64,000 nucleotides of DNA from an uncultured Nitrospira sp. (GTDB lineage Bacteria; Nitrospirota; Nitrospiria; Nitrospirales; Nitrospiraceae): contig CABVSR010000006.1 of assembly GCA_902500995.1 (NCBI GenBank), positions 1 through 64,000 on the forward strand, read 5' to 3'. Position numbers and translations under genes: made by a program. Numbering within the stretch: position 1 is the stretch's first letter; every line of letters begins with the position of its first letter. Below are positions 1 to 64,000 of the stretch, piece after piece. The notes below the pieces were generated by a model. It was not told the origin of the DNA. It saw only the letters and a list, made by a program, of their open reading frames with translations, and made no database searches.

Positions 1-117
1 TCGCGAAGCGGCATAGGACCAGACGGACTGTCGGATATTTACGGAGAATAGTGCGGGCGGCAGGCCCCGTTGAAGGTGAAACAGAACTCAGTTAGAGTGA
101 CGCCACGGGGGAGAGAT

Positions 118-1011
118 ATGTCCGAACGTTTTGATAAAGTGGTCGCCATCATGGCCCGACTCCGGGCGCCAGGCGGCTGCCCGTGGGATCGCAAGCAGAC
201 TCACGAATCCCTCAAACCCTACCTGATCGAAGAAACCTACGAAGCGCTCGACACCATCGACAGGCAGGATTTTTCCAAACTCAAGGAAGAACTCGGCGAT
301 GTCTTGCTCCAGGTCTTGTTCCACAGCCAGATTGGGACGGAAGCCGGCACCTTCACCATGGATGACGTGCTCGAGCAGCTGAGCGACAAACTCGTGCGCC
401 GCCACCCGCATGTCTTCGGCGAGACGGCAGCCGTCGCATCAGGGCTCGATTCCGAACAGGTCGTTCATCGATGGGAAGACATCAAACGGGCCGAGCGCAG
501 AAACGCCGGAAAACCCGAATCGGTGTTGCAGGACATTCCTCAAGCCCTCCCCGCCCTGCTTCGCGCCTACCAGACACAGGTGCGCGCCGCGCATGTCGGC
601 TTCGACTGGCCGGACAGTCCGCAGGGCCTGGCTGAGGTGTTCGGCAAAGTCGAAGAAGAAATTGGAGAACTGCGCAGTGCCGTGAGCGACGCGTCAGGAG
701 CTTCTCAGCCGCCCCCGGAGCCTACCGCCGGCATGGCAGCGGAAGTGGGCGACCTGCTCTTCTCACTGGTCAACCTGGCGCGCCATATCAAGGTGAATCC
801 CGAAGAATCGCTGCGTCAGGCGACGAACCGGTTCACGTCCCGGTTCCAACACATCGAACAGGAGGCCGCGCGCAGCGGACGGACCGTCCAGGATCTGACC
901 CTGGCCGAAATGGATCACTATTGGAATGCGGCCAAACGATTGGAATCAGCCGATCATTCTTCGGCCGCGTCGCCGCATGGTTCTCAAGAGGCGCCACAGA
1001 CTTCCTTATGA
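118..1011 (+). CDS. mazG: Nucleoside triphosphate pyrophosphohydrolase MazG
   Basis: The 297-residue protein is a MazG all-alpha NTP pyrophosphohydrolase, a family that hydrolyses (d)NTPs to NMP and pyrophosphate and cleans the nucleotide pool. Two MazG repeats are visible. The N-terminal one carries EETYE followed by EELGD, the metal-binding EExxE...ExxD pattern. The C-terminal one carries EEEIGEL followed by AEVGD. A proline-rich linker separates the halves, and the C-terminal tail makes it somewhat longer than the E. coli enzyme. ATG at 118 was chosen over an upstream TTG at 70 because a GGGGGAGAG ribosome binding site precedes it. The stop overlaps the next start (ATGA), so the two genes are translationally coupled. 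Confidence 0.95.
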   Translation: MSERFDKVVAIMARLRAPGGCPWDRKQTHESLKPYLIEETYEALDTIDRQDFSKLKEELGDVLLQVLFHSQIGTEAGTFTMDDVLEQLSDKLVRRHPHVFGETAAVASGLDSEQVVHRWEDIKRAERRNAGKPESVLQDIPQALPALLRAYQTQVRAAHVGFDWPDSPQGLAEVFGKVEEEIGELRSAVSDASGASQPPPEPTAGMAAEVGDLLFSLVNLARHIKVNPEESLRQATNRFTSRFQHIEQEAARSGRTVQDLTLAEMDHYWNAAKRLESADHSSAASPHGSQEAPQTSL

Positions 1012-1622
1012 GCAACGAGCAGAATCCATATCAAGAGGGCAAGCGAGCCGGGCTCCATCCCCTGTTCGTGCTCTTCGGCGCGATTTTGGTCATGTGGCTG
1101 CTCATCAATCTCGCCGTCCCCAGCGGGAAACAAAAACAGGCTGCCGGACCGGAGATTTCGCAAGTGGGCCCGGACGATCCCGATGCCGCGCCGGTCATGT
1201 ACAAAGTTCAGACGACCTTGACGGAATTTAACGCCGTCAGCATTGTCGTCCCGTCCCAGGTGACCACCAGTCAGGTCGTCGGCTTGCTGAAGCAATTGCA
1301 ACAGGCGAGACTCAATCAGACGCTGTCAGGCATCATCCCCGCTACCAGTCCCGGCCACAAACTCGGCGATCTGGCCGTCGCCGACTTGTACATCTTTTCG
1401 GATCCCAAATATGCGACGGCGGAGGTCGTCGGCACATTGGCACGAGGCGCCCACGCCCCCGGCAACCTGTATCCGCAGGCCATTCCGTTCGAAGAGGCCA
1501 TGGAACAGGTGCGCGGACATTACCGCATCGATTTGAACGATACGAGCAATCCCGACACCGGCTCCATCGGATTTGCCGATGATTCAGGGGTGCACAGCAG
1601 GCAATACCGCCGGATTTTTTGA
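1008..1622 (+). CDS. Membrane-anchored hypothetical protein
   Basis: This 204-residue protein is not recognised. One transmembrane helix spans roughly residues 18-37, after a short polar N-terminus, and the rest is a soluble domain presumed to be extracytoplasmic. The start overlaps the mazG stop by four bases, so the two are co-translated. I saw no catalytic motif. The C-terminal part is rich in small and charged residues without a repeat. The function is unknown, and the coupling to mazG need not imply a shared pathway. Confidence 0.8.
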   Translation: MSNEQNPYQEGKRAGLHPLFVLFGAILVMWLLINLAVPSGKQKQAAGPEISQVGPDDPDAAPVMYKVQTTLTEFNAVSIVVPSQVTTSQVVGLLKQLQQARLNQTLSGIIPATSPGHKLGDLAVADLYIFSDPKYATAEVVGTLARGAHAPGNLYPQAIPFEEAMEQVRGHYRIDLNDTSNPDTGSIGFADDSGVHSRQYRRIF

Positions 1623-1950
1623 GCGGTTCCGGCGAAATCCCACGGCTGATGCGCCTTCGCTATCCCCAAGGTCGATCCGGACGGCAAAGATCTCCCTAGG
1701 GGTTTCCATCTTCCACAGCATCTAGTAGGCTCCTCGACTGACACCCCCAATGCCTAAAACTTGTGCAGGCCGCTCAAGGACCGTTCTGCGAAGGGGCTCC
1801 CGCCTCAAGGAGGACGCTATACACATGCTTATCCACAGATTCTGTGCGTGAGAGAATGAGTTCGGCCCCGACGCCGCTATGTGAACGTTCTGCAAAGAGC
1901 GGAAGAGGGCCGAGGCTGAATGCCGGGTCTTCCATCCTGTCTTCGATGAC
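1623..1950. other. Intergenic region with no supported gene
   Basis: About 330 bases between two convergent genes. Short open frames exist but have shadow-like composition (rich in Arg, Ser and Pro) and no convincing ribosome binding site. A single TTATCCACA 9-mer at 1829-1837 matches the E. coli-type DnaA box. It stands alone and is probably chance. No terminator with a T-run was found. Confidence 0.6.
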
Positions 1951-2367
1951 TCAGACTGCCAAACCGATCGTCTGGGTGATTTCGCTGCGCAAGGATTCCG
2001 CATGGGCTTGGACCCACGATTCCAGTTGCGGAAAGTGGTGCGCCAGCGGCCCAGTGAAGGGAGGCACCAACACATCGGCCCGCTCCTTGAGCCACCCTTC
2101 CTCCTCGGCTATCCGCAGCTTTTGATCGCCGATCTTGCGCGACAACAACTTATTCAGCATCAGTTGCTGTCCGGGACTCCCGGTCACGGTGCCCAGGAGC
2201 TTGGTTTTTACATAGTCCAACTCTTCCGCCAGCGCGATCTTCACCCGCACCGCATGGGTCGCCGCCCAGGTCGCCCGTTGAATGGAATAGTCGTACGAAA
2301 ACACCGGCTCCCGGGGCTCGCGAAAAGGGCCGGCGACATTGGAAATCACCAACTGATCATTTAACAT
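1951..2367 (-). CDS. Hypothetical protein downstream of hemG
   Basis: A 138-residue soluble protein of unknown function. It starts 27 bases after the hemG stop on the same strand, so it is probably the last gene of the hem transcript. The composition is protein-like, with a Leu/Lys/Glu-rich middle and several tryptophans. There is no signal peptide, membrane helix or cysteine motif. I do not recognise the family, and a haem role would rest only on position. Confidence 0.75.
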   Translation of the reverse strand: MLNDQLVISNVAGPFREPREPVFSYDYSIQRATWAATHAVRVKIALAEELDYVKTKLLGTVTGSPGQQLMLNKLLSRKIGDQKLRIAEEEGWLKERADVLVPPFTGPLAHHFPQLESWVQAHAESLRSEITQTIGLAV

Positions 2368-2394
2368 CGTTCACATCCTTCTGTTGCATCGCGC

Positions 2395-3864
2395 TCACGA
2401 TTGCGCCTCTCGAATGTTGGCCGTGCGCAGATACCGCAAGGTCCGAGCCGCCGCTTCGGCTCCGTCCCTGATACAGTCCGGCAGTCCGACGCCGCGATAC
2501 CCCGCTCCCGTGACCGTCAAGCCTCCGAACCGGGACAGCGCGGCCTCGAGTTGTGTCAGTCGATCGAGATGCCCGAGCGTATATTGCGGCATCGCCCGAT
2601 GCCACCGGTTGACCTCGACATACTGCGGGGTCGCCTGCAGACCCACGATGGACGCCAATTCCTCCCGCACGCAACGGACCAATGACTCATCGTCCTGCTG
2701 CAAGATGGCCTCGCGCCCTACGCCGCCCAGATAACAGCGCACGGACATCTCCTCGGGAGGCGCCCGATGCGGCCACTTGATCGAGGTCCAGGTCGCAGCA
2801 ATCAGGTCACGCCCTTCCACCCGCGGGACCACAAAACCGAACCCCTGCAACCTGCTTCCCACCGCCGCGACCGGATAAATCAGCGAGATCGTCGCCGTCG
2901 AGGCATAAGGAATGGTGTCCATCAAGCCGGCTGCGAGCGGACTCAAGGGCCGAACCAGGTCGGCACTCACGTAGGCCGGCGTCGCCAGCACCACCGCTTC
3001 GGCCGACAGAGCCGTACCATCGGCGCAGATCACATCGTACATCCAGCGTCCCGCCTGGTGCGAGCGTACCCGCAGCGTTTCAGCTTGCACTCCGGCTTTC
3101 AGCGTGCCGCCGGTGTCCCGGATACGCGCGGTCAATCCGGCGACCAAATCCGCCAGGCCGTTTTTCAGCGTCACGAACATGGTATGCCGCGGGCGGCCGT
3201 CGGAACCCTTGTGCGCCCGCGCGCGGCGAGCCGCCATCATCCCGCGAATCACGCTGCCATGCTCTTGCTCCAGCTCATAAAACCGCGGAAACGTCGCGCG
3301 AAGACTCATCTGCTCGGCATCGCCGGCGTAGATGCCCGCCATCAGCGGTTCCATGACCCGCTCGCAGGCATGCCGCCCGAACCGGCGGCGAAAGAATGCC
3401 GCGAGCGATTCATCTTCCGGAGACCGTCGCGGGGGAATCACGAGGTCGCAGCCCATCCTGGCGAGGTCGATCCACGACAACAATCCGCTGCGAAAAAACG
3501 GGCCCAGTTGAGTCGGCGTGAAGGTCACGAGACCTTCCGGCAATTCGTGCAGCTGCCCGCCCCTCAGGACGCTGGCTTTTTTTTCAACGGGGTTGGTGTT
3601 GATGAGCTCATCGGCGATTCCCAGCCGCCGGCAGAGGTCCATGGCCCACGGCTTCTGGGAGAGGAAGGAATCCGGCCCTGCCTCCATGACCAGCCGGCCG
3701 ACTCGATGGGTGACGATCTTCCCGCCCCAGACGGGCGCGGCGTCGAGAATGGTGCAGGACAACGCCGTGTCTTCCGCCGCGGCCTGGTCGAGCAACGCAA
3801 AGGCCGTGGACAGGCCAGAGATGCCTCCACCGATAATGATGACTGACTTGGACGTGCGCGCCAC
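2395..3864 (-). CDS. hemG: Protoporphyrinogen/coproporphyrinogen oxidase (HemY type)
   Basis: A 489-residue FAD-dependent oxidase of the HemY/CgoX family, which performs the six-electron oxidation of a porphyrinogen to the porphyrin late in haem synthesis. The N-terminal GGGISGLSTAFAL motif (about residues 12-24) is the dinucleotide-binding fold. A Gly-rich GAGYRGVGLPDC segment near the C-terminus is the second FAD contact typical of this amine-oxidase-like family. It lies downstream of hemE and hemH on the same strand, an order also seen in Gram-positive hemEHY operons. Sequence alone does not say whether the substrate is protoporphyrinogen IX or coproporphyrinogen III. Confidence 0.92.
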   Translation of the reverse strand: MARTSKSVIIIGGGISGLSTAFALLDQAAAEDTALSCTILDAAPVWGGKIVTHRVGRLVMEAGPDSFLSQKPWAMDLCRRLGIADELINTNPVEKKASVLRGGQLHELPEGLVTFTPTQLGPFFRSGLLSWIDLARMGCDLVIPPRRSPEDESLAAFFRRRFGRHACERVMEPLMAGIYAGDAEQMSLRATFPRFYELEQEHGSVIRGMMAARRARAHKGSDGRPRHTMFVTLKNGLADLVAGLTARIRDTGGTLKAGVQAETLRVRSHQAGRWMYDVICADGTALSAEAVVLATPAYVSADLVRPLSPLAAGLMDTIPYASTATISLIYPVAAVGSRLQGFGFVVPRVEGRDLIAATWTSIKWPHRAPPEEMSVRCYLGGVGREAILQQDDESLVRCVREELASIVGLQATPQYVEVNRWHRAMPQYTLGHLDRLTQLEAALSRFGGLTVTGAGYRGVGLPDCIRDGAEAAARTLRYLRTANIREAQS

Positions 3865-4073
3865 GGCGGTGCCGCTAAAAAGGAGTGCAACAAGGCTGCG
3901 ACACTCGCTGAACCGTTCGAGCGTCAGGACAGTTGGCGAATGCTTCGCGCGGGCTGTTCAACCAGCTCCCGCAACGCGGCCGCAGCGAGCGGCGAGGTGA
4001 GTCGGACGTGGCCGGGTACGTCGAACCTTGGAGCGAATCGAGCACTATGCTGAGGGCCTTGTTCAACATCCGC
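3865..4073. repeat. Intergenic segment with 8-bp direct repeats, hemH-hemG
   Basis: The gap between hemH and hemG is longer than the other gaps in the cluster. TGTTCAAC occurs at 3955-3962 and again at 4060-4067 in the same orientation, flanking 97 bp of GC-rich, partly palindromic DNA. The inner sequence (GCTCCCGCAACGCGGCC and what follows) loosely resembles the hairpin repeat at 19332-19388. It may be a degenerate small repetitive element, but the resemblance is weak. Confidence 0.35.
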
Positions 4074-5018
4074 CTAATGAACCAGCGACGACTCGTGAGC
4101 TTCCACGACCGACGTCAGGACGTCGATCAGCCGAGCCGAGGCGTTGAGCATGAGGATTCGTTCCAGTTGCATACCGTTGGCCCGGGCCAACTGGGTGAGC
4201 TCGATATCGATGTCGTACAAGGTTTCCACATGGTCGCAGAGAAAGCCGATGGGTGCCAGGAGCACCTGCCGGTAGCCTTCTTTTGCCAAGGCTTCCACCG
4301 TCTCTTCGACCGTCGGCCCGAGCCATTTTTCGCCTGAGCGTCCCTGGCTTTGATAGGCGAACCGCGTCGGTTGCACGCCGAGTTGAGCAGAGACGGCCTC
4401 GACGGTCCCGCGAACCTCCTCCGGATACGGATCCTTCATGGCCACCACGCGCTCAGGCAGGCTATGGGCTGTAAACAGCACGGGCACCTGCGCGCGGACA
4501 GCCTCCGGAAATCGCTCCAGCGTGCAGCGAATCTGTTCAACAATCGCGGCAATCAACAACGGATGGCGGTGCCAGCTCCCGACGAAGCTGATCGGCGTCC
4601 CATCGGACAGTTCCGCGCGGGCCGCCTCGACTTTTTTGACATAGGCCCCGATGCTGAGCGACGAGTATTGCGGCGCCATACACAACCCGACGATATGATC
4701 CGGACTGTCTTGAAGCATGGCGGCGTAGGCGTCTTTGATGAACGGATGCCAGTGCCGCAATCCCACGTAACAACGAAATCTCGCGTCACCGGCCGCATTC
4801 AGCCGCTGCTCCAATGCTCGGGCTACCATGCGCGTCGTCTCGAGCACCGGCGACTTCCCACCGGTCGCCCGGTACCGCGCCCGGATTTCCTCTACCAATT
4901 CGGGAGAAGTCGGCCGCCCGCCGCGGACATCCAGCAGGTAGGGTTCCACATTCTCCAGACTATCGGGGCCACCCATTGCCATCAGCAACAGGGCAATCGG
5001 TCGTGGAGTTGCGGACAT
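4074..5018 (-). CDS. hemH: Ferrochelatase
   Basis: A 314-residue class II chelatase that inserts ferrous iron into a porphyrin. The metal-site HSLPE is present in FTAHSLPERV, and the second acidic motif appears as GFLCDHVETLYDID. Both are family signatures. There is no C-terminal membrane anchor. ATG at 5018 begins the conserved MSATPRPIALLLMAMGG region. An in-frame ATG at 5048 would add ten residues and cannot be excluded, since it has a GAGAG just upstream. The gene lies between hemE and hemG on the same strand. Protoporphyrin and coproporphyrin substrates cannot be told apart here. Confidence 0.92.
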   Translation of the reverse strand: MSATPRPIALLLMAMGGPDSLENVEPYLLDVRGGRPTSPELVEEIRARYRATGGKSPVLETTRMVARALEQRLNAAGDARFRCYVGLRHWHPFIKDAYAAMLQDSPDHIVGLCMAPQYSSLSIGAYVKKVEAARAELSDGTPISFVGSWHRHPLLIAAIVEQIRCTLERFPEAVRAQVPVLFTAHSLPERVVAMKDPYPEEVRGTVEAVSAQLGVQPTRFAYQSQGRSGEKWLGPTVEETVEALAKEGYRQVLLAPIGFLCDHVETLYDIDIELTQLARANGMQLERILMLNASARLIDVLTSVVEAHESSLVH

Positions 5019-5100
5019 GAGGAATTCACCAGCCTTCCGGGACGGCATCTCTCACTATTCGGATGCCTGCCCGGCAACGAACACACGCGCATCGCCAAAC

Positions 5101-6138
5101 TCAGCGAGCGCTCAATTTATGGACCAGATCGATCGTCGCGGCCACATGCTCGACGGGAGTATTGGGAAGAATCCCGTGCCCGAGATTAAAAATGTGCCCC
5201 GGTCGCCCGGCGGCCCGGCGCAGAATATCCGCCACCCGGCGCTCGATTTCGGGCATCGGAGCGAACAAGGTGACCGGATCGAGATTCCCTTGCACCGCGC
5301 GGTCGTATCCCACCATCGCCCAGGCCTCATCGAGAGGGATACGCCAATCGATCCCGATCACGTCGCCGCCCGCCTGGCGCATCGATTTGAGGATGGCCGT
5401 CGTGCCGGTGCCGAAATGAATGAGTGGAACCCCCTCATGCTTGAGCCCGTCAAAAATCAGTTGCACATGCGGCATGACATATTCCGCGTAGTCCCCCGCG
5501 GACAGGCATCCGACCCAGCTATCGAACAATTGCACCGCCTGAGCGCCGGCCCGGATCTGGCGGCGCAGGTACCCGGTAATGACTCGCGCGAAGGTGTCCA
5601 TCAAGCGATGCCAGACGTCGGGCGCTCCGTACATCATCTGTTTCGTATGAATGTAGTTGCGGGAGCTTCCGCCCTCGATGGCATAGCTGGCCAACGTGAA
5701 GGGCGCTCCGGCAAACCCGATCAACGGCACCCGGCCGGCCAGCATCTTCCGCGTCAGGCTGATGGCATCCATGACGTACTGGAGGCCGCTGTCATCGAGC
5801 ATCTTGAGCCGCTCCACCGCCGTCCGGTCCCGCACGGGATTGTGGATAATCGGCCCCTCTCCCTCCGCAAACTCCAGCGACAACCCCATCGGTTCGAGCG
5901 GGAGCAGGATGTCGGCAAAAATGATGGCGGCATCGAGCGCAAACCGGTCGATCGGCTGCAGGGTGACTTGAGCCGCCAATTCCGGCGTTTTACACAGTTC
6001 GAGAATCGAGTATTTTTCCCGCAAGCGGCGATACTCGATCATGTAACGGCCCGCCTGGCGCATGAACCAGACCGGCGTGCAATCAACCGGTTCGCGCCGG
6101 CACGCTTTGAGAAATCGATCGTTCATAATGGGGCGCAT
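5101..6138 (-). CDS. hemE: Uroporphyrinogen decarboxylase
   Basis: The 345-residue enzyme decarboxylates the four acetate side chains of uroporphyrinogen III to give coproporphyrinogen III. The N-terminal signature PVWFMRQAGRYMIEYR is intact, with the conserved Arg residues that bind substrate carboxylates and the Asp of ADILLPLEPMGL. Length matches the family. It is the first gene of the minus-strand hem cluster (hemE, hemH, hemG). An alternative ATG four codons downstream (6126) gives MNDRF; neither start has a strong ribosome binding site. Confidence 0.95.
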   Translation of the reverse strand: MRPIMNDRFLKACRREPVDCTPVWFMRQAGRYMIEYRRLREKYSILELCKTPELAAQVTLQPIDRFALDAAIIFADILLPLEPMGLSLEFAEGEGPIIHNPVRDRTAVERLKMLDDSGLQYVMDAISLTRKMLAGRVPLIGFAGAPFTLASYAIEGGSSRNYIHTKQMMYGAPDVWHRLMDTFARVITGYLRRQIRAGAQAVQLFDSWVGCLSAGDYAEYVMPHVQLIFDGLKHEGVPLIHFGTGTTAILKSMRQAGGDVIGIDWRIPLDEAWAMVGYDRAVQGNLDPVTLFAPMPEIERRVADILRRAAGRPGHIFNLGHGILPNTPVEHVAATIDLVHKLSAR

Positions 6139-6497
6139 TTTAGTGGGCCGATCCGAACAGAGTCAAACAATCTTGCGCGGCGACCGCCGTAGAATCGCGC
6201 GTTGGTCTCTCACGCCTGTCTCCGATGCGGCGCCGACAGCCCGCGGCTCCGCCTATGCCCGGCCACCTGTTCCCCGCAAGGCAAAATTCTCACGACATTT
6301 TCTTGCGAATCCGTGTATAATGACCGCACGTGTCTTGAAGTCCGAGTCTAGACGCTCACTGATCGACACCATCCGAAACATTCAGCGGCCTGCCTCATCG
6401 CAACACTCGCAAGCGCCGCAACGATTACGTAACGCTGGTGCAACGGCGGCGCAACCCCTCGGTACCGCATCCAATTTCGCACAACTGTGGAGGTCGC
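6139..6497. other. Divergent intergenic region hemE / desaturase
   Basis: About 360 bases between divergently transcribed hemE and the desaturase gene. The only signals supported are a sigma70-like promoter at 6292-6321 pointing to the desaturase and the GGAGG just before 6498. The intervening leader of about 175 nt has no recognised riboswitch and no convincing short gene. Confidence 0.55.
6292..6321 (+). promoter_or_regulatory. Candidate sigma70 promoter for the desaturase
   Basis: A perfect -10 hexamer TATAAT lies at 6316-6321, preceded by an 18-base spacer and ACGACA, which matches four of six positions of the -35 consensus. Transcription from here would give a leader of about 170 nt before the desaturase ATG at 6498. 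Confidence 0.4.
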
Positions 6498-7517
6498 ATG
6501 AGTAGTGATCTGCATCCGCTCACCTTACCCGACAACGGTGCGCTGCCCAAGTCCGACGAACCGCCCGCAGCAGCGCCAGCCGCGAGCCACTCGCCCTGGC
6601 TGACGATTGTGCACTGGTTTGATTCCTGGGCCGGCATCGAAAACATGAAAACCGATGCGGCTCCCGCCACGGTCGACTGGCTGCGTGCCATTCCTCTGAT
6701 CACGGTCCACTTGATCTGTCTCGGCGTGTTCATCGTCGGCTGGAGCTGGGTCGCGGTTGCTGCCTGCGCCGCCTTCTATTTCGTGCGCATGTTCGCTATC
6801 ACCGGCTGGTATCACCGGTACTTCTCTCATCGGACATTTAAAACCTCCCGCGCGTGCCAGTTTGCGTTTGCGCTGCTCGGCTCGTCGTGCGCCCAACGCG
6901 GCCCTCTCTGGTGGGCCGGCCACCATCGTCACCATCACATCTATTCGGATAAGCCGGAAGACACCCACTCAGTGCGCCAGGGGGGATTTCTCTGGGCCCA
7001 CATCGGCTGGATCAGCTCCAAGAAATTTTTTCCGCCGAGACTCAAGAGCATCGGCGATTTTGCCAAGTTCCCTGAACTGCGGTTCCTGGATCGATTCGAC
7101 ACCCTGGTGCCGACGATCTGCGGGTTCGGCATGTTCGGACTGGGCAAATTGCTGGAAGCCTACGCCCCCGAGCTCGGAACCAATGGCCCGCAAATGCTGA
7201 TCTGGGGATTCTTCGTCTCGACCGTCCTGCTGCTCCACGGCACCTGCACGATCAATTCACTGTCGCACGTGTATGGATCGCAGCGTTACAAGACGGGGGA
7301 CGACAGCAAGAACAATTTCATCCTCGCCATGATCACCCTCGGCGAAGGGTGGCACAACAATCATCATTACTACGCCGCCTCAACCAGACAGGGATTTTAC
7401 TGGTGGGAAATCGACATCACCTACTACATCCTGCGCGCCATGCAGGCGATGGGATTGGTGTGGGATATTCGCGAGGTGCCGGTGCACGTTCGGGAAGGCA
7501 AAAGCAAACTCGCCTAG
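6498..7517 (+). CDS. Membrane acyl-CoA/acyl-lipid delta-9-type fatty acid desaturase
   Basis: This 339-residue integral membrane protein belongs to the acyl-CoA desaturase family, which uses a di-iron centre and O2 to introduce a double bond into acyl chains. The three histidine clusters are intact: HRYFSHR (HxxxxH type), HRHHH in GHHRHHHIYSD, and the late HNNHH in EGWHNNHHYY. Hydrophobic segments surround them. The start ATG at 6498 follows GGAGGTCGC. An upstream in-frame start at 6438 has no such site. The gene is monocistronic, with a strong GC hairpin after the stop. It implies oxygen-dependent membrane lipid unsaturation. Confidence 0.92.
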   Translation: MSSDLHPLTLPDNGALPKSDEPPAAAPAASHSPWLTIVHWFDSWAGIENMKTDAAPATVDWLRAIPLITVHLICLGVFIVGWSWVAVAACAAFYFVRMFAITGWYHRYFSHRTFKTSRACQFAFALLGSSCAQRGPLWWAGHHRHHHIYSDKPEDTHSVRQGGFLWAHIGWISSKKFFPPRLKSIGDFAKFPELRFLDRFDTLVPTICGFGMFGLGKLLEAYAPELGTNGPQMLIWGFFVSTVLLLHGTCTINSLSHVYGSQRYKTGDDSKNNFILAMITLGEGWHNNHHYYAASTRQGFYWWEIDITYYILRAMQAMGLVWDIREVPVHVREGKSKLA

Positions 7518-7522
7518 TAAAC

Positions 7523-7554
7523 CGCGGGGGCGGCTCTCACGGCCTGCCCCCGCG
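7523..7554. terminator. GC-rich hairpin between convergent genes
   Basis: CGCGGGGGC at 7523-7531 pairs perfectly with GCCCCCGCG at 7546-7554 around a 14-base loop. It sits between the desaturase stop and the convergent gene ending at 7563. There is no T-run, so it is either a factor-assisted terminator or a transcript-stabilising hairpin serving both strands. Confidence 0.5.
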
Positions 7555-7562
7555 TCATCGCC

Positions 7563-8033
7563 TCACACCCACTCCGACTCATTGATCGACGCAGAGCTGC
7601 TCCCGTACTGCGACGCCAAACGCTCCCGGATTTCACGGCTCGCTGCATCGAGCTCAGCCACCTCCGACTCCGTCGCGACCCAGGCGTCTTCCGAAAGCAA
7701 TTCGATGCGGTAATGATTCTTTCGCAGCGAAAACCATTCAATGTACGGGTGCGGCACCAGATGGGGATGCGGATCGAATGAGATGATGCCGGCGTCTCCG
7801 ATCTGCGGAATCTCGACGTCTCCCAACACGTGACCCGCAAGATCCTCGTCGGCAAACCGGCTGTTCTTAAACCGGATGACCTTACCGGCGATTTCTCCCC
7901 GGCAATTGCCCGCGAGATACACCTCGACCGCTCCCAGCACCGCAAAGGTGATGCGCCCCACCACCGTGCCGTCCTGCCGGTTGTCGAGAAACCCCTCCTG
8001 CACCCAGCGGCTGTTTCCAAACTTTTGCGCCAT
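7563..8033 (-). CDS. Hypothetical protein coupled to EamA transporter
   Basis: A 156-residue soluble protein with alternating charged and hydrophobic strands, suggesting a beta-rich fold. Several glycines and the segment SFDPHPHLVPHPYIEWF stand out, with three histidines close together. I do not recognise the family. ATG at 8033 was chosen because GGAGGGAAGGTGAC precedes it, and it lies one base after the stop of the upstream transporter gene. The two are almost certainly one transcript, yet no functional link is evident. Confidence 0.8.
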   Translation of the reverse strand: MAQKFGNSRWVQEGFLDNRQDGTVVGRITFAVLGAVEVYLAGNCRGEIAGKVIRFKNSRFADEDLAGHVLGDVEIPQIGDAGIISFDPHPHLVPHPYIEWFSLRKNHYRIELLSEDAWVATESEVAELDAASREIRERLASQYGSSSASINESEWV

Positions 8034-8034
8034 G

Positions 8035-8913
8035 TCACCTTCCCTCCGAACGCGCCACGACAGACTCCGGAGATGCCTGGGCGATTTCACCCGCCACTCG
8101 CGAGCCAAGCAACACCCCGCCCAGGATCATCGCGCTTCCGAACCAGCCTTGCGCATCCAGATGCTCTCCCAGGAAATACCATGCAAGCCAGGCCGCGACG
8201 GCCGGCTCCACGGCGAACAATAAAGCGACTTGCTGTGCGGGCAGAAGCTGCTGCGCCCACATCTGCACAGCGAACGCGCCGGTCGCCAGCACACCGGTGA
8301 CCCCCAGGCCCAGGATCAACACCAGACTCGGCTCGAACATGGCCGGCGTCGGCCGCTCCCACCACATGGCGCCCAGCATCGCGACCGTCATCATGACCAA
8401 TTGCCAGGCGAACAACGATACCGCGTCCGTCGATCTCGTGTACCGTTCCAGGCATACCATGTGTGCCGCAAACGCCGCAGCGCTACCGAGCGTCAGCAGG
8501 TCACCGAGATTGGCGGAGGCTGTCGGCTTGACGAGCAGCCACAGCCCGAACAGGGCAATCCCATTTGAAATCCAGGTATGAGCGTTCAACCGGCGCAGGT
8601 ACAGCGGAACGAACACGACATACAAGACCGTGATGAAGGCGGAATTCGACGCCGTGGTCAGGTGCAGGCCCACTGTCTGCAGCACATATCCCAGGAACAG
8701 CCAGAGGCTCGCGATGACACTCATCCGCAGGATGGCGGCGTCACGCGCCAACGTGCGACGCATCAAGAACAGGATCGCCAACACCATGAACATGCCGAGG
8801 AAAAATCGCAAGAACAGAAACGACAGCGGCGTGATCTGTTCGAGAGCGGCCTTCGTGGCCGGAAATGTTGCGCCCCACACAAAGGTCGTGAGGAGAAGCG
8901 CAAGTTGAGGCAT
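8035..8913 (-). CDS. EamA/DMT-family transporter
   Basis: A 292-residue protein with about ten hydrophobic segments arranged as two five-helix repeats, the architecture of drug/metabolite transporters of the EamA family. Conserved features are FVWGATFPATKAAL near the N-terminus and FAVEPAVAAWLAWYFLGE in the second repeat, the latter being the typical EamA helix-9 signature. The substrate cannot be inferred. It is followed within one base by the hypothetical gene at 7563-8033. Confidence 0.88.
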   Translation of the reverse strand: MPQLALLLTTFVWGATFPATKAALEQITPLSFLFLRFFLGMFMVLAILFLMRRTLARDAAILRMSVIASLWLFLGYVLQTVGLHLTTASNSAFITVLYVVFVPLYLRRLNAHTWISNGIALFGLWLLVKPTASANLGDLLTLGSAAAFAAHMVCLERYTRSTDAVSLFAWQLVMMTVAMLGAMWWERPTPAMFEPSLVLILGLGVTGVLATGAFAVQMWAQQLLPAQQVALLFAVEPAVAAWLAWYFLGEHLDAQGWFGSAMILGGVLLGSRVAGEIAQASPESVVARSEGR

Positions 8914-9008
8914 GGTCAGGTGATGGGAACGTGCCGGGTGATGGTAGAGATCCGGGAGGAATCCGGCCTATTCCGGCTCAATCAGCGCAGAATGGTGTCG
9001 CACACTCG

Positions 9009-9212
9009 CTAGGGTTTGCAGAGAGCGCATTTGCGCTCATCGGTGGTGCCGGCCTGCTCCATGGCTGCCAGGGCGCGCTCCTTGTCGGGATAATCGAACC
9101 ACCCGCCCTCCCAGAAATCGCTACTGGAGATGCTGGAGGGAACTTCAGAGCAGCGGTCCCGATGAAGCGTGACTCGATCGATCGCGCGTGCAATATGGAT
9201 CCAATAGACCAT
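9009..9212 (-). CDS. Small hypothetical protein
   Basis: A 67-residue protein ending in RKCALCKP, a CxxC pair close to the C-terminus that could bind a metal. It has an aromatic-rich middle (DFWEGGWFDYPDKERA) and no membrane helix. The ATG follows a short AAGG. Real coding is suggested by the balanced composition. The family is unknown. Confidence 0.55.
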   Translation of the reverse strand: MVYWIHIARAIDRVTLHRDRCSEVPSSISSSDFWEGGWFDYPDKERALAAMEQAGTTDERKCALCKP

Positions 9213-9358
9213 GGTACGCCTTGATTCCGCCGTCAGATCCGTCGCAGCTCACCCTACCACGCCTGTCTCGGAGAGAGCAATGCGCAGAAGATGTCGAGCC
9301 GCAACGACCTGCGGCGGCAACACACGTCAGATTGTAGGATGAAGCCAGGGGGCAGGCA

Positions 9359-9535
9359 CTAGGGCAGGAGCTGCCACTCGTCCTTTTCGATCACGGTTTT
9401 GACGCCGGTTTCCAGCTTTTTCACGTCCTTCTCTTCAAACAGACGCATATATCGCTCGATCCGGTCCGGATCATCAATGCGCTCTTCTTGCATCACACCG
9501 CCATTGCCTTTGTACTTCCGGATTAACAGGGGCAT
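9359..9535 (-). CDS. Small charged hypothetical protein
   Basis: A 58-residue, highly charged, probably helical protein (many Glu, Lys, Asp, Arg). The start ATG at 9535 sits eight bases after AAGGAG; a GTG six bases further upstream is too close to that site. No known motif was seen. It is transcribed divergently from the fmdB-type gene downstream. Confidence 0.65.
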   Translation of the reverse strand: MPLLIRKYKGNGGVMQEERIDDPDRIERYMRLFEEKDVKKLETGVKTVIEKDEWQLLP

Positions 9536-9693
9536 GTCCACCGCTCCTTCAATTGTAGCTCGCGTTTCGGCTCAGAGATTCGGTACAATAGTGCAAAGTT
9601 ACGCGCAGGGTCAAGCGGTTCCGACGGAGAATTACTTTCACTCGCCCGCCCACCCGAGGTCGGCTACGGAGCGCCATTTTTAAGGAGTCGGCT

Positions 9694-10005
9694 ATGCCGG
9701 TCTACGAATATCGCTGTGAACAATGTACTCATCAGTTCGAGGCGACGCAATCCATGCATGCGCGCCCCGAAGACACTGTATGCCCTCAGTGCAATCGCCT
9801 CGGGGCCACCCGGATATTGTCCGCCTTCGCGTCGAAGGTCAAAGGCAGCCACAAGCCGGGGTTTGAGGAAATCAAGGCCTACGACATGCTCAATGAACGG
9901 ATGGATCGCTTCGCTAAACTTCCTCCCGCCATGGGCAAACGAGTGGATGTGTCACCGGATATGATGTCCGGCGCCGTCACTCCGGCGGATACCCCAAACT
10001 CCTGA
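9694..10005 (+). CDS. FmdB-family zinc ribbon protein
   Basis: A 103-residue protein starting MPVYEYRCEQC, the hallmark of the FmdB/CxxC_CxxC_SSSS regulatory-protein family. Two CxxC knuckles (CEQC and CPQC) form the zinc ribbon in the first 35 residues. The C-terminal half is low-complexity and polar. The family's role is poorly defined; it was first named in formamide/amide utilisation clusters. ATG follows AAGGAG with good spacing. Confidence 0.88.
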   Translation: MPVYEYRCEQCTHQFEATQSMHARPEDTVCPQCNRLGATRILSAFASKVKGSHKPGFEEIKAYDMLNERMDRFAKLPPAMGKRVDVSPDMMSGAVTPADTPNS

Positions 10006-10106
10006 GGGAGAGGTTTCGTGACCGCCATGGACCGCCGCCCCGGCCGGCCGCGCCACGAAGCATTCCTCGGATGGGGATTCAGGGGCGATAAGGAGCCTTG
10101 TTCAGC

Positions 10107-10931
10107 ATGTACTCCCGTATCAGCGCCTTGCTCTGTGCCGGACTTCTTACTCTCCTAGCCCTGCCGGCTGCAGCCGAAGTCTCCGGATCCATGGTGATCG
10201 CAGGCCATGGCCCCGAGCAACGTGTGATGGAAGCCCTGGCCCACGCATTCGAAAAGGCCAATCCCCGCGCCTATATCGACGTCGTCTGGGACGGCAACTC
10301 CAAACCACTCGACATGGTCAAAGGCAAGCAGGCGCACATCGCCGTCACCGGAGCCTCAGCCGATGGCTTGCGCTCCGTGCAAATCGCCTGGGATGGCATT
10401 GCCATCATGGTCCACCGTTCGAACTTCACAAAGGAAGTGACCAAACAAGAAGTCGCCGACCTCTTTACGGGGAAGTACAAAATATGGGCCGATCTGGGTG
10501 GACCGGATACCAAAGTGCTGCTCATCGACCGGCCGCGCAACGAAAATAATCGGGATGCCTTCGAGGAACTTCTCGGCATTGCCGGCAAAATCCCCGACAC
10601 TACCAAAGTGATTGCGAAGGACGAAAAGGTCATCAAGACGATCGCGGGAACGCTCCCGCCCAATTCCGCCGTGACCTATTTGTCTCTCGGCCAAGCCCTG
10701 GAAGCGGTCGCCTCGGGAGTGCCGGTACGCCTTCTCCCAGTCGATAAGGTGGAACCCGAAACCCCCACGGTCAAAGACGGCCGGTATTTCTTGCGCCGAC
10801 CGATTCTGCTGGTTTCGAATGCCGACAGTGATCCGCTCGTGGCCGCGTTCGAACAATTTGCCATGTCCGATGAGGGTCAGAAAATCATCAGCGAGTCGTA
10901 TACCCCGCTTCCCAAGTCATCATCTCCCTGA
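10107..10931 (+). CDS. PstS-like periplasmic substrate-binding protein
   Basis: The 274-residue precursor has a signal peptide (hydrophobic core, cleavage near LPAAAEV) and a periplasmic binding fold of the PstS-like family. It shows the start-of-domain pattern SMVIAGHGPEQRVMEALAHAF, the FTGKYKIWADLGGPD segment typical of PstS-like domains, and RPRNENNRDAF. There is no PstABC transporter nearby, so it may be an orphan binding or sensory protein. ATG at 10107 follows AAGGAG at long spacing. The next gene, an IPT/TIG protein, starts 13 bases after the stop, and the two are probably cotranscribed. Confidence 0.82.
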   Translation: MYSRISALLCAGLLTLLALPAAAEVSGSMVIAGHGPEQRVMEALAHAFEKANPRAYIDVVWDGNSKPLDMVKGKQAHIAVTGASADGLRSVQIAWDGIAIMVHRSNFTKEVTKQEVADLFTGKYKIWADLGGPDTKVLLIDRPRNENNRDAFEELLGIAGKIPDTTKVIAKDEKVIKTIAGTLPPNSAVTYLSLGQALEAVASGVPVRLLPVDKVEPETPTVKDGRYFLRRPILLVSNADSDPLVAAFEQFAMSDEGQKIISESYTPLPKSSSP

Positions 10932-10944
10932 TAGGAGGCTTTTC

Positions 10945-11400
10945 ATGCGCACATTTATGACTGTGGCTCTCGTCTCCGCCATTGCTCCGGGCATCCTCTG
11001 TATGGCCGCTTCTCCAGGACATGCCCAGGAAGGGGCCATGGTGGAAGGTGCCGGCTATACGATGTTCAATACCGAATCGATCAAGGGCTCGGATGCGTCC
11101 AAACTGGAGAAGGATCCGGTCTGTGATCGCTCGAAACGCCCCTCCATCGGGAAGGTGGAGCCGGACGAAGCGAAGCCCGGCGAAAAAATCGTGATCAAGG
11201 GCGAAAACTTCGGCAGCAAGGAATGTTTTCACGGGGTGACGTTCAGCGCGGCGCCCAAGGATAAAATCGAGTACCAATTCGTCAATGAGACAACCATCGA
11301 AGCCGTGGTACCCGAGGCGAAGGCAGGCATGTCGTTCATCATCGTGGTCGCCGGCGGCGGCAGCGCGCAGTCGAAACCGCTCCTCATTCAGGCCAAGTAA
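10945..11400 (+). CDS. Secreted IPT/TIG-domain protein
   Basis: A 151-residue precursor with a signal peptide (cleavage near SPGHAQEG). The mature C-terminal half reads as an IPT/TIG immunoglobulin-like domain: RPSIGKVEPDEAKPGEKIVI followed by KGENFG and a terminal IIVVAGGGSAQSKPL strand. Such domains usually mediate binding at the cell surface or in the periplasm. ATG at 10945 follows AGGAGG. It lies directly behind the PstS-like gene. Two cysteines (DPVCDR and KECFHG) could form a disulfide. Confidence 0.82.
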   Translation: MRTFMTVALVSAIAPGILCMAASPGHAQEGAMVEGAGYTMFNTESIKGSDASKLEKDPVCDRSKRPSIGKVEPDEAKPGEKIVIKGENFGSKECFHGVTFSAAPKDKIEYQFVNETTIEAVVPEAKAGMSFIIVVAGGGSAQSKPLLIQAK

Positions 11401-11412
11401 TTCCGTTGCCAT

Positions 11413-11437
11413 GGCAGGAGGCCCTCCGCCTCCTGCC
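11413..11437 (+). terminator. 10-bp hairpin after the IPT/TIG gene
   Basis: GGCAGGAGGC (11413-11422) pairs perfectly with GCCTCCTGCC (11428-11437) across a five-base loop. It starts 13 bases after the stop codon. No T-tract follows, so the call as a terminator rests on position and stem strength. Confidence 0.5.
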
Positions 11438-11572
11438 GGATTCCCCCTGCCGGATCCGCCATTTTGCCTACCGTCGTCTCGACAACTCTCTTGACCCTAT
11501 GCTAGGTTACGCGATCTTTTTGGGAGGCGACCAAGAGGTGAGCTCCGGCTCCGCACCTCGCGCAGGCTCAGC

Positions 11573-12991
11573 ATGTTCCGGAAGATCCTTATTGCCAACC
11601 GTGGCGAAATCGCCATGCGCATCATCCGCGGCTGCCGCGAGCTCAACATCGCGACCGCAGCGATCTATTCCGAGGCCGACTCCTCCGGCATCTACGTCAA
11701 GAAAGCCGACGAGTCCTATCTCGTAGGTCCCGGCCCCGTCAAAGGGTTTTTGGACGGAAAACAGATCGTGGAAATCGCCAAGCGCATCGGCGCGGACGCG
11801 ATCCATCCGGGATACGGGTTCCTCTCGGAAAATGCCAAATTCGCCCGGCTCTGCCATGCCTCGGGGATCACCTTCATCGGCCCCTCTCCGGAAACGATCG
11901 ACCTCATGGGCAGCAAGGTCAAGGCCAGGCAGATTGCCCAGCAGGCGGGGCTCCCGATTGTTCCCGGTACCGAAGGCGGCGTCACCAGCATCGACGAGGC
12001 TCTGGAATTTGCCCGCCGGATCAACTACCCGGTCATGATCAAGGCCAGCGCCGGCGGCGGCGGGCGCGGGCTTCGAGTGGTTCGCTCCGACCAGGAGCTG
12101 CGAGAAAATATGGAGGTCGCGGCACGGGAAGCGCTGGCGGCCTTCGGCGACGGCAGCATTTTCATTGAGAAGTATATTGAGCGCCCGCACCATATCGAAT
12201 TCCAGATTCTGGGCGATAAACACGGCAACATCATCCATCTGGGCGAACGGGACTGCTCGATTCAGCGCCGGCATCAAAAACTGATCGAAATCGCCCCGTC
12301 CCTGGTGCTGACCGCAAAATTGCGCGCCCAAATGGGCGAAGCCGCCATTGCGATCGCCAAAGCCGTGCAGTACGACAATGCCGGCACCGTGGAGTTCCTC
12401 CTCGACCATGACGGCCATTTCTATTTCATGGAAATGAATCCCCGCTTACAGGTCGAGCATACGGTGACGGAACAGATCACGGCCATCGACATCGTCCGCA
12501 ATCAAATTTCCATCGCCGCGGGCAAGCCGTTGGAGATCCGGCAAAAGGATGTGACGCTGCAAGGGCACGCCATACAATGCCGGATCAACGCTGAAGACCC
12601 GCGCAATAATTTCATGCCCTGCACGGGCACGGTCACCGCCTATCTGTCACCGGGCGGCATCGGGGTCCGCATCGACGGCGCGGTCTACCGCGACTACACG
12701 ATTCCGCCCTATTACGACGCGTTGCTGGCCAAACTCACGGTGCGTGGACGAACCTGGGAAGAAACCGTGAGCCGCATGCGGCGCTCACTCGAAGAATATG
12801 TCCTTCGCGGCGTGAAGACGACCATCCCGTTCATGAAAAACGTGATGATGGAACAGGATTTTCAGGCGGGTCGATTCGACACCTCCTACCTGGACACGCA
12901 TCCGGACCTGTATCAATACGAAGAATCCGAGGAGCCCGAGGACCTGGTGCTGGCGATTTCCGCAGCAATCGCCGCCTACGAAGGACTCTGA
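11573..12991 (+). CDS. pycA: Pyruvate carboxylase subunit A (biotin carboxylase)
   Basis: A 472-residue ATP-grasp biotin carboxylase. It shows the N-terminal FRKILIANRGEIAMRIIRG motif, the glycine-rich ATP loop KASAGGGGRGLRVV, HPGYGFLSENA, and the metal/catalytic block FYFMEMNPRLQVEHTVTEQI. This length and the adjacent carboxyltransferase-biotin gene indicate a split pyruvate carboxylase rather than acetyl-CoA carboxylase. It carboxylates biotin for oxaloacetate formation, an anaplerotic or reverse-TCA-linked step. The ribosome binding site is weak. The pycB start is 63 bases after the stop. Confidence 0.92.
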   Translation: MFRKILIANRGEIAMRIIRGCRELNIATAAIYSEADSSGIYVKKADESYLVGPGPVKGFLDGKQIVEIAKRIGADAIHPGYGFLSENAKFARLCHASGITFIGPSPETIDLMGSKVKARQIAQQAGLPIVPGTEGGVTSIDEALEFARRINYPVMIKASAGGGGRGLRVVRSDQELRENMEVAAREALAAFGDGSIFIEKYIERPHHIEFQILGDKHGNIIHLGERDCSIQRRHQKLIEIAPSLVLTAKLRAQMGEAAIAIAKAVQYDNAGTVEFLLDHDGHFYFMEMNPRLQVEHTVTEQITAIDIVRNQISIAAGKPLEIRQKDVTLQGHAIQCRINAEDPRNNFMPCTGTVTAYLSPGGIGVRIDGAVYRDYTIPPYYDALLAKLTVRGRTWEETVSRMRRSLEEYVLRGVKTTIPFMKNVMMEQDFQAGRFDTSYLDTHPDLYQYEESEEPEDLVLAISAAIAAYEGL

Positions 12992-13054
12992 CCTCCAGCC
13001 GCCAATTACGCACCACCTCAACCCTCTCACGCGAGCGATTCCGAGGCCGCCAGT

Positions 13055-15043
13055 ATGGCAACGAAAAAGACCAAGCAATCCGCTTCGAAAAAACGTGTGG
13101 TGAAGAAACCGGTCACCGCGAAAACCAGCCGCCCGGCTCTGACGCGCGCGTCCCTGTCCATGCCGTCTACCACACCGCCGTTCACTGTGGCGCCGGCGCC
13201 GGGCAAGAAAGTGTTGATCACCGAAGTCGCCTTGCGCGACGGGCACCAATGTCTCCTGGCCACCAGAATGCGCACCGAAGACATGTTGCCCGTCGCCCAG
13301 AAGTTGGACTCCGTGGGGTTCTGGTCCCTGGAAGTCTGGGGCGGAGCCACCTTCGACACCTGCCTGCGCTTTCTCAAGGAAGATCCCTGGGAACGTCTGC
13401 GTGCACTCCGCGCGGCAATGCCGAAAACAAAGCTGCAAATGCTGCTACGCGGCCAAAATCTCGTCGGGTACCGGCATTATGCCGACGATGTGCTCGACAA
13501 ATTTATTGAGCGATCCGCGGCCAACGGCATCGACGTCTTTCGCATTTTCGACGCCCTCAATGACGTGCGGAACCTGGAGCGCGCCATCCGCGAAGTCAAA
13601 GCCTGCGAAAAACATGTGGAGGCGGCCATTTCCTACACCACGAGTCCCGTCCATCGGCTCGATGGATTCGTGACCATGGGCAAACGATTGGAAGACCTCG
13701 GCGCTGACACGATTTGTATCAAGGACATGGCCGGATTGCTCGCGCCAGTAGATGCCTACCGCCTGGTCAAGAGTTTGAAGGCTGCGGTTCGTGTGCCCAT
13801 TCATCTGCACTCCCACTACACCTCGGGAATGGGAACCATGACGGCCCTGATGGCTGTAATGGCAGGGCTCGATCTCCTGGACACCTCGATCTCCCCGTTA
13901 GCGGGAGGCGCGTCGCATCCACCGACGGAATCGATGGTCGCCGCCTTGCGGGGCACGCCCTATGACAGCCAATTAGACCTGGAAGATCTTCAGCCCATCG
14001 CGGAGCATTTCCGAAACGTGCGCCGGAAGTACCGGCAATTTGAAAGCGACTTCACCGGGGTAGACGCAGAAATTCTGACCTCTCAAATCCCAGGCGGCAT
14101 GCTGTCGAATCTGGCCGCACAATTGGCGGAGCAAAATGCGCTCGACCGGATGAAAGAAGTCATGGACGAAATCCCCCGCGTCCGGAAAGACATGGGCTAT
14201 CCGCCGCTCGTCACGCCCACCAGCCAAATCGTCGGCACCCAGGCCACGCTCAACGTGCTGACCGGCGAACAGGGCGAGCGCTATAAAGTCATCACGACGG
14301 AAACCAAGAATTACTTTCTCGGCCTCTACGGCCGCGCGCCAGGCCCCCTCGACAAAGAGATCATGGCGCGGGCCATCGGTGATGAAGAGCCCGTCAAGGG
14401 GCGGCCGGCGGACCGGCTGGAATCGGAATTTGAAAAGCTCAAAAAAGATCTGCCGGAATCAGCGACGACGCTGGAAGACCAACTATCGTTTGCGCTGTTC
14501 CCCGCCATCGCGCGGGATTTTTTCGAAGCGCGCGAACGGGGCGCCCTCCAGCCCGAGCCACTGGAGCCCACGGAAACCAAGGGTCCGGCCGTAGCGCACG
14601 ATCTCCATCTCGCCCCGGCCGAATTCAACATTACCGTGCACGGCGAGAATTACCACGTCGTCGTCTCGGGCTCAGGCCGCACGACCGACGGCCGCAAGCC
14701 CTATTACATCCGCGTCAACGACCGGTTGCAGGAAGTCTCCCTCGAGCCGCTGCAAGAAGTGTTGGCCGGCGTGCCGGAATCGCCCGAGGCCGGCAGCACC
14801 TCGAAGCCGAAACGCCCGCGGCCGACCAAACCCGGCGATGTCGCCCCTCCCATGCCGGGCCGTGTCGTCAAGGTGCTCGTGGCAGACGGCGCCCAGGTCA
14901 AAACCGGCGACCCGCTCTTGATCATCGAGGCCATGAAAATGGAAAGCCAGGTGCCGGCCCCCATGGACGGGCGGGTCACCGCCATCCTGGTCGCCGAGGG
15001 AGACAACGTGAAGATCGACGAAACCGTCATCCAATTGGAGTAG
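13055..15043 (+). CDS. pycB: Pyruvate carboxylase subunit B (carboxyltransferase + biotinyl domain)
   Basis: A 662-residue protein with a Lys/Ser-rich N-terminal extension of about 45 residues, then a DRE-TIM carboxyltransferase barrel beginning ITEVALRDGHQCLLATRMRT. The metal-site HLHSHYTSGMGT and the conserved carboxyltransferase domain follow. A Pro/Lys linker leads to a biotinyl domain with the biotin site EAMKMES near the C-terminus. It transfers the carboxyl group from biotin to pyruvate. Oxaloacetate decarboxylase alpha chains look alike, but the pycA neighbour and the absence of membrane beta/gamma subunits favour the carboxylase. Confidence 0.9.
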   Translation: MATKKTKQSASKKRVVKKPVTAKTSRPALTRASLSMPSTTPPFTVAPAPGKKVLITEVALRDGHQCLLATRMRTEDMLPVAQKLDSVGFWSLEVWGGATFDTCLRFLKEDPWERLRALRAAMPKTKLQMLLRGQNLVGYRHYADDVLDKFIERSAANGIDVFRIFDALNDVRNLERAIREVKACEKHVEAAISYTTSPVHRLDGFVTMGKRLEDLGADTICIKDMAGLLAPVDAYRLVKSLKAAVRVPIHLHSHYTSGMGTMTALMAVMAGLDLLDTSISPLAGGASHPPTESMVAALRGTPYDSQLDLEDLQPIAEHFRNVRRKYRQFESDFTGVDAEILTSQIPGGMLSNLAAQLAEQNALDRMKEVMDEIPRVRKDMGYPPLVTPTSQIVGTQATLNVLTGEQGERYKVITTETKNYFLGLYGRAPGPLDKEIMARAIGDEEPVKGRPADRLESEFEKLKKDLPESATTLEDQLSFALFPAIARDFFEARERGALQPEPLEPTETKGPAVAHDLHLAPAEFNITVHGENYHVVVSGSGRTTDGRKPYYIRVNDRLQEVSLEPLQEVLAGVPESPEAGSTSKPKRPRPTKPGDVAPPMPGRVVKVLVADGAQVKTGDPLLIIEAMKMESQVPAPMDGRVTAILVAEGDNVKIDETVIQLE

Positions 15044-15046
15044 CCG

Positions 15047-16009
15047 GTGCCGCGCCCGGCGGGGGTTGCCCGATTGGTTGCAGATGCGCACCATCACCTG
15101 GCGATCTGGCTTCTCGCGAGTCTCCTCATGAGCGGTTGTGCGGCAAAGCCGGATGTTCCCCCCTGGTTCGACGCGATCCAGCGATTCCCCGTCCATACCA
15201 CCTCCGTCAACGGGCACCGGCTCGCCTTTCTCGATGAAGGGCAAGGCCCGCCGCTGATCCTTCTCCACGGCTACGGCGGGTCCATGTGGCAATGGGAATA
15301 CCAGGAGCCTCTCACCGCAAATTTCCGAGTGATCACTCCGGACCTCCTCGGCTCAGGCCTTTCCGACAAACCTGACATCGACTACCGTCCCTCGGAGCTC
15401 ATCGAATCCCTACGGGGACTCATGGATGCCTTGGGCTTGCCGGAGGCCACCGTCATCGGGAACTCCATGGGCGGCGGCGTGGCCATCGGCATGGCCCTAA
15501 CCTATCCGGAGCGGGTCAACCGCCTGGTGCTCATCGATACCCTGCCTGATCATGTGCGGGAACGACTCGTCAGCCCGCTGATGCAGCGGGCGCTCAACAC
15601 TCGGGTGCCGGCCTGGCTGGCCCGCGTCGGCGCGTCGCTGTTCGGCAGCCGGACGATGGAGGCGGTGCTGAAGGAAATCATCTACGATCACAGCCTGATC
15701 ACACCCCTCGTCCTCGACCGCTCGAACCGCAACCGGCAGCGGGGAAATCTGGTCGGACCGTTGCTGTCGCTCCGTGACAACCTGCCTCTGTGGGAACAAA
15801 ACTTCGCGCCGCGCCTCGGCGAGATCCGGCAGTCCACCCTCATCCTGTGGGGCGAACATGACCGGCTCTTCCCGACGCAAGTCGGCCGGGATCTCCACGC
15901 CGTGATTCCGCATTCCAGGCTGATTGTGATTCCTGAGGCCGGTCACATCCCGCAATGGGAGCAGCCGCAGGCGGTCAACCGGCACATCAGAGAGTTCCTC
16001 CAACCTTGA
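15047..16009 (+). CDS. Lipoprotein alpha/beta hydrolase
   Basis: A 320-residue hydrolase with a long signal segment and lipobox LMSGC, so it is probably a lipoprotein. The alpha/beta-hydrolase fold shows the oxyanion HGYGG motif, nucleophile elbow GNSMGGG (Ser), acid in LWGEHDRLFP (Asp) and the late catalytic His in PEAGHIPQWEQP. It starts at a GTG three bases after the pycB stop, implying cotranscription. The substrate is unknown; the family includes esterases, haloalkane dehalogenases and C-C hydrolases. Confidence 0.85.
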   Translation: MPRPAGVARLVADAHHHLAIWLLASLLMSGCAAKPDVPPWFDAIQRFPVHTTSVNGHRLAFLDEGQGPPLILLHGYGGSMWQWEYQEPLTANFRVITPDLLGSGLSDKPDIDYRPSELIESLRGLMDALGLPEATVIGNSMGGGVAIGMALTYPERVNRLVLIDTLPDHVRERLVSPLMQRALNTRVPAWLARVGASLFGSRTMEAVLKEIIYDHSLITPLVLDRSNRNRQRGNLVGPLLSLRDNLPLWEQNFAPRLGEIRQSTLILWGEHDRLFPTQVGRDLHAVIPHSRLIVIPEAGHIPQWEQPQAVNRHIREFLQP

Positions 16010-16070
16010 CAGTCTTCCCTGCGAGCCATAGAGTGACCAAGAGAACACATTGTCTCCATGGAGATTCCTT

Positions 16071-16757
16071 ATGAGGGTGATCAACAGTTCGATCCTGCGC
16101 GGCGCGGTGCTTCCTCGTCTTGTGCTCGGCCTCTGCTGCCTCGGCGTTGCCGGGTGTGGAATAGGGGCTGGTAGCGGCAAGGCGGACTTTTCATACAAAG
16201 ACATGCCCGTCGCCGACGGGAGCGCGGTGGCCGGAGAAGGCAACAATATCCTTTTTCAAGGCAAACCGTTGATGCTCACCGGCATGGGAATCAAAGTGGG
16301 CGACAAATTGCGGGATGTCAAACTCGCCCAGATCGACCTGTCGATGATCCCCGTGAACGACACCAAGGGGAAAGGCAAGGTTCGCATTATCAGCATCGTA
16401 CCGTCGCTCGACACGAAGGTATGCGAGCAACAAACGCACTACTTGAGCGAGAAGAATATGGGGCTCGATCGCATGGTCGAGCTGATCACGATCAGCATCG
16501 ACACGCCCTTCGCGCAAAAACGGTTTGCGGAAGAAGCCAAGATCAGCAATGTCACCTTTCTCTCCGATTTTCGCGCCGCCGATTTCGGCAAGGCCCACGG
16601 GCTCCTGCTCAAAGATCTCCATCTCCTGAGTCGCGCCCTGTTGGTGGTCGATAAGGACAACAAGGTCCGTTACCTGCAGATCACCCCGGAGTTGGCCCAA
16701 CTCCCTGATCTGGAGGAAGCCTTCAGGTTTGCGCGAAAGCTGGTGACCGCCAGCTAG
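16071..16757 (+). CDS. tpx: Lipoprotein thiol peroxidase (Tpx), one-cysteine form
   Basis: The 228-residue precursor has a lipobox (LGVAGC, Cys about residue 27) followed by a Tpx-type peroxiredoxin domain: FQGKPLMLTGMGIKVGDKL, the peroxidatic motif PSLDTKVC, and SIDTPFAQKRF. Tpx enzymes reduce peroxides using thioredoxin. In E. coli Tpx the resolving Cys lies just after the equivalent PFAQSRF; here that place is Ala (KRFAEEAK), and no other Cys remains in the mature domain. ATG at 16071 follows GGAG. The lipoprotein signal suggests periplasmic or outer-membrane-facing peroxide defence. Confidence 0.88.
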   Translation: MRVINSSILRGAVLPRLVLGLCCLGVAGCGIGAGSGKADFSYKDMPVADGSAVAGEGNNILFQGKPLMLTGMGIKVGDKLRDVKLAQIDLSMIPVNDTKGKGKVRIISIVPSLDTKVCEQQTHYLSEKNMGLDRMVELITISIDTPFAQKRFAEEAKISNVTFLSDFRAADFGKAHGLLLKDLHLLSRALLVVDKDNKVRYLQITPELAQLPDLEEAFRFARKLVTAS

Positions 16758-16926
16758 GAAAGCGTCGACCGTGAAGCGCCGTTCGTCTCTCGCGAGCCAG
16801 AAAAGAGCGTGTAGCCAATGGCTGATAGTACGGAGGGACAAAGAATAGTCTCTATGGGCGTTCGACTCTGTGTCTCGGCGAGATACGCTTCACGCTTCAC
16901 GAAGTACGGATACTAACCAGGACACC

Positions 16927-18330
16927 ATGGCCCATTACGATCTGCTGGTCATCGGGACCGGCCCGGCCGGGCAAAAGGCTGCGATCCAAGCGGCGAAGCT
17001 CGGCAAAAAAGTCGGCATCGTCGAGCGAAAACGGGTGGTCGGCGGGGTCTGCACCAACACCGGGACAATCCCCAGCAAATCCCTCCGTGAAGCCGCCCTC
17101 TATCTCTCGGGCTTTCACCAGCGCGGCCTCTACGGCGCCAGTTATCGCGTCAAACAAGACATCACGATGGCGGATCTGACGTTCCGGTCCAACCACGTCA
17201 TCAGCCGTGAAATCGAAATCATCCAGAATCAGATGACGCGGAACAACGTCGATGTGTGGTACGGCACCGCCTCCTTCCTCGATCCGCACCGATTACGAAT
17301 CGAACGCGATGACGATCACGTGGAACATACGGCCGACTTTCTCGTCATTGCCTGCGGCACCGTGCCGGCCCGCCCGGCCCACATTCCGTTCGACGATCGG
17401 ACCATCATCGACACCGACGGCCTTCTGGCGCTGAAAGATCTGCCGAAGTCCATCACGATTATCGGCGGCGGAGTGATCGGCGCGGAATACGCGTCCATCC
17501 TGGCCACGATGGGCATTCATGTCACCCTCATCGAGCGCCGCCCGCGCCTCCTCGAATTCGTCGATCAGGAAACCATTGAGGCCCTGCAGTACCACATGCG
17601 CAGTATCGGGGTGGTCCTCCGCTTCAACGAAGAGGTCGTATCGGTCGAGCCGGTGGCCGACCAGCAGGTGATCGTGCGCTTGAAGAGCGGGAAGGAAATC
17701 GGTGCCTCGACCGTCCTCTATTCGGTCGGGCGTACCGGTGCCAGCGCGACCCTCAAGTTGGACAGCATCGCACTCGCCGCGGACGATCGCGGGCGGCTGG
17801 CGGTCAATGAGCACTATCAAACATCGATTCCCCATATTTATGCGGCCGGCGACATCATCGGCTTTCCCGCTCTGGCGTCAACGTCGATGCAGCAAGGCCG
17901 CCATGCGGCCTGCCACGCCTTTGGCGTCCCCTACCAGACGCAGTCGGACCTGATGCCTTACGGCATCTATTCCATCCCCGAAATTTCCATGGTCGGCCGC
18001 AACGAAGACGATTTGACCAAAAACGGCGTGCCCTATGCCGTCGGCATTGCTCGCTATCGGGAAATCGCGCGCGGGCAGATCATCGGCGATGAGATCGGCA
18101 TGTTGAAATTACTTTTTCACAATAAGACCCGGCAATTGCTCGGCTGCCACGCGATCGGCGACGGGGCCACGGAATTGATTCACATCGGGCAGACGGTCAT
18201 GGCCTTCCAGGGGCAGATCGACTACTTCGTCGATGCGGTGTTCAATTACCCCACCCTCGCGGAATGTTATCGTGTGGCCGCGCTGGATGGCATCAACCAA
18301 CTCCCGAGGCCGTGGACGCCGCGAGCGTAA
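16927..18330 (+). CDS. sthA: Soluble (Si-specific) NAD(P)+ transhydrogenase
   Basis: A 467-residue flavoprotein disulfide-reductase-fold enzyme that exchanges hydride between NADPH and NAD+. It shows the FAD motif VIGTGPAGQKAAIQAA, the NAD motif TIIGGGVIGAEYASILA and IYAAGDIIG. The active-site segment is GGVCTNTGTIPSKSLREA. The second redox cysteine of lipoamide dehydrogenases is Thr here, which is typical of SthA rather than of a disulfide reductase. ATG at 16927 starts MAHYDLLVIG. An upstream in-frame start lies in a simple-repeat stretch and is rejected. Confidence 0.92.
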   Translation: MAHYDLLVIGTGPAGQKAAIQAAKLGKKVGIVERKRVVGGVCTNTGTIPSKSLREAALYLSGFHQRGLYGASYRVKQDITMADLTFRSNHVISREIEIIQNQMTRNNVDVWYGTASFLDPHRLRIERDDDHVEHTADFLVIACGTVPARPAHIPFDDRTIIDTDGLLALKDLPKSITIIGGGVIGAEYASILATMGIHVTLIERRPRLLEFVDQETIEALQYHMRSIGVVLRFNEEVVSVEPVADQQVIVRLKSGKEIGASTVLYSVGRTGASATLKLDSIALAADDRGRLAVNEHYQTSIPHIYAAGDIIGFPALASTSMQQGRHAACHAFGVPYQTQSDLMPYGIYSIPEISMVGRNEDDLTKNGVPYAVGIARYREIARGQIIGDEIGMLKLLFHNKTRQLLGCHAIGDGATELIHIGQTVMAFQGQIDYFVDAVFNYPTLAECYRVAALDGINQLPRPWTPRA

Positions 18331-18409
18331 AACCACATCGTCACTCGTGAAGCGTATCTCGTATCTCGCGAACGACGAGATCCATTGCAGACCACGAAGG
18401 AGGATACGG

Positions 18410-19078
18410 ATGTCGTTTTCGAACCATCTTCGCAAGTTGGCCCAGCCCGTGTGGGATGCGCAACTGACTCACCCCTTCGTGCTCGCCTTGGGCAAGGGGA
18501 CGTTGTCGGAACGAAAATTCCGTTACTACATCCTGCAGGATGCCCGGTTCCTCGCCGACCTTGCTCGCGTCTTTGCTGCGGGATCTCTCCGGGCACCGGA
18601 CTCTGAATCGGCCCTTCGTTTCGCCAAGCTGGCCGAAGAAACCATCACGGTCGAACGCAGCCTCCACGAAAACTACGGCAAACGCTGGAAGCTTTCGCCG
18701 CAAGAGATGCTGAACGAACCCATGGCTCCGACCAACTATGCCTACACGCGCCACATGCTGGCCGTAGCTCAGGCGGGCACCGCCACGGAGATTGCCGTCG
18801 TCGCTTTACCCTGCGCCTGGATCTACTGCGTGGTCGGAAAACACCTGCTCAAAAAGGGAGCTCCGCCAGCCAGACATCCGTACCGGGATTGGCTCATGCT
18901 CTATGCGTCGCCGGAGTTCGAAGCCGTCCAGGAATGGATGCGCGCAAGAATCGATAGCTGGGCGAGGACCGCGGGCCATGAAGAAAAAAAGCGGATGGAA
19001 CAGTCGTTTCTTCTGAGTTCGAAGTACGAGTGGATGTTCTGGGAGATGGCCTGGAACGAAGAGAAATGGCCGGTGTGA
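18410..19078 (+). CDS. tenA: TenA-family aminopyrimidine aminohydrolase
   Basis: A 222-residue all-helical TenA protein, a family that hydrolyses aminopyrimidine breakdown products of thiamin to HMP (salvage). Visible features are the N-terminal PVWDAQLTHPFVLALGKGTL, YYILQDARFLADLARVFA with the active-site Asp, the catalytic cysteine region ALPCAWIYCVVGKHL, and a C-terminal aromatic/acidic YEWMFWEMAW. ATG at 18410 follows AAGGAGGATACG. A thiD gene lies 4 kb downstream, so two thiamin salvage steps occur in this window. No TPP riboswitch was seen upstream. Confidence 0.88.
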   Translation: MSFSNHLRKLAQPVWDAQLTHPFVLALGKGTLSERKFRYYILQDARFLADLARVFAAGSLRAPDSESALRFAKLAEETITVERSLHENYGKRWKLSPQEMLNEPMAPTNYAYTRHMLAVAQAGTATEIAVVALPCAWIYCVVGKHLLKKGAPPARHPYRDWLMLYASPEFEAVQEWMRARIDSWARTAGHEEKKRMEQSFLLSSKYEWMFWEMAWNEEKWPV

Positions 19079-19149
19079 GGGGGCGAAGGTGGAGCCTGGC
19101 TCTTTACGCTCACAAGCACAGCACCGGCGGGCTCTCCCCGAGACGACCT

Positions 19150-19196
19150 TGGCGTCTGAACTTGCTGCGACCCGCAGCTTCGGACAGCAGACGCCA
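19150..19196. repeat. Compound stem-loop
   Basis: TGGCGTCTG at 19150-19158 pairs with CAGACGCCA at 19188-19196. Inside, GCTGC at 19164-19168 pairs with GCAGC at 19174-19178. The result is a 9-bp outer stem and 5-bp inner stem separated by an asymmetric internal loop. It may belong to a structured RNA or to the 3' end of the tenA transcript. Confidence 0.5.
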
Positions 19197-19316
19197 CCTG
19201 CAATGCAGGACGGCTCGCCTCAGGCAGTGCAAAGACCTCGCCGATGCAGTGAGCACGCTCAGAGCATGACCATCTTCCTCGCCAGTCGCACTTCCACTGG
19301 CTAGTGGATAAAGGAA

Positions 19317-19413
19317 GGGCCGATAGCAGGGCTGCTCCATTGCTCGCGCAACGCGCGGCCTCAGAAGGCCCTCGTTGGACGCGCGCAGTTTGGACCAGCC
19401 CTGCTATCGGCCC
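19317..19413. repeat. Hairpin repeat element, copy 1
   Basis: GGGCCGATAGCAGGGCTG (19317-19334) and its exact reverse complement (19396-19413) enclose about 60 bp. The inner core 19332-19388 has further self-complementarity (GGCCT/AGGCC around 19357-19370) and matches, in reverse complement, the element at 42348-42430. The shared consensus contains TTGCTCGCG, AACGCGCG and GACGCGCGCA. It is probably a small non-autonomous or REP-like repeat. Confidence 0.65.
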
Positions 19414-19669
19414 GAAGTAACCACCGGCCATACAGAGAGAAGGAACCGGTCAGCAGATAACGGTACCAGTAAGGCACAATGCCATCGAAAAAGGAGCAGC
19501 TTTGCTCGCACCAGAAGCAGAGATTTGACAGCGATGAATATGTGAACAATTTTTTTTGATATAGGAGTTGACATGCCTCATAGGGCGAAGCTCACAGACA
19601 GTAGGCAGCTCTCCTGCCATATGTGAGAAGTGAACACTGTCGTCGATGGCCTCCGACCTGCTCAGACTC

Positions 19670-19831
19670 TCAACCCGTCTTGCGATATATTTGCGGCTGC
19701 GGCTGATCGAGGTGCTGAGTACCCCAGTCAGGCTCTCCTTCGTTCATGGGGATGCTCTCTTGAGTGACTGAGGCCCAGATGGCAATGGCACAAAACAGGA
19801 TCGTCAACGCGATGAGGAAGTAAACAGGCAT
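19670..19831 (-). CDS. Small single-pass membrane protein
   Basis: A 53-residue protein with one helix (about residues 3-21, PVYFLIALTILFCAIAIWA) and a polar, acidic C-terminal tail. ATG at 19831 follows AGAGGAGGTCGCC, a strong ribosome binding site; an upstream in-frame start lacks one. Small proteins like this are often respiratory-complex or stress accessory subunits, but nothing here identifies the role. Confidence 0.7.
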   Translation of the reverse strand: MPVYFLIALTILFCAIAIWASVTQESIPMNEGEPDWGTQHLDQPQPQIYRKTG

Positions 19832-20093
19832 GGCGACCTCCTCTGTTCCTGGTTGTCCTATTCTCACGCTACACCCCACGCCGGGGAGAGGCTACAAGGT
19901 AAAGACCTAGGTATTGGCCTGATTTTTCCCTGGTTCACAAACAAGTCGGATAGATGCTACGGTCTACGACAGTGCGTGACCTCCCCTAGTATTGCCCCCA
20001 TCCTTTCTCTAACCGGTCTGCAACTACCCCTCAGATCTCCTGCTGATTTGTGGTAGGCTGACCGCAACGCTTGACAGGTCACCGCCTCCTACT

Positions 20094-21134
20094 ATGACCG
20101 CCGCCTCGCCCTCTCAAAACATCCTCAGCTCTCGCGAGATCCGGCTTCACCTGCTCGGGCTCGTCCTGGTGCTCGGCTTCCTTGGATTGTGGTACTGGCT
20201 CTCGACCGGAGCACGGGCGGTTCCGACGCTGATCGAGTTGCTCAAAGACGATGATCCATCGACCAGGATTGTCGCGGCGGAACAGTTAGGGCACATCGGC
20301 CCGGCCGCGCGGAGCGCCGTGTCGCACCTGGTGAGCCAGGCGACACAGGACGGCAGTCAGCACGCCAACAGCACCGCCGCCGCCGCGCTGAAGTCGATCG
20401 ATTTGACCGCCGCTCGCGGCGTGATGACCTATTTTCTTCCGCATCTCCACGATCCCGATGTCCAGCAGCGCCGCACGGCCTGCGCAGTGATCGGCAGCCT
20501 TGGGCCGGTGGCCAAACCGGCAGTGCCGGCCCTGCTGGTTGCCGCGCGTGATGCCGATGCGCTCGTGCGCCGCAATTCCCTCATCGCCCTGTCCGCCATC
20601 GGCATTCCCTCGCAGCCGATCGGAGCCGCCCTGCTGGACGGGCTGCGCGATTCTTCCTCGCTCGTGCGCCAGACGGCGGTCGCCCAATGGGCCTTTACCG
20701 TCCCCCTCTCGCAGGAGGCGGTCGCGGTGCTGACGCCGACCCTCAACGACCCGGACAAAAGCATCGCCACCCTCGCGCGCACAGCCCTGGACAAGCCACG
20801 GGCGGCCGATGCGGCTCACATCGGATCATTGGGCATAATGCTGGCCCATGCATCTGCGCGCGACTATGCGCTGCACCAGTTGGCCCAGTTGGGCCCCGCG
20901 GCCGGTGAGGCCTTGTCGCCGATCGTCTCTCTGCTGGAGGATGAGCACCCGTTGATTCGTTACCTGGCGGTGGAAACCATCGGCGGAATGGGTGCAGCCG
21001 GCCAACCAGCCCTGCCGGTCCTGCGCCGCCATCGAGATTCCGATCCGGTCGTCCAAGCGGCCGTGACCGAGGCCTTACGCGCGATGGAATCGGCAGCCGC
21101 CGCCGCACCATCGTCCAAGGAGGCGTCGCCATGA
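20094..21134 (+). CDS. Membrane-anchored HEAT-repeat protein
   Basis: A 346-residue protein with one N-terminal transmembrane helix (about residues 20-37) followed by HEAT/PBS-lyase-like helical repeats (for example VPTLIELLKDDDPSTRIVAAEQLGHIG and later copies ending in PALPVLRR). Such repeats make protein-protein interaction surfaces. No catalytic motif was seen. It overlaps the next gene by four bases (ATGA), so both membrane proteins are probably made together. Confidence 0.82.
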   Translation: MTAASPSQNILSSREIRLHLLGLVLVLGFLGLWYWLSTGARAVPTLIELLKDDDPSTRIVAAEQLGHIGPAARSAVSHLVSQATQDGSQHANSTAAAALKSIDLTAARGVMTYFLPHLHDPDVQQRRTACAVIGSLGPVAKPAVPALLVAARDADALVRRNSLIALSAIGIPSQPIGAALLDGLRDSSSLVRQTAVAQWAFTVPLSQEAVAVLTPTLNDPDKSIATLARTALDKPRAADAAHIGSLGIMLAHASARDYALHQLAQLGPAAGEALSPIVSLLEDEHPLIRYLAVETIGGMGAAGQPALPVLRRHRDSDPVVQAAVTEALRAMESAAAAAPSSKEASP

Positions 21135-21631
21135 CCGGCAGCCTGCAGGACAAGTCTGCCCGCCTCCGAATGCTGGCACGGTCGGGCATCTGGATCAGCC
21201 TGTTCGGCGGGTTGCTGCTCCCTTGGAGCATCATGCTGGCGGTCGAGATCCTGCTCCGTGACGTTCCCTTGCAACGAGCCTGGCGTTCGTTCACGTTGCA
21301 TCTCTTTGCGCCCGGTTACAATCTTTTCCTCGTCGGCCTGTTGACGGCCCTGCCCTTCGTGATCCTGGCCGCAAGCATCCTCTTCCACTTGGGGACCGCA
21401 CCGGCCCACAACATCCTGATTGCCCATCGGCGAGCATTCGGCCTCTTTTCGGCTGCCTTGCTCATGGTCTTGATCGCAGGATGGATTCATATCGACGTGC
21501 TCATTCATCCCGATGCGCAGGGAGCGCTCGCGTACTTTTACCTCCCGATCCTCTTGCTGATGGTGTTGCCGCTCGGGTACGGATTGGGACGAGGGTTGGC
21601 CAAACTCTTCCTGCCCAGAGTCCCGCTCTGA
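21131..21631 (+). CDS. Integral membrane protein
   Basis: A 166-residue protein with four predicted transmembrane segments (around residues 17-37, 60-80, 95-115 and 130-150). The second pair is separated by a short loop carrying HIDVLIHPDAQGAL. The start overlaps the stop of the HEAT-repeat gene, implying a pair of interacting membrane proteins. No family is recognised. Confidence 0.78.
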   Translation: MTGSLQDKSARLRMLARSGIWISLFGGLLLPWSIMLAVEILLRDVPLQRAWRSFTLHLFAPGYNLFLVGLLTALPFVILAASILFHLGTAPAHNILIAHRRAFGLFSAALLMVLIAGWIHIDVLIHPDAQGALAYFYLPILLLMVLPLGYGLGRGLAKLFLPRVPL

Positions 21632-21706
21632 TCCTCGCGGACTGGACAGCATCGGCGACGTGAGTATAATGTGGGCCATGCCTCACGGGAGCGTCAACCG
21701 GTGCTT

Positions 21707-22684
21707 ATGATTCGTCTCGTCCCCTGCCTGATCCTGCTTGTCTTCTGGCATTCCGCTTCTTTGGCTGCCTCGAAATATGAGGACAGTGTGAAAGAACTCG
21801 CCGAAGGTGTGGCCGCTGAGGCGATCAAGATGAAAAAGTCGCGGCTCGCGCTGCTGGATTTCGTCGACAGCAAGGGCGACGTGACCCCCATCGGACAGTT
21901 CCTGGCCGAAGAGCTGGCCACCCATCTGCTCGTGGCGGGGGAACTCAAAGTGGTCGATCGCCGGTTGCTGATCGCCACGATGGAGAAGCACCACCTGACT
22001 CACCTCGACACCTCGCAAGCCAAGGCGGCCAAAAAAGTCGCCAAGGCCTTGCGCGCAGACCTCTACGTGACCGGCGCGTATCTCGAAATTCCTGAAGGTA
22101 TTCAGGTCACTGCCAAGCTGATCGGCCCCTATACGGTCTATCCAGTCGGCGCCTCCCGCACGATCGTGCCGAAATCCGGCCCGCTGGCAGCCCTTCTCAA
22201 GCAGCCTGCCGCACCAGCCCCGGCCGCGGTATCGGCGGCGGCGCCGGAAGCGGGGCCGGTTCTGAGCGCCCATGAAAATGAGTTGTACACGATGACGATC
22301 CTCGGCATGGCCCGGCAAGACGATTTGATCGGTGTCGATCTCGTCTTCGCCAACCGTACGGCGCATCCGGTCAAGATCGCCTGCCAGTTGCTCGACACCT
22401 ATCTTGTGGATGAGCAGGGGGAGCAATGGAAACAGAATGTCGCGCAGAATCGCGAAAGCCTTTGCACCCGTGGCATGGAACTGAACGCCCGACGGCAGCA
22501 GCGCGCGAGCCTGTCCTTCCTGGCCGGCAAGAAGCCGCCGGTCGGCCCGATCACGTTGCATTACCATGAAACCTCGCCCAGGGTGGATCGCATCATCACC
22601 TTGGACGGACTGACCATCGATTCCGCCCCGGCCGCCGAGTCCGGCGCCACCGCCGCGCAGGAATCACCGCCTCCCGCTCCGTAG
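21707..22684 (+). CDS. Secreted FlgO/CsgG-like domain protein
   Basis: A 325-residue precursor with a signal peptide (hydrophobic core in MIRLVPCLILLVFWHSASLA). The next 120 residues match the FlgO-type fold: RLALLDFVDSKGDVTPIGQF, then LAEELATHLLVAGELKVVDR and YVTGAYLEIPEGIQVTAKLI. That fold occurs in outer-membrane-associated proteins. A Pro/Ala linker leads to a C-terminal beta-rich domain with two cysteines (ACQLL and SLCTRG). ATG at 21707 begins the signal peptide; an in-frame start 12 codons earlier would spoil it. Confidence 0.72.
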   Translation: MIRLVPCLILLVFWHSASLAASKYEDSVKELAEGVAAEAIKMKKSRLALLDFVDSKGDVTPIGQFLAEELATHLLVAGELKVVDRRLLIATMEKHHLTHLDTSQAKAAKKVAKALRADLYVTGAYLEIPEGIQVTAKLIGPYTVYPVGASRTIVPKSGPLAALLKQPAAPAPAAVSAAAPEAGPVLSAHENELYTMTILGMARQDDLIGVDLVFANRTAHPVKIACQLLDTYLVDEQGEQWKQNVAQNRESLCTRGMELNARRQQRASLSFLAGKKPPVGPITLHYHETSPRVDRIITLDGLTIDSAPAAESGATAAQESPPPAP

Positions 22685-22720
22685 GCCATAACCTCCGCAT
22701 ACGTGGACAGGAACACACCC

Positions 22721-23515
22721 ATGATCAAACAAGTCTTGTCGATAGCTGGTTCAGATTCAGGCGGCGGCGCAGGCATTCAGGCGGATCTGAAAGCCATGTC
22801 GGCCAACGGCGTCTATGCCATGTCCGTCATCACGGCCATCACCGCCCAGAACACGGAAGAAGTCGCCGACGTGTTCGAACTTCCCACGTCGATCATCGCC
22901 GCTCAACTCGACGCCATCTTCGATGACTTCGACGTCGCGGCCGTTAAGACCGGCATGCTCTCATCCGCCGAGATTATCCGGACGGTGGTACGGCTCCTGA
23001 AACCGCAACAAGTGAAGAATCTGGTGGTGGACCCGGTCATGATCGCCAAAGGCGGCCAGCCGCTGTTGAAACCCGATGCCATCGATACCCTCAAGAGCGC
23101 GCTCTTTCCCCTCGCCCTGCTCGTCACCCCCAACGTGCATGAAGCGCAGCAGCTGTCCGGGATCGAGATCACCTCGCTGGCCGACGCCCGCCGCGCCGCC
23201 AAGGTGATTCATCAATTCGGCTGCGGCTATGTCCTCATCAAAGGAGGCCACCTGCCGAAAGATCGCGGGACGGATGTGTTGTACGACGGTCGGTTTTTCA
23301 ATATCCTCAAAGGTGAATTCATCGATACGCCGCATACCCACGGCACAGGCTGCACCTTTGCTTCCGCCATTGCGGCGCATCTCGCCCGGGGCAAACCTGT
23401 TCCCGATGCCATACAAACGGCAAAGACCTATCTCACCGAAGCGATCAGGCACAGCCTGGCCATCGGACATGGGAAGGGGCCGACCAATCATTTTTATTTC
23501 TTGAATCAGGGTTAA
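22721..23515 (+). CDS. thiD: Hydroxymethylpyrimidine/phosphomethylpyrimidine kinase
   Basis: A 264-residue ribokinase-fold enzyme that phosphorylates HMP and HMP-P in thiamin biosynthesis. Signatures are the N-terminal LSIAGSDSGGGAGIQADLKA, VKTGMLSSAEII, VVDPVMIAKGG and the anion-hole/catalytic HTHGTGCTFASAIAAHLA. Start ATG at 22721 gives the family-standard N-terminus. Together with tenA at 18.4 kb it could salvage HMP from degraded thiamin. The stop is followed four bases later by the start of the oxidase-like membrane gene. Confidence 0.93.
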   Translation: MIKQVLSIAGSDSGGGAGIQADLKAMSANGVYAMSVITAITAQNTEEVADVFELPTSIIAAQLDAIFDDFDVAAVKTGMLSSAEIIRTVVRLLKPQQVKNLVVDPVMIAKGGQPLLKPDAIDTLKSALFPLALLVTPNVHEAQQLSGIEITSLADARRAAKVIHQFGCGYVLIKGGHLPKDRGTDVLYDGRFFNILKGEFIDTPHTHGTGCTFASAIAAHLARGKPVPDAIQTAKTYLTEAIRHSLAIGHGKGPTNHFYFLNQG

Positions 23516-23519
23516 CGGT

Positions 23520-24812
23520 ATGAATCGAGGGTTCGGATCGTCACTGTCGTTTCTTCTGGCCGGATGGGGGTGGCTCCTGCTGACCTCGCTGCTGGGACTC
23601 GCGGCATTGTTAGGCATCGTCCGCGGCGCACCGCTTCCCTCCGGCCTTCGTCTCCTGCACGTCCATGGCGCGCTGATCGGCGGGCTGCTCCAATTCGTGA
23701 CCGGTCTCGCCATCGCCGCGCAGGAGCTGGCCACTCACGAAGGCAAACGGCCGGGACACCGGGTGCTGTTTCTCAGCATGAACCTCGCGGCGCTTGGCTT
23801 TGCTCTCGGAACCTGGCGGCGAGATGCCACGTTGACGCTGGGCGCTGGACTTCTGCTGGCCGCGCTGGTTATTCCCATGGCGCGCCGGATGCTGGTCGGG
23901 CTTCGGACCGGCTCGAATTGGACGCCGTTGTTGCAGGTCTATTTCGGAATCAGCCTCGCCGGTCTGTTCGGCAGCTTGCTTCTGGGAGGCCTGCTGGCCG
24001 GCGCCTGGTACCCGACCTGGCATGGCGTGATCCGCCTGGGGCATCTTCATGCAGCCCTGCTGCTGTTCCTGACGCTTGGGACAGTCGGCGCGATCCAACT
24101 TGCACTGCCGTTGATGTTCCATCGCCCCCTGCGAAGCGCGGGGCTGGGCCAGTTGGTTCTGCTGCTCCTGCCGGCCTCCGCCGCTGGCCTCATCACGGGT
24201 TTTGTCTTGTCGTCGGTCCCTATCCAGCTCGCGGCGGGAAGCGTCCTTGTCGTCGCGCTGGCGCTCTGCTGCGTCAACCTGTTCCGCACGTGGGCCCAGG
24301 CGGGTCAACCAGGCTCGGCTGCCACGGACCATCTCCTCACGGCCGTGATCTTCCTGCTGATCATGGCCTGCATCGGCCTAGCAGTCGGCATCAACGTCTT
24401 GTCGACCCCGCCGGCCATGCCCTACGGCACCTTGCACCTGATGGCCTATACCCACACGGCATGGCTCGGATTTCTCCTCCAGAGCGTGGTCGGTAGTCTG
24501 TCTTTCGTGCTGCCGTCTCTGTTGGCCGCAGATCGAGTCGCGAATCACAAAAAGCGAGGACCCTATCGCGAACAGCTTGAACAGGTGCTAAACCGCTGGC
24601 GCGCGGCGCAGGTCGCGACCGTGAGTTTCGGCTCCTTAGGGTTGGTGCTGGTCGCCTCGTTGACGTGGAATCTACCCCTATCCTCAGACTGGATTCACTT
24701 GGGCACATGGATCAGCTTGGGACTCTTGCTGCTCCACCTCACCATGGTGACCGTTAAGATCGCACAGGCGACCGGCACCCGGCCGCTCCATGAAGGGACG
24801 ACCGCGAAATAA
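23520..24812 (+). CDS. Polytopic membrane protein with oxidase/NnrS-like histidine pattern
   Basis: A 430-residue protein with about 12 transmembrane helices. Histidines sit inside helices in a pattern recalling heme-copper oxidase subunit I or NnrS proteins: LLHVHGALIGG (helix 2), RLGHLHAALLLF (helices 5-6) and HLMAYTHTAWLGF (helix 10). The canonical CuB HH pair of an active oxidase is not evident, so it may only bind haem or be a divergent paralogue. It starts four bases after thiD and is probably cotranscribed by position alone. Confidence 0.65.
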   Translation: MNRGFGSSLSFLLAGWGWLLLTSLLGLAALLGIVRGAPLPSGLRLLHVHGALIGGLLQFVTGLAIAAQELATHEGKRPGHRVLFLSMNLAALGFALGTWRRDATLTLGAGLLLAALVIPMARRMLVGLRTGSNWTPLLQVYFGISLAGLFGSLLLGGLLAGAWYPTWHGVIRLGHLHAALLLFLTLGTVGAIQLALPLMFHRPLRSAGLGQLVLLLLPASAAGLITGFVLSSVPIQLAAGSVLVVALALCCVNLFRTWAQAGQPGSAATDHLLTAVIFLLIMACIGLAVGINVLSTPPAMPYGTLHLMAYTHTAWLGFLLQSVVGSLSFVLPSLLAADRVANHKKRGPYREQLEQVLNRWRAAQVATVSFGSLGLVLVASLTWNLPLSSDWIHLGTWISLGLLLLHLTMVTVKIAQATGTRPLHEGTTAK

Positions 24813-24846
24813 CGGGCCAGGCCCCGCCCGGCCGTGAGCATCACTT

Positions 24847-25647
24847 ATGGAAGAAACCCTGTCATTGCGCGACCCGGCCGGCAACCGGATCGCGGCCGTG
24901 CTGGCCGAACCGCAACAGCGCACCGGCCATGTAGCGGTGCTCTGCCATGGCTTTTTGTCGCACAAGAACAGCGCAAGCAATCAAGCCCTGGCTGAACTGT
25001 TGCAACAACGGGGCATCGCCTCGCTCCGGTTCGATTGTTTCGGACATGGTGACAGCGACGGCCCCTTCGCCAAGCTGACGACCAGCCTCGCCGTGGCTCA
25101 GGCGCGCGCCGTGCTGACCTCTATCGTGGATCGAGGCTACCGGCGGCTGGCCCTCGTCGGCTCCAGCTTCGGCGGCCTGGTGTCGCTTCTCGCGGCCGCT
25201 GAGTGGGCCGGCCTGCAGCAGTCAACGCCGGCGACCGTTCCGGCGCTCGCCTGCCTGGCACTCAAATGCCCGGTGGTGGATTTCGGGGAGGAGCTCCGTC
25301 TGGAGCTCGGTGAAGAGGGTCTGCAGGAATGGCAACGAACGAACACGATCCCGGATCTTCATGGAGGGCCTGCCCGCCTCCCCCTCGATTATGCCTTCTA
25401 CCAGGACTGCCTCACCCGCATCGCGTATGAACGGGCGCGATCCATCGCCGCCCCGACGCTGATCGTCCAGGGGGATCATGACGAATACGTTCCTCTGCAC
25501 CAAAGCCAACGACTGTATGCCTCGTTGCCGGGGCCGAAACACCTGGAAATTCTCCCCGGTGCTGATCACCGCTTTACCAATCCGTCCGACTTCCAACGCA
25601 TGCTGACACTGATCACGGATTGGATCACGACGCCTCCCGCCTCCTAA
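24847..25647 (+). CDS. Alpha/beta hydrolase
   Basis: A 266-residue cytoplasmic hydrolase of the serine-aminopeptidase/esterase-like alpha/beta family. It shows the oxyanion CHGFLSHKNS, nucleophile GSSFGG, acid in IVQGDHDEYVP and histidine in LPGADHRFTNP. No signal peptide is present. It lies 34 bases after the upstream membrane gene, so it probably ends that transcript. The substrate is unknown. Confidence 0.88.
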   Translation: MEETLSLRDPAGNRIAAVLAEPQQRTGHVAVLCHGFLSHKNSASNQALAELLQQRGIASLRFDCFGHGDSDGPFAKLTTSLAVAQARAVLTSIVDRGYRRLALVGSSFGGLVSLLAAAEWAGLQQSTPATVPALACLALKCPVVDFGEELRLELGEEGLQEWQRTNTIPDLHGGPARLPLDYAFYQDCLTRIAYERARSIAAPTLIVQGDHDEYVPLHQSQRLYASLPGPKHLEILPGADHRFTNPSDFQRMLTLITDWITTPPAS

Positions 25648-25796
25648 CGCCTCGCTTTCGCCATCGACAGGCCGAACTCGTGTCGGAGAAAGCCGATGCG
25701 CTTCCCGCTGCGCGCAGCCTTCGCACACGAAGCATCGAAGGCATTCTCCTGCACCCATTGCTCGAACTTGCACAGCGAAAAATAACGGACAACATC
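25644..25796 (-). pseudogene. Possible remnant of a small protein gene
   Basis: A 50-codon open frame on the minus strand ends by a TAG overlapping the convergent hydrolase stop. Its translation (including RYFSLCKFEQWVQENAFDA and GKRIGFLRHEFGLSMAKARR) looks protein-like and its codons mostly end in G or C, unlike the other frames here. It lacks ATG, GTG or TTG in frame after the preceding stop. It may be a truncated gene or chance. Confidence 0.25.
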
Positions 25797-25914
25797 TCAC
25801 CACGCGATTCCCGGCAAAATGGCTCGTGACGCGGCTTTCTGGCGTTCGCAGTCTTTTTTTTTGCTGGCATGCCGGTTGCTCACCCAGCATTTCGAATTTT
25901 TCGGAGGAACAATC

Positions 25915-27729
25915 ATGAAGACGTCCAAGGGTGTGCTGATATTCGGTGTTGCCGGTTGTTTATCTTCCGCGCTGTGCTCAACAGCTTCGATCCCAACCGC
26001 CGCTGCCGCAGACACCACGCTCAGCCTGCTGCAGCAGGCCTCGATTAACGAGGCCGTGAGCAAAGCCCAAACCAGCCGCACGGCTCCTATTGTCACGAGC
26101 CCGGCGGCCTTGGTCCTCACTGCGCCGAAGGGACAAACGGCGGTGGGCACCCTCAGCCTGAGAAAATCCAGCACGGATCAACATAGTTATTATCTCAGCA
26201 CGAATCAGGCATGGGTCTGGATGAATCCGCCCTATGGCAGCACGCAAACTATTAGCACCGAGACCGATCAGCTGGTGATTACGGCCCAAACGGCCAACCT
26301 CCCGGCCGGCACCCATTCTGCCGTGGTGTACGTGGTCGATTCAGGCCCGAACAATTTCATGAATATGCTTCGCATTCCGGTGACGGTCATCGTCACGGCA
26401 TCGGCGGTCGCTCCGCGGCCTCCGGCCCCTGCTGTGGTACCCCCTCCCGTCGCCCCCACGCCAAATCCCGCTCCGGCCGTTCCGCCGGCGGTCACTCCCA
26501 CACCGAACCCTGTCGCTGTGCCGCCGGCGCCGGTCGCACCCCCGGTGGTGACGGGAACGGCCATCATGTCGAACCCGCCCGCGCTGGCTCTGAGTGCCGT
26601 CAAGGGACAGAATGCCGTCGGCACCTTGTCTCTGCGCAAGGGTGGGACCGATCAACACAGCTATTCTCTGAGCACAAACCAGGGGTGGGTCTGGATGAAT
26701 CCGCCCTATGGCAGCACGCAAACCATTAGCACCGAAACCGATCAACTGGTGATCACGGCTCAGACGGCCAACCTTCCGGCCGGCACCCATTCTGCCGTGG
26801 TGTACATCGTCCAATCCGGACCGAATAACTTCCAGAATATGCTCCGCATTCCGGTGACGGTCACCGTCACGGCATCGGCGGTCGCTCCGCCGCCTCCGCC
26901 CCCCGCGGCGGTTCCTCCTGCGGTCATCCCCACGCCGAAACCCGTGGTTCTCCCCACGCCACCGCCGCCGACCCCCGTGGTCGTCCCTCCACCGCCGGCT
27001 CCTGCTCCGCCAGCGCCCGCGCCGGTGACCACGCCGACCGGACCGATCCAGGTCACGCCGGCAGCATTGAGCCTGACGAGCGCCAAGAACGTGGGCACCC
27101 TGACCTTGCGCAAAACGGGGAACAATCAACATACCTACTCCCTCAGCACGAACCAGGGGTGGATCCGGTTGAATCCGCCCTATGGCAGCACGCAAACCAT
27201 CACCACCGAAACTGATCAGATTGTGATCACGGCCCAAACCAGCGGCTTGGCGGCGGGCACCTATTCGGGGGTCGTGTACATTGTCGAATCCGGCCCCAAC
27301 AACTTTTCGAATACGCACCGCATTCCGGTGACGTTTACGGTCGCCGCGGGCCAGACCGCGTCCAACCAGCCGGCGACCCCGACCCAGCCAACGGTGACCT
27401 CCCCACCTCCGCCGCCACCTGTCACCCCGTCGCCAGTCCCTGTGACCCCGACACCGAACTCGTCCGCCTCCACCTCGGGACCGAAGACGGCCAGCGCCAC
27501 GGTGAGTTGGAACGCCAATACCGAGGTGGACCTGGCCGGCTACCGTATCTACGTCGGAACCAGATCGGGCAGTTATGGAGTGGTGGGACCGTTCGAAGTC
27601 ACGAACCGCACCAGCTTCACGATCCCGAATCTGCCGCTCGGCACCACGTACTTCTTTGCGGTCTCGGCTTTTGATAAGTCGGGAAATGAGAGTGCGAAGT
27701 CGGCGGAAGTGAGCAAGAGCCTGTTTTAA
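25915..27729 (+). CDS. Secreted three-repeat BACON-like / fibronectin III protein
   Basis: A 604-residue precursor with a signal peptide (cleavage near PTAAAADT). Three beta-rich domains follow, each containing an SLSTNQGW-type strand, NPPYGSTQTI, TETDQ and AGT(H/Y)S-VVYIV, ending in RIPVTVTV. They read as BACON-like Ig domains. Pro-rich linkers separate them, and a C-terminal fibronectin type III domain (SWNANTEVDLAGYRIYVG) ends the protein. The shared CCGCCCTATGGC block recurs at 26227, 26701 and 27175, exactly 474 bp apart. ATG at 25915 follows CGGAGGAAC. It is probably a cell-surface binding or adhesion protein. Confidence 0.8.
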   Translation: MKTSKGVLIFGVAGCLSSALCSTASIPTAAAADTTLSLLQQASINEAVSKAQTSRTAPIVTSPAALVLTAPKGQTAVGTLSLRKSSTDQHSYYLSTNQAWVWMNPPYGSTQTISTETDQLVITAQTANLPAGTHSAVVYVVDSGPNNFMNMLRIPVTVIVTASAVAPRPPAPAVVPPPVAPTPNPAPAVPPAVTPTPNPVAVPPAPVAPPVVTGTAIMSNPPALALSAVKGQNAVGTLSLRKGGTDQHSYSLSTNQGWVWMNPPYGSTQTISTETDQLVITAQTANLPAGTHSAVVYIVQSGPNNFQNMLRIPVTVTVTASAVAPPPPPPAAVPPAVIPTPKPVVLPTPPPPTPVVVPPPPAPAPPAPAPVTTPTGPIQVTPAALSLTSAKNVGTLTLRKTGNNQHTYSLSTNQGWIRLNPPYGSTQTITTETDQIVITAQTSGLAAGTYSGVVYIVESGPNNFSNTHRIPVTFTVAAGQTASNQPATPTQPTVTSPPPPPPVTPSPVPVTPTPNSSASTSGPKTASATVSWNANTEVDLAGYRIYVGTRSGSYGVVGPFEVTNRTSFTIPNLPLGTTYFFAVSAFDKSGNESAKSAEVSKSLF

Positions 27730-27777
27730 CTCAAGGCGAGACACGTGGGCCGGCGCGCACGGGCGACCGGCTCACGG

Positions 27778-28617
27778 TCACGCGGGCGACTCACCGGACC
27801 TGGCGCATCGAAATCCTGTGTAACTATTGCGCGTGTCCGGCGGTAACTTGAACCGGCCATAGGTCAGCAGATACTTCGGCAGGTCGGACCAGGACCCTCC
27901 TCTTACCACGCGGAACATTCCCCCCTCAGGCCCCGATGGATTGCGACGCGAACCGGTCTCGTAGTAATTCGCCCCGTACCAATCCGCAACCCATTCCCCC
28001 GCATTTCCCGCCATCTGATTGAGGCCATAGGGACTGCGCCCTTGCTCGTAGCGCTGTACGGGAGCCAACACCTGGCTATAGCTGAACCTGGCCCCTAACC
28101 CGAAATTGGCCGATTCTTCACGGGGACTCTGATTCCCCCATGGGTACAACCGCCGATCGTTTCCTCGCGCCGCCTTTTCCCATTCGGCCTCGGTCGGGAG
28201 ACGCTTGCCTCGCCACTCGCAATAAGCCTGGGCATCGAACCAGCTGACGCCGATGACTGGACGGTCACCGTGCTGCGACAGATCCACCGATTCCCATTGC
28301 CAGGGCGCAGGGCGACTCGCGGAGACCAGAAATTCCGCGTAGCGTCCGGTCGTGACCTCGTCACGATCGATTTCAAACCGATCAATCCACACTTCATGTT
28401 GCGGCTTCTCGTCCTCCAGCGCGTCCGTTCCGTCGGCCCCCATGGAAAAGACCCCCTCAGGGATTGTGATCATCGGCACGTCGGCAATGACCTGCCTCTC
28501 AGTCCGCGGTTTGCGCAATTGCTCGAGCGGCCCCCCCGCCAACTCAGCCGGGCAGATCAGGGCTATGACCACCAAAACGCAGTATGCTGAGGGGAAGGCG
28601 GAATGGAAGACATGCAT
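27778..28617 (-). CDS. Exported SUMF1/formylglycine-generating-enzyme-fold protein
   Basis: A 279-residue precursor with a hydrophobic signal segment and the SUMF1 fold: MITIPEGVFSMGADG, VSWFDAQAYCEWRGKRLPTEAEWEKAARG, YPWGNQ, GNAGEWVADWYG and RVVRGGSWS...GFRCARSG. Formylglycine enzymes activate sulfatases, but the Cys pair following GGS in authentic enzymes is missing, and no sulfatase gene is nearby. It is more likely one of the many paralogues with other or unknown functions. ATG at 28617 starts the signal peptide; an in-frame TTG lies five codons upstream. Confidence 0.82.
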   Translation of the reverse strand: MHVFHSAFPSAYCVLVVIALICPAELAGGPLEQLRKPRTERQVIADVPMITIPEGVFSMGADGTDALEDEKPQHEVWIDRFEIDRDEVTTGRYAEFLVSASRPAPWQWESVDLSQHGDRPVIGVSWFDAQAYCEWRGKRLPTEAEWEKAARGNDRRLYPWGNQSPREESANFGLGARFSYSQVLAPVQRYEQGRSPYGLNQMAGNAGEWVADWYGANYYETGSRRNPSGPEGGMFRVVRGGSWSDLPKYLLTYGRFKLPPDTRNSYTGFRCARSGESPA

Positions 28618-28710
28618 GGTCGCTGTCGACAATGAACGTGTGTGGAGTCCGCGCGGCAGGGGAAGCGCGCTCCCGAGCCTTCGCTCCCCGTTCTAGCCTT
28701 CGGCAGAGGG

Positions 28711-29373
28711 TCAGGGAATGATTCCGCCGACCACCCAATGCCGATCGTCAGGCACATCGATGAGGAGCCGTGACAAATTCATTTCGGCCAATTGGGCCGC
28801 CACGTCGTCCTCGGTGAAGGCCGCGAGCAACGAGTGATAGAAGTCCCGTTTCAGAATCGGGTCCTCATCGGCCGCATACTGCTCGACCAAGGCCTGGGCC
28901 GCCTCGGGAGAGTCCGGCCGCAACAAATCCATGACGAGAATGCAGGCGCCGGGTTTCGCCAGCTGCTTGAGACGGAACCAGAACTGTAACGGATTGGGCA
29001 CATGGTGCAACAGGCTATTGGAGAGAAGCGCGTCGGCCTGTTCCGGCAAGACGATCGACTGAAAACGCTCGCACCGGAGCGCGATCTGGTCGGTCAATCC
29101 AGCCTGTGCAATGGCTGCCGCCGCCAGGTCGAGCATGGGACGGCTCGCATCGACGGCGGTCACGCGCGCAGCTGGATAGGCGCGATGAAAACGAATCGGA
29201 ATGTCGCCTGGTCCACAACCCAGATCCACGGCATGGCCGCCGGTCCAGTCCGGGAAATAGTCACGGAAACGGTCGACGAATCCCTGATTCTCCTCGGAGA
29301 AATCCGCCTTCGCATAGGCGCGGGCTTGCGCCGCATCATCCATGAGCTCCGGTTCAAGCACTCGCTTCATCAT
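28711..29373 (-). CDS. Class I SAM-dependent methyltransferase
   Basis: A 220-residue methyltransferase with motif I HAVDLGCGPGDIPIRF (SAM-binding glycine loop), an acidic VTAVDASRPMLDLA motif II, and LLSNSLLHHVPNP for motif IV. The substrate is unknown. ATG follows GAGGAACAAT. The start overlaps the MOSC stop by four bases, making it the third gene of a coupled prmA-MOSC-methyltransferase unit. Confidence 0.87.
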   Translation of the reverse strand: MMKRVLEPELMDDAAQARAYAKADFSEENQGFVDRFRDYFPDWTGGHAVDLGCGPGDIPIRFHRAYPAARVTAVDASRPMLDLAAAAIAQAGLTDQIALRCERFQSIVLPEQADALLSNSLLHHVPNPLQFWFRLKQLAKPGACILVMDLLRPDSPEAAQALVEQYAADEDPILKRDFYHSLLAAFTEDDVAAQLAEMNLSRLLIDVPDDRHWVVGGIIP

Positions 29374-29915
29374 ATTGTTCCTCGATCGCGTTCATTGGTC
29401 GCCGACCAGTCACCGGCGGGCGCTTCGAGCACGACGGCATCGCCTGCCTTAATGACTCCCTCACGCAAGACTCGCGCATAGAGGCGGCTCCAGCCCGGAT
29501 GCTCCTCCTGCGCGATTCGGCGGAAGTCACCGTCCGTAAACCATTGCGCATTCAATCGGCACGGCGTGGTGTAATCGGTCAGTTCCAGCAGGACTTGCTC
29601 ACCGATGGCGAGTCGATCGCCGGGTGCCACCTGTACCCAATCGAGACCGGCTAGCGTGAGATTTTCACCCGACGAGCCCGGTCCGATCGGATGCCCCTCC
29701 GCGCGCAACGCCTCAATCACTTCCAGCGAGTAGAGGCAGACTGCCCGATCAGGCCCTCCGTGATACTTCCGATTGCGCTGCCGGTCGCCGGTCAATCCGT
29801 GCACCGTCATCATCGCCGAAGCGACGGCCCGCTTCGGCACGCCGCCATCGGAAAGGTTGACCTGGTACACATAGGCAGCCGCCGGTGGCGTCATCGCCGC
29901 ATCAGGAACAAACAT
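29370..29915 (-). CDS. MOSC-domain protein
   Basis: A 181-residue MOSC (molybdenum cofactor sulfurase C-terminal) domain protein. Characteristic segments are VHGLTGDRQRNRKYHGGPDRAVCLYS, GENLTLAGLDW and the conserved Cys in TDYTTPCRLN. MOSC proteins bind or transfer sulfur and are linked with molybdoenzymes or N-hydroxylated substrates. It overlaps the 3' end of prmA by 14 bases and the downstream methyltransferase by 4. Confidence 0.88.
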   Translation of the reverse strand: MFVPDAAMTPPAAAYVYQVNLSDGGVPKRAVASAMMTVHGLTGDRQRNRKYHGGPDRAVCLYSLEVIEALRAEGHPIGPGSSGENLTLAGLDWVQVAPGDRLAIGEQVLLELTDYTTPCRLNAQWFTDGDFRRIAQEEHPGWSRLYARVLREGVIKAGDAVVLEAPAGDWSATNERDRGTI

Positions 29916-30837
29916 CGCCGTCGCAGGTTTCCATCCCGGTTGCCTCCAATGCCAGCCACCCGTCGCGCTCCCGAACGTGTTTCACATAGACCCCGCGAGA
30001 GGCGTAGGCCGCTTCAATTTCCGGCCGCTGCTCGACCAACAGCCCGGACAAGAGCAGCCGCGCGCCGCCGACGGCATAGGCGCAGAGGTTTTCGGCGCAT
30101 GCCAAGAGGGTCTGCCGATCCAAATTGGCGAGAACGAGGTTGGGCTGAAACGTGTCACGAGGCTCTGTTCCTTGAGCCTGCCCCACGGCCAGCGTTAGCC
30201 GCCCGTCGAATCCGTTGACCTGCGCATACTCGCGCGCGCAATCCACCGCGACCGCATCGAGATCCACGCCCATCGCTTCCGTGGCCCCGAGCCGCACAGC
30301 CACCATCGCCAGGACGCCGCTGCCGGTCCCCACATCCAGCACACGATCGCCAGGCCGCACGACCTGCTGCAGCCATTCAATCAGCAGTTGCGTCGTGGCA
30401 TGGTGGCCGGTGCCGAATGCCTGCTTGGGATCGATGATCAATTCGATGTCCCCCTCATTCAGCAAGACCTGTTTCCAACTCGGTCTGATCAGAACTCGAC
30501 CGATCCTGACCGGCTCCACGAGGCGAGACCATTGTGCATTCCAATCTTGATCGGCCAGCTGGTTGATGGTCATGGCACGATCCCCATCCGCGTGGCCAAG
30601 TTGGGTGAGGGCCCATGTGAGCGCCCGCCAGGTATCCGGTCCGCAACGGCTCGCGGGCCAATAGAGGTGCACGCGGTCCTCCTCCTGCCAGGCTCCGGTG
30701 ACATGAGGATCGTTCAAGACTCCCAGCAGCTCTCCGGCATCCAGCGCCGTCCGCACCTCGACGTCAATCCAGTTCTCGGCATCCACTGCAGCGTCCTCGG
30801 TCGTCGCAGCTCGATCTTCCTTGGAGGTTGACGCCAT
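29902..30837 (-). CDS. prmA: Ribosomal protein L11 methyltransferase
   Basis: The 311-residue enzyme trimethylates ribosomal protein L11. Evidence: the N-terminal substrate-binding domain, DPKQAFGTGHHATTQLLIEW (the hallmark PrmA loop), motif I DVGTGSGVLAMVAVRLG, and LVLANLDRQTLL. ATG at 30837 follows GGGAG. The gene is first in a coupled three-gene operon and is transcribed divergently from the membrane MutS-like gene, with almost no intergenic space. Confidence 0.88.
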   Translation of the reverse strand: MASTSKEDRAATTEDAAVDAENWIDVEVRTALDAGELLGVLNDPHVTGAWQEEDRVHLYWPASRCGPDTWRALTWALTQLGHADGDRAMTINQLADQDWNAQWSRLVEPVRIGRVLIRPSWKQVLLNEGDIELIIDPKQAFGTGHHATTQLLIEWLQQVVRPGDRVLDVGTGSGVLAMVAVRLGATEAMGVDLDAVAVDCAREYAQVNGFDGRLTLAVGQAQGTEPRDTFQPNLVLANLDRQTLLACAENLCAYAVGGARLLLSGLLVEQRPEIEAAYASRGVYVKHVRERDGWLALEATGMETCDGDVCS

Positions 30838-30866
30838 CTCAGACTCCCAGTATCGTCAGGGCTATT

Positions 30867-32744
30867 GTGAACCCAGCCATTTCACCACGATTACAACCGG
30901 CCCGCGAGCAGCATTTCGTGCGGGGACTGCGGCGCGCAGCTCGGTTGGAAACGAACGGCCGCCGCATCAGCGCGCGGTTTACCACGGCCCGTCTGGTGAT
31001 TTTTGCCGGCGCCCTCCTCGGCGCCATCATCCCGCATAAAATCGGCTGGACGGTGTTCGGCAATCTGGTGCTCGCTTCCGGCTTCATCCTGTTCCTCATC
31101 GTGGCCTGGTATCATAACAGGCTGGAAGACCGGTTGCATCGACTCCGGCGCTGGCAAGGCATCAAACGAGTACATCTGGCTCGCCTCAGTTTGAAATGGG
31201 CGGAGATCCCTCTTCGTGAAGTGACCGTCCCGGAGCGGCATGGATACGCCAGGGACCTCGACCTTGCGGGTCCTCGCTCCCTCCTCCATTTGATCGATCA
31301 GACCATTTGCTCACAAGGCAGGCAGCGTCTCGCCTCGTGGCTCCTGGATCAGCCGCCACCGACCTCGCAATGGTCGAGCCGGCAAGCCCTCGTTCGCGAA
31401 TTGACGCCGCTGTCTCTGCTCCGGGACCGATTGGTGCTCGAAGCGCAAGCGATGGAGGAGGCGGATATCGACGGGCGCCGGCTGCTTTCGGTGCTGCAGA
31501 AGCGGGTGGATGATGCGGGGCTCGTGCCGATGCTGGTGACGGAATCGATGCTCGCCCTCACCACGGCCGCCCTGCTGCTGGCCGATGTGATCGCCGGGCT
31601 TGGCAACTATTGGATGCTGTCGTTCGCGCTCTATGCGGTCTTGTTTTTATCGGTCCGCAGTCGCTCGGAGGAAATCTTCGACCATGCCCAGTCCCTGCAC
31701 CTGCAACTGGAACGGCTCAGCGCCGTTCTCGGCTATCTGGAACGGCGCTCGTATGGCGCGACGCCACATCTGGCCCGGCTCTGCGGCCCGCTGCTGGAAC
31801 AACAGAGCAGCCCGTCCCGGCTGCTGAAACAGGCCGCCTCCCTGATGAACCGGCTCAGCGTGCGCGCCCATCCCCTGGTGCACTATCTCATCAATGCCGT
31901 CGGTCCATGGGATCTCGTTCACACCTATCACCTGCAACAACTGCAAGACCGCATTGCGTCGGTGGCGCCGCTCTGGTTTGAACTGCTCGCCGAGTTGGAC
32001 GCCGCGTCATCCCTGGCCACCTTCGCCCATCTGCATCCGACCTACCTGTGGCCGACGCTTGATCACCCCGGCGGGCAAGACAACGGTGACAGGCCGCGGC
32101 TCGTCGCTGAAGGATTGGCGCATCCGCTCATTGCCGCCGCAGTCCGCGTGGCCAACAACGTGACCTTGGAGGGGCGAGGACGGATCTTTCTCGTCACCGG
32201 CTCCAACATGTCCGGTAAGAGCACGTTTCTCAGAACCATCGGCATCAACACCTGCCTCGCGCAGGCGGGTGCGCCGGTCTGTGCCACGGTCTTTCGCTGG
32301 TCGCTGGTCCGCATCGGCAGTTGCATCCGTGTGGACGATTCGCTCGACGGCGGGCTGTCGTTCTTTTATGCCGAGGTCAAACGGCTCAAAACGATTCTGG
32401 ACAGCACCAGGGACCAAGAAGGACCGCCGGTACTCTGGCTGATCGACGAGGTCTTCAAGGGCACCAACAACCGGGAGCGTCTCATCGGCGGGCGCGCGCT
32501 CATCACCGCGCTTGCGAGTGGCAACGGCTTCGGTCTGGTGACGACGCACGATTTGGAGCTGGCCGAATTGGAACAACGGCTGTCCTCCGTCACCAATGTC
32601 CACTTTCAGGAAACCGTGGTAGACGGCGCCCTGCACTTCGACTACCGTCTCAAACCGGGCCCCTGCCCGACCACCAACGCCTTGCGAATCATGGCGCTCG
32701 AAGGGCTGCCGGTTGAACATGCCGAACCGGCGCCTCCGCGATAA
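30867..32744 (+). CDS. Membrane-anchored MutS-family ATPase
   Basis: A 625-residue protein (from GTG at 30867; a TTG at 30828 would add 13 residues but overlaps prmA). Two N-terminal hydrophobic helices (about residues 40-85) precede MutS core and ATPase domains. Walker A is GSNMSGKSTFLRT, Walker B is VLWLIDEVFKGTNNRERL, followed by TTHDLELAEL. N-terminal mismatch-recognition domains I/II are not evident. The MutS fold here is probably not used for replication mismatch repair; its membrane link and role are unknown. Confidence 0.8.
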   Translation: MNPAISPRLQPAREQHFVRGLRRAARLETNGRRISARFTTARLVIFAGALLGAIIPHKIGWTVFGNLVLASGFILFLIVAWYHNRLEDRLHRLRRWQGIKRVHLARLSLKWAEIPLREVTVPERHGYARDLDLAGPRSLLHLIDQTICSQGRQRLASWLLDQPPPTSQWSSRQALVRELTPLSLLRDRLVLEAQAMEEADIDGRRLLSVLQKRVDDAGLVPMLVTESMLALTTAALLLADVIAGLGNYWMLSFALYAVLFLSVRSRSEEIFDHAQSLHLQLERLSAVLGYLERRSYGATPHLARLCGPLLEQQSSPSRLLKQAASLMNRLSVRAHPLVHYLINAVGPWDLVHTYHLQQLQDRIASVAPLWFELLAELDAASSLATFAHLHPTYLWPTLDHPGGQDNGDRPRLVAEGLAHPLIAAAVRVANNVTLEGRGRIFLVTGSNMSGKSTFLRTIGINTCLAQAGAPVCATVFRWSLVRIGSCIRVDDSLDGGLSFFYAEVKRLKTILDSTRDQEGPPVLWLIDEVFKGTNNRERLIGGRALITALASGNGFGLVTTHDLELAELEQRLSSVTNVHFQETVVDGALHFDYRLKPGPCPTTNALRIMALEGLPVEHAEPAPPR

Positions 32745-32828
32745 GGAATTGCATCGTTCCGGCAGTTTGGGCAGACTGATCTGTCATCATTGTCAGGCCC
32801 TGGTCTTCCCTCAACCAAGGAGGCACCT

Positions 32829-35800
32829 ATCGATCCGCAGCCGGATTCCTCATCATCCGCCGCGCGCCCGCTGCGCGGGTTGCTCATTGCGCAGTTTTGC
32901 GGAGCCTTCAACGACAACGCGTGGAAATTCATGGTGGCTCTCCTGGGCATCCGGGCCGTCACCGCAACCCTCGCGCCAGGCCAGGAGAGTGAAGCCGCCT
33001 CGCAAACGCAGACCACTCTCGCCATGGTGGTGTTTACCCTTCCCCTGGTCCTGACCTCGTTTGTGGCCGGGTTTTTTGCCGATCGTCTCAGCAAGCGGAC
33101 CGTCATCATCACCATGAAGGCGGTGGAAGTCGTGCTCATGGCGGGGGCGACGCTCGCCCTGCTGTCGCATCCCACCGGAGGCGTCTGGGCCCTGGTGATG
33201 CTGGCCTGCATGGGCGTCCATAGCGCCCTGTTCAGCCCGGCTAAATACGGCATTCTCCCGGAACTGCTGCCCCACGCCCAACTGGCCCGGGGCAATAGCA
33301 TTCTGGAGCTGTTCACCTTCCTGGCGATTTTGACCGGAACCACGGCGGGCGGGTTCCTGTTGGCCGGCGCCGGCACTCAGCCCTGGCTCGCGCCCCTTTC
33401 CTTGACGGTGCTGGCGCTGATCGGGTTCGGCGCAGCCTGGACTGTGCCGCCGGTGCCGGCCGCGCGGGCGGCGGGGGGCCTGTTCGATACCTTGCGCGGT
33501 GCCCTCTCGGCATTGCGCGCGGATCGCCTGTTGCGACTGGCCATCACCGGCGCGGTGTTTTTCTGGACGATTGCCAGCCTCGTTGTGCAGAACGTCCTGG
33601 TCTATGCCAAGGCCGTGCTGGGCCTTTCGGATGCCCTGGCCACCGTTCCCTCGGCATTGATCTCAGTGGGCATCGGGTTGGGCGCCCTCGTGGTCGGACG
33701 ACTATCGCGGTCTCGCGTCGAATACGGATTGGTCCCCCTGGGCGCGGCGGGCGTCGCCACCTTTCTGCTGATTCTTGGCTGGTGGCAACCGCCGTTCTCC
33801 GGCACGCTCCTCTTGATGATCACCCTTGGCATGTCGAGCGCCCTGATCTTCATTCCCATCAACGCCCTGGTGCAATGGCGCGCGCCGCACGACCGCCGGG
33901 GCTCGGTCATCGCCCTGGAGAACATCTGTGTGTTCACCGGCATTCTGCTGGGCTCCCTGAGCGGCGGGCTGCTGGCGAACGCCGGACTCACGACCGCCGG
34001 CATTTTTCTCGCGACCGCCGGCGTCACCACCATCGGAACGGCCTGGGCCATGTGGTTGATGCCCGAAACGTTCCTCCGCCTGGTCCTCGTGCTGCTCACA
34101 CACACCATCTACCGGCTGCGCATCGTCGGCCAGCCCCATGTGCCGGTCACCGGTGGCGCCCTGCTCGTTCCCAACCACATTTCCTTCATCGATGGATTCT
34201 TACTGATCGCCAGCCTGGATCGCCCGATCCGGTTCGTCGTCGATGCCCACTATGTGAATCTTCCCCTGTTTAAACTGTTCATGCGGGCGCTGAACGTGAT
34301 TCCGATTGCGTCTGACGGCGGACCTCGCGTCATTCTTCGCGCGCTACGCGACGCGGGCCAGGCCCTCGACGCGGGTGATCTGGTCTGCATATTCCCTGAG
34401 GGTCAGATCACGCGCACCGGCAATCTGCTGCCCTTCCGCCGCGGATTCGAACGGATCGTGAAGGGCCGTGAGGTGCCGGTGGTTCCGGTGCATCTGGACC
34501 GCGTCTGGGGCAGCATTTTCAGTTTTGTCGGCGGACGGTTTGTGACCAAATGGCCGGAGCGGCTGCCCTACCCGGTGACCGTCTCTTTCGGCGCCCCGGT
34601 TCCGGCAGGCACTCCAGCGCATGAGCTCCGCCGGCTCGTCAGAGAACTCGGCGAAAGCGCCTGGCACTGGCGAAAAACTTCCCGGCGCCCCCTGCATGCG
34701 GCCTTTGTCCGCGCCATGCGGCGGCATCCCTTTCGCCTTGCGATGGCCGACGCGACCAAACCCCGCGTGTCATCGCTCCAGGCCTTGATCGGCGCAATTG
34801 CCCTCGCTCGCGCGCTGGCGCCCCGCTGGCAGGGGCAAGCGTCCGTTGGCTTGCTGTTGCCTCCGACCGTGGCGGGAGCCCTGACCACCGTCGCTGCCGC
34901 CCTCGCCGGCCGCACCAGCGTGAACCTCAATTACACCGTCGGCAAAGCCGGGCTCGAATCGGCCGTGCGGCAGGCGCAGCTGACGACCATCGTCACCAGT
35001 CGCAAATTTATCGAGAAGGCCAAGCTTGAACTTCCCGATGGCCCGGCGATCATTTGGCTGGAAGACATCGGCGCGTCCATCGGCGGGCGGCAGAAAGCGT
35101 TGGCTGCGGCCCTGGCCATTCTGGCTCCGCTCAGGCTCATCGAGTCCGCCTGCGGGCAAACGCGGCGAGTGACCATGGATGATCTAGCGACCATCATTTT
35201 CAGCAGCGGCAGCACAGGCGAACCGAAGGGTGTCATGCTCTCCCATTTCAGCATCGATGCCAACGTCCAAGCCGTCTCTCAAGTGCTGCCTCTGGGCCCC
35301 GACGATCGCATCCTCGGTATCCTGCCGCTGTTCCACTCGTTCGGGTATCTCGTGTTCTGGTATGTCACGCTCAATGGCGCGGCGACCGTATTTCATCCCT
35401 CGCCACTCGATGTCACGGCCATCGGAGAACTGTGCGCCACACATCGCCTCACGTTCCTGGTCTGCACGCCTACCTTTCTCCAACTCTATCAACGCCGCTG
35501 CACCCCCGAACAATTCAGCACGCTGCGGGTGGTGCTGACGGGCGCGGAAAAATTGCCGCTGCGTCTCTGCCAGTCGTTCCAGGACCGGTTCGGAATCGGC
35601 CCGATCGAAGGCTATGGCGTGACGGAATGCGCCCCGGTGATCGCCGTGAACTGCCCGGATTTTAGAGCGGCGGGATTTTTTCAACCGGCGTCGAGGCGCG
35701 GGACCGTCGGCCAACCGCTCCCCGGAGTGTCTGTGCGCATCGTCGATCCCGACAGTGGTGAGATTCTCCCGCCGGGCCAGCCCGGCATGTTGCTCGTAAA

Positions 35801-36269
35801 GGGCCCGAACGTCATGAACGGGTATCTGAGACGCGAAGATCTCACGGCGCAAGCCATGCGCGACGGATGGTATATTACGGGCGACATCGCCACGCTCGAC
35901 GACGACGGGTTCCTGACGATCACCGATCGGCTTTCACGGTTCTCTAAAATCGGCGGCGAAATGGTGCCGCATCGGCTGGTTGAAGACGCGTTGCAACTTG
36001 CGTCGGGGGAAGACCTCCAAGTCTGCGCCGTCACCGGCGTGCCGGACGAGCGGAAAGGGGAGCAACTGGCCGTGTTGCACACCCTCGCCGAAGAGCGCAT
36101 GCCGCAGATTCTGGCGAAGGCCGCGGCGGCCGGCCTGCCCAATCTGTTTCTGCCTTCCCATAGCCACTGCGTGAAGGTCGAGGCGCTTCCCATCCTGGGA
36201 ACGGGCAAGCTGGATCTGCGGGCCCTGAAGCGCATTGCGATGGAGCGGCTCCGCATCCGTGAAACGTAA
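32829..36269 (+). CDS. aas: MFS transporter - PlsC acyltransferase - acyl-ACP/AMP ligase fusion
   Basis: A very large fusion protein of about 1146 residues. The first 400 residues are an LplT-like MFS transporter (LLIAQFCGAFNDNAWKFMV). Next comes a PlsC acyltransferase with VPNHISFIDGF (HxxxxD) and FPEGQITRTG. The C-terminal half is an AMP-forming ligase with TIIFSSGSTGEPKGVMLSH. Together they would flip lysophospholipid inward and reacylate it in one polypeptide. A TTG at 32790 has no ribosome binding site, whereas AAGGAGG stands five bases before an ATC at 32829, used as the start here. Confidence 0.82.
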   Translation: MDPQPDSSSSAARPLRGLLIAQFCGAFNDNAWKFMVALLGIRAVTATLAPGQESEAASQTQTTLAMVVFTLPLVLTSFVAGFFADRLSKRTVIITMKAVEVVLMAGATLALLSHPTGGVWALVMLACMGVHSALFSPAKYGILPELLPHAQLARGNSILELFTFLAILTGTTAGGFLLAGAGTQPWLAPLSLTVLALIGFGAAWTVPPVPAARAAGGLFDTLRGALSALRADRLLRLAITGAVFFWTIASLVVQNVLVYAKAVLGLSDALATVPSALISVGIGLGALVVGRLSRSRVEYGLVPLGAAGVATFLLILGWWQPPFSGTLLLMITLGMSSALIFIPINALVQWRAPHDRRGSVIALENICVFTGILLGSLSGGLLANAGLTTAGIFLATAGVTTIGTAWAMWLMPETFLRLVLVLLTHTIYRLRIVGQPHVPVTGGALLVPNHISFIDGFLLIASLDRPIRFVVDAHYVNLPLFKLFMRALNVIPIASDGGPRVILRALRDAGQALDAGDLVCIFPEGQITRTGNLLPFRRGFERIVKGREVPVVPVHLDRVWGSIFSFVGGRFVTKWPERLPYPVTVSFGAPVPAGTPAHELRRLVRELGESAWHWRKTSRRPLHAAFVRAMRRHPFRLAMADATKPRVSSLQALIGAIALARALAPRWQGQASVGLLLPPTVAGALTTVAAALAGRTSVNLNYTVGKAGLESAVRQAQLTTIVTSRKFIEKAKLELPDGPAIIWLEDIGASIGGRQKALAAALAILAPLRLIESACGQTRRVTMDDLATIIFSSGSTGEPKGVMLSHFSIDANVQAVSQVLPLGPDDRILGILPLFHSFGYLVFWYVTLNGAATVFHPSPLDVTAIGELCATHRLTFLVCTPTFLQLYQRRCTPEQFSTLRVVLTGAEKLPLRLCQSFQDRFGIGPIEGYGVTECAPVIAVNCPDFRAAGFFQPASRRGTVGQPLPGVSVRIVDPDSGEILPPGQPGMLLVKGPNVMNGYLRREDLTAQAMRDGWYITGDIATLDDDGFLTITDRLSRFSKIGGEMVPHRLVEDALQLASGEDLQVCAVTGVPDERKGEQLAVLHTLAEERMPQILAKAAAAGLPNLFLPSHSHCVKVEALPILGTGKLDLRALKRIAMERLRIRET

Positions 36270-36537
36270 TCGCCTCTCGCAAGCAAACCGGCTGCGGATG
36301 CTTTTGCATCTCCGGCGGTATCCGGAGATCCATCAACGTCTCCTGTTCGGAACCGACTATCCGCTGCCGGCGTTTCACCTGCCGGCATGGGGGCGAGTCG
36401 CCATGGGATCGCTCCGCAGACTCATGGCAACCAAGAATCGCTTCGACCGGCAGGTCGAGGTGTGTCACGGCCTCCAGCTGGGGTTTCATTCGCTCGGTGA
36501 GCTCATTGTCACCAAGTCGGAAAAGGCACCTCATTGA
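36259..36537 (+). pseudogene. Truncated amidohydrolase (C-terminal fragment)
   Basis: The reading frame just after the fusion gene encodes a recognisable amidohydrolase-2-type C-terminus: LLHLRRYPEIHQRLLFGTDYPLP, then a long aliphatic tail (FDRQVEVCHGLQLGFHSLGE). The GTDYP motif normally follows a TIM barrel of about 250 residues with the metal ligands, which is absent here. The fragment therefore looks like the 3' remnant of a deleted gene. Its stop overlaps the next start. Confidence 0.6.
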
Positions 36538-37046
36538 GTAGCACGCACGTGACGCGAGACGAAATCCTCATTCACTTGCGCGAAAGGATTCTGGCCTTCG
36601 CGACATCACGAGTCATGAGGGATCTCGCCGAAGATCTCACGCAAGAGGTGCTGATCCTCCTGCATGAAAAATACGGGCGCGTGACCGAGCTGACAGAACT
36701 GGTTCCCCTGGCCTTTCAGATTCTCCGGTTCAAAATGCTGGATGCCCATCGCAAATCGCTGCGGCGCGGCGAGTATCATCACGAGACCCTCGATGACCTC
36801 TCACCGGCCGATCCCGGCGACGATCCGGCCACGCAATTCGATCAAAAACAGCGGGTCGAGCGCTTGCTGGCGGCCGTGGCGCAACTGGAGGACCGCTGCC
36901 GGAGACTGTTCGCGTGGAAGCTGGAGGGACACAGCTTTCCGGAGATACAACGGCTCATGGGACAAACGTCGATCAATACCATCTACACCTGGGACCTGCG
37001 CTGCCGGAAACAATTATTGAGTCTGATGGGCGGCTCATGGGAATAA
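36534..37046 (+). CDS. ECF-type RNA polymerase sigma factor
   Basis: A 170-residue protein with sigma region 2 (LAEDLTQEVLILLHEKYG, then FQILRFKMLDAHR) and region 4 (LEDRCRRLFAWKLEGHSFPEIQRLMGQTSINTIYTWDLRCRKQL). It would redirect RNA polymerase to specific promoters. It starts at a TTG overlapping the preceding stop. The gene for a probable anti-sigma factor follows 135 bases downstream. No cognate promoter motif could be defined from one window. Confidence 0.85.
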   Translation: MSSTHVTRDEILIHLRERILAFATSRVMRDLAEDLTQEVLILLHEKYGRVTELTELVPLAFQILRFKMLDAHRKSLRRGEYHHETLDDLSPADPGDDPATQFDQKQRVERLLAAVAQLEDRCRRLFAWKLEGHSFPEIQRLMGQTSINTIYTWDLRCRKQLLSLMGGSWE

Positions 37047-37181
37047 TCCAACATGAGTGTTGCGTGAGTCGTTTCCGTTTCATGTCTTCCGTTTCGCGTT
37101 CCGCGTTTTCGTTTCACTCATTGCTTTTCACGTTTCACCTTTTACGTTTTACGCCTTCGTCGCGATTCGCGCACAAACCAT
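37047..37181. repeat. Degenerate pyrimidine-rich short-period repeat
   Basis: Between the sigma factor and its neighbour, an approximately 90-base tract repeats variants of CGTTTC/CGTTTTAC (TTTCGTTTC, TTTCACGTTTCAC, TTTTACGTTTTACG). The same motif in complementary form occurs at 61912-61945 and, as CGTGAAGCG/TATCTCG, near 16876-16910 and 18340-18380. It is simple-sequence intergenic DNA with no gene. Confidence 0.5.
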
Positions 37182-38492
37182 ATGGCTGACCACGAGCTGG
37201 AAAAACTCTTCGGCGGTTTTGCGGCTGATACCCTGACGGCTGATGAACGGCAGCGTCTTTACCGGGCGGCCCTGCAAGATCAGCAACTCTTCAATTCCCT
37301 TGCCGACGAGCAGGCGTTCAAGGAGTTGCTGGCGGATCCGGACATTCGCCGCCGTCTCCTCCAAGCATTGAAGCAAGCAGGACCCTCGGCAACCGGCGAG
37401 GCGCCACCATGGTGGGCCTGGTTCACGAAACCGGCCGGGCTGGCCTGGACAGGAGGGTTGGCGGCAGCCGTCCTGGCCATCGCGTTCGGGACCAGAATCT
37501 ATCAAGAGAGCCTCGACCGTGCGGCTCAATCGGTCGTGACTGAAGAAGCCCGGTCAGATCGGCCGTCCCCGCAACAAGCACCACCAGCCATACAAGCCCC
37601 GGCACCTGCGACGGCCCCGGAACTGAAAGCCAAACAGGAGGCCGAACCCGCCAAGAAAGACAGCCGCACCGGCAAGCTCGCCAAGCGCGAGCGGTCCATT
37701 GCCGACAGTCCGCCGGAGCAGGCTGCGTCGCAATCTCTCGCTGAGAATACCGCGCCCCGGCGTGAGCGCGATGCAACCAGCCAGCCTGCGCCGATGGGGG
37801 CAAGCGAAAAGGAATCGGCACAGACGACGCCCTTGGCGGACCGGAAGCTCGCTCCCCCCGCGCCACCTCCGGCAGCAGCCCCTCGCCCATCGGCAGCGCC
37901 GCCGCTCCTGCAGGCGCCGGCCGGGTTCTCGGCAGCGCGCGTTCCAGCCCCGAAGAAAAGCGCCCGGGCGCTTTTTTATGGCGAATCATCAGACCGCAGC
38001 GACGGGCAGATCAAACCGTTCGGCCTTCGCTACAGTTTTGTGACGAGGGGACCCGGCGGCCCGACCGAGGAAATCACTGCAGCGATGGCTGCCCGGAGCA
38101 GCGACCCCGTCCGCATCACCGTTGAAGCGACGCAGGAATCCTATGTGCAGCTGCTCCAGAATCTCGGCTCCGCCGGCACCAGACTCTGGTGGCCGCCGCA
38201 GGAAACCGGCAAGATTTCCCTCAAACTCCAGGCTGGAAAACGGAGCGAGATTCCGATGCCGCCTCCTGCGGAGAACGGCCTGATCACGCTCATCATCAGG
38301 CTTTCTTCCAAACCCTTCGGGCCGTTGACGATGCAGGAAGTCGGCATGCTGGACCGGTTCTCGGCGAACCTGCTCGTCGAAACCGTCTCTCCCGGCCAGA
38401 CCGCCGGCCTAGAGGAACAGGCCACGTACGTCATGAGCCAGGATCCATCCACCAGCGCTCAGCTGGCTGTCGAGGTACCCGTCGTCCGGTAG
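37182..38492 (+). CDS. Probable membrane anti-sigma factor
   Basis: A 436-residue protein. The N-terminal 65 residues are helical and acidic (LEKLFGGFAADTLTADERQR), resembling anti-sigma domains. One transmembrane helix follows near residues 85-105 (GLAWTGGLAAAVLAIAFG). Then come a long Ala/Pro/Gln/Lys-rich linker and a C-terminal beta-rich domain (VRITVEATQESYVQLLQNL) predicted outside the membrane. Placement directly after an ECF sigma gene supports a sensing pair. No recognised ligand domain or zinc motif is present, and the ATG at 37182 lacks a good ribosome binding site. Confidence 0.7.
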   Translation: MADHELEKLFGGFAADTLTADERQRLYRAALQDQQLFNSLADEQAFKELLADPDIRRRLLQALKQAGPSATGEAPPWWAWFTKPAGLAWTGGLAAAVLAIAFGTRIYQESLDRAAQSVVTEEARSDRPSPQQAPPAIQAPAPATAPELKAKQEAEPAKKDSRTGKLAKRERSIADSPPEQAASQSLAENTAPRRERDATSQPAPMGASEKESAQTTPLADRKLAPPAPPPAAAPRPSAAPPLLQAPAGFSAARVPAPKKSARALFYGESSDRSDGQIKPFGLRYSFVTRGPGGPTEEITAAMAARSSDPVRITVEATQESYVQLLQNLGSAGTRLWWPPQETGKISLKLQAGKRSEIPMPPPAENGLITLIIRLSSKPFGPLTMQEVGMLDRFSANLLVETVSPGQTAGLEEQATYVMSQDPSTSAQLAVEVPVVR

Positions 38493-38516
38493 GGATATGG
38501 ACCATCGATTGCGGGA

Positions 38517-38879
38517 TCAGGGATAGAACCGCATCACCAGCATGCCGGCGATCGCCGCGACCCCTCCGGTGACGCAAAGAACAAATCCCAGCGCGCCCGC
38601 CACGAACCAGGGTCGCACCCGGCGGTATTCAGCCGTCTGGAGCAATGGGTGCAGTTCCACAGGTTTGTGCCACCACCTGGAGGGCAGCGCCATGCGCGAA
38701 GACAGGGTCCGATAGAGCACGACGTGATACCACCAGCCGGTCGGAATGCCGATCAACAGGCCGGCGGCCAGGGCCCACAACCCATACGCCACCATCAGAG
38801 GCGGTGTCACCAGTACCGCCAACAGGCCGATCAGGGCAATGACTGCGACGGTCACCAGCGCGAGCAGCAATTCCAGCAT
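38517..38879 (-). CDS. Small integral membrane protein
   Basis: A 120-residue protein with three to four transmembrane segments, two near the N-terminus (MLELLLALVTVAVIALIGLL onward) and one near the C-terminus. The central loop contains an Arg-rich, Trp-containing stretch (SRMALPSRWWHKP). The family is not recognised. It ends close to the convergent anti-sigma gene. Confidence 0.7.
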   Translation of the reverse strand: MLELLLALVTVAVIALIGLLAVLVTPPLMVAYGLWALAAGLLIGIPTGWWYHVVLYRTLSSRMALPSRWWHKPVELHPLLQTAEYRRVRPWFVAGALGFVLCVTGGVAAIAGMLVMRFYP

Positions 38880-38927
38880 GGGTCAAACGATACTCACACC
38901 ATCGCGGAGAAGGCAGGCCTTGCCGCA

Positions 38928-39560
38928 TCACGGCGGCGCATCGATATCCGTGCGGTTCCAGGTGAAGAAGAAGAACATCGTGTACTGGTTATAAAAGGTC
39001 CGCCCCACCAGTGTGGCAGAAGAACCGAGGAATTCACCGGTGCGATTGTCATAGATGTCGAGATGTAAGCGCGCATAGCCGCTCTGGTTCTGTTGTTTGT
39101 AGAGCGTCAATTCCGGCAGCGCAAAGGGAATCAGTACACTCTGAACCGGCGGCATCCCGAAAAACGTGATCCCCTGCATCGTCCCGAACGACTCCGCCAT
39201 GACACGCACGAGATAGGGCGACTCGGTATCGCGCGCCCTCACCAGATAGCCCCTGCGTCCCAACTCGGCCGCCACGGTATCCCGGATGTACAGAATATCG
39301 CGATTGGGGCTGTTCAATGAACCCAGATCCGAATTCGTCATACGGAGGCGGGACCGATCGCTTTCGAGGCCCGTGGCGTCCAGTTCGACATTCACGCCGG
39401 CAGGTAGCTGCACGGTGAGATTCGTGAGCGCGGAACTCACAGCTTGCGTCAGGAGGACCTGCTCTACCGCCGTTCTTGGCGTCCGGGACAGCTCCTGCTC
39501 GAGCGAGCAACCAGTCAGCAATACCACGAGGCCGGACATGAGGCATGAGCGAATCAGCAT
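38928..39560 (-). CDS. Lipoprotein of unknown function
   Basis: A 210-residue precursor with a signal peptide and lipobox LTGC (Cys about residue 18). The mature part is a beta-rich domain with conserved-looking segments RDTVAAELGRRGYLVRARD and RLHLDIYDNRTGEFLG, the latter typical of proteins that link surface or envelope structures. No enzymatic motif was seen. It precedes an AT-richer accessory region. Confidence 0.75.
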   Translation of the reverse strand: MLIRSCLMSGLVVLLTGCSLEQELSRTPRTAVEQVLLTQAVSSALTNLTVQLPAGVNVELDATGLESDRSRLRMTNSDLGSLNSPNRDILYIRDTVAAELGRRGYLVRARDTESPYLVRVMAESFGTMQGITFFGMPPVQSVLIPFALPELTLYKQQNQSGYARLHLDIYDNRTGEFLGSSATLVGRTFYNQYTMFFFFTWNRTDIDAPP

Positions 39561-39800
39561 GGATTCAGTCCGATGAAGAGATGTCTACTCACAAATGCTA
39601 ATGGACTCCACCACTCTATTCAATGAGGCAGATCCCTAGAGGCCGAGAGATTCGTGATGGAGGCAGGTAGGAATAGGCTGGAAGGTACTCGATGGGGGAC
39701 CAAACGGTTATCAGCGAGGCAAAAAGTTGTATGACGGCTCTATAGATGGTCTACCCCTATATTCTCTTCCAAACGACTCCTGAAACATCTTCACAATTCG

Positions 39801-40523
39801 TCAGGCTCGCTTGCTCTTACTATTTCTTCTTTTCCCCTCCACCGATTTTGGGGGAAAGCCATAGCGATTATGTCTAATCATTTCTTCGATAGCCTTTCGA
39901 TCCTGTGTAAGGGAAATACCGAGTAACAGTTCTTCAACTTGGGAATGTAGAGCAAAAATAGTGGAATCAATCCACAGACCTAATTTCTTGGACTTGACTA
40001 ACGAGACCAGCCAAGGATCTATGTTCATGCCCTCAAGCTTAAAATCCCTAATGGTTCTGAATTTGTTCAGAAGCGGCTGTAGTCTTCTCGTGGGAGGAGT
40101 GTCATCCGCCGCATACCTTCCCTTGAAATGGACTAGCTCATTCCGAAGAGTAATCAATGTATCATGAGATTGAAACGGCTCTCTTGCTCCGTCCCACTGT
40201 TGTCCACCTCTCGTTGAGGCGATTAGATTCCATTTATCAGTCACCGTCAGATTCTTTTGCATGCCATTTAATGTTACCCAGAACTCGGGAGTTGGTTTTA
40301 TGGTTTGCGTGCCATTGCGAGCTGCCATTGCAATTTGCTCATTCAGCGTTGCTTCCAAAAATGAGCCGGAGAGGAAAATGCTACTAAGGTTCAGGGCAAA
40401 CACCAATGCATCATCAGCCGCCTCTGCCACTATATGAGCATTGCGCCTAACAAGCATTAGAATATCGGCAGAAAATTTATATAGGTAATGTCCATCCTTC
40501 AAAGACTTTACGATTTCCCCCAT
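39801..40523 (-). CDS. HEPN-motif protein (putative RNase/toxin-like)
   Basis: A 240-residue helical protein whose central LRNELVHFKG gives the HEPN signature RxxxxH, preceded by FLSGSFLEATLNEQIA, a helix typical of HEPN domains. HEPN proteins are RNases in toxin-antitoxin and defence systems, but non-catalytic members exist. ATG at 40523 lies ten bases after GGAGGAGG; a GTG at 40631 has no site. DNA here is visibly AT-richer than its neighbours, and an IS256-family element lies 285 bases upstream, suggesting horizontal acquisition. A nucleotidyltransferase partner was not found. Confidence 0.62.
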   Translation of the reverse strand: MGEIVKSLKDGHYLYKFSADILMLVRRNAHIVAEAADDALVFALNLSSIFLSGSFLEATLNEQIAMAARNGTQTIKPTPEFWVTLNGMQKNLTVTDKWNLIASTRGGQQWDGAREPFQSHDTLITLRNELVHFKGRYAADDTPPTRRLQPLLNKFRTIRDFKLEGMNIDPWLVSLVKSKKLGLWIDSTIFALHSQVEELLLGISLTQDRKAIEEMIRHNRYGFPPKSVEGKRRNSKSKRA

Positions 40524-40600
40524 TACATATCCACCTCCTCCTAAATGTACCTTGCCTAAAACCGACCAGGTTGCAATCGAAAAGCATTGAAAGGGCGAGT

Positions 40601-40780
40601 CTACTGCAACTTCAAAGTAGCTGTCACGCACATCAATATATCTTCCAAACTCGAGCTAATAATTTGAACGACCTCTTTCATGCCTTCGGCACACAGCTTC
40701 AATGATTCTTGATTTCGGGCGGAGAAAGAATCTACGCCGCTCTCCTCACGCGAACCCATCACCAATTTCATATTAGGCAT
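40601..40780 (-). CDS. Small protein gene upstream of the HEPN gene
   Basis: A 59-residue open frame (MPNMKLVMGSREESGVDSF and the helical KLCAEGMKEVVQIISSSLE) ends 77 bases before the HEPN start on the same strand, so it may be its partner, perhaps an antitoxin-like protein. The ribosome binding site (AGGA) is distant. If the IS element is removed, the frame stays open upstream past the target site, so the original gene may have been longer and interrupted by the insertion. Confidence 0.35.
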   Translation of the reverse strand: MPNMKLVMGSREESGVDSFSARNQESLKLCAEGMKEVVQIISSSLEDILMCVTATLKLQ

Positions 40781-40808
40781 AGCTTTGCAATCCTGCTTCT
40801 TGCTGAAA

Positions 40809-40850
40809 GGTGAAGTCTTAAACTTGCTGGAAAAGTGGGAGGGATGCATC
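40809..40850 (+). repeat. Left terminal inverted repeat of the IS256-family element
   Basis: Begins GGTGAAGTC and includes CTTGCTGGAAAAG and GGGATGCA. It is imperfectly repeated in inverted form at 42168-42209. Confidence 0.85.
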
Positions 40851-40905
40851 CTTACCGGTTTGAACGTTTGGCCGCGTTCGAATCACATCCAACAAGGAGC
40901 ATCCC

Positions 40906-42207
40906 ATGGCAAGAGTACCGAGCAGCGTCGGCACACGCAAGAGGCTGAAAGAGATGTTGGCAGGCGACCCGGGCGAGATCGACACCAGTACGTTTGTGCG
41001 GCAAGCCGTCCGCCTGATGATCGAAGAAGCGTTAGAGACCGAAGTCAGTGAGCGCTTGAGCCGAGGCTATTATGAACGGGCATCCGTCGCGGAGGACGCC
41101 GGTACGGCCCGCGGGTATCGCAACGGGGTGCGCGTCGGCCGGCTGAAAACCGCCAAAGGCGTCATTGAGTATGGCGTCCCGCAAGTGCGCGGCATCGAGG
41201 GCTGGCAGTCAGAGATTCGCGCCGCATTGGGCGGCAAGAGCGAAGAACTGGAACGGCTCGCCGTGGAGATGTATGCCCGCGGCCTCTCCATGCGCGACAT
41301 TGAGGCGGCGTTCACAGGGGCCGATGGTCGCTGCCTACTCAGTCGCTCCGCCGCCAGCCGCGTCTGTGAGGCTTTGTGGGCAGACTATCAGGAGTTTGCC
41401 CGCCGCGATCTCTCCGGCATCGAGGTCGCCTATCTGTTCATCGACGGCGTCGCCGAGCGACTCCATCTCGGGCAGCCCCGCGAGGCAGTGCTCGCGGCGT
41501 GGGCGATTACGATGACCGGCACCAAAGTGCTCCTGGGACTGCAACCGGGGACCAAGGAAGACACGGCGTGCTGCAGCGACTTCTTGCGAGACCTCAAAGC
41601 CCGCGGCCTCGCGGATCCCGTGCTCGTCGTCACGGATGGCGCGCCTGGGCTGATTCGGGCCGTGGAGGAATGTCTGCCCCGCGCCCTACGGCAGCGCTGT
41701 CTGGCGCACAAGTTGAGGAATCTTGAAACGAAGGTACCCGCCGAACGGTGGCGGGAGGTGAGGGCCATGGCGCTGGCCGCCTATCACGCATCGAGCCCGA
41801 AGACCGCCGAGTGGGCCGCCGAAGAATTTCGCCTCACGTACGCCAACGAGCTGCCCAGCGGCGTGAAATGTTTCGATGATGATTTTGCCGCGTGCATCAC
41901 CTATTTGCGCCTGCCCGTGGCGCACCGACGGGCAACCCGCACGACCAATTTACTCGAGCGACTGTTTCTGGAGGAACGCCGCCGCAGCAATACCATCCCG
42001 CACGCGTTTGGCGAACGCGCCGTCTTAAAATTGATGTATGCGGCGCTTCAGCGAGCTAGCTGCACCTGGCAACGGGTGGCGATCACGGACTTCGAGCGGA
42101 AACAATTGCTCACACTCCGTGAAGAATTGGACAGCCAGTTTCAGGAGAAACATCGAGTGACTCAACCTGCATCCCGCTCACCAATTTCCAGCAAGCGGGG
42201 GACTTGA
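40906..42207 (+). CDS. IS256-family (mutator-type) transposase
   Basis: A 433-residue DDE transposase. Residues matching the mutator signature include FIDGVAERLH (first Asp region), VVTDGAPGLIRAVEECLP (second Asp) and TTNLLERLFLEERRRS (Glu in the third block), along with the CLAHKLRNLETKVP region. The gene lies wholly within the element, with its stop (42205-42207) inside the right inverted repeat. No frameshift or stop is present. ATG at 40906 follows AAGGAGC. Confidence 0.93.
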   Translation: MARVPSSVGTRKRLKEMLAGDPGEIDTSTFVRQAVRLMIEEALETEVSERLSRGYYERASVAEDAGTARGYRNGVRVGRLKTAKGVIEYGVPQVRGIEGWQSEIRAALGGKSEELERLAVEMYARGLSMRDIEAAFTGADGRCLLSRSAASRVCEALWADYQEFARRDLSGIEVAYLFIDGVAERLHLGQPREAVLAAWAITMTGTKVLLGLQPGTKEDTACCSDFLRDLKARGLADPVLVVTDGAPGLIRAVEECLPRALRQRCLAHKLRNLETKVPAERWREVRAMALAAYHASSPKTAEWAAEEFRLTYANELPSGVKCFDDDFAACITYLRLPVAHRRATRTTNLLERLFLEERRRSNTIPHAFGERAVLKLMYAALQRASCTWQRVAITDFERKQLLTLREELDSQFQEKHRVTQPASRSPISSKRGT

Positions 42208-42209
42208 CC
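42168..42209 (+). repeat. Right terminal inverted repeat of the IS256-family element
   Basis: Contains TGCATCCCGCTCACC and TTTCCAGCAAG and ends GACTTGACC. It overlaps the 3' end of the transposase gene. Confidence 0.85.
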
Positions 42210-42347
42210 TGCTGAAACATGGGGAACGAATCCTATTTTTAGCGGGCGTCGTCAATATTCCGAAGAACCTTATTAACCCATGGTTCGCGGACGGTAAGCA
42301 TGACCTACTACCGGACCGCGATAAGTCCGTCTCCATTCCAGCGAGGT

Positions 42348-42430
42348 GGGGGACGATGCTCCCAGTGCGCGCGTCGAACGAGGCCCTTCCGAGGGCGCGC
42401 GTTCCGCGAGCAAGGGAGCATGGCCCCCGC
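42348..42430. repeat. Hairpin repeat element, copy 2
   Basis: ATGCTCCC (42356-42363) and GGGAGCAT (42414-42421) form the arms of a GC-rich stem-loop. In reverse complement the core reads TTGCTCGCGGAACGCGCG, then CCTCGGAAGGGCCTCGTT and GACGCGCGCA, closely matching the 19332-19388 element. The rest of 42218-42500 holds no supported gene. Confidence 0.65.
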
Positions 42431-42500
42431 CTCGCACCCTCTTCCCCCTCTGAAAGGATTCCCCTCCTCGTTCCATACCCTCCCATGAAGGGAGGCATTC

Positions 42501-44741
42501 ATGGAGCATCACCACGCAGGTTCTGAAGCGGACCCGCCGGCATATCGGCAGGATCCGCGCCTCTATCAAATCGCGAGCCTTGGCACCCTCCTCGTGTACG
42601 GTCTGTGCTGGCTGTACTTCGACCTGTCGATCGGGCAGGCCGCCGTGACAATCGGAACCGCATTGCTGACCCAATATGCCGGAACGAGGCTCTTCAACCT
42701 TCCGTTCTTCGATCCCAAGAGCGCCCTCATCTCCTCCTTGTCGCTGTGCCTTCTGCTGCGGACCAATGATCTATCAATCGCCGCGCTGGCAGCCTTCATT
42801 GCCATTGCCAGCAAGTTTCTCTTTCGATGGAGAAACAGGCATCTGTTTAACCCGACCAACCTGGCGCTGGCTGTGGTGCTCGCCGGCGGCCTCGGCTGGA
42901 TCTCGCCGGGGCAATGGGGGCAGGCCGTCTGGTTCGCGTTTCTCATCGCCTGCCTCGGAGGGCTGGTGGTCACTCGCGCCGCGCGGGCCGACGTCACCCT
43001 GGCGTTCCTCGGCTGTTATGTAGGGCTCCTGTTTGCACGGGCAGCTGGGCTGGGCGATCCGCTCGCGATTCCTGTCCACCAGATTGAAAGCGGCGCGCTG
43101 CTCATCTTTGCCTTCTTCATGATCTCGGATCCGAAGACGACGCCTGATTCACGAGCCGGACGTATCCTCTATGCGTTCCTCGTCTCCCTGGCTGCGCTGT
43201 ATGTGCAGTTTGGGCTGTTCCGCCCGAACGGGCCGCTCTGGGGACTCGTGGCCTGCGCGCCGCTCGTGCCCTTGCTCAACAACCTCTTTCCCGGTCCACG
43301 CTATCACTGGCCCTGTCCAATCGATCGTTCCGCTCAGCCGGATTCCGGACCGCCCCGCGATCTGATCCCGACTCCATCATTAACCAAGGAGGTGTCTATG
43401 CGACGTACTATCGTTCCTGCATTGCTCTTGATCCTGGGCCTGCTCGCCTGGGGGAGTGACGCATCAGCCTTCTGCGGCTTCTATGTCGGGAAGGCCGACA
43501 CCAAGCTCTTCAACAAAGCCTCCGAGGTGGCCATTGCGCGTCACGACAATAAGACCGTGATCACGATGGCCAATGACTTCAAGGGCGATGTGAAGGAGTT
43601 CGCGCTGGTGGTGCCGGTACCGACCGTCCTGGAAAAGGACCAGATTCGCGTCGGAGACCCGGCGCTGCTCAAACATCTGGCCGACTACTCGGCGCCTCGC
43701 CTGGTCGAATATTTCGACCAGAATCCCTGCCTGCGCTATGAACTGCTCGAACGCCGCAGCATGGATGCCATGAAGAGCATGGCGCCGGCGGCGGCTGCCA
43801 AAGATCGCGACAAGGCGCTGGGTGTGACCGTCGAGGCGCAGTATACGGTCGGCGAATATGACATTCTGATTCTCTCGGCTCGGGAAAGCAGCGGCTTGGA
43901 GGTTTGGCTGAGCGAGAACGGGTACCGCATTCCGCCGGGAGCGTCAGCAGTCCTGCAGAGTTATCTCAAACAGGGCATGAAATTCTTCGTGGCCAAGGTC
44001 AACCTGGGCGAGCAGGCCAAGCTGGGGTTGACGCACCTGCGCCCGCTGCAGATTGCCTTCGAATCGCCCAAGTTCATGCTGCCCATCCGGCTCGGCACGG
44101 TCAATGCCGACGGCCCGCAGGAATTGTTCATCTACTTCCTCACGAAGCAAGGGCGCGTCGAAAGCACGAACTACCGGACGGTGCGATTGCCGGACGCGCA
44201 AGAGCTTCCGCTGTTCGTGAAGGACAAGTTCGGCGACTTTTACCGCGATCTGTTCAGCCGGCAGGTGAAGCAGGAACAGGAACGCGGTGTCTTTCTGGAA
44301 TATGCCTGGGATATGAATTGGTGTGATCCTTGCGCGGCAGATCCCCTCTCGCCTGAAGAGCTGCGCAGTCTCGGCGTCTTCTGGCAGGAGAGTCCCGGCC
44401 GGGTAGGCAAGGGTATGCCCATCGCGCAAAACGTCTTCCTGACCAGGCTGCACGTTCGTTACGATGCCGCGCATTTTCCTGAAGACTTGATGTTTCAGGA
44501 GACAGCGGATCGCGGGAACTTCCAAGCGCGCTACGTTCTGCGTCATCCATGGACCGGGACGGACAACTGCCCGGCTGCCACGATGTATCATCAACAATTG
44601 CGCGAGCGGTACGAGCGGGAAGCGCAGACGCTGGCCTCGCTGACCGGTTGGAACATCGGCGAAATCCGCACAACCATGAACCTGGCATCACTGCCGGCCG
44701 GCGGAGAGAAGAAGTGGTATCAACGCTTGTGGGCTGAATAG
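42501..44741 (+). CDS. RnfD-like membrane domain fused in frame to a DUF2330 secreted protein
   Basis: An unbroken 746-residue frame. The first 270 residues are an RnfD/NqrB-type membrane domain (about 8 helices, with NRHLFNPTNLALAVVL and FFMISDPKTTPDSRAG). From residue 300 a complete signal peptide begins (MRRTIVPALLLILGLLAWG), leading into a DUF2330 domain (FCGFYVGKADTKLFNKASEVA). An AAGGAGG stands seven bases before the ATG at 43398, giving the second protein its own start. Either the ORF is fused after loss of a stop codon, or translation reinitiates. Start ATG 42501 follows GGGAGG. Confidence 0.75.
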   Translation: MEHHHAGSEADPPAYRQDPRLYQIASLGTLLVYGLCWLYFDLSIGQAAVTIGTALLTQYAGTRLFNLPFFDPKSALISSLSLCLLLRTNDLSIAALAAFIAIASKFLFRWRNRHLFNPTNLALAVVLAGGLGWISPGQWGQAVWFAFLIACLGGLVVTRAARADVTLAFLGCYVGLLFARAAGLGDPLAIPVHQIESGALLIFAFFMISDPKTTPDSRAGRILYAFLVSLAALYVQFGLFRPNGPLWGLVACAPLVPLLNNLFPGPRYHWPCPIDRSAQPDSGPPRDLIPTPSLTKEVSMRRTIVPALLLILGLLAWGSDASAFCGFYVGKADTKLFNKASEVAIARHDNKTVITMANDFKGDVKEFALVVPVPTVLEKDQIRVGDPALLKHLADYSAPRLVEYFDQNPCLRYELLERRSMDAMKSMAPAAAAKDRDKALGVTVEAQYTVGEYDILILSARESSGLEVWLSENGYRIPPGASAVLQSYLKQGMKFFVAKVNLGEQAKLGLTHLRPLQIAFESPKFMLPIRLGTVNADGPQELFIYFLTKQGRVESTNYRTVRLPDAQELPLFVKDKFGDFYRDLFSRQVKQEQERGVFLEYAWDMNWCDPCAADPLSPEELRSLGVFWQESPGRVGKGMPIAQNVFLTRLHVRYDAAHFPEDLMFQETADRGNFQARYVLRHPWTGTDNCPAATMYHQQLRERYEREAQTLASLTGWNIGEIRTTMNLASLPAGGEKKWYQRLWAE
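43398..44741 (+). CDS. Internal start: DUF2330 secreted protein
   Basis: A nested gene call within the 42501-44741 frame. Initiation at ATG 43398 gives a 447-residue precursor with signal peptide (cleavage near SDASAFCG). The mature protein is the DUF2330 family, unknown in function, with a CDPC motif near residues 310-315 of this product. AAGGAGGTGTCTATG is a stronger initiation signal than most starts in this window. Independent expression is therefore likely. Confidence 0.7.
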   Translation: MRRTIVPALLLILGLLAWGSDASAFCGFYVGKADTKLFNKASEVAIARHDNKTVITMANDFKGDVKEFALVVPVPTVLEKDQIRVGDPALLKHLADYSAPRLVEYFDQNPCLRYELLERRSMDAMKSMAPAAAAKDRDKALGVTVEAQYTVGEYDILILSARESSGLEVWLSENGYRIPPGASAVLQSYLKQGMKFFVAKVNLGEQAKLGLTHLRPLQIAFESPKFMLPIRLGTVNADGPQELFIYFLTKQGRVESTNYRTVRLPDAQELPLFVKDKFGDFYRDLFSRQVKQEQERGVFLEYAWDMNWCDPCAADPLSPEELRSLGVFWQESPGRVGKGMPIAQNVFLTRLHVRYDAAHFPEDLMFQETADRGNFQARYVLRHPWTGTDNCPAATMYHQQLRERYEREAQTLASLTGWNIGEIRTTMNLASLPAGGEKKWYQRLWAE

Positions 44742-44757
44742 CAGCGGGCACGAAACC

Positions 44758-44779
44758 GGAGGCCGGCAGTCCGGCCTCC
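44758..44779 (+). terminator. Perfect 9-bp hairpin after the DUF2330 gene
   Basis: GGAGGCCGG and CCGGCCTCC pair across a four-base loop (CAGT), starting 17 bases after the stop. It lies between convergent genes and has no T-tract, so factor-assisted or bidirectional termination is likely. Confidence 0.6.
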
Positions 44780-44823
44780 GTCATGCCGCCGTCGTGAGAG
44801 AGTGAAGCACGACTGGCAGGGAC

Positions 44824-45264
44824 TTATTTCGTGGCGCAATCACCCATCCGTTTGCCATCGACCTTCATCGTCACCGACAGCGCCTTGTCGCCTTTGGGAG
44901 TCGCTTTGCGGACGACGGAAAAGCCCGTGTTGGATACGGTGCCTTCCACGCGGGTGATCGCGTAGACGCCTTCGATCTCGTAACTGACCGTCCCCCCGTG
45001 CATCGACACATTCATGACTTTGTTCGCCGGATTGGGTTTGAATCCGTTTAACGCGTAATAGTTAAAGACCGCATCGGGATTGGCAAGATGTTCTTCCTTC
45101 ACACATCGAGTATGAGTGTCCGGCTTGCCCGCCTCACCATTGCTGCTTTCGGTCACGGCCGTCACCTGATACTCACCCGGCTTGAGAGGAACCGACTCCG
45201 CCCGCACCGGCAGCGCCCCACAGAGGACGCTCGCGATTACACACAGTCCTGCGCCGATCTTCAT
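44824..45264 (-). CDS. Secreted DUF3617-family protein
   Basis: A 146-residue precursor with signal peptide (cleavage near PVRAES) and a DUF3617 domain: KPGEYQVTAVTE at the N-terminus, TRCVKEEHL, and DGKRMGDCATK at the C-terminus. The two cysteines, in TRC and GDC, are typical of the family and may form a disulfide. Function unknown; such proteins are usually periplasmic. The gene ends facing the DUF2330 gene. Confidence 0.82.
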   Translation of the reverse strand: MKIGAGLCVIASVLCGALPVRAESVPLKPGEYQVTAVTESSNGEAGKPDTHTRCVKEEHLANPDAVFNYYALNGFKPNPANKVMNVSMHGGTVSYEIEGVYAITRVEGTVSNTGFSVVRKATPKGDKALSVTMKVDGKRMGDCATK

Positions 45265-45456
45265 CGTGAACCCTCCTTGTAATACCGGGGTGCGTCTGCT
45301 CCTGGCTCATCACAGCGACCAGGCCGCCTCGCCCGAATTCGTGCCCCATCAAGGACCCGGCGATTGTGCTGATGCAGGGGGACATTGTCAACCGTTACCT
45401 CACCCGGGCGGCCCAGGCGATCCGCTCGAACGGAACCCTCGCAGGCTCATTTCCAT

Positions 45457-45477
45457 GCCGACTATGATATAGTCGGC
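45457..45477 (+). promoter_or_regulatory. Perfect 9-bp inverted repeat, operator-like
   Basis: GCCGACTAT and ATAGTCGGC flank a three-base spacer (GAT), 41 bases before the start of the lipoprotein gene. A -10-like TATGAT lies inside the palindrome, so a bound dimer would block polymerase. No regulator gene is adjacent. Confidence 0.5.
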
Positions 45478-45518
45478 CCGGGCATCCCCGATTCGCTGCA
45501 GGAAAGGAGTGACTACGT

Positions 45519-45914
45519 ATGGCGTGGAATCCTCATTCGATCTTGGCCGGAGCGGGCGGACTGTCCCTGATGCTATTGCTTGCGGGCTGTTCCTTCAAAG
45601 CCACATTCAAAGAGACCACGGACACCACGTCCAACATTACCGGCACCACATCCGGACGCATCTGGTGGAATGAAGACGGCCTGTTGAAAGCCGAACATAA
45701 GCTGGCCGCCTTCACCGCCTACACGGCCCAGAATCTGGAAGCCGATGCGGCGCGGGGACAAGGCGACTATCTCGATTCGCTGGGGACGCTTGCTCATCTG
45801 CCGGATGCGCAGGCGTTGAATGCGACTTCGCAGGACGTCTTCAGCCGTTGGATCCGCGGCGGGCAGGGCTCGACCGCCGATCTGGTACAGGCATTATTGT
45901 CCGCACAGCGCTGA
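45519..45914 (+). CDS. Lipoprotein, DUF3015-like
   Basis: A 131-residue precursor with lipobox LLAGCS (Cys about residue 24) and a Thr/Ser-rich segment (TTDTTSNITGTTSG) followed by a helical domain ending in STADLVQALLSAQ. The RIWWNEDGLLKAEHKLAAFTA and ARGQGDYLDSLGTL segments suggest the DUF3015 family, a tentative match. ATG follows AAGGAG. A 9-bp palindrome stands 41 bases upstream. Confidence 0.75.
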   Translation: MAWNPHSILAGAGGLSLMLLLAGCSFKATFKETTDTTSNITGTTSGRIWWNEDGLLKAEHKLAAFTAYTAQNLEADAARGQGDYLDSLGTLAHLPDAQALNATSQDVFSRWIRGGQGSTADLVQALLSAQR

Positions 45915-45975
45915 TTGAAGAGACCGGGTACCGGGCCATCGGACAGAATCACACTCACCGGAGTTCGACAAGGAT

Positions 45976-46830
45976 ATGATCGGGTCGCGCCATCCTCTCG
46001 CCATCCATCGAATTTTTCACCCCACGGATTTTTCGCCAGACAGCCAGGTGGCATTCGCGCATGCCCTCAAGCTGGCGTTGGTCTTTCGCGCCGAACTGAC
46101 CATCATGCATGTGGATCCTGACGTTTCGCCGGAAGGATTCGAGGATTTTCCCCGCATTCGCCCCACACTCGCGCAATGGGGTCTGCTTCCGGAATCCAGT
46201 TCGAAGAGCGACGTGACCACGCTCGGCATCCGCATTAGAAAAGTTCGCGCCCTGGCGGCCGATGCGAAGCAGGCGATTATTCATCATCTCACCGCCGCAC
46301 CCACCGATCTCATGGTCCTGGCCACGCACAAGCACGAGGGATTCGCCGGGTGGGTCCACCATGCGGTCGCGGAACCGGTCTCTCGCGAAATGCATGTCAC
46401 CACGCTGTTCGTGCCATCCAATGTGGCAGGATTCGTCTCGCGGACGACCGGGGAGACGTCGCTGCATCGTGTGCTCCTGCCGATCTCCAGCCAGCCGCCG
46501 TCGCAGCCGGCCATCGACGCCGCGACCGTGCTGGTTTCTCAATTGGGCGCGCCGCCCGTCACGATGACACTCATCCATGCCGGAGTGGAAACGGAAGTCG
46601 ATGAGCTCGTCCTCCCGCAGAAAGCAGACTGGTCCTGGAATCAGATGTTTGGAAAAGGCGACCCGGTGGAATGGATTCTCGCGGCCGGCGCCGAATTCGA
46701 CGTCGATGTGATTGTGATGGCCACCAAAGGGCAGGACAGTTTACTCGACCTGTTCCGTGGCAGCACCACGGAGCGGGTCTTGCGCGGCGCGCGCTGCCCG
46801 GTGCTCGCCATCCCAGCCCCGCTTATCTGA
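45976..46830 (+). CDS. Tandem universal stress protein
   Basis: A 284-residue protein with two USP domains. The first begins HRIFHPTDFSPDSQVAFAHALKLALV, typical of the family, and the second centres on VIVMATKGQDSLLDLFRGSTTERVLRGARCPVLAIPAP, including the G-x2-GSTTE-type nucleotide loop. USPs respond to stress and may bind ATP or AMP. Its stop codon is directly adjacent to the convergent lhr stop (TGATCA). Confidence 0.85.
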   Translation: MIGSRHPLAIHRIFHPTDFSPDSQVAFAHALKLALVFRAELTIMHVDPDVSPEGFEDFPRIRPTLAQWGLLPESSSKSDVTTLGIRIRKVRALAADAKQAIIHHLTAAPTDLMVLATHKHEGFAGWVHHAVAEPVSREMHVTTLFVPSNVAGFVSRTTGETSLHRVLLPISSQPPSQPAIDAATVLVSQLGAPPVTMTLIHAGVETEVDELVLPQKADWSWNQMFGKGDPVEWILAAGAEFDVDVIVMATKGQDSLLDLFRGSTTERVLRGARCPVLAIPAPLI

Positions 46831-49800
46831 TCAGAAACGGGCGTCTCGCTGCGCCACCTCGAGGAGCGGCGGCTCCTGCCGCTCGTTCGCCTGTCGCCCG
46901 ATCACGGCGCGCACGACCACGCCGTCGCGAAAGATGACGAAATTCGACGGCACCGCGGCGATCCGGGGCCCCGGTAGAATCACCCCGGCCAGATTCAGCG
47001 GATCGGCCGCTGAAATTTTGATGTCCTGCTGCGCGGCCATGCCCGGCCGTTTCTTCATCGCCCGTAACGCCTCCAGCGCCTCGGGCAACGCAAACTGTTC
47101 CCCCGTGAACCCGCTCACAAAGCGTCCCCCGCGCAACTCTCCCGTCAATTCCAGCCGGCGGTAACAGACCAACAGATCCCGCCAGGAGGACACGCTCGAC
47201 TCACGCGCCAGCAGGTCCCGGAAAACCACGCCGTAACGGTGCAACATTTGCCGCGCCAGTTGCTCGGTCGCCGATGAAGAGTTCGACGCCTGAGCGCTGA
47301 CGGCTGAAGGCTGAGGGCTTTCCGTCGATCGCAGCAGCGACCAGCGCCCTCCGACATGGCGCGGCCGGCGATTCCGGTCGGAGGCGTCGGCGCGCCGGCG
47401 GCGGGGGTCGATGAGCGCGCGCAGATTGTCGAACCCGTCGGCCGTCACCAGACCGGCCGCGACCAATTCCCACAGGCCGTCCTCCACTTCCGACGCCAGC
47501 AGGCGGGTGCCATGCAGCAGCTCGCTGAAAAAACTTGCGCCGCGTTCCTTGAGGCGGCGGCGAATGGTCTGGGCGGATGGACTGAGTTTGGACGACAGAT
47601 CCAGCCGGGCCAAGTCTTCCGCGGTCGCCCCGAGCAACAGGGGCGCATCCTCTCGCGCAAAGAGACTCACCGGCGCCACACGCGTCGGCACCACGCGGCG
47701 CCCCGGCAGCACCGCGAGTTCCTGCATCAGCCGGGGATGCGGCGTGACACGCCCCCACATCAAGGCGCCGCCCAAGCAGAGTCGATCCAGCCATTCAGGC
47801 TGGTACTTCGCCAGCCGCACCCGGAGAATGTGCGCTTCCCAGGCCGACGCGGCCGCCTCGAATCCGCCGAGCTGTTTGGCCACTTCCAGCAGTCCCGTCT
47901 CCCCATGAAGACGAGCCCCCGGTGACGCATGCTGCCACTGGAAGAGAAACCGCATGAACTCAGCAGCAGACACCGGCTCGATTTCCTTCCGCAATCGCCC
48001 GACCGTAAGGCGGTGAATCCTCGCCAACAGGCGACGGTGACACCATTCCACCGACTCATCCGCGGGGCCTGAGGCCTGCGGCGAAAACCGCCCCCGGAGC
48101 ACGTGACCCTGCGCTTCGAGTCGCACCATCGCGCCGTCCACATCGTTTACCGCCAGGCTCAGACGCGCCGCCAGGTCCGCAGACGTAACCGGTCCCACGC
48201 TCTCCATCCATCCCAAGACGACGCGATCGCAGACTTCTTCCCGATCCAGCGGAGGCTGACACGGCACCGGGGCGGTCTCCGGTTCGATCCGGGCCTCGGG
48301 AAACAGTGCGTTCCCGTAATGGTGATGCTCAGCGGCCAGCCACCCCAGCTTCGTCTCGCCTTGCCAGAGCGTGGCGACCCGACCGGCGGCGGCGAGCTTC
48401 GGGACAAGGAGGTCCCAGCCCGGCATCGATGCGCAGGGCACCCAGCCGAGCGTCAACAAGGCATCGTGGAATTCCTCCGCATCGCGCACGTCGGGCCAGG
48501 ATTCCTCCACGACCTGATCGATGGCCGCCTGATCCAACGCGCCCATCTCACCGGCCAGCGCAGGCGGGAGCGTACGGCGCATGTCCACGGCCCTGGCCCG
48601 CCGTTCTTCGAGCGGCGCATCGTCAAGAAACGCATAGGGATTGGCGTTCAAAATTTCGTGACAAAAGGCGGAGGGCAGGGGCGTATCGACGGCGACGCAG
48701 GTGATCGCCCCAGACTGGATGCGAGTCAGCACCGCGATCAACCCGTCGAGGTCCATCGCTTCCGTCAGACAATCCCTGATCGTCTCCTGCGCCAGCGGAT
48801 GGTCGGGAATCTGCCGCAGGGTCCGCTCTCCTTGAAAATTGTCCTGGCAGGCGATCGCGTCGGGGAAGACGGCGGCCAGGAGATCTTCGGCGCGCATGCG
48901 CTGGATTTGAGGCGGCACCCGCTTGCCTCCGGCAAACCGGAGCAGTGCCAAGGCTCGCGACGCATTCCACCGCCAGCGGGTGATGAACATCGGCGCCTGC
49001 AACACCGCCTGTGTCAGCACGTCGCGCAAGGTGTTCACGTTCAAAAATGCGAACACCGTCTCGAGCGGGAAACTGTGTTTTTCTCCCAATGACAACACGA
49101 TCCCTTCATCCGTCGCAGCGGCCTGCAATTCGAAATCGAAGGTCACGCAAAAGCGTTTCCGCAGCGCCAGCCCCCAGGCGCGATTCACCCTGCCGCCGAA
49201 CGGAGCATGGATGACCAGCTGCATGCCCCCGCTTTCATCGAAAAATCGTTCCGCCACGATCGTCTGTTGCGTCGGCACTGTCCCCAGGACGGATTTCCCG
49301 GCCAGAAGATATTCAACGGCTTGCTCCGCCCCTCGCTGATCGAGACCACATTCCTGCTTGAGCCACTGCAGGGGGCGCGCAGAGGAACCGGACACCGGCG
49401 CCTGAGCATGGAGCCGATCATCGAGATCGGCCCTGAGACGCGCGACTTCCGCAGACAAATCCGCCGTGCGCGCCGGCGCCTCGCCTCGCCAGAACGGAAT
49501 GGTCGGCGGAGCGCCCTGCGCATCCTCTACACGCATTTTGCCGGTTTCGACGCCCTTGATACGCCAGGACGTATTGCCCAGGAGGATAATGTCTCCCGCG
49601 AGGCTTTCGACGGCAAAGTCTTCATCGACCGAGCCCACCACCGTACCGTCCGGCTCGGCAATCACGGCATAGTTGGCGGTGTCGGGAATCGCCCCGCCGG
49701 AGGTGATGGCCGCCAATCTGGCCCCACGCCGGCCGCGGATTTGGCGGTTGATGCGGTCGTGATGCAGATAGGCCCGCCCCCGTCCTCGATTGGTGGCGTA

Positions 49801-51222
49801 ACCCTCGGCGAGCATGGCGATCACCGCATCAAACCTTTCACGGGTCAGGTCGCGAAAGGGCATGGCCCGGCGGCACAACTTATAGAGTTCCGTCTCATCC
49901 CAGGCCTGGGCGGCAGCCGCCGCGACGATCTGCTGCGCGAGGACATCCAGCGGAGCGGGCGGCACCTCGATGTGGTCCAAGACGCCGGCTCTGATCGCCC
50001 GGATCAACGCAGCGCATTCCATCAATTCGTCCCGCGTGGTGGCGAAGAGACGGCCTTTCGGGATGGCATGAATCCAGTGACCGGCACGGCCGACACGCTG
50101 CAGGCAGGTCGCAATGGACCGGGGCGATCCGATCTGGCAGACGAGATCGACCGTCCCGACATCGATGCCCAGTTCCAGCGACGCCGTCGCGACCACCACT
50201 CGCACCGCGCCCGTCTTCAATCGATCCTCCGCAGACAGGCGGATCTCGCGCGACAAGCTGCCGTGGTGCGCCGCAACCACCCCTTCCCCCAGATGGCGCA
50301 GACGCTCTTCCAGGTAGTGCGACACCCGCTCGGCCAGACGGCGCGTATTGACGAAGACCAGCGTGGAGCGATGTGATTCGACCAGCGCGGCCACCCGATC
50401 GTAGATATCGCTCCAGATGGCATTGGTCGCCACAGGGCCGAGTTCATCCTTTGGAACTTCAACGGCCAGATCCATGTCGCGGCGGTGGCCGACATCGATG
50501 ATGGTCACATCGTTCGGACAGTCTCCCGTCGGATCACCCTCCGGCTTCGGCAGAGACGAGCGGCGGTTTCCCACCAGAAAATGCCCCATGCGTTCGATCG
50601 GGCGCTGTGTCGCAGAGAGGCCGATCCGTTGGAGGACACCACCGGCCAGCGCCGACACCCGCTCTAGAGACAGGGCCAGATGCGCCCCTCGCTTGTTCGG
50701 TGCGACGGCATGCACCTCATCGACAATGACCGTCCGCACCGTCTTCAACATCGCACGGCTTTTGTCGGCGGTCAGCAGGATAAACAAGGATTCGGGGGTG
50801 GTAATCAGGATATGCGGCGGGCGTCGGAGCATCTGCTGCCGCTCGGTCATGGGTGTGTCCCCGGTCCGCACGACCACCCGTAGGTCGGGCACCAGCAGTC
50901 CCGCCGCCAATGCGGCCTGGCCGATCTCGAGGAGCGGCTGTTGCAGATTTTTTTGCACATCGTTGCTCAGGGCTTTGAGGGGCGAGACATAGAGGATCTG
51001 AGTTTCATCGCGCAGGTCGCAGTGTAGCGCTTGCTGAAACAGGCAATCGATACAGGAGAGAAAGGCGGCCAGGGTCTTACCGGAGCCGGTCGGGGCGGAA
51101 ATGAGCAGATCGCGCCCGGACTGAATCTCAGGCCAGGCCTGCAGTTGCACGTCGGTCGCGGCCGTGAATTTCGAGGTAAACCACTCAGCGATGATGGGAT
51201 GGAACGGAAGGGTCGGCGCCAT
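46831..51222 (-). CDS. lhr: Large helicase-related protein Lhr
   Basis: A 1463-residue superfamily 2 DNA helicase. Walker A is APTGSGKT (residues 43-50) and the DExH motif is VIVDEVHAVAPNKRGAHLAL. The C-terminal motif VI is QRVGRAGHWIHAIPKGRLFA. The long C-terminal region carries the winged-helix-like and crown domains known from Lhr proteins, which unwind DNA and RNA:DNA hybrids and take part in repair. Length is close to the E. coli protein, so it is complete. It ends in a zero-base gap with the USP gene. Confidence 0.88.
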   Translation of the reverse strand: MAPTLPFHPIIAEWFTSKFTAATDVQLQAWPEIQSGRDLLISAPTGSGKTLAAFLSCIDCLFQQALHCDLRDETQILYVSPLKALSNDVQKNLQQPLLEIGQAALAAGLLVPDLRVVVRTGDTPMTERQQMLRRPPHILITTPESLFILLTADKSRAMLKTVRTVIVDEVHAVAPNKRGAHLALSLERVSALAGGVLQRIGLSATQRPIERMGHFLVGNRRSSLPKPEGDPTGDCPNDVTIIDVGHRRDMDLAVEVPKDELGPVATNAIWSDIYDRVAALVESHRSTLVFVNTRRLAERVSHYLEERLRHLGEGVVAAHHGSLSREIRLSAEDRLKTGAVRVVVATASLELGIDVGTVDLVCQIGSPRSIATCLQRVGRAGHWIHAIPKGRLFATTRDELMECAALIRAIRAGVLDHIEVPPAPLDVLAQQIVAAAAAQAWDETELYKLCRRAMPFRDLTRERFDAVIAMLAEGYATNRGRGRAYLHHDRINRQIRGRRGARLAAITSGGAIPDTANYAVIAEPDGTVVGSVDEDFAVESLAGDIILLGNTSWRIKGVETGKMRVEDAQGAPPTIPFWRGEAPARTADLSAEVARLRADLDDRLHAQAPVSGSSARPLQWLKQECGLDQRGAEQAVEYLLAGKSVLGTVPTQQTIVAERFFDESGGMQLVIHAPFGGRVNRAWGLALRKRFCVTFDFELQAAATDEGIVLSLGEKHSFPLETVFAFLNVNTLRDVLTQAVLQAPMFITRWRWNASRALALLRFAGGKRVPPQIQRMRAEDLLAAVFPDAIACQDNFQGERTLRQIPDHPLAQETIRDCLTEAMDLDGLIAVLTRIQSGAITCVAVDTPLPSAFCHEILNANPYAFLDDAPLEERRARAVDMRRTLPPALAGEMGALDQAAIDQVVEESWPDVRDAEEFHDALLTLGWVPCASMPGWDLLVPKLAAAGRVATLWQGETKLGWLAAEHHHYGNALFPEARIEPETAPVPCQPPLDREEVCDRVVLGWMESVGPVTSADLAARLSLAVNDVDGAMVRLEAQGHVLRGRFSPQASGPADESVEWCHRRLLARIHRLTVGRLRKEIEPVSAAEFMRFLFQWQHASPGARLHGETGLLEVAKQLGGFEAAASAWEAHILRVRLAKYQPEWLDRLCLGGALMWGRVTPHPRLMQELAVLPGRRVVPTRVAPVSLFAREDAPLLLGATAEDLARLDLSSKLSPSAQTIRRRLKERGASFFSELLHGTRLLASEVEDGLWELVAAGLVTADGFDNLRALIDPRRRRADASDRNRRPRHVGGRWSLLRSTESPQPSAVSAQASNSSSATEQLARQMLHRYGVVFRDLLARESSVSSWRDLLVCYRRLELTGELRGGRFVSGFTGEQFALPEALEALRAMKKRPGMAAQQDIKISAADPLNLAGVILPGPRIAAVPSNFVIFRDGVVVRAVIGRQANERQEPPLLEVAQRDARF

Positions 51223-51345
51223 CGGGCGATGGTACCATAACGGCCCACTACAAAAAACGTAAGGCGGCTCGCCGGGAATTGCGACGGGATTGAGATAGGA
51301 AAACCGCCGGGGGATTAAACCCTCCCAATCAGAAAGCGGGCCACC

Positions 51346-51549
51346 TCATCGTTCACCATAGGTTTTCAGGATGTCGTACGACAGGCGGCACTCACTGCAG
51401 TAGTTTCTCGAAAACCGTACGAGAGAAGGTGACACAACATGCCGCGCCAGATAACTGGGAAAATCGACCCAACTATTCGTCCCCATGCAAGTCGACCCGT
51501 CGTCACGAACCCGCCGGCACAACTCACACATCGGTACGACTCGAACCAT
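51346..51549 (-). CDS. Small zinc-ribbon protein of the two-component cluster
   Basis: A 67-residue protein with two CxxC pairs: MCELCRRVRDDGS and YCSECRLSYD. It resembles the short C-terminal zinc module (CxxCKxIRDD...FSHGICPDC) often fused to response regulators, here free-standing. It follows a response regulator gene on the same strand by about 45 bases, so a signalling role is plausible. Confidence 0.7.
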   Translation of the reverse strand: MVRVVPMCELCRRVRDDGSTCMGTNSWVDFPSYLARHVVSPSLVRFSRNYCSECRLSYDILKTYGER

Positions 51550-51594
51550 CGCCGTCTCCTTTTGCGCGCATCTGATGGCGTGCCGCCACCGCGG

Positions 51595-52026
51595 TTATTT
51601 TTTCTTCGGCCGGCCGATCCGCTTGTACAACTCGTCCGGACAACAGACCCGCTCGCCGTCCAGCACCCGGCGCAAGTAGTGCCCCGGGTCCACCGTCCGG
51701 TGTTTGACCAGGTAGCCCATGGCTCCCACTTCAAAGGCAGCGTTCACATAGGCCGCATCTTCATGGGAGGAAAAAAACACGACTTTCGTATCCGGCAGCG
51801 CTTCCTGAAGCTGCCGCCCCACCGACAGACCGTCGAGAAACGAGAGCGAAAAATCCAGGATGACCAACTCGGGGGTCAGACGTTTGGCCGCCTGGACCAG
51901 GGCTTCGTCCTCGGTTTCCGATCCCACGACCTCAAAGTGAGATTCCAGGAGAATTTCCAGAAACGCCAGCATGGATCGGGAGGCATCCCCGATGAGGACG
52001 CGGGGGCGCGATATTTTTTTTCTCAT
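51595..52026 (-). CDS. Single-domain response regulator
   Basis: A 143-residue receiver domain. The phosphoacceptor Asp is in ELVILDFSL. The conserved Ser/Thr position is FFSSHE and the Lys lies in GYLVKHR. The N-terminal acidic cluster is reduced to one Asp (IGDASR), so Mg binding may be weaker. No output domain is present, so it may act in a phosphorelay or through protein contacts. ATG follows AGGA. It precedes the zinc-ribbon gene. Confidence 0.85.
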   Translation of the reverse strand: MRKKISRPRVLIGDASRSMLAFLEILLESHFEVVGSETEDEALVQAAKRLTPELVILDFSLSFLDGLSVGRQLQEALPDTKVVFFSSHEDAAYVNAAFEVGAMGYLVKHRTVDPGHYLRRVLDGERVCCPDELYKRIGRPKKK

Positions 52027-52180
52027 AGTCCTACGGATCTCTGCTTAGAAAAGGGAAGCGTATAGTAGGGAAGTGAAGGGTAAACCACACGCGTAAAACC
52101 ACGAGGTAGCGCATCGAAAACATACCGGCCTTAATGCTGGTACGTAGAGCAGCGGCGAGGGGGAACCAAGGAGAAGGCGG

Positions 52181-52825
52181 TCAGGTTTGACTGGTCAGGC
52201 CTTGGGCCAGGGCGTATTTCACGAGTTCGACGGTTGTATGCAGGTTGAGTTGCTCCATGATTTGCCCCTTATGGAACTCAACCGTGCGAGGAGAGATTTT
52301 GAGAGTGCCGGCGATGTCCTTCACCGTATGGCCTTCGGCTAACAGCTGCAACACCTCGCGCTGGCGCGTGGTGAGTTCGGGGCCGGATGGGGCTCCGCCG
52401 TCAACACCGCGCAACATGCTTTCGACCACTTCCTTGGTGACCAGGGGTGTGACATAGAAGTTGCCGCTCCGGACCGCGCGGATCGCCTGGGCCAATTCTT
52501 CGCCGACACAACGCTTGAGCAGGTAGGCGGAGGCCCCGGCCTCGAACGCCGCCCGCACATAAGCCGGATCGGCATGCATGGTGATAAATACGATTTTGAC
52601 CTGAGGGAACTTGACCTTCATCATACGGGCGGCATCGATCCCGTTCAGCACCGGCATCGAGATGTCCAGAATGACGATGTCCGGTTTTAACTGGGCCACC
52701 GCCTCCAACAACGCCCGCCCATCGCCCACTGTGCCGACCAGTTCGCACTGGTCGTCCAGCAAGCGCCGGAATCCCTCCAGAACGAGGGTGTGGTCGTCGG
52801 CCAGCAATACGCGGGGGAGCGTCAT
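52181..52825 (-). CDS. NarL/FixJ-type response regulator
   Basis: A 214-residue regulator with receiver Asp in VILDISMPVLNG, Lys in YLLKRC and a LuxR-type HTH (LTTRQREVLQLLAEGHTVKDIA and the following helix) near the C-terminus. ATG at 52825 overlaps the histidine kinase stop by two bases, showing translational coupling. It should bind promoter DNA when phosphorylated by the kinase. Candidate targets cannot be named from this window alone. Confidence 0.88.
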   Translation of the reverse strand: MTLPRVLLADDHTLVLEGFRRLLDDQCELVGTVGDGRALLEAVAQLKPDIVILDISMPVLNGIDAARMMKVKFPQVKIVFITMHADPAYVRAAFEAGASAYLLKRCVGEELAQAIRAVRSGNFYVTPLVTKEVVESMLRGVDGGAPSGPELTTRQREVLQLLAEGHTVKDIAGTLKISPRTVEFHKGQIMEQLNLHTTVELVKYALAQGLTSQT

Positions 52826-53964
52826 ATCGCCACCCGTCCGAGCGGGACGTAGAGTGAAACCGTCGTGCCTTTCCCCGGGATGGATTCGACTTCGCATGTG
52901 CCTTGCACCGAGAGCAGGCGCTCCCGCATGTTCAAGAGGCCAAGCCCGCCCTCACATCGCTCCACCGTCATCTGATCGAACCCTTTGCCGTCATCACGCA
53001 CCACCACGACGACCCCTTCGTCCTCCACCGTGACCTCCACTTCCACCCGCGTCGCTTTTGCATGACGGGCAATGTTCGACAGGCTTTCTTGAACGACCCG
53101 GTACAGCGCGGTCGACGCGGTTTTATCGAGCTGGTGATCGAGCGGTTGGTGGACGAAGAGGGCTTTGACGCCCGTCCGAGCAGAGAAGTCATCCAGCAGG
53201 CGCTGCAATGCCGCCTTCAACCCCAAGTCGTCGAGAATGGACGGATGAAAGCGATAGGCCATGTAGCGCACGTCGTCGGAGAGGGTTTCCAGCCCCTTGA
53301 GCACAGTACGCACCCCGTCTTGGGCTGCCGCGGGCGACAGTCCGATCTGCCGATCGACCGCCTGCAGATCCAACATCAGCAACGCCAGCCGTTGATTGAC
53401 ATCGTCGTGAAGATCCTGCGCAATCCGCCGGCGCTCTTCCTCCTGGGCGGTAAGGATACGGCCGGTCAGCGTGTGCAACTGTTCTTCGTGGCGTTCCAAC
53501 GCGAACCGGCTGGCGGCCAGATCGGCCGTTCGCGCCGCCACTCCTCGCTCAAGCCGTTCGTTGATTTCTTCCAGAAGCCGTTCGGTGCGACGCCGTTGAT
53601 ACACAAACGCAACCGGCGCCCACACGCCGAACAGGCTGAACACATGATTGACCCACTCGAACCAGGGAGGCAGGTTGGGAATCCGCGGGCTGAACGGGGC
53701 GGCAATGATGGTCAACAACGAGCAGCCGGTGGCGGTGGCGATCGGCAGCCACCGGTAGTGACTGGCGGAGGACAGCAGCACGACGGCGCTATAGAGCACC
53801 GCATTCGCTACGCCCAGCGGTAGCTGCAGATCCAACACAAAAAAGAGACAGGCCAACAGGCCGGCGAGCCAGACAACGATCGGCTGACGCCGCTGCGCCA
53901 GCCTATCGGTCGAACGGCCGACCATGTCATCTGCCTCCTGCTGCCGTAAGGTGAAAGGCGCCAT
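52822..53964 (-). CDS. NarX/DesK-type sensor histidine kinase
   Basis: A 380-residue HisKA_3 kinase. Several hydrophobic helices (about residues 28-50 and 60-120) form a membrane sensor, followed by a coiled segment (RTERLLEEINERLERGVAA), the phosphoacceptor helix RRIAQDLHDDVNQRL (His of DLHDDVNQ) and a C-terminal HATPase with DDGKGFDQ and GGLGLLNMRERL. The signal is unknown. It partners with the NarL-type regulator; the start ATG lies in a dense run of genes on this strand. Confidence 0.88.
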   Translation of the reverse strand: MAPFTLRQQEADDMVGRSTDRLAQRRQPIVVWLAGLLACLFFVLDLQLPLGVANAVLYSAVVLLSSASHYRWLPIATATGCSLLTIIAAPFSPRIPNLPPWFEWVNHVFSLFGVWAPVAFVYQRRRTERLLEEINERLERGVAARTADLAASRFALERHEEQLHTLTGRILTAQEEERRRIAQDLHDDVNQRLALLMLDLQAVDRQIGLSPAAAQDGVRTVLKGLETLSDDVRYMAYRFHPSILDDLGLKAALQRLLDDFSARTGVKALFVHQPLDHQLDKTASTALYRVVQESLSNIARHAKATRVEVEVTVEDEGVVVVVRDDGKGFDQMTVERCEGGLGLLNMRERLLSVQGTCEVESIPGKGTTVSLYVPLGRVAI

Positions 53965-54066
53965 CGGGGCGGGATTTTAGCACGCGTGTCTGCCCGGAGA
54001 CCAGAACCAGAAACGGGCTCAAATCGGCAGCAGCAAACGGCTTGGCGGTTCGGGTATGATGCGTGG

Positions 54067-54885
54067 ATGCCCGCTCCCCGCCCCATGGTCATTCTCGGCA
54101 CCGGCTACACAGGCCGGTGGATCCACCGGCTGGCCGTCGAAGAGTCCCGACCCGTTCTGGCCGGCAGCCGCCGACCGGAACAGCACCTCCGCGACCTGGC
54201 CCCGACCGCCCGCGTGCATTTCGATCTCGATAATCCTGCGACCTGGTCGGCGCTGCCGCCGGATGCGGACCTGATCTGGACGTTTCCGGCGGCGCCTCTC
54301 GAGCAGGTTCACGCGTTTGCCAAGGCTTCCCACTGCGCGTTACGCCGGGTGGTGGTGCTCGGCAGCACGTCGGCCTACGATCGAGGCGATGAAACGGCGA
54401 TGGATGTGCCACCCTGGATCGATGAATCCAGCCCCGTCAATGCGGACCTCCTCCGCGTCCAAGGGGAGGAATACCTCCGGACCCGTCACGGCGCCATCAT
54501 CCTCCGCGTGGCCGGCATCTACGGTCCGCATCGCAATCCGGTGGAGTGGATCCGGCAAGGGCGTGTCGGCCCCACCCACAAATTCGTCAACTTGATCCAT
54601 GTGGAAGATTTGGCGCGGCTGTGCCTGCTTGCCCTGGCAAGCGGAGGGGCGGGCCACAGTTACAACATCAGCGACGGGCATCCGCGGCGATGGGCCGATA
54701 TTTGCTCGGAAGTCTCGATGAGATGGGGCATTGTGAGTCCCCAAGCAGCGTCTCCCGGCGGGCAGGGAAAACGGATCTGCAATCGGAAGGCGGTGGAAGA
54801 GCTGGGCTACACCTTACGCCACCCGGATCTATATGACGCGCTCGCAGCCCTTCAGCCGGCAGCATGCAGCCGGACCGACCCGTAG
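54067..54885 (+). CDS. NAD-dependent epimerase/dehydratase-like protein
   Basis: A 272-residue Rossmann-fold protein of the extended SDR/YeeZ type: MVILGTGYTGRWIHRLA (glycine motif), VVLGSTSAYDRG, and the C-terminal YNISDGHPRRWADICSEV. The usual catalytic YxxxK is not clearly present, so it may be an atypical or non-catalytic member. ATG at 54067 starts MPAPRPMVILGTG. It runs divergently from the kinase. Confidence 0.75.
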   Translation: MPAPRPMVILGTGYTGRWIHRLAVEESRPVLAGSRRPEQHLRDLAPTARVHFDLDNPATWSALPPDADLIWTFPAAPLEQVHAFAKASHCALRRVVVLGSTSAYDRGDETAMDVPPWIDESSPVNADLLRVQGEEYLRTRHGAIILRVAGIYGPHRNPVEWIRQGRVGPTHKFVNLIHVEDLARLCLLALASGGAGHSYNISDGHPRRWADICSEVSMRWGIVSPQAASPGGQGKRICNRKAVEELGYTLRHPDLYDALAALQPAACSRTDP

Positions 54886-54892
54886 CGCCGTC

Positions 54893-56209
54893 TCATTGTC
54901 TGGCCAGGCGAGGAGGCGGGCCGGCGAGCACCTGATGAATAGCCTCACCGGCCACGCGCTGCCCCTCCGTGGTCCAATGTGTATCATCCGGAAGGTAGGT
55001 CAACACGCCCTGGGCTGCGGCTTCGCGGAGCGGCAGCGTCAAATCGATGAAGTCGATCTCCGGTGCCAGCTCCTTCAGCATGGACGAGACTTCATGGGGC
55101 AATTCGTTCACCGGCCAGGTCCTCATCTCTTCCGTCAACGGTTCGAAGTTGTCCAACCCCAGATGCACCCGGTGCTTCGCCGGCGCAAACGCGACCACCA
55201 GGCGAATGTCTCGTTGGCGGCTCAGCTCATAAGCTTCGGTCAGAATCGCACGCAGCCGGTCCAGCCGCAATCTGTCCGTCGGCTTCAAGGCCGCGAGCTT
55301 TTCCCAGAAATACAGCGTGGTGGTCTGTCCGCCGGCATCCTGAAACCTGCCACGAAGACGCATGTAGTCGGGATGTGAGACGCAGCCCTGCGCGACCTTG
55401 CGCGAGAGCAGGAGGAGATTTCTGGTGAGCGACCGCATCCAATAGTCGTCCTGTGCGGCCCTGTTATCTTCTATGCGGGTTGCATCCTGCTCTTCGAGAT
55501 CTAATTGGGAGAGATCGTTCCCCTCGAAGAACATCCAGACGATCGTCTTCGGCTGCAGGGCCAGCGCATACCGTTTCAGCACAATGAGTTCCTGCTCCGG
55601 GCCATAGCCGCTGATTCCTAAATTGGCGACAGAGGCGCCGAGACGATGGCTCAACCTGGTCGTCAACAAACTCGCACCGGGCAGCATGGGCGATTCGACA
55701 TAAGAATCCCCGATGACCACGACATCCGCCTGGTCCATATCCCGGTCGTTTCGAAATCCGCGATGGTCGTACCGGAGGTCAAAAGGTTCCGGTGTATGCG
55801 CCGGAAGACAGAGCGCCTCGCCGATATTTCCCCGCACAAAAGCCCCTTGCTCACGATGATGTGCCGCTCGCCGGTAGCCGAGTTCCGGGTCACGCACATA
55901 GCCTGAACGATCGAACCATTCGCGTCCGGGGGTGCCGAACAGCGTCTGGTAATCGATGAGTCCAACCACGCCCGCCAATTCGGCGGTGCCCAGGAGCACC
56001 ACTCCGGTCAGGGTCATCAGCACGAATCTCGCGCGAATCTCCTTGCGCGGCAGAGTGGAGAGAAGGGCATACAACCCCCACGCCAGAAGGTACGCGGCGA
56101 CCAGGTTGTCTGCCAGATGTTTGGTACTGGTCGCCCCGGTCAGCCAGAACACAGCCCATCCACCCACGAAAATCGCCACCGTCAACCATGTCGCGTTATC
56201 TTTCGCCAA
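54893..56209 (-). CDS. Membrane SGNH-hydrolase-like protein
   Basis: A 438-residue protein with three N-terminal transmembrane helices (residues 5-25, 33-52 and 60-80) and a large extracellular SGNH-like domain: VVIGDSYVESPMLPG (Ser block), GNDLSQLD, and YLPDDTHWTTEGQ (Asp-His pair). The architecture is like AlgX/AlgJ or acetyl-esterase-type proteins that modify envelope polysaccharides. It starts at a TTG nine bases after GGAGG. The sugar substrate is unknown. Confidence 0.8.
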   Translation of the reverse strand: MAKDNATWLTVAIFVGGWAVFWLTGATSTKHLADNLVAAYLLAWGLYALLSTLPRKEIRARFVLMTLTGVVLLGTAELAGVVGLIDYQTLFGTPGREWFDRSGYVRDPELGYRRAAHHREQGAFVRGNIGEALCLPAHTPEPFDLRYDHRGFRNDRDMDQADVVVIGDSYVESPMLPGASLLTTRLSHRLGASVANLGISGYGPEQELIVLKRYALALQPKTIVWMFFEGNDLSQLDLEEQDATRIEDNRAAQDDYWMRSLTRNLLLLSRKVAQGCVSHPDYMRLRGRFQDAGGQTTTLYFWEKLAALKPTDRLRLDRLRAILTEAYELSRQRDIRLVVAFAPAKHRVHLGLDNFEPLTEEMRTWPVNELPHEVSSMLKELAPEIDFIDLTLPLREAAAQGVLTYLPDDTHWTTEGQRVAGEAIHQVLAGPPPRLARQ

Positions 56210-56308
56210 TCAACCGTTCCTCCATGATCGAATGCCCTTTCCTGCCCTGGCTCAGGCGGCGTCGCGCGCCGGACTGTTGTCAGCTCGTCACGAGCATCTA
56301 TGAACCTG

Positions 56309-56327
56309 TGTCCAGTATGACTGGACA
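56309..56327. promoter_or_regulatory. Perfect 8-bp inverted repeat upstream of the XRE-cupin gene
   Basis: TGTCCAGT and ACTGGACA around a 3-base spacer. It lies about 170 bases before the XRE-cupin start and is a candidate operator. Confidence 0.4.
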
Positions 56328-56428
56328 GACTACTTAGCGCGATTGTTGCGATCCGGGAAGCTGGGAAAATCCCCAGGGCAAAGGCGGGCGGACGCGCCAT
56401 TCATTTCTTGAGACTTTCCACAAAAACG

Positions 56429-56485
56429 TGTTACACAGGTATAAAGCCGGCTTGTACGCTCCGCTCCGTGCAGGGTTGTGTAACA
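56429..56485 (+). promoter_or_regulatory. Promoter flanked by 9-bp inverted repeats
   Basis: TGTTACACA (56429-56437) and its exact reverse complement TGTGTAACA (56477-56485) are separated by 39 bases and flank a -10-like TATAAA at 56440-56445. TCCACA lies 17 bases upstream as a poor -35. The arrangement suits looping or paired binding by the downstream XRE regulator on its own promoter. Confidence 0.5.
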
Positions 56486-56496
56486 GCGAGCCATTG

Positions 56497-57105
56497 ATGA
56501 CCGATACCGCAAAGATCAAGCCTGCACAACGAGTCCGGCCCTCATCCCCCAAACCAGAAGTGCACGTCGGCGACATCGTCCGGCGCCTCCGCAAATCTCA
56601 TCACCTGTCCGTGCGCACACTGGCGGATAAGTGCGGGTTCTCTCCCAGCTTTATCTCTCAGGTCGAATTGCGCCAAGCCTCGCCGTCCATCGCCTCCACG
56701 GAAAAAATTGCGTCCGCCTTGGGCGTCACCCTGGGAGAATTTTTTCGGGCCATCGATCCCGCCCCTCCTGCGATCATCCGGTCAGGTGACCGGCCGGTCG
56801 TGCAGAGCGAATGGTCGCGCGCAAAAATCGAGGCGCTCGGCCCGTTCAATAAGGACAGTCAATTGGAGCCCATGGTCATCACGATTCAACCGGGCGGCGC
56901 CAGCGGGCACAAACCCTACGTACGCCCCGCCGAACAATTGGCCGTCGTGCTCATGGGAACGCTGGAATTGACGTTGGAGGAGAACGTCTACCATCTCAAG
57001 CGCGGCGACGCCGCGGGAATCCCCGCAGGACACCGGCACTGCTGGAGGAACATCAGCAAAAGACCCGCACAGATTCTGATCGTCACCGCCCACCGGACAT
57101 CGTAA
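56497..57105 (+). CDS. XRE-family regulator with cupin sensor domain
   Basis: A 202-residue protein with an N-terminal helix-turn-helix (VGDIVRRLRKSHHLSVRTLADKCGFSPSFISQVE) and a C-terminal cupin (GHKPYVRPAEQLAVVLMGTLELTLEE and GHRHCWRN). Such regulators bind small ligands and control genes of amino-acid, polyamine or stress metabolism. ATG at 56497 is preceded by a weak ribosome site. Inverted repeats lie upstream. The flanking genes (SGNH protein and CPBP protease) face away from it, so its targets are unknown. Confidence 0.85.
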   Translation: MTDTAKIKPAQRVRPSSPKPEVHVGDIVRRLRKSHHLSVRTLADKCGFSPSFISQVELRQASPSIASTEKIASALGVTLGEFFRAIDPAPPAIIRSGDRPVVQSEWSRAKIEALGPFNKDSQLEPMVITIQPGGASGHKPYVRPAEQLAVVLMGTLELTLEENVYHLKRGDAAGIPAGHRHCWRNISKRPAQILIVTAHRTS

Positions 57106-57187
57106 TCTCCGATACAGCATCTCCGCGGAACACACCCGCTCGCACATTGCCCGCCGAGGCCGGATCGGCCCGGATCCACACCCGTTC

Positions 57188-58681
57188 TCAAGGCCGCAAC
57201 AGCGCCATCACGCTCAGACACACCAGCAGATTGTTGACCGCATGCCCGATCATCCCCGGCCACAGACTGCCCGTGCGCTCATAGGCCCAGGCCCAGATCA
57301 CGCCGCTCCAAAACACGCTCAGGAATCCGATCACTCCATAGCCGTGAGCGAGGGCGAACAGCGCCGCGCTCAACATGGCCGCTGTTCCCCATTGAAACCG
57401 CCGCCGGAACACCCCGAATAACAGCCCGCGAAAAGCCAGCTCTTCGAACACCGGCGCAAAGAGAACATATTCCATCAAGCTGACGAGCAGCGTCGAAGGC
57501 GAGCCCCAGACGAGATCGGCGTCGAACCATTCGGTCCAGTGACTGATCAAATTCAGCGGCTCCGCAATGCGGCCCAATACCCACTCGCCCATCAGCCCGG
57601 CCGCGACGACCGCCAGCACCGCCAGTCCGAGTTGTCCCACATGACGCGGCGCAAAACTCAACCCCAATCCTCGCCAGAACGTCTGCCGCTGGGGTCTGAG
57701 CAAGTGATAATAGGCCAATGCGAGCAGCGGGAAATTCGACAGCGGCACCGCCACCACACGCAAGGAAGGATAATCGCCGACGGCGAACAGAAAGGCCACC
57801 GTGAGCAGGGCGCCGACGGCGCCCCCGCGGAGTAGGACGCCGGCGCCTAGACGTCCGGCCCACAAGGGCGGCAGTTCGGCGGATCCCACCCGGAACATGG
57901 CGGCGCCCTTGCCCCGCCGCACCCATACTATCAAGACGAGGCCCCCGACGATCATGAGCGTCAATTCGAGCAGCGCAAATGCCCGGGAGCGCCGGACCAG
58001 CGCGTCGATCCGTTGCTGATCGGCCGTCTCGATCGTCACGAGCAGCGGACGGTCTCCGGCCCGTTCGGCCAAGCGAGCCGCAAGCCGGCTATAGAACCAT
58101 CCGGTGACCGGTTGCTCCGCTAGATACGCCTGCAGATCGAACGCGGTGCCCGGCGGCACATGCGCTTCGACGTATCCCGCCTGCAACAGCCGCGCGAACA
58201 TCGGATACGGCGCGGCTTGCCGACGCCATGCCGAGATGCGCTGCTGCACCTCCGGAAGATGACCCGACTCGCCTTCCAAAATAGCCACATGCAGATCGAC
58301 AAAGGGATCGGACGATTCTTCGGCGAGTTCGCGATACCATTCAATGGCCTGCTCGCGATCGTTCGCATCACTGCCCATCGTGAGGTCGTACAGCAGCTGC
58401 TCCCACACCGGCAGGGTCTTCACGCCGTCGGCCTGATCCATGAGACGGCCGACCATGTGGCTGAGCGCGCGCTCCGCATGCGCCACTCGCTCCACCCTGG
58501 GAATATCGAACGATAACCAGGCCACTACCCCGATCGAGGCCGATAGGACCAGGGCGGACAACAGCGTGACCGCGCGAGAAAACCCGGGATTGTACGCATG
58601 CGGCGGAGGGGGGGCGCCGATACAGGGCGCGGGCGATTGTACAGGGTACGGGACCGGTGCGGTCGATTCGTCAGCGTCCAC
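57188..58681 (-). CDS. CPBP-family intramembrane metalloprotease
   Basis: A 497-residue protein. The N-terminal half holds a hydrophobic helix and a soluble tail-like region. The C-terminal half has about six transmembrane helices with the catalytic EELAFRGLLFGVFRR motif and later FALAHGYGVIGFLSVFWSG and GHAVNNLLVC, as in CAAX/CPBP proteases. It starts at a GTG after GGAGGTCTT. The family includes prenyl-protein proteases and bacteriocin self-immunity proteins; no bacteriocin genes are nearby. Its extended N-terminal domain is unusual. Confidence 0.8.
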   Translation of the reverse strand: MDADESTAPVPYPVQSPAPCIGAPPPPHAYNPGFSRAVTLLSALVLSASIGVVAWLSFDIPRVERVAHAERALSHMVGRLMDQADGVKTLPVWEQLLYDLTMGSDANDREQAIEWYRELAEESSDPFVDLHVAILEGESGHLPEVQQRISAWRRQAAPYPMFARLLQAGYVEAHVPPGTAFDLQAYLAEQPVTGWFYSRLAARLAERAGDRPLLVTIETADQQRIDALVRRSRAFALLELTLMIVGGLVLIVWVRRGKGAAMFRVGSAELPPLWAGRLGAGVLLRGGAVGALLTVAFLFAVGDYPSLRVVAVPLSNFPLLALAYYHLLRPQRQTFWRGLGLSFAPRHVGQLGLAVLAVVAAGLMGEWVLGRIAEPLNLISHWTEWFDADLVWGSPSTLLVSLMEYVLFAPVFEELAFRGLLFGVFRRRFQWGTAAMLSAALFALAHGYGVIGFLSVFWSGVIWAWAYERTGSLWPGMIGHAVNNLLVCLSVMALLRP

Positions 58682-58709
58682 AAGACCTCCAGCGGCTACG
58701 GCGGGCCGG

Positions 58710-58816
58710 AGTATACCACCGGCCTCGAAACGGTGGTACTGGAGAACCGCGGCGGCAACGACCGGCCGAACCCCGCGACAATCCCATGGCTGAACCCCCT
58801 CCGGTTTCGTTATACT
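58710..58816. promoter_or_regulatory. Possible divergent promoters between CPBP and aminotransferase genes
   Basis: TATACT occurs on both strands, reading outward: on the plus strand at 58811-58816 toward the aminotransferase, and on the minus strand at 58710-58715 toward the CPBP gene. Neither has a good -35, so this is tentative. Confidence 0.3.
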
Positions 58817-58891
58817 ACGCCACTTGTAGCGCCGGACGATTCCTGAGACACGGCGGCCTTCCCTGACGAACAGGCACGTTCAATTCGACCT

Positions 58892-60109
58892 ATGCGCCCT
58901 TCTTCTCACGATCGCGAATTTGTCCCGCCGCATCGATTGCTCATGGGACCGGGGCCCAGCCTGGTGCATCCGCGCGTGCTACAGGCCCTGTCGAAGCCCC
59001 TGGTCGGGCATCTGGATCCCCTCTTCCTCGGCCTGATGGATACGATTCAAGGTTCGCTCCGCGCGCTCTTCCAGACCGGGAACGAATTTACCGTCGCTCT
59101 TTCCGGCACAGGATCGGCCGGCATGGAGGCCGTGGTCGCCAATCTGATCGAACCAGGGGACCGGGCGGTGGTAGGGATCAACGGAGTGTTCGGTTCACGT
59201 CTGGCCACGATGATCGAACGCAGCGGCGGAATCCCGGTCCCTATCGAGGCCCCCTGGGGGCAGATCATTGCTCCGGAAGCCTTGCACGACGCCTTGTCCC
59301 GAGGCGGTCCCGTCAAGGCGGTGGTGCTCGTGCACGCGGAAACTTCCACCGGAGTCCGTCAGCCGCTCGAGGCGGTCGGCGCCCTCTGCCGGTCGCACGG
59401 CGCCTTGCTCATCGTCGATGCCGTGACCTCGCTGGGAGGCATTCCCGTCGAAGTCGACGCCTGGGGAATCGATGCCTGCTACAGCGGCACACAAAAATGC
59501 CTGAGCTGTCCGCCGGGACTGGCTCCATTAACGATGAGCCCGCGCGCCATGGACATCATTCGAAGGCGGCGCACGCCCTGCCGGAGCTGGTACCTGGACC
59601 TCTCATTGATCGCCGAGTATTGGAATGACCGCAGCCGTGCCTATCACCATACGGCGCCGATCTCGATGCTGTACGGACTGCATGAAGCCCTGCGATTGGT
59701 GCATGAGGAAGGACTCCTGCCGCGCTTCATGCGCCATCAGCTGAACGGTGACGCCTTGGTGGCCGGCCTTGAGCCGCTGGGCCTGCTACCGCTGCCTTCG
59801 AACGAACATCGGCTCCCCATGCTCACCTGTGTCACGCTGCCCGACCGGATCGACGATACGCTGGTGAGGACGCAGTTGTTGCGCGATCACGGCATTGAAA
59901 TCGGGGGCGGCCTGGGGCCGTTGCGCGGGCGGGTCTGGCGGATCGGGCTGATGGGCGAGTCCTGCCAGCAGGCCCACGTGCTGACGCTGCTCAACGCGCT
60001 GGAAGAAATTTTCGCTCAGCAGGGCTGGCTGGATCAGCCGGGTCGCGCCGTGCAGGCGGCGGTTGAAACCTATACTCACTCACAGGTGTCGGCGAGGAGG
60101 GGCGCATGA
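58892..60109 (+). CDS. Class V aminotransferase (alanine/serine-glyoxylate type)
   Basis: A 405-residue PLP enzyme of the alanine-glyoxylate/serine-glyoxylate aminotransferase type. The N-terminal MGPGPSLVHPRVLQALSKPLVGHLDP, FTVALSGTGSAGMEAVVANL and the Lys motif CYSGTQKCLSCPPGLAP (PLP Lys in TQK) are diagnostic. It transfers amino groups between glyoxylate and alanine or serine. It overlaps the next gene by four bases (ATGA), beginning a coupled set of three. Confidence 0.88.
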   Translation: MRPSSHDREFVPPHRLLMGPGPSLVHPRVLQALSKPLVGHLDPLFLGLMDTIQGSLRALFQTGNEFTVALSGTGSAGMEAVVANLIEPGDRAVVGINGVFGSRLATMIERSGGIPVPIEAPWGQIIAPEALHDALSRGGPVKAVVLVHAETSTGVRQPLEAVGALCRSHGALLIVDAVTSLGGIPVEVDAWGIDACYSGTQKCLSCPPGLAPLTMSPRAMDIIRRRRTPCRSWYLDLSLIAEYWNDRSRAYHHTAPISMLYGLHEALRLVHEEGLLPRFMRHQLNGDALVAGLEPLGLLPLPSNEHRLPMLTCVTLPDRIDDTLVRTQLLRDHGIEIGGGLGPLRGRVWRIGLMGESCQQAHVLTLLNALEEIFAQQGWLDQPGRAVQAAVETYTHSQVSARRGA

Positions 60110-60708
60110 GTCGAAACGGGTTGTGGATTGTCATGGCTGGGGTCGCCGGATTCGTGGCGGCGATCACCTACTGGGTCATCGCGCTGGCCGTGGCGGAATC
60201 GCGCAAGGCCGACATGGTCGCGCCGGAACGCGTCACCAGTTTCATCCATGCGGTGATCGATGCCAATCGCGCCAATTACACGCAAAACGTCGTCGACAAG
60301 CTGCACTCCCAAGGCGTGGTCGAAGCCCTCGAACATTGGAAGGAAGAAAAGGGCCTTCCCCTGCCTGCCCAATTCCTCCTCGAATCCGGCCGCCTGGTCG
60401 CCCAGAAAGACATGAAACTCAGCTTCCGACTCGCCAGCCTCACGCCGATCTATGTCTGGAACGGACCGAACAGCGAGTTTGAACGGCGCGGCCTCGAAGT
60501 CGTCATGAAGGCGCCGGAAAAACCCTTCACGGGATTCTACCAGCAGGGCGGTGTCCGATACTTCCAAGGCATCTACGCCGACCGGGCGGTCTCCGAAAGC
60601 TGCGTGTCCTGCCATAATGCCCATGTCAACAGCCCCAGACGCGACTATAAACTGAACGACATCATGGGCGGCGTGATCGTCACCATCCCCATCAGCGAGG
60701 CGCCATGA
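60106..60708 (+). CDS. Membrane-anchored Tll0287-like haem protein
   Basis: A 200-residue protein with one N-terminal transmembrane helix (GLWIVMAGVAGFVAAITYWV) and a periplasmic Tll0287-like (DUF3365) domain. The SCVSCHNAHVN segment provides a c-type haem CxxCH motif. Domains of this type bind haem and sense redox or small ligands. It overlaps both neighbours by four bases, so the aminotransferase, this protein and the amidohydrolase are made from one message. Confidence 0.85.
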   Translation: MSRNGLWIVMAGVAGFVAAITYWVIALAVAESRKADMVAPERVTSFIHAVIDANRANYTQNVVDKLHSQGVVEALEHWKEEKGLPLPAQFLLESGRLVAQKDMKLSFRLASLTPIYVWNGPNSEFERRGLEVVMKAPEKPFTGFYQQGGVRYFQGIYADRAVSESCVSCHNAHVNSPRRDYKLNDIMGGVIVTIPISEAP

Positions 60709-61913
60709 CCATCGCCATCCGCCAGGTTCGCATCATCGACGGTCAAGGCCGCACCATCGAGCGCGGCACCGTCGTGATCGAGGGCGATCGCATCTCGGCC
60801 GCCGGCCCTGAGAAGGCGACCCCTGTGCCTCGCGGGGCGCGACGGATCGACGGCCGGGGGCTGACGGTCCTTCCCGGTCTGATCGATTGCCATGTCCACT
60901 TTTGTCTGGGGGCTGAGGCCGATGTGGTGGCGGCGGTGGAACAGGAGCCGGCGGCGGTGACGTTGCTCAAGGCCGCCGAATTGGCGCGCCGCACCCTCCG
61001 AGCGGGATTCACCACCGTCAGAGATGTGGGGTTCCGCGACCATGCCGTGTTTGCGTTAAAACGGGCCATCGAGTCTGGACTGACACCGGGGCCTCGTATC
61101 CTGGCCGCCGGTTTAGCGATCTGCATGCCGGGAGGGCATGCCCGCTTCATCGGGCGGGAAGCACAGGGAGTGGAGGCCGTGCGTGTCGCCGTGCAGGATC
61201 AACTCAACGCCGGCGCCGAAGTCATCAAAGTGATTGCCTCAGGCGGCGTCCTCACCCCAGGGACCTCTCCGGACGAAGCCCAGATGACCGTCGAAGAGCT
61301 GCGCGCCGCCGTGGAAGTGGCCGCCGCCCAAGGACGGCATGTGGCCGCCCATGCGCATGGCGCCAGCGGCATGAAGAACGCCTTACGCGCGGGAGTCCAT
61401 TCGATCGAACATGCCACGCTCATGGACGACGAGGCCGCCGGGTTAATGACTGAGCGCGGCGTCTACATGGTCCCCACACTGTCTGCCCTCGCCACCACGG
61501 CCGCCTGTCCGACCGGTTGCGGGATCCCCGACAGCGCCCGCTCAAAGGCCAGAAACATGGTGAAGCAGCATGAGAAGAGTTTTCGCGCCGCCGTCCGGCG
61601 CGGGGTGCCGATTGCGCTCGGAACCGACGCCGGCACGCCGTTCAATCACCACGGAGACAATGCGCAGGAATTGGAGCGAATGGTCACCCTGGGGATGACG
61701 CCGATGGACGCGATCATGACAAGCACGTCGGCCGCCGCGCGCTTGCTGCGCCTCTCGGCGGATATCGGCAGCATCGAACCCCGGAAACAAGCGGACTTGC
61801 TGGTGGTGGAAGGCAACCCGCTCAGACGGATTGGCTTGCTCTTGAAGCAAGAACGGATCGCAGGCGTCATGCAGCGGGGGCGCTTCGTGTCAGGACCGCT
61901 CTCTCAGGCGTGA
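60705..61913 (+). CDS. Amidohydrolase (imidazolonepropionase/prolidase-like)
   Basis: A 402-residue metal-dependent hydrolase. Ligands visible are HVH in IDCHVHFCLG, the Lys in EVIKVIASGG (probable carboxylated ligand), HAHG, HATLMD and the Asp in IALGTDAGTPFNHHG. Family members hydrolyse cyclic amides or dipeptides; the substrate is not determined. It is the last gene of the coupled set. Its stop runs into the GTGAAACG simple repeat. Confidence 0.85.
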   Translation: MTIAIRQVRIIDGQGRTIERGTVVIEGDRISAAGPEKATPVPRGARRIDGRGLTVLPGLIDCHVHFCLGAEADVVAAVEQEPAAVTLLKAAELARRTLRAGFTTVRDVGFRDHAVFALKRAIESGLTPGPRILAAGLAICMPGGHARFIGREAQGVEAVRVAVQDQLNAGAEVIKVIASGGVLTPGTSPDEAQMTVEELRAAVEVAAAQGRHVAAHAHGASGMKNALRAGVHSIEHATLMDDEAAGLMTERGVYMVPTLSALATTAACPTGCGIPDSARSKARNMVKQHEKSFRAAVRRGVPIALGTDAGTPFNHHGDNAQELERMVTLGMTPMDAIMTSTSAAARLLRLSADIGSIEPRKQADLLVVEGNPLRRIGLLLKQERIAGVMQRGRFVSGPLSQA

Positions 61914-62007
61914 AACGTAAAAAGTGAAACGTGAAACGCAACAAGGAGAAAGCAGGGAGGTATCGAGACTCATGCGTCAGCTTCGCATGATGTCGTACCA
62001 CTGACTC
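61914..62007. repeat. Intergenic GTGAAACG-type repeat
   Basis: Degenerate short-period repeats (GTGAAACGTAAAAAGTGAA, GTGAAACG) between convergent genes, complementary to those at 37062-37155. No gene. Confidence 0.5.
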
Positions 62008-62646
62008 TCATCGACGTTCGTACAAGAGTTCCAGCGCCGTGGCAAACCCGTTGAGCCGGCCCTGGCGAAACATCTCCTCCAGGCGGCCGCGCAGCGCGCG
62101 AATCCCGCCTTCATCGCCCCGCGCCACCACCGCCTGGGACACCATCATTTGCACGGCCACTTCAAGGAGACGATGTTTGCGTTGCTCCATTTCCTGCGTG
62201 ACAAACTCCTCCATCACCTCGGCCCCCCGCGCCACGACGATGGATTCCTTGAACGTGTCATACCCCTGGTGCAAAACCGTGCGTTCGCGGATGAGGGCGA
62301 GTTCGGACTTGATCCGCGGCACCATTTTCATGAGGACGGCGAACAGTTCCTTTCGCCCCTCGTCGAACAGCTTCTTTTCCATTTCTTCGAGGATCAACGA
62401 CGGATCGACGGTTTCCGCCCGCGTCTCCTCGCCCCAATGCAGGCGATCATAGGTGCGCCGGCTCTCCGGGTCTCCTAGGACCTCATAGGCAGAGTTGATC
62501 TCACGGATCCTCTCCTCGGCGCGGCTGTTTTGTGGATTGCGATCGGGGTGGTGCTCGAAGACGAGCTTGCGGTAGGCTTTCTTGATCTCGTCGTCGGAGA
62601 TGTCCCTCGACACCCCCAGGACGCGATAATAATCGACTCGCGGCAT
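62008..62646 (-). CDS. DnaJ-domain protein
   Basis: A 212-residue protein with an N-terminal J-domain: [35 protein letters not shown], including the HPD motif. The rest is helical and charged and lacks the zinc fingers of DnaJ itself, so it is a specialised Hsp70 co-chaperone. The start is close to the divergent pxpB gene. Confidence 0.87.
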
Positions 62647-62722
62647 AATGCGCGGAACTATACCATGCCCGCTTGGCGCGCTTCACCCCGAGGATCAGCG
62701 CCGCCTGCAACAGGTTATGAAC

Positions 62723-63409
62723 ATGACTCCTCGTATGATCCAGCTTAGCGAGTCCGGAGTCACTGTTGAGTTCGGGGACACGATTGACCTTCACACGAAC
62801 GAGCTGGTGTCGGCGTTTACCGCTGCGGTAGACCAGGCCGGAATTCCTGGGCTGATAGAAGTCGTTCCCGCCTACCGATCCGCAACCGTCTATTTTGATG
62901 CGCTCCTCACCGATGCCATCACGATCATGGACAACCTGCGCGCATTGACCGTGAACATGGCAGTCGCGCCATCGCGTCCGTCCGTGACCCACACCATTCC
63001 CGTGTGGTATGGCGGCACAGCAGGACCGGACCTGGCCGAGGTGGCGGCGCAAGCCGGACTCACTCCCGAAGACGCCGCCGCGCTCCACGCCTCCGTGACG
63101 TACCGGGTGTTTATGCTCGGGTTCAGCCCGGGCTTCCCCTACCTGGGCACCGTGCCGTCTCCTCTCGCCGCGCCGCGCCTTTCGACGCCGCGCAAACAGG
63201 TCGCCGCCGGATCAGTGGGCATCGCAGGCACTCAGACCGGGATCTATCCCCAAGCCAGTCCTGGCGGCTGGCGCATCATCGGACGGACGCCGGTGCTGCT
63301 ATTCAGCCTTCACAGGCCCGCGCCGTTCCTGCTTGCTCCAGGCGACTTGGTGCGATTCGTGCCGATCGACGAGGAGGAATTTGCGGAGCTGACAGGAGAC
63401 CCGGCATGA
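62723..63409 (+). CDS. pxpB: 5-oxoprolinase subunit B
   Basis: A 228-residue PxpB (KipI-type) protein: TVEFGDTIDLHTNELVSAF and the C-terminal GFSPGFPYLGTVPSPLAAPRL then RKQVAAGSVGIAGTQTGIYPQ and SPGGWRIIGRTPVLLF. With PxpA and PxpC it hydrolyses 5-oxoproline to glutamate with ATP. ATG at 62723 lies eight bases after AGG; an in-frame ATG six bases upstream is possible. The stop overlaps pxpA (ATGA). No pxpC lies between them. Confidence 0.88.
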   Translation: MTPRMIQLSESGVTVEFGDTIDLHTNELVSAFTAAVDQAGIPGLIEVVPAYRSATVYFDALLTDAITIMDNLRALTVNMAVAPSRPSVTHTIPVWYGGTAGPDLAEVAAQAGLTPEDAAALHASVTYRVFMLGFSPGFPYLGTVPSPLAAPRLSTPRKQVAAGSVGIAGTQTGIYPQASPGGWRIIGRTPVLLFSLHRPAPFLLAPGDLVRFVPIDEEEFAELTGDPA

Positions 63410-64000
63410 CCCGGCCGCGCAGCATCGATGTGAATGGTGATCTCGGCGAAGCGGCGACGACAGAGCAACGGGATGCGGAAGCTCGCCTCATCCCCTACCT
63501 CACATCAGTGAATATCGCCTGCGGAGGGCATGCGGGTGATGCGGCACTGATGCGCAGGACCATGCAGCTGGCCCGGCAGTACAACCTGGCGATCGGCGCG
63601 CATCCGGGCCTACCGGACCGGGAATCACGCGGGCGCCGTGAACAGCCGCTGTCGCCGGCACTGGTGCGTGATCTCATCTGCTCGCAGGTGGGTGAGTTGA
63701 TGGCGATCGGTCAATCGGAAGGCCTCCGCCTCTCTCACGTCAAACCGCATGGGGCGCTCTACAATATGGCGGCACGAGATCAGGAGCTTGCGGATGCGAT
63801 CGCAACGGGAATCGCGCGGATCGACCGGCGCTTGATTCTCGTCGGACTAGCCGGCTCCGAACTGCTCGCCGCCGGAACGGCGCATGGGCTGAGGGTCGCT
63901 GCGGAAGGATTCGCCGATCGTGCCTACCAGGCCGACGGTCGCTTACTCCCCAGAACCGAGGCAGAGGCGCTCATCCATGATGACGCGACGGTGCTCGCAC
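63406..64000 (+). CDS. pxpA: 5-oxoprolinase subunit A, 5' part (cut by window end)
   Basis: The reading frame from ATG 63406 is open to the window end and encodes a LamB/YcsF-type PxpA: DVNGDLGEA near the start, then NIACGGHAGDAALM and IGAHPGLPDRE, followed by HVKPHGALYN and AEGFADRAYQADGRLLPR. These residues form the active site of the ATP-dependent 5-oxoprolinase. It starts inside the pxpB stop, so the pair is translationally coupled. About 198 of an expected 250 residues are present. Confidence 0.9.
   Translation, partial: MTRPRSIDVNGDLGEAATTEQRDAEARLIPYLTSVNIACGGHAGDAALMRRTMQLARQYNLAIGAHPGLPDRESRGRREQPLSPALVRDLICSQVGELMAIGQSEGLRLSHVKPHGALYNMAARDQELADAIATGIARIDRRLILVGLAGSELLAAGTAHGLRVAAEGFADRAYQADGRLLPRTEAEALIHDDATVLA

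Follow-up and report, generated by a model that had tools for sequence, protein, structure and literature searches.

Does a reading frame that joins a membrane domain to an exported domain encode one protein or two, and how does such a frame come about? We address this question for a locus in the window, i.e. the whole analysed stretch of 64,000 nucleotides from an uncultured Nitrospira sp. A preliminary description had noted that a membrane domain here reads into a secreted protein with its own AAGGAGG, ATG and signal peptide, and this is confirmed by the reading frame, the Pfam matches of the two halves and the sequence itself (Table 1). Searched alone, the upstream half matches NQR2_RnfD_RnfE (PF03116, residues 135-262, E 1.7e-12) and the downstream half matches DUF2330 (PF10092, E 2.1e-84). 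The internal AAGGAGG is separated from the internal ATG by 5 bases in the window, and the N-terminus that follows consists of MRR, a hydrophobic stretch and ASA/FCG, with a predicted cut after position 43469 (judged by eye).

Table 1. Features of the fused locus (positions in the window).
Feature	Positions	Strand	Basis
Fused ORF, 746 aa plus TAG stop	42501..44741	+	Open for 746 codons; same fusion in 27 of 68 gene pairs of the family
Shine-Dalgarno-like AAGGGAGG of the upstream start	42488..42495	+	Sequence reading
Membrane domain, RnfD/NqrB fold, residues 1-270, about ten predicted helices	42501..43310	+	PF03116, model, PDB 8rbq_D
Linker, without stops in the fused frame, unconstrained at residue level	43311..43385	+	dN/dS, stop counts
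Internal Shine-Dalgarno AAGGAGG	43386..43392	+	Perfect match (7 of 7) in 25 of 27 fused genomes
Internal ATG, at the start position of most separate DUF2330 genes	43398..43400	+	ATG in 27 of 27 fused genomes
Homologous site of the ATGA stop-start overlap, ATGC in the window	43398..43401	+	Comparison with separate relatives
Predicted signal peptide, predicted signal peptidase I site ASA/FCG	43398..43469	+	Judged by eye
Mature DUF2330 protein (predicted), 423 aa	43470..44738	+	PF10092, alignment, model
Out-of-frame TGA, +1 frame	43363..43365	+	Sequence reading
Out-of-frame TAA, +1 frame	43381..43383	+	Sequence reading

Homologous pairs were compared within the family, where 82 of 175 genomes have a match. 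In 68 of these both halves are found on one stretch, which makes the pair readable; the 14 matching genomes in which they are not were excluded. A comparison for a stop codon between the two domains had been suggested beforehand, and it divides the family: of the 68 readable pairs, 27 form an in-frame fusion, the other 41 being separate. Most fusions belong to the genus of the window (18 of its 22 readable pairs; 27 of its 29 genomes have a match), and the others to genera g15 (five), g14 (two), g4 (one) and g5 (one). Another sample, which overlaps with this one, consists of the best 80 of 177 relatives' loci from a contig search and contains 20 fused and 52 separate pairs as well as 8 loci without the membrane half on the piece.

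The assembly of the window is a draft of 56 contigs, and a sequencing or assembly error by which a base was missed in the linker could join two genes on paper. Nonetheless, seven close relatives of the window genome (L002-L008) have the same frame as the window, and the fusion is also present in complete chromosomes of other species (FP929003.1 of N. defluvii and NZ_CP011801.1 of N. moscoviensis). These independent assemblies speak against an artefact for the clade, and we regard its probability as negligible. The fused reading frame with its retained internal start is genuine; it is neither a product of chance nor unique to the window genome. As a separate observation, in two genomes of the genus (G009 and G015, with L026 and L027) the matches to DUF2330 were only fragments with stops and two more genomes have no match, so that the pair looks dispensable.

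In the separate state the two genes are tightly arranged. The stop codon of the first gene overlaps a start codon in the frame of DUF2330 in 40 of the 41 separate family pairs: 39 overlaps span 4 bases (37 ATGA, 1 GTGA, 1 TTGA) and one reads TGATG. The exception is L077, where the pair is uncoupled by a frame change. A perfect AAGGAGG is present in 35 of the 41 separate pairs and one with a single base off in 4, while the spacing is 5 bases in 36 (as scored; the start of L043 and L075 was mis-scored in this tally, and by eye AAGGAGG precedes the coupled ATG in both). According to PMC6728339 and PMC10666635, pairs with an ATGA overlap are coupled by termination-reinitiation, and the separate family pairs share this overlap. 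PMC10666635 also states that overlapping genes are translated in a coupled manner, with an enrichment for subunits of heteromeric complexes, and that a 38-nt gap cut reinitiation by 80-90% in two E. coli pairs. Compared with the coupled pairs described in those texts, the present overlap differs in that it alternates in evolution with an in-frame fusion that retains the second start. At the same site the fused genomes read ATGA (17 of 27), ATGC (9 of 27) or ATGG (1 of 27).

Programmed -1 frameshifting in the separate genomes was considered and set aside; no slippery heptamer was seen at the overlap (by eye). In three genomes of genus g14 (L043, L075 and L079) an insertion without stops in the DUF2330 frame separates the coupled ATG from the signal peptide. 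A repeat-like stretch there is common to L043 and L075, and their DUF2330 may start with a long extra N-terminus.

The linker has a length of 3n+2 in 40 of the 41 separate pairs, and therefore one indel suffices to put the two frames in register (that all fused linkers are multiples of three in length follows from the definition of fused and is no evidence). Such events can be read directly from close comparisons. L035 has one extra G between the Shine-Dalgarno sequence and the ATG in comparison to L078, L067 and L074, and L032 has one extra A just before AAGGAGG in comparison to L058, L076, L073 and L057. The preliminary description had pointed to the TAA and TGA one frame away as signs that the upstream gene had lost its stop by a small change. 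Both triplets are present in the +1 frame, but neither is the lost stop: the homologous stop is the TGA of ATGA, for which the window has ATGC. The TAA occurs in only 3 of the 27 fused genomes (L001, L011, L015), and in the other 13 members of the 16-genome clade introduced below its place is taken by CAA in 12 and by TCA in 1. What survives of the proposal is that a small change can produce the fusion, given that the pair is separate in many relatives and that single-base insertions mark L035 and L032; the stops were wrongly named.

To place these states in a phylogeny we used a tree from which the junction was left out (quick method, LG+G4, with a single long terminal branch, L076, and no outgroup root). 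It requires 10 changes of state, 8 of which are forced by well-supported (starred) branches. Shuffled labels require far more (21.4 on average, with 0 of 500 shuffles as low as the real tree), so the fused or separate state is inherited as well as switched. Because the tree is unrooted, gain and loss are indistinguishable from the change count. The window is placed inside an all-fused group of 16 genomes (SH-aLRT 92). Its fusion is an old state common to this clade, not a recent mutation of the window genome, and we infer that its lineage went from separate to fused, most likely by an indel.

At residue level the linker of the fused genomes is free: its dN/dS is 1.16 in L001-L007 and 0.87 in a six-genome sister group (1.80, 0.46 and 0.80 in three single genome pairs, with wide intervals). 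In the same two larger groups dN/dS is 0.14 and 0.16 in the membrane domain and only 0.07 and 0.10 in DUF2330. The frame, on the other hand, stays open. None of the 27 fused linkers contains a stop in the frame of the fusion, compared with 8 and 7 linkers in the two remaining frames. Shuffled linkers had a stop in 12.1 of 27 on average, and in none of 2000 draws did the number fall below 3. For the 16-genome clade, a neutral simulation gave probabilities of 0.014, 0.082 and 0.007 for the absence of stops under three rate settings. Since the genomes are related and C-rich linkers are poor in stops, this test of openness is only moderately strong (P up to 0.08). Separate linkers are equally open: of 35, one has a stop in the frame of the upstream gene, compared with 7 and 8 in the other frames (this tally, like the RNA comparison below, excludes L043, L054, L060, L062, L075 and L079 for a large gap or alternative start), and consequently openness favours coupling over the fused product itself. 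Judging from these counts, selection probably preserves an open linker frame, but neither its residues nor its length, whether the pair is fused or separate. This fits selection for coupling, at a moderate level of evidence.

These data bear on the view that nearly all DUF2330 is made by internal initiation at 43398 and that the loss of the stop merely left a tolerated tail on the upstream protein. Such a neutral by-product would go well with the free linker residues, with a state that flips often on the tree, and with a Shine-Dalgarno sequence and ATG retained as strongly as in separate genes. It does not easily explain why 0 of 27 fused linkers contain a stop (simulated P from 0.007 to 0.08 in the 16-genome clade), and we give it only a small chance.

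Retention of the internal start in the fused family genomes (Table 1) extends to its details: the 5-base spacing is kept in 26 of 27, and the two genomes without a perfect AAGGAGG still match 6 of its 7 bases. Lysine is encoded by AAG in 445 of 723 cases in the fused genes and glutamate by GAG in 420 of 879, shares which are only partial, so the protein sequence alone would not fix AAGGAG. The RNA does not mark the internal start as more accessible, as the mean predicted opening cost of the start region shows no difference between fused and separate genomes (7.84 kcal/mol in 27 fused against 8.11 kcal/mol in 35 separate). A fusion devoid of an internal start, which had been named in advance as an observation that would count against the idea, is seen neither among the 27 fusions of the family nor among 11 outside it.

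These 11 genomes with an in-frame fusion are spread widely: one from another family of the same class (L200), one from Myxococcota (L120), an unclassified bacterium (L124), a Thiothrix (L142) and, within Acidobacteriota, 6 of the 18 readable pairs of a phylum search as well as L115. All 11 have an in-frame ATG with an SD-like match of 4-6 bases upstream, at a spacing of up to 12 (L200 by eye). In Thiothrix (L142/L210) the junction of the fusion contains ambiguous bases; the 13 other full readable pairs of its order are separate, as is a 14th that a contig end truncates. Not all pairs are tightly coupled, since Marinicaulis and other distant pairs have real gaps between the genes and in L148, L152, L157, L217 and L218 the upstream gene overlaps into DUF2330 out of frame. 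In the set from outside the family, 5 of 47 rows are without a membrane half, L263 and L265-L268 duplicate counted loci and L262 is an additional copy within one genome; the judgement of fused or separate does not extend to loci matched in the membrane half only (L229-L239, L257-L261). One separate pair, L219 (G783), has a DUF2330 frame that is open for 520 codons upstream; its open frame is listed at 1243 aa.

The signal peptide is retained along with the start. The motif [AV]xA precedes FCG in 27 of 27 fused family members, and dN/dS of the signal peptide is 0.34 and 0.24 in the two larger groups (three single pairs gave 0.48, 0.30 and 0.71, with wide intervals). The fused-protein model (mean pLDDT 79.3, with low confidence for the linker and signal peptide) has ten helices before the signal peptide, two of fewer than 8 residues being omitted from the count. 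As this number is even, the two ends of the membrane domain would lie on one side and the signal peptide would be correctly oriented; the N-terminal side of RnfD we take to be the cytoplasm. An unusual topology had been expected of the fusion, which on this model, with about ten predicted helices ahead of the signal peptide, is not obviously the case.

The right orientation predicted from these helices would equally serve an internal signal peptide that remains uncut and, as an extra helix, anchors DUF2330 to its membrane partner. Recurrence of the fusion in several lineages is likewise what one expects if both proteins act together. A tether of this kind is nonetheless unlikely in our view: the cleavage motif before FCG is found in every fused member of the family, the signal peptide is constrained in both larger groups, and the internal Shine-Dalgarno sequence and ATG, superfluous for a pure fusion, are retained.

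Weighing these results, we lean towards a two-protein unit that is kept in step, either via the overlap or via a fusion with cleavage, and in which the second start is retained. The unit would consist of an orphan membrane protein of the RnfD/NqrB fold and an exported DUF2330 protein, the second made in step with the first. In separate relatives the coupling would proceed via the stop-start overlap by termination-reinitiation. In the lineage of the window, where the frames came into register (most likely after an indel), the ribosome would read straight on and produce a precursor of about ten membrane helices and the linker, after which the old signal peptide would insert in its normal orientation. 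Signal peptidase I would most likely cut at ASA/FCG, so that the mature DUF2330 would be the same as in relatives without the fusion and the membrane protein would be left with a C-terminal tail. With the Shine-Dalgarno sequence and ATG retained, the DUF2330 precursor could in addition be synthesized on its own. We infer from the conserved motif and the recurrent fusion that the cell makes and cuts the fused precursor and uses both start sites.

A broader form of this reading is that termination-reinitiation and an in-frame polyprotein are equivalent couplings of a membrane protein to its exported partner, between which bacteria switch repeatedly. The switch would then be nearly cost-free, because signal peptidase restores separate mature proteins, and the internal start would add a second dose. 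We offer this tentatively and would rate its chances somewhat below even.

A similar architecture is that of fbcH of Bradyrhizobium, which encodes a cytochrome b-c1 precursor that signal peptidase cleaves within the protein, at an internal signal sequence. The likeness consists in one frame that leads from a polytopic membrane domain via a signal peptide (here recognized by eye) to an exported domain. The differences are that other protein families are involved, that cleavage is only predicted here, that an internal Shine-Dalgarno sequence and ATG are retained and that unfused relatives are common. Literature searches returned no paper on the fbcH precedent, and joint-term searches on internal signal peptides, on Nitrospira fusion with signal peptidase and on N. 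moscoviensis proteomics gave nothing relevant, which does not imply absence from print. The case is an evolutionary example rather than a new mechanism. Its matched fused and separate forms among close relatives make up a natural series in which one can ask whether fusion and translational coupling can replace each other, and whether gene fusions can be rendered harmless by signal peptidase. For annotation the consequence is more practical: when the fused ORF is recorded as a single protein, the second start and a probably separate mature protein are hidden.

With regard to the nature of the first partner, the best fold match of the membrane domain is PDB 8rbq_D, RnfD of Azotobacter (Z 25.2, rmsd 4.2, 258 aligned). 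RnfD chains overall score Z 23-25, and PF03116 is above its cut-off. The domain shares its fold and Pfam family with RnfD/NqrB of the Rnf and Nqr complexes, but unlike curated rnfD it scores only 36.5 bits with TIGR01946 (NCBIfam), against a cut-off of 207.05. It is the only PF03116 match found in the genome. In the comparison of neighbour clusters as such, rather than by a family search for RnfA, B, C, E and G, no Rnf-like cluster is prominent. The covalent FMN motif [ST]GA[ST] does not occur within the membrane domain; 1 of 42 membrane rows has it, in the linker. The membrane domain is not a standard RnfD, but an orphan protein of the RnfD/NqrB fold. The idea of flavin transfer was dropped as the motif is missing, despite an ApbE gene about 123 kb away on the same contig. 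Among the fold matches of the membrane domain, RnfD and NqrB are followed by ammonium channels and urea transporters (Z 10-13). Given that the flavin motif is missing, the domain could be a channel rather than a redox subunit.

The model of the mature DUF2330 protein (mean pLDDT 79.2) resembles baculovirus P35 (1i3s_B, Z 10.4, rmsd 4.8, 222 aligned, 7% identity), and its best Foldseek match is 1i3p (E 4.6e-4). This predicted likeness is middling, somewhat above the other matches, and gives no function. Pfam states no function for DUF2330, and a literature search found no paper naming it.

Among the best 80 of 177 loci, no cluster other than the pair itself is widespread both within Nitrospira and beyond it (76 of 80 loci for the pair). 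A response-regulator cluster is found at 12 of these loci outside Nitrospira, though the non-Nitrospira list used in this comparison included L151, a Nitrospira locus. Downstream of the fused ORF in the window lie DUF3617 (44824-45264, minus strand) and DUF3015 (45519-45914, plus strand); the cluster with the DUF3617-type small protein is present at 9 of the best 80 of 177 loci, none of them outside Nitrospira. Upstream, an insertion sequence occupies 40809-42209, with a Mutator-family transposase (PF00872), inverted repeats and an 8-bp target duplication (TGCTGAAA at 40801-40808 and 42210-42217). It ends 291 bases upstream of the fused ORF and may affect its promoter.
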